Below are positions 1 through 7,002 of a DNA stretch of 7,002 bases, piece by piece. The stretch covers positions 1 through 7,002 of the forward strand of contig JACPQY010000034.1 in the NCBI GenBank assembly GCA_016190245.1. Direction: 5' to 3'. Every line of letters begins with the position of its first letter. The stretch's first letter is position 1. The position numbers and the translations under genes are program-made. This DNA comes from Nitrospirota bacterium (lineage in GTDB: Bacteria; JACPQY01). The notes beneath the pieces were generated by a model that made no database searches, was not told the DNA's origin, and worked only from the letters and a program-made list of their open reading frames with translations.

Positions 1-32
1 GCCAACTCGGATTTCTCTCTCCCCGTCAATTC

Positions 33-106
33 CCTGACGAATCTTGGACGGCTCACACGCCTTCGCTCCTTCACCCCCGGTTGTCCCCATCATCCCATTC
101 GTCAGG
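33..106. repeat. Inverted repeat with 10-bp arms in upstream region
   Basis: CCTGACGAAT at 33-42 is repeated as its exact reverse complement ATTCGTCAGG at 97-106, with 54 bases between. No convincing coding frame lies in 1-238. The arms may be a pair of regulator sites or the ends of a short element; the sequence alone does not decide. A shorter perfect inverted repeat, GCTTAG-T-CTAAGC, lies at 142-154, between this repeat and the promoter-like pair. Confidence 0.4.
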
Positions 107-179
107 TCCATCGATTTACATTAAAAGACTTTGGTAAGAGGGCTTAGTCTAAGCAAGAGAGCCGACCCATCATCATCGC

Positions 180-206
180 TTGACATGGTAGTGGCATCAG
201 TATAAG
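180..206 (+). promoter_or_regulatory. Sigma-70-like promoter of the operon
   Basis: TTGACA at 180-185 matches the -35 consensus exactly. TATAAG at 201-206 matches five of six -10 positions. The spacer is 15 bases, shorter than the usual 17. Transcription would begin near 213, immediately before the palindrome at 214-233, giving a 5' leader of only about 26 bases. The position and the lack of any other good pair make this the likely promoter for the repressor and the genes behind it. Confidence 0.55.
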
Positions 207-213
207 CTATCCA

Positions 214-233
214 CTGACTGGATGTCCAGTCAG
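214..233. promoter_or_regulatory. Probable TetR-family operator, perfect palindrome
   Basis: CTGACTGGATGTCCAGTCAG is a perfect inverted repeat with two 9-bp arms around TG. It ends five bases before the repressor start codon and lies at the predicted transcription start. Palindromes of this size next to their own gene are typical of TetR-family operators, so autoregulation of the operon is the natural reading. Binding by this particular protein is inferred, not shown. Confidence 0.7.
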
Positions 234-238
234 CCACC

Positions 239-904
239 ATGACGGCGCCAAAACGATTGGTGGGAAAAGCCGGGAGGGAATCGGCCCGCCGAGCCGAGCA
301 AAAGGCAGCCAGCCGGCAGGCGATCCTGAACGCCGCCATGGCCTGCTTCAACGAGCACGGCTTCCAGCACACCTCAATTGATGCCATCGCGCGAGAGGCC
401 CGCGTTTCCAAGGGGCTCGTCCACTACCACTTCGAGTCCAAGGAGCAGATCTTTGGCGAAATCCAAGCTCTCCTGTTCAGACGTCTTGCCGCGAAAATCG
501 AGAACGCCTCGGCGGGACTGGGCCTCTCGGCCGAGAGAGCGGCGTGGGCCGCCGAAGAGCTCTGGGAAGCGCTCCTCAGGATGCAGCGCATGCTGCCGAT
601 GGGGCTGACCCTTCTGGAGCGCGCGCTGAGGCACAGGAAACTCCGCAAACAGGCTTCCAAGTTCGTTCAAGAACAGCGAAGACTGATCATCGCCGGCATC
701 CGCGCGGTGTCCGGCCGACGGCCAGAGGAGCTGGGCATCACCGCGCAAGCACTCGCCGACCTCACGGTCGCCACGGTCGTCGGATTGCTCGTGCTTCAGC
801 CCTTCTCGACCCACCCCTCCAGGGCCAAGGGGATCTACGACACATTCAAAAAACTCGCGATGCGGTTCCTGTTCCCACCGGAGGACAAGGAGGTGGATCC
901 ATGA
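239..904 (+). CDS. TetR/AcrR-family transcriptional regulator
   Basis: This 221-residue protein has the usual TetR length. A basic N-terminal tail (residues 1-25) leads into the DNA-binding domain at about 26-72. The recognition region ASIDAIA-like segment at 44-52 and RVSKGLVHYHFESKEQIF at 55-72 is the typical TetR helix-turn-helix, including the YHF-x-SKE-x-(L/I)-F signature. The remaining 150 residues are helical and form the ligand-binding and dimer domain, which diverges too much to predict the ligand. The ATG at 239 lacks a clear Shine-Dalgarno site; the next in-frame ATG (residue 34) would cut into helix 1, so 239 is preferred. The gene lies just behind a perfect palindrome that it probably binds. 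Its TGA overlaps the ATG of the hydrolase (ATGA at 901-904), so the two are translationally coupled and the repressor likely controls the whole operon. Confidence 0.9.
   Translation: MTAPKRLVGKAGRESARRAEQKAASRQAILNAAMACFNEHGFQHTSIDAIAREARVSKGLVHYHFESKEQIFGEIQALLFRRLAAKIENASAGLGLSAERAAWAAEELWEALLRMQRMLPMGLTLLERALRHRKLRKQASKFVQEQRRLIIAGIRAVSGRRPEELGITAQALADLTVATVVGLLVLQPFSTHPSRAKGIYDTFKKLAMRFLFPPEDKEVDP
887..894 (+). promoter_or_regulatory. Strong ribosome binding site of the hydrolase gene
   Basis: AAGGAGGT lies six bases before the ATG at 901, inside the 3' end of the repressor gene. It fixes the hydrolase start at 901, although the same frame stays open back to position 544. Confidence 0.85.
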
Positions 905-1872
905 ATCCTTCCCTCACCGACCGCCCGAAGCTCTACGACAACTACGATTTCCGTCCGAACGCGATCGCGGTGGATGGTCACCAGATCCATTATGTGGACG
1001 AGGGCACGGGCGAAATCATTCTCATGCTGCACGGCAACCCCACGTGGGCCTACCTCTACCGCCACCTCATTCACGCCCTGAGCGGCGAGTATCGCTGCGT
1101 CGCGCCCGATCACCTGGGTTTCGGATTCTCCGACAAGCCTTATCGCGCGGACTACAGCATGCGGGCGCACATCATGAGGCTCACCCAATTCGTGCGCAAG
1201 CTCGCGTTGAAAGACGTCACGCTGGTCGGCCAGGACTGGGGAGGCATCATCGGCCTGGGCTGGGCGGTGCGCGAAAAGGTGACGGTCAAGCGCCTCGTGG
1301 TCCTCAATACCGCGGGCTTCGCGCCTCCGAACCCCGGTGAGATCCTGAGAATGAAACCCTTCCCGTGGGGGCTTCTCCTTCTCCCGCTGCTGAGAACACC
1401 CGTCGCCGGTGAACTCTTCGTCCAAGGTCTGAACGGTTTCGTCCGGTACCTCCTGCCCAAGGGCTTCCACCATCGGGAGAGGCTTTCGAAGGAGGTCATG
1501 GAGGGCTATCTCGACCCCTACCCCACGTGGGCCTCCCGACGGGCCCACCTCGAGAGCGTCCGCCAGATTCCCGTCCTGCCGTCCCACCCGACGTGGCAAC
1601 TTCTCGAGGAGATCGGCGCGGAACTCATGGGGTGGGAGGTGCCCGCTCAGATCATCTGGGGAATGCGCGATCCCGTGTTTGGCCCCTGGTTCCTGGAGGA
1701 ATTCGAGCGCAGGCTCCCCAACCACGCCCCCAGCCTGCGCATCGAGGACGCCGGGCATTTCCTTCAGGACGACACGCCCGACGTCATCTCCAACAAGATC
1801 CGCGAATTCATGGCCGCCACGCGGGCGCGGGCGGAAGCGGCGGCCGGGCGAAGCGCCATCGCGATCGGATGA
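901..1872 (+). CDS. Alpha/beta hydrolase, haloalkane dehalogenase/OleB type
   Basis: This 323-residue protein has an alpha/beta-hydrolase fold with the haloalkane dehalogenase set of residues. The oxyanion-hole motif HGNPTW is at 44-49. The nucleophile elbow GQDWGG at 110-115 has Asp112 as nucleophile and Trp113 next to it, and Asn46 plus Trp113 match the halide-binding pair of the family. The acid is probably Asp257 in WGMRDPVFGP, and the base is His286 in EDAGHFLQDD. A helical cap lies between about 140 and 225. The phrases GYLDPYPTWASRR and QIPVLPSHPTW resemble subfamily III enzymes and OleB, the beta-lactone decarboxylase of long-chain olefin synthesis, but no OleA, OleC or OleD gene is present here. 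Carbon-halogen hydrolysis, beta-lactone decarboxylation or another ester-type reaction are all possible. The protein has no signal peptide and is likely cytoplasmic. The last 18 residues are Ala/Arg-rich and probably disordered. Confidence 0.88.
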   Translation: MNPSLTDRPKLYDNYDFRPNAIAVDGHQIHYVDEGTGEIILMLHGNPTWAYLYRHLIHALSGEYRCVAPDHLGFGFSDKPYRADYSMRAHIMRLTQFVRKLALKDVTLVGQDWGGIIGLGWAVREKVTVKRLVVLNTAGFAPPNPGEILRMKPFPWGLLLLPLLRTPVAGELFVQGLNGFVRYLLPKGFHHRERLSKEVMEGYLDPYPTWASRRAHLESVRQIPVLPSHPTWQLLEEIGAELMGWEVPAQIIWGMRDPVFGPWFLEEFERRLPNHAPSLRIEDAGHFLQDDTPDVISNKIREFMAATRARAEAAAGRSAIAIG

Positions 1873-1878
1873 ACTCGG

Positions 1879-1886
1879 AAAGGAGG
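1879..1886 (+). promoter_or_regulatory. Ribosome binding site of the radical SAM gene
   Basis: AAAGGAGG ends five bases before the ATG at 1892 and sets the start there. The longer reading frame beginning at 1679 lies wholly inside the hydrolase gene in another frame and is not the real start. Confidence 0.85.
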
Positions 1887-1891
1887 AAGCC

Positions 1892-3685
1892 ATGAAGAAC
1901 GTGTTGCTGACGGATCCCTACGGCCCCGAGACGGTGAAGTGGGGCCGAGACATGCTCGACGTGATGGGTTCCAGGCTCGCCAGGGGCCACGGTCTGTTCG
2001 GGCTGGATTCCCACATGCATCCTTGGGCCCTCTACATCATCGCGGAGAACATCAGCAACCCCTGCACGGTGATGGAACATCCGCTGTGGGATGATTTCCT
2101 CGCGGAGATCCGGAAGGGGTACGACGTCGTGGGCATCCAGTTCAAGAGCTACTTCGCGCCCAAGCTCGTTCAGATGATTCGCGCCATCCGGCGCGAATCC
2201 CCTCACACGGAGATCGTGGTCGGCGGATACGGCGTGGGGATGCTGGAGGATCCGCCGCCCGGCGACACGGAGGGCTGCGCCCAGTTCATCCGGGAAAACG
2301 CGGACCACCTGTGCCGGGACGAGGGCGTGAGATTCATGCGCACGATTCTGGGCGACCACCCCGTGGACCGCCCCATCACGCAGTACCACCTGCCCACCGC
2401 GAGCTACGGCCTGCCCAACCTCTTCTTCAAGGCCCAGGTGCCCGCCTTTCTCGTCTCCCTCGGCTGCCCCAATGCCTGCGACTTCTGCAACACCTCGGCC
2501 TTTTTCTACCACAAGAAGATCTACGTGGCCGAGCCGGCCCAGATCTACGAATTCATGAAACACTACCAACGTAGCCTGAATACGGAGGACCTGCTGTGCC
2601 TCCTGTTCGACGAGGACATCGTCCTCAACCCGGACTGGGTGCGTGAACTTGGACGCCTCATCCGGTCGGACCGCAAGACCTGGGGCATCCGGTGGTTCAG
2701 CTTCGGCTCGATGCGTTCGATCTCCCGGTTCGAGCCGGAGGAACTCCGGGAGTGCGGCATGGGCGCGGTGTGGATCGGCGTCGAATCCGGCCTCGACGAG
2801 GTCCTCACGACGACGGACATCCACGTCGCCAAACGCAACGGGGCCAAGACGGTGCACGACGTCTTCAACGGCCTGTACCGCTGCGGGATCGTCACGATCG
2901 GCTCGATGATCTACGGGTTCGACTTCCACACGCCGGAGAATCTCAAGAAGGACGTCGAGTATTTCGTCAGCCTGAGGCCCTTCCTCTACCAAATCGGCGT
3001 GCTCACGCCCTGCCCCGGCACCAAGCTCTATAGGAAGATGGTGGAGGACCGCCGCGTGCTGGACACGTTCGGCTGGAACGACATGCATCTCTGGAAGGCG
3101 GGCGTCCACAGGCTCAAGCATCTGAGCAACGACGACATCCGGACGTACTACGATTGGGCACACACCCAGCTCAACGTCGTCAACGGCCCTCCGCTCGTCC
3201 ACTTCTTCGAAAGCAACCTGCTGGCCTACAAGTCCTTCCGCGGTGCGGACAGCGAGTTCCTCAAGTTCCAGGCGGAGAAGTCGCGCGACCTCTTGCGGGT
3301 GGTGCGCGCGATCGCCCCCATCGTGCGCGACCATGCACCCTCCCCGCTCGTCAGGCACAAGATCCGCGAGCTGGAGGCCGAGACGGATGCCGTCCTGGGG
3401 AGCGGACCGATCCCGGCCCGAATCGCGCTCGGGTTGTTCCGGCGGATGTTCAATTTCTGGATGGACCGCGCGGGGAACGTGGCGCCGAAAGGGACGCTCC
3501 TCGAATCCCGAACCCGGTGGACCCACTACCATCAATCGGGGAACGGCGGGCCGCCAAGGGTTGTGCGCAAGAAAATCCGCGGCGCGGGCCGTCCCCACGG
3601 GACCACCGACGGGCGCTGGGGAGCGGTGCACCTGGATACGCGCAGCCTCAAGACGGCCGCGAGTCGGGTGATGGGGCTCGCGTGA
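1892..3685 (+). CDS. Cobalamin-binding-type radical SAM protein
   Basis: This 597-residue protein has the layout of B12-binding radical SAM enzymes. An N-terminal Rossmann-like domain (about 1-150) includes YDVVGIQFKSYF at 77-88 and IVVGGYGVGML at 108-118, as in B12-binding domains of the family. The classical DxHxxG cobalamin-ligand motif is not visible, so cobalamin may bind without a histidine ligand, or not at all. The radical SAM core follows at about 185-385. Its iron-sulfur cluster motif is CPNACDFC, with Cys192, Cys196 and Cys199, and GVESG at 296-300 matches the SAM-contacting strand. TPCPGTKLY at 372-380 resembles the end of the core in this family. The C-terminal 200 residues are helical and basic and I do not recognise them. 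Substrate is unknown; methyl transfer, ring contraction and other radical chemistry are all known for relatives. It lies 19 bases after the hydrolase and four bases before the ATPase, so all are likely co-expressed. Confidence 0.85.
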   Translation: MKNVLLTDPYGPETVKWGRDMLDVMGSRLARGHGLFGLDSHMHPWALYIIAENISNPCTVMEHPLWDDFLAEIRKGYDVVGIQFKSYFAPKLVQMIRAIRRESPHTEIVVGGYGVGMLEDPPPGDTEGCAQFIRENADHLCRDEGVRFMRTILGDHPVDRPITQYHLPTASYGLPNLFFKAQVPAFLVSLGCPNACDFCNTSAFFYHKKIYVAEPAQIYEFMKHYQRSLNTEDLLCLLFDEDIVLNPDWVRELGRLIRSDRKTWGIRWFSFGSMRSISRFEPEELRECGMGAVWIGVESGLDEVLTTTDIHVAKRNGAKTVHDVFNGLYRCGIVTIGSMIYGFDFHTPENLKKDVEYFVSLRPFLYQIGVLTPCPGTKLYRKMVEDRRVLDTFGWNDMHLWKAGVHRLKHLSNDDIRTYYDWAHTQLNVVNGPPLVHFFESNLLAYKSFRGADSEFLKFQAEKSRDLLRVVRAIAPIVRDHAPSPLVRHKIRELEAETDAVLGSGPIPARIALGLFRRMFNFWMDRAGNVAPKGTLLESRTRWTHYHQSGNGGPPRVVRKKIRGAGRPHGTTDGRWGAVHLDTRSLKTAASRVMGLA

Positions 3686-3689
3686 GAAC

Positions 3690-4958
3690 GTGATCGAAAA
3701 CATCCGCGCGGAACTCAAGGCCCGCTTCGTCGAGCGCGACGACGTCATTGACGGCGCACTCACCGCCTTCCTGTGCCGCGAACACGTCCTGATCCTGGGC
3801 CCGCCCGGCACCGCCAAGAGCATGCTCGCCCAGGAGATCTGCCGGAGATTCGGCGGCCTCCGCTATTTCCGTTGGCTGCTGACCAAGTTCACCACTCCCG
3901 AAGAGCTCTTCGGTCCCGTCAGCCTTAAGGGTCTGGAGAACGACCGCTACGTCCGAGTGACGGCCGGCAAACTGCCCGAGGCGAACGTGGCCTTTCTGGA
4001 CGAGGTCTTCCTGGCGAACTCCTCCATCCTCAACACGCTCCTTACCCTCATCAACGAACGAAAGTTCTTCAACGGCGACCAAGCCGTGGACGTCCCGCTG
4101 ATTACGCTGTTTGCCTCGTGCAGCGAACCGCCGAAGTCCAAGGAACTCGGCGCGTTCTACGACCGGTTCCTCTTTCGATTCCAGGTGGGCTACGCTCGAG
4201 AGGATCGGAACTTCAAGAGGATCCTCACGCTGGAGGAAAACGCCGACTCTGTGCCTATCATGAAACCCTCACCCCCACCCTCCCCGCCTGTCCGATCCGC
4301 CACGGCGGACGGACGGGCAGGTCCCTTTCAGTCCGCCACGGGCGGAGAGGGAGTTCTCCGCCGGCCGGCGGAAGAGGGTCAGGGTGAGGAGATCCGGGCT
4401 TGGGCACAGGGGGCTTGGGACAGGCTTTTGGGCGTGACGGTGCCGGAGTCCATGCTGGACCTGCTCGCATCGCTGAGAAAGCGGCTGAACGGCCTGGGCA
4501 TCGTCGCATCCGACCGCCGGTACAAGCGGAGTCTGGGCGCGCTGCGCGCGCACGCGAGGATCCATGGCCGCGACGCCGCGACGCCGCGGGACATGGAGAT
4601 CCTGAAGACCATCCTTTGGACCACACCGGAGGAAGCCGAGAAAGTCGCCGACGCGATCGACGAGGTGGTGTTCCCCTCGCAGCACCGGGCGCAGCGCTGC
4701 CTCGACCAAGTGACCGAACTGAAGCGCGATCTGGAAGAGACTTACTATTCGGATGAAGAGCGCGCCGCCGTCGCGCGCGAGGCGCTCCACAAAGTCGAAA
4801 AGCTTTCGCAACGGATTCGCGATCTGGCGGCGGCCGACCGCTCGTCTGCTCCCGAGTCCGGCGTCAAGACAGTCGTCGCGCACTTCCACGATGTCGCCGA
4901 GACCGTACGGGCTCTCTGCAAGCAATTCCCCCCTCCGCATTCGGCCCAAGCGGGATGA
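3690..4958 (+). CDS. MoxR/RavA-like AAA+ ATPase carrying a repeat insertion
   Basis: This 422-residue protein is a MoxR-class AAA+ ATPase closest in pattern to RavA. Walker A is GPPGTAKS at 37-44 and Walker B is VAFLDE at 100-105. NTLLTLINERKFFNG at 115-129 is strongly conserved in the family. Arginine-finger candidates are Arg159 and Arg163 in YDRFLFRF. The sensor-1 strand reads FASCSEPP (141-148), where relatives usually have Asn. The lid domain includes ASDRRYKRSLGALRAHA at 273-289 and a RavA-like LW at 309-310. Residues 193-234 are a Pro/Gly/Arg-rich stretch encoded by a palindromic repeat inserted in frame between the ATPase core and the lid. The start is GTG at 3690, four bases after the radical SAM stop; the next Met (45) lies inside Walker A. 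The ribosome site is weak, so translation is probably coupled. MoxR ATPases work with VWA proteins as chaperone or cofactor-insertion machines, and one follows here. Confidence 0.88.
   Translation: MIENIRAELKARFVERDDVIDGALTAFLCREHVLILGPPGTAKSMLAQEICRRFGGLRYFRWLLTKFTTPEELFGPVSLKGLENDRYVRVTAGKLPEANVAFLDEVFLANSSILNTLLTLINERKFFNGDQAVDVPLITLFASCSEPPKSKELGAFYDRFLFRFQVGYAREDRNFKRILTLEENADSVPIMKPSPPPSPPVRSATADGRAGPFQSATGGEGVLRRPAEEGQGEEIRAWAQGAWDRLLGVTVPESMLDLLASLRKRLNGLGIVASDRRYKRSLGALRAHARIHGRDAATPRDMEILKTILWTTPEEAEKVADAIDEVVFPSQHRAQRCLDQVTELKRDLEETYYSDEERAAVAREALHKVEKLSQRIRDLAAADRSSAPESGVKTVVAHFHDVAETVRALCKQFPPPHSAQAG
4267..4389. repeat. In-frame palindromic repeat element inside the ATPase gene
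   Basis: The ends are inverted repeats: 4267-4282 (CCTCACCCCCACCCTC) and 4374-4389 (GAGGGTCAGGGTGAGG) pair at 14 of 16 positions. The span is 123 bases, exactly 41 codons, with no stop in the ATPase frame. Inside are TCCGCCACGGCGGA at 4296-4309 and a CCGCC-rich palindrome around 4332-4345. The blocks CCCTTTCAG (4323-4331) and GAGAGGGAGTTC (4345-4356) recur in inverted orientation at 6790-6811. The encoded Pro/Arg/Gly stretch is unlike the flanking ATPase. No target-site duplication is evident. Confidence 0.8.
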
Positions 4959-5062
4959 GCCCCGCAACGGAGGCACGGTCTGCGCTCATGGTCAGCCCGT
5001 CGAACCCTGAGCGGGGCCGAGCCTACCGACGGACCGCTCATCCTTCGACAAGCTCGGGATGA
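4955..5062 (+). CDS. Possible 35-codon bridging ORF between ATPase and VWA genes
   Basis: An ATG at 4955 overlaps the ATPase stop codon (ATGA, 4955-4958). It opens a frame of 35 codons that ends at a TGA (5060-5062) overlapping the ATG of the VWA gene (ATGA, 5059-5062). The peptide ends HPSTSSG and is mostly repeat-derived. It may be the remnant of the original VWA start, shifted out of frame by the repeat, or a coupling relay that brings ribosomes to the VWA start. There is no good Shine-Dalgarno site at 4955, which suits stop-start coupling. It is unlikely to make a functional peptide. Confidence 0.35.
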   Translation: MSPATEARSALMVSPSNPERGRAYRRTAHPSTSSG

Positions 5063-5069
5063 GCGGTCC
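5031..5069. repeat. Dispersed palindromic repeat at the VWA gene start
   Basis: GGACCGCTCATCC (5031-5043) and GGATGAGCGGTCC (5057-5069) form a perfect 13-bp stem around a 13-base loop. The core TTCGACAAGCTCGGGATGAG is of a kind seen as intergenic repeats in many GC-rich genomes. A degenerate partner, CGAACCCTGAGCGG, lies upstream at 5001-5014, so the inserted unit may extend from about 5000 to 5069. The VWA start codon lies in the right arm of the stem, where RNA folding could hide it. Confidence 0.75.
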
Positions 5070-6498
5070 TGGCGAAATCATTCGGCCCGGCGAGATCAGA
5101 AACATCCTCTGTGGCCACGGGCTGGCCGTGCGGTGTGACTCCCTGGATGTGGAAGCCTTGGAGGAGAACCTTGCTCCCGAGGACCGCGAACGCGTTGTGG
5201 CCACGATCCCGCGTCTGCCTGCGGCCGATCGTCTCCTCCAAGACCTGTTCTCCATCTTCTTCAAGGCTGCGATCCGACTCCACGCATACGACCAGCTCAG
5301 TCCCTCGGCGATGGGAAACAGACTCCTGATCGAAGCCACCCTCCGCTCAACCGGCTACGCAGAAAAGAAACGAGGGACTGTGCTGAACGAACGAGCAGCC
5401 ACCGGCGCTGCCGTAGCGACGTTGGAGAAACTGGGCCGGGAAATGGACAAGCTGAATCTCTCCATGGCCGGCCGTCTGCACCGCCTGGAGGCCGACCTCG
5501 CCCGCAGGCTGGACCACCTGACAGGCCGGAACAACGACGGCGATGCAGCCTACTCCGCCTGGAAAGGCACCCGGCAGGGAGCCGAATTCGGTGCCATCGA
5601 TGACAACCTCCAGTGCCCTCCACACGGCAAGCTCACCCTCGACGCTCAGCCTCTCCCACGCGGGACACGCTCGCTGGGTTGGGGGCCGCTGAGCGGCGAC
5701 CTCCCGGCCGCACTCCCGCCGCATGAGCGGATGGCCCTCGAGCGGCAGATCATGACGCTGGAACGGTTCCGAAGGTTCCTTCGGATGCTGGTCGAAATAC
5801 CCCCCAGGGCGGGCGATACCCTGCGGCGCATCCTTCGTACCGAATCGAACGAGACACACGACATCACGATGGGCAACGAACTCGGCAGGCTTCTGCCCAT
5901 GGAATTGACCGCGCTCGCCGGCCGGATCTCAAGGAAAGGATTCTTCAAGCGTCTGCGGGACAGCGAACTGCTCCAGTACGATCTCTCGACCTCTCCCCGG
6001 CCTGGACCGCTCGTCGCTTGCGTGGACACCAGCCACTCGATGGAAGGTGAGAAGGACCTGTTCGCGAAAGCACTGGCCCTCGCCTTCAGCCAAGCGGCCC
6101 TCGAACACGAACGAACCTTCCGCGCGATCCTCTTCGGCGCGAAGAACCAGCCGCCCCGGGTCGTGTCGTTCGAGCGGCCGCGATCGGAGGACTTGATCGA
6201 GCTTGCGGAGTTCGCCTTCGGGGGCGGCACGGACTTCGAGCTTCCCCTTCGGACGGCGATGCGAATCCAGGAAGAACACGTCGGCGAAGGGGGAGACATC
6301 GTTTTCCTGACCGACGGACGGTGCGCGCTTCCACCGGGTTTCGCGGACGAGATTCTCAGAGAGAAACGCCGCCTCGACGTCCGTATCACCGTGATTGTGA
6401 TGGATGTGGGCGAGAGTACGACACTCACCCTGCAGCCACCGCTGAGCGACGCCGTCTATACAACCGGCCAACTGCTCGCCGCCGAGGGAAGCACCTGA
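5059..6498 (+). CDS. VWA domain protein, ViaA-like partner of the MoxR ATPase
   Basis: This 479-residue protein has a helical N-terminal part (about 1-310) and a C-terminal VWA domain (about 315-475). The metal-ion-dependent adhesion site is DTSHS at 323-327, Thr391 in GGGTDFE and Asp419 in FLTDGR, so all five metal-site positions are filled. ELGRLLPMELTALA at 274-287 and the LLQYDLS segment at 304-310 just before the VWA domain resemble ViaA, the partner of RavA. The family usually has SGS where this protein has SHS. Without signal peptide or membrane segment it is likely cytoplasmic. The start is uncertain. ATG 5059 is the first usable codon in frame, has no clear Shine-Dalgarno site and lies in a repeat arm; the next in-frame GTG is codon 24. 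Paired with the ATPase upstream, it would recruit or remodel a client enzyme, possibly the radical SAM protein. Confidence 0.85.
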   Translation: MSGPGEIIRPGEIRNILCGHGLAVRCDSLDVEALEENLAPEDRERVVATIPRLPAADRLLQDLFSIFFKAAIRLHAYDQLSPSAMGNRLLIEATLRSTGYAEKKRGTVLNERAATGAAVATLEKLGREMDKLNLSMAGRLHRLEADLARRLDHLTGRNNDGDAAYSAWKGTRQGAEFGAIDDNLQCPPHGKLTLDAQPLPRGTRSLGWGPLSGDLPAALPPHERMALERQIMTLERFRRFLRMLVEIPPRAGDTLRRILRTESNETHDITMGNELGRLLPMELTALAGRISRKGFFKRLRDSELLQYDLSTSPRPGPLVACVDTSHSMEGEKDLFAKALALAFSQAALEHERTFRAILFGAKNQPPRVVSFERPRSEDLIELAEFAFGGGTDFELPLRTAMRIQEEHVGEGGDIVFLTDGRCALPPGFADEILREKRRLDVRITVIVMDVGESTTLTLQPPLSDAVYTTGQLLAAEGST

Positions 6499-6524
6499 AC
6501 CCGTTGGGTGGAAAGGGCACGTAG

Positions 6525-6562
6525 GGAGCGATTCCGCCTGCCCGCCGTGGCGGGATCGCTCC
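6525..6562. repeat. Hairpin after the last gene of the operon
   Basis: GGAGCGATTCCGCC (6525-6538) and GGCGGGATCGCTCC (6549-6562) pair at 13 of 14 positions around a 10-base loop, 26 bases after the VWA stop. No T-run follows, so it is not a standard intrinsic terminator, although it may end or protect the transcript. The core CCTGCCCGCCGTGGCGGGA is the reverse complement of a motif like that at 4297-4321, so it is probably also a member of the dispersed CCGCC/GGCGG repeat set. Confidence 0.6.
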
Positions 6563-6574
6563 GTGATTTCGGAC

Positions 6575-6735
6575 GCATGGGAATGCCACGTAACATGCCC
6601 CGCATCCCCTTGCCGAGGAGGGCGTGGGGCCATGCAATGTCGCCGCGTCCGCCGCGGCGGAGATGGCGCGGCATGTAACATGGCCTGCGGGGCTTCATCT
6701 CGTGGCACCATGCCCTCCGTGGCAAGGTGCCATGC
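6575..6735. repeat. Cluster of imperfect CATG-rich inverted repeats
   Basis: This stretch has no credible gene. The 31-base segment 6604-6634 matches the reverse complement of 6701-6731 at about 23 positions, including CCTTGCC and GGAGGGC blocks. Between them is a perfect 14-bp palindrome, TCCGCCGCGGCGGA (6648-6661). GTAACATG occurs twice (6590-6597 and 6675-6682), and TGGCACC/GGTGCCA (6703-6709, 6726-6732) forms a further stem. The segment looks like an old folded repeat or a nested set of repeat copies. Short ORFs across it are Cys/Arg-rich by composition and not believable proteins. Confidence 0.55.
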
Positions 6736-6750
6736 TGATCGCCGCCCTTC

Positions 6751-6770
6751 TCCGCCGCGGCGGACGGGCT
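6751..6770. repeat. Copy of the TCCGCC(A/G)CGGCGGA palindrome
   Basis: TCCGCCGCGGCGGA at 6751-6764 repeats the palindrome at 6648-6661 exactly and differs by one base from 4296-4309 inside the ATPase gene. It is followed by CGGGCT, similar to the ACGGGCAGG that trails the ATPase copy. This supports one repeat family scattered through the region. Confidence 0.6.
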
Positions 6771-6780
6771 GATCCTTTCC

Positions 6781-6812
6781 GAGGAGAGGGAACTCCCTCT
6801 CCCTGAAAGGGC
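6781..6812 (-). repeat. Partial inverted copy of the element found in the ATPase gene
   Basis: Read on the minus strand, this segment has CCCTTTCAG (complement of 6803-6811) and GAGAGGGAGTTC (complement of 6790-6801), the same two blocks in the same order as 4323-4331 and 4345-4356. The part between them is shorter here, and the outer CCTCACCC arms are missing. Confidence 0.55.
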
Positions 6813-6915
6813 TTGTCTTTACCCACAACTTATTCGGGGGGTCTGCCGACTATCTGCTGTGGCGAGGTACAGGAGGACGTTATCGACATGGATGTTACAC
6901 CGCATCCTCCAGCAC
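6813..6915. other. Array-flanking DNA, no gene seen
   Basis: Between the last dispersed repeat and the first CRISPR repeat there is no coding frame I can support. The first part (6816-6836) is somewhat richer in A and T than the rest of the window. A weak inverted repeat GGAGGA/TCCTCC lies at 6872-6877 and 6905-6910. There is no degenerate CRISPR repeat 61 bases before 6916, so the array stops here. This is either the leader or, more likely from repeat orientation, the distal flank. Confidence 0.4.
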
Positions 6916-7002
6916 CGGTTCACCCCCACGTGCGTGGGGACAATCTGCCGCCCTCGAACATGTCCACCGACACGTCCGGTTCACCCCCACGTGCGTGGGG
7001 AC
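6916..7002 (-). CRISPR. Edge of a type I-E-like CRISPR array
   Basis: Two identical 27-base stretches (6915-6941 and 6976-7002) start 61 bases apart, the 29-base repeat plus 32-base spacer period of type I-E. Taking repeats at 6916-6944 and from 6977 on, the spacer is exactly 32 bases (6945-6976). The repeat has the stem CCCCAC/GTGGGG, and on the minus strand it ends GTGAACCG, comparable to the eight-base ATAAACCG end of the E. coli type I-E repeat that becomes the crRNA 5' handle. This suggests transcription on the minus strand with the leader beyond the window. The second repeat is cut by the window end. No cas gene is visible, so subtype rests on the repeat only. Confidence 0.85.

Follow-up and report, generated by a model that had tools for sequence, protein, structure and literature searches.

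REPs are known to lie within conserved genes of several species, where some of them, or clusters of them, encode 43-82 aa, and neutral placement in linkers or loops has been suggested (Di Nocera et al. 2013, PMC3733652). The same work reported REPs nested in other palindromes and GTAG REPs that go with RAYT transposases. Rickettsia palindromic elements (RPEs; RPE-1 and others) are about 100-150 bp long, have terminal inverted repeats and add tens of residues in frame to conserved proteins (PMC2229807, PMC10969869). We analyzed a stretch of 7,002 nucleotides, called the window here, in which the gene for a RavA-type ATPase contains a palindromic unit. The window is the whole of one 7-kb contig in a single MAG (3.29 Mb, 86 contigs, about 85% complete). 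It contains the following features:

3690-4958, + strand: RavA-type MoxR AAA+ ATPase gene with the insertion, 422 aa (Pfam bpMoxR/AAA_5/AAA_lid_8)
4267-4389, + strand: composite palindromic repeat, 123 bp, in frame, residues 193-234; second copy at C49:1660-1782 (115/123); absent from 79 homologues
4267-4282, + strand: left arm of the outer stem, CCTCACCCCCACCCTC, pairing with 4374-4389 (14/16)
4283-4321, + strand: first nested palindrome, CCCGCCTGTCC..GGACGGGCAGG, 39 bp, whose core (4289-4314) is the 51-copy repeat
4322-4352, + strand: second nested hairpin, TCCCTTTC..GAGAGGGA, from the fold; empty counterpart at 6791-6811
4332-4346, + strand: TCCGCCACGGGCGGA, held within the second nested hairpin
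4357-4372, + strand: third nested palindrome, TCCGCCGGCCGGCGGA, from the fold
4374-4389, + strand: right arm of the outer stem, GAGGGTCAGGGTGAGG, pairing with 4267-4282
5059-6498, + strand: downstream, an intact gene for a ViaA-like VWA-domain protein, the RavA partner (VWA_2; NCBIfam ViaA 59.8 bits, below cutoff)
6791-6811, - strand: inverted arm without the nested palindrome, the empty form of 4322-4352

Pfam places the core of the ATPase at residues 3-179 and the lid at 255-323. The protein matches RavA both in sequence (PDB match, E=4e-51) and in fold, with a structure model that aligns to E. coli RavA (3nbx) with a Z of 33.2 and an rmsd of 9.4 over 338 aligned residues at 32% identity. 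Its score of 205.6 bits falls below the NCBIfam RavA equivalog cutoff of 681 bits; the ATPase is RavA-like, not the enterobacterial equivalog. Between this gene and the viaA-like gene there is a palindrome, GGACCGCTCATCCTTCGACAAGCTCGGGATGAGCGGTCC, at 5031-5069, and it includes position 5059, where the viaA-like ORF begins with an ATG. This start codon may be supplied by the repeat, or the true start may be further downstream. At the contig end (6915-7002) are two 27-bp repeats, CCGGTTCACCCCCACGTGCGTGGGGAC, spaced 61 bp apart. They probably mark where a CRISPR array begins or ends, and by eye the repeat is type I-E-like.

A sequence-only reading of this DNA had described a 123-bp unit at 4267-4389 with terminal inverted repeats matching at 14 of 16 positions, and our analysis reproduced both. 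The first 16 bases match the reverse complement of the last 16 at 14/16, a value reached by only two 123-bp frames of the window, this unit and a palindromic stretch from 6645. The unit folds strongly as RNA (-86.6 kcal/mol, z -7.66 against shuffles) and as DNA (z -6.23, with 0 shuffles as good), and an Rfam scan returned no match. There is no target-site duplication of the kind that marks a classical MITE, the 20-bp flanks sharing a word of 3 bp at longest. The addition of about 41 residues in frame, also claimed earlier, is borne out by a unit of 41 codons (residues 193-234) with no stop in the ORF at 3690-4958. Walker A, Walker B, DRF and the lid SDRR are all intact, as that reading had said of the motifs on both sides. 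The coding score is 44.7 before the unit, -0.7 inside it and 31.7 after it, and at least three of the six frames of the element in ravA are stop-free. The frame, intact on both sides, suggests that the insert is tolerated. These data also bear on the idea that ravA is a pseudogene or was inactivated by the insert, with a frame left open by chance in stop-poor, GC-rich sequence. Although three of the six element frames being stop-free and an insertion close to the ATP-site hinge speak for this, the gene has 422 codons without another stop or frameshift, its coding score past the insert is strong and the catalytic motifs are preserved, which makes inactivation unlikely.

Alignment of the ATPase with 79 homologues from many phyla showed that the insert is missing from every one of them. 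The core-lid segment is 73 residues long in the window protein versus a median of 33 and a maximum of 50 in the homologues, and the excess of 40 over the median agrees with the 41-codon unit. Aligned with E. coli RavA, the query has 51 residues between the aligned parts versus 12. Identities to the ATPase were at most 47%, and no ravA orthologue was near enough to show an empty site at the DNA level. In an AlphaFold model built on a 41-sequence alignment (mean pLDDT 88), most of the core and lid has values above 90, and ten-residue blocks over 181-230 have pLDDT of 41-62 and no secondary structure. The earlier suggestion of a flexible linker is supported by this model, in which the segment is unstructured between confident domains. 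One alternative is that the 41-residue loop was recruited for a function and kept by selection, for example by tuning the core-lid hinge or partner binding. In its favour, no stop breaks the frame, and the two domains and the ViaA-like partner gene appear undamaged. However, the segment occurs in none of the 79 homologues and is predicted to be disordered, and the near-perfect DNA palindrome, together with a 93.5% identical intergenic twin, argues for recent arrival, so that we regard a selected function as quite improbable. Misjoining of the contig at a genomic repeat is less probable again, to the point of being very doubtful. The MAG is rich in repeats and the window is an entire contig, but the flanks encode consecutive parts of one protein in the same frame, and the loop remnants fit the homologues, without loss or duplication of any domain.

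Rather than a simple repeat, the 123-bp unit is a composite in which palindromes are nested. Inside an outer stem, CCTCACCC..GGGTGAGG, lie the 39-bp palindrome and a pair of short palindromes of the form TCCGCC..GGCGGA. Across the genome we counted 263 sites for the pattern TCCGCCN0-6GGCGGA, compared with 11 for a reversed-pattern control. The proposed shortened inverted copy at 6781-6812 is indeed inverted, but it is a copy of one inner arm (4326-4352) only. The arm at 6791-6811 reads AACTCCCTCTCCCTGAAAGGG and does not have the nested GCCCGTGGCGGA segment, and because this segment is missing we read 6781-6812 as an empty version of the inner arm. The intergenic end of the window (6534-6770) contains a cluster of more TCCGCCNNGGCGGA-type palindromes.

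We searched the genome for further copies and found many, comprising a second full-length copy and 51 cores. The full-length copy (C49:1660-1782) is identical at 115 of 123 positions (93.5%) and sits between two acyl-CoA dehydrogenase-like genes. A protein match over 187-252 had hinted that it shares flanks with ravA; this was rejected, since the flank alignments are within the shuffle range and the neighbours are acyl-CoA dehydrogenase-like. The whole composite is present at two unrelated loci and was therefore copied in one piece. For its 26-bp core, TGTCCRRTCCGCCACGGCGGACGGAC, the genome has 51 copies, compared with 0 for a reversed-pattern control. We fetched the neighbourhoods of all 51 and called genes with a purpose-written Markov-model gene finder, which recovered the five window genes, four of them with the same ends as in the ORF list; for the TetR gene it chose a later start. 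Forty-two cores are intergenic, two overlap gene ends and seven lie in ORFs. In the examined sequence, 14.3% is non-coding (about 86% coding), which gives a binomial P of about 3e-27 for the intergenic excess. Thus, the core is a short palindrome with many copies that are predominantly intergenic, as REPs are. Gene orientation at the intergenic copies (25 unidirectional, 9 convergent, 5 divergent) showed no strong bias against a background of 100/28/36.

Credible in-gene cases number about 3 of the 51. Five of the nine copies in or overlapping ORFs were discarded as in-gene insertions, as they reflect N-terminal over-extension or doubtful ORFs. Apart from ravA, an in-frame copy lies in a GT9 gene at C79:93418 (Pfam PF01075 at 133-364), whose protein has about 64 extra residues relative to solved GT9 structures. 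This copy is read from the opposite strand and is part of a composite other than that in ravA, so the family uses no fixed frame. At C25, a copy forms the C-terminal tail of a predicted protein that we take to be transcription-repair coupling factor-like. At C28:15997, a core copy lies between two 3-hydroxyacyl-CoA dehydrogenase ORFs joined in one frame (L055, G000 C28:15041-16480, minus strand), a possible repeat-made gene fusion. The sequence-only reading had likened the unit to the in-frame palindromes of Rickettsia. The in-frame insertion of a repeat into coding genes stands, for ravA and GT9; a preference for genes like that of RPEs is not seen, with only 7 of 51 copies in predicted ORFs and 42 of 51 intergenic. 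Because it is overwhelmingly intergenic, the family is REP-like rather than RPE-like. True kinship with RPEs is the least probable of the readings and hardly credible: RPEs are described (PMC2229807) as 105-146 bp long, with terminal inverted repeats and in-frame placement, all of which the unit matches, but the family is GC-rich, mostly intergenic and found in different frames and orientations, in a comparison made with RPEs by description only.

Alignment of the 51 cores showed one core within different host palindromes, at least three of them besides CCTCACCC..GGGTGAGG. The hosts are:

CCTCACCC..GGGTGAGG: the outer stem of the window unit
GTAGCCGCGGGCTT..CAGCCCGCG: GTAG-tagged, about 30 copies
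CCCCCCATCCTCTCCGCC: 3 copies
GTTCGAGCG..AGTCGAGAAC: 2 copies

With CCTCACCC at its start and GGGTGAGG at its end, the window unit lacks the GTAG/CGTC end tags. Because only the other host, GTAGCCGCGGGCTT.., has the tag, we class the window unit as REP-like and not as a GTAG REP. Among 60 sampled genomes, 14 also contain the motif of the outer stem, CCTCACCCN1-3CCCTCTCC; most of these belong to other phyla, and this part is therefore not lineage-specific. The motif is abundant (19-91 copies) in five genomes related at the domain level only (G030, G032, G041, G019, G049), which suggests a palindrome type that is widespread across phyla. The empty GTAG host, TAGYCGCNGGCTTNAGCCNGCG, is present in 17 copies in this genome; the sister genus has 75, and the one genome of it that we searched contained no core. 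A further empty form, GTTCGAGCGAAGTCGAGAAC, is at C62. On the evidence of one sister genome, the empty host state is most simply ancestral, and for the approximately 30 filled GTAG copies, amplification of one composite is a simpler reading than separate insertions. The 39-bp core might itself be the mobile element, a REP parasite that homes to other REPs, in their loops or arms. The resulting Russian-doll composites would afterwards spread as wholes and in some cases end up as segments of proteins; we offer this tentatively, as a real possibility that falls somewhat short of being probable. Beside several GTAG-type composites (L099, L088 and L100 in G000), a module encodes the recurring peptide GAPVxRGTAGFEPA in one frame. 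A tRNA-like origin of this module was considered and dropped, as ARAGORN found 0 tRNA in 17 loci.

Y1 (HUH) transposases are candidates for moving these repeats, and there are eight such genes in this genome and seven in the sister genus. Most of the eight have GGGGTCA-like terminal inverted repeats like the published TIRYT type (PMC3733652). As carriers of the repeat at their ends the eight were rejected, with CCTCACCC-type repeats near only one (C22), and none of the eight was found to be tied to the window composite. One of the seven Y1 genes of the sister genus (about 180 aa) has GTAG REPs as its immediate flanks, which makes it a REPtron as defined in the literature. The arrangement supports mobilization of the GTAG host by RAYT; by extension, we infer the same for the window composite.

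Taken together, the 123-bp unit is very probably a composite, REP-like mobile palindrome, presumably spread by RAYT-type copying, that landed in frame by chance in a loop of ravA and persists as a tolerated linker. The copying would have been the work of a single-strand transposase (HUH/Y1, RAYT-type) that uses the foldback structure and makes no target-site duplication. Chance landing in a length-variable surface loop between core and lid would then have produced a disordered linker of 41 residues. Such a landing is tolerable because the unit is 3x41 bp and at least three of its six frames are stop-free. The protein is probably affected only mildly, if at all.

With this locus, the range of protein-coding palindromes now includes a deep phylum that is poorly sampled (two genomes). 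It provides a tractable series of empty GTAG REP, filled REP, composite and in-gene copy, which shows short foldback repeats building on one another and becoming protein loops, here at an AAA+ hinge. The order of events is testable, as the sister genome has empty hosts only. Bacterial MITEs (Correia/NEMIS, ERIC, RUP) are similar in being 70-300 bp long with TIRs, strong foldback and in-frame fusions, whereas the unit has no target-site duplication and consists of modular nested palindromes, not IS-derived ends. RPEs share the size, terminal inverted repeats and in-frame insertion in conserved proteins. By contrast, nearly half of them are in ORFs versus about 3 credible of 51 here (PMC2229807, PMC10969869), and the family described here is GC-rich and has no fixed reading frame, a distinction drawn from RPE descriptions, not sequences. 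Closest are the intragenic GTAG/CGTC REPs, which are likewise short palindromes, mostly intergenic and occasionally in frame within conserved genes (PMC3733652). The window unit differs in its untagged outer host, in having one core in several hosts and in its host gene, ravA. Intragenic REPs and REPs inside palindromes are already published; here the nesting can be followed unusually clearly.
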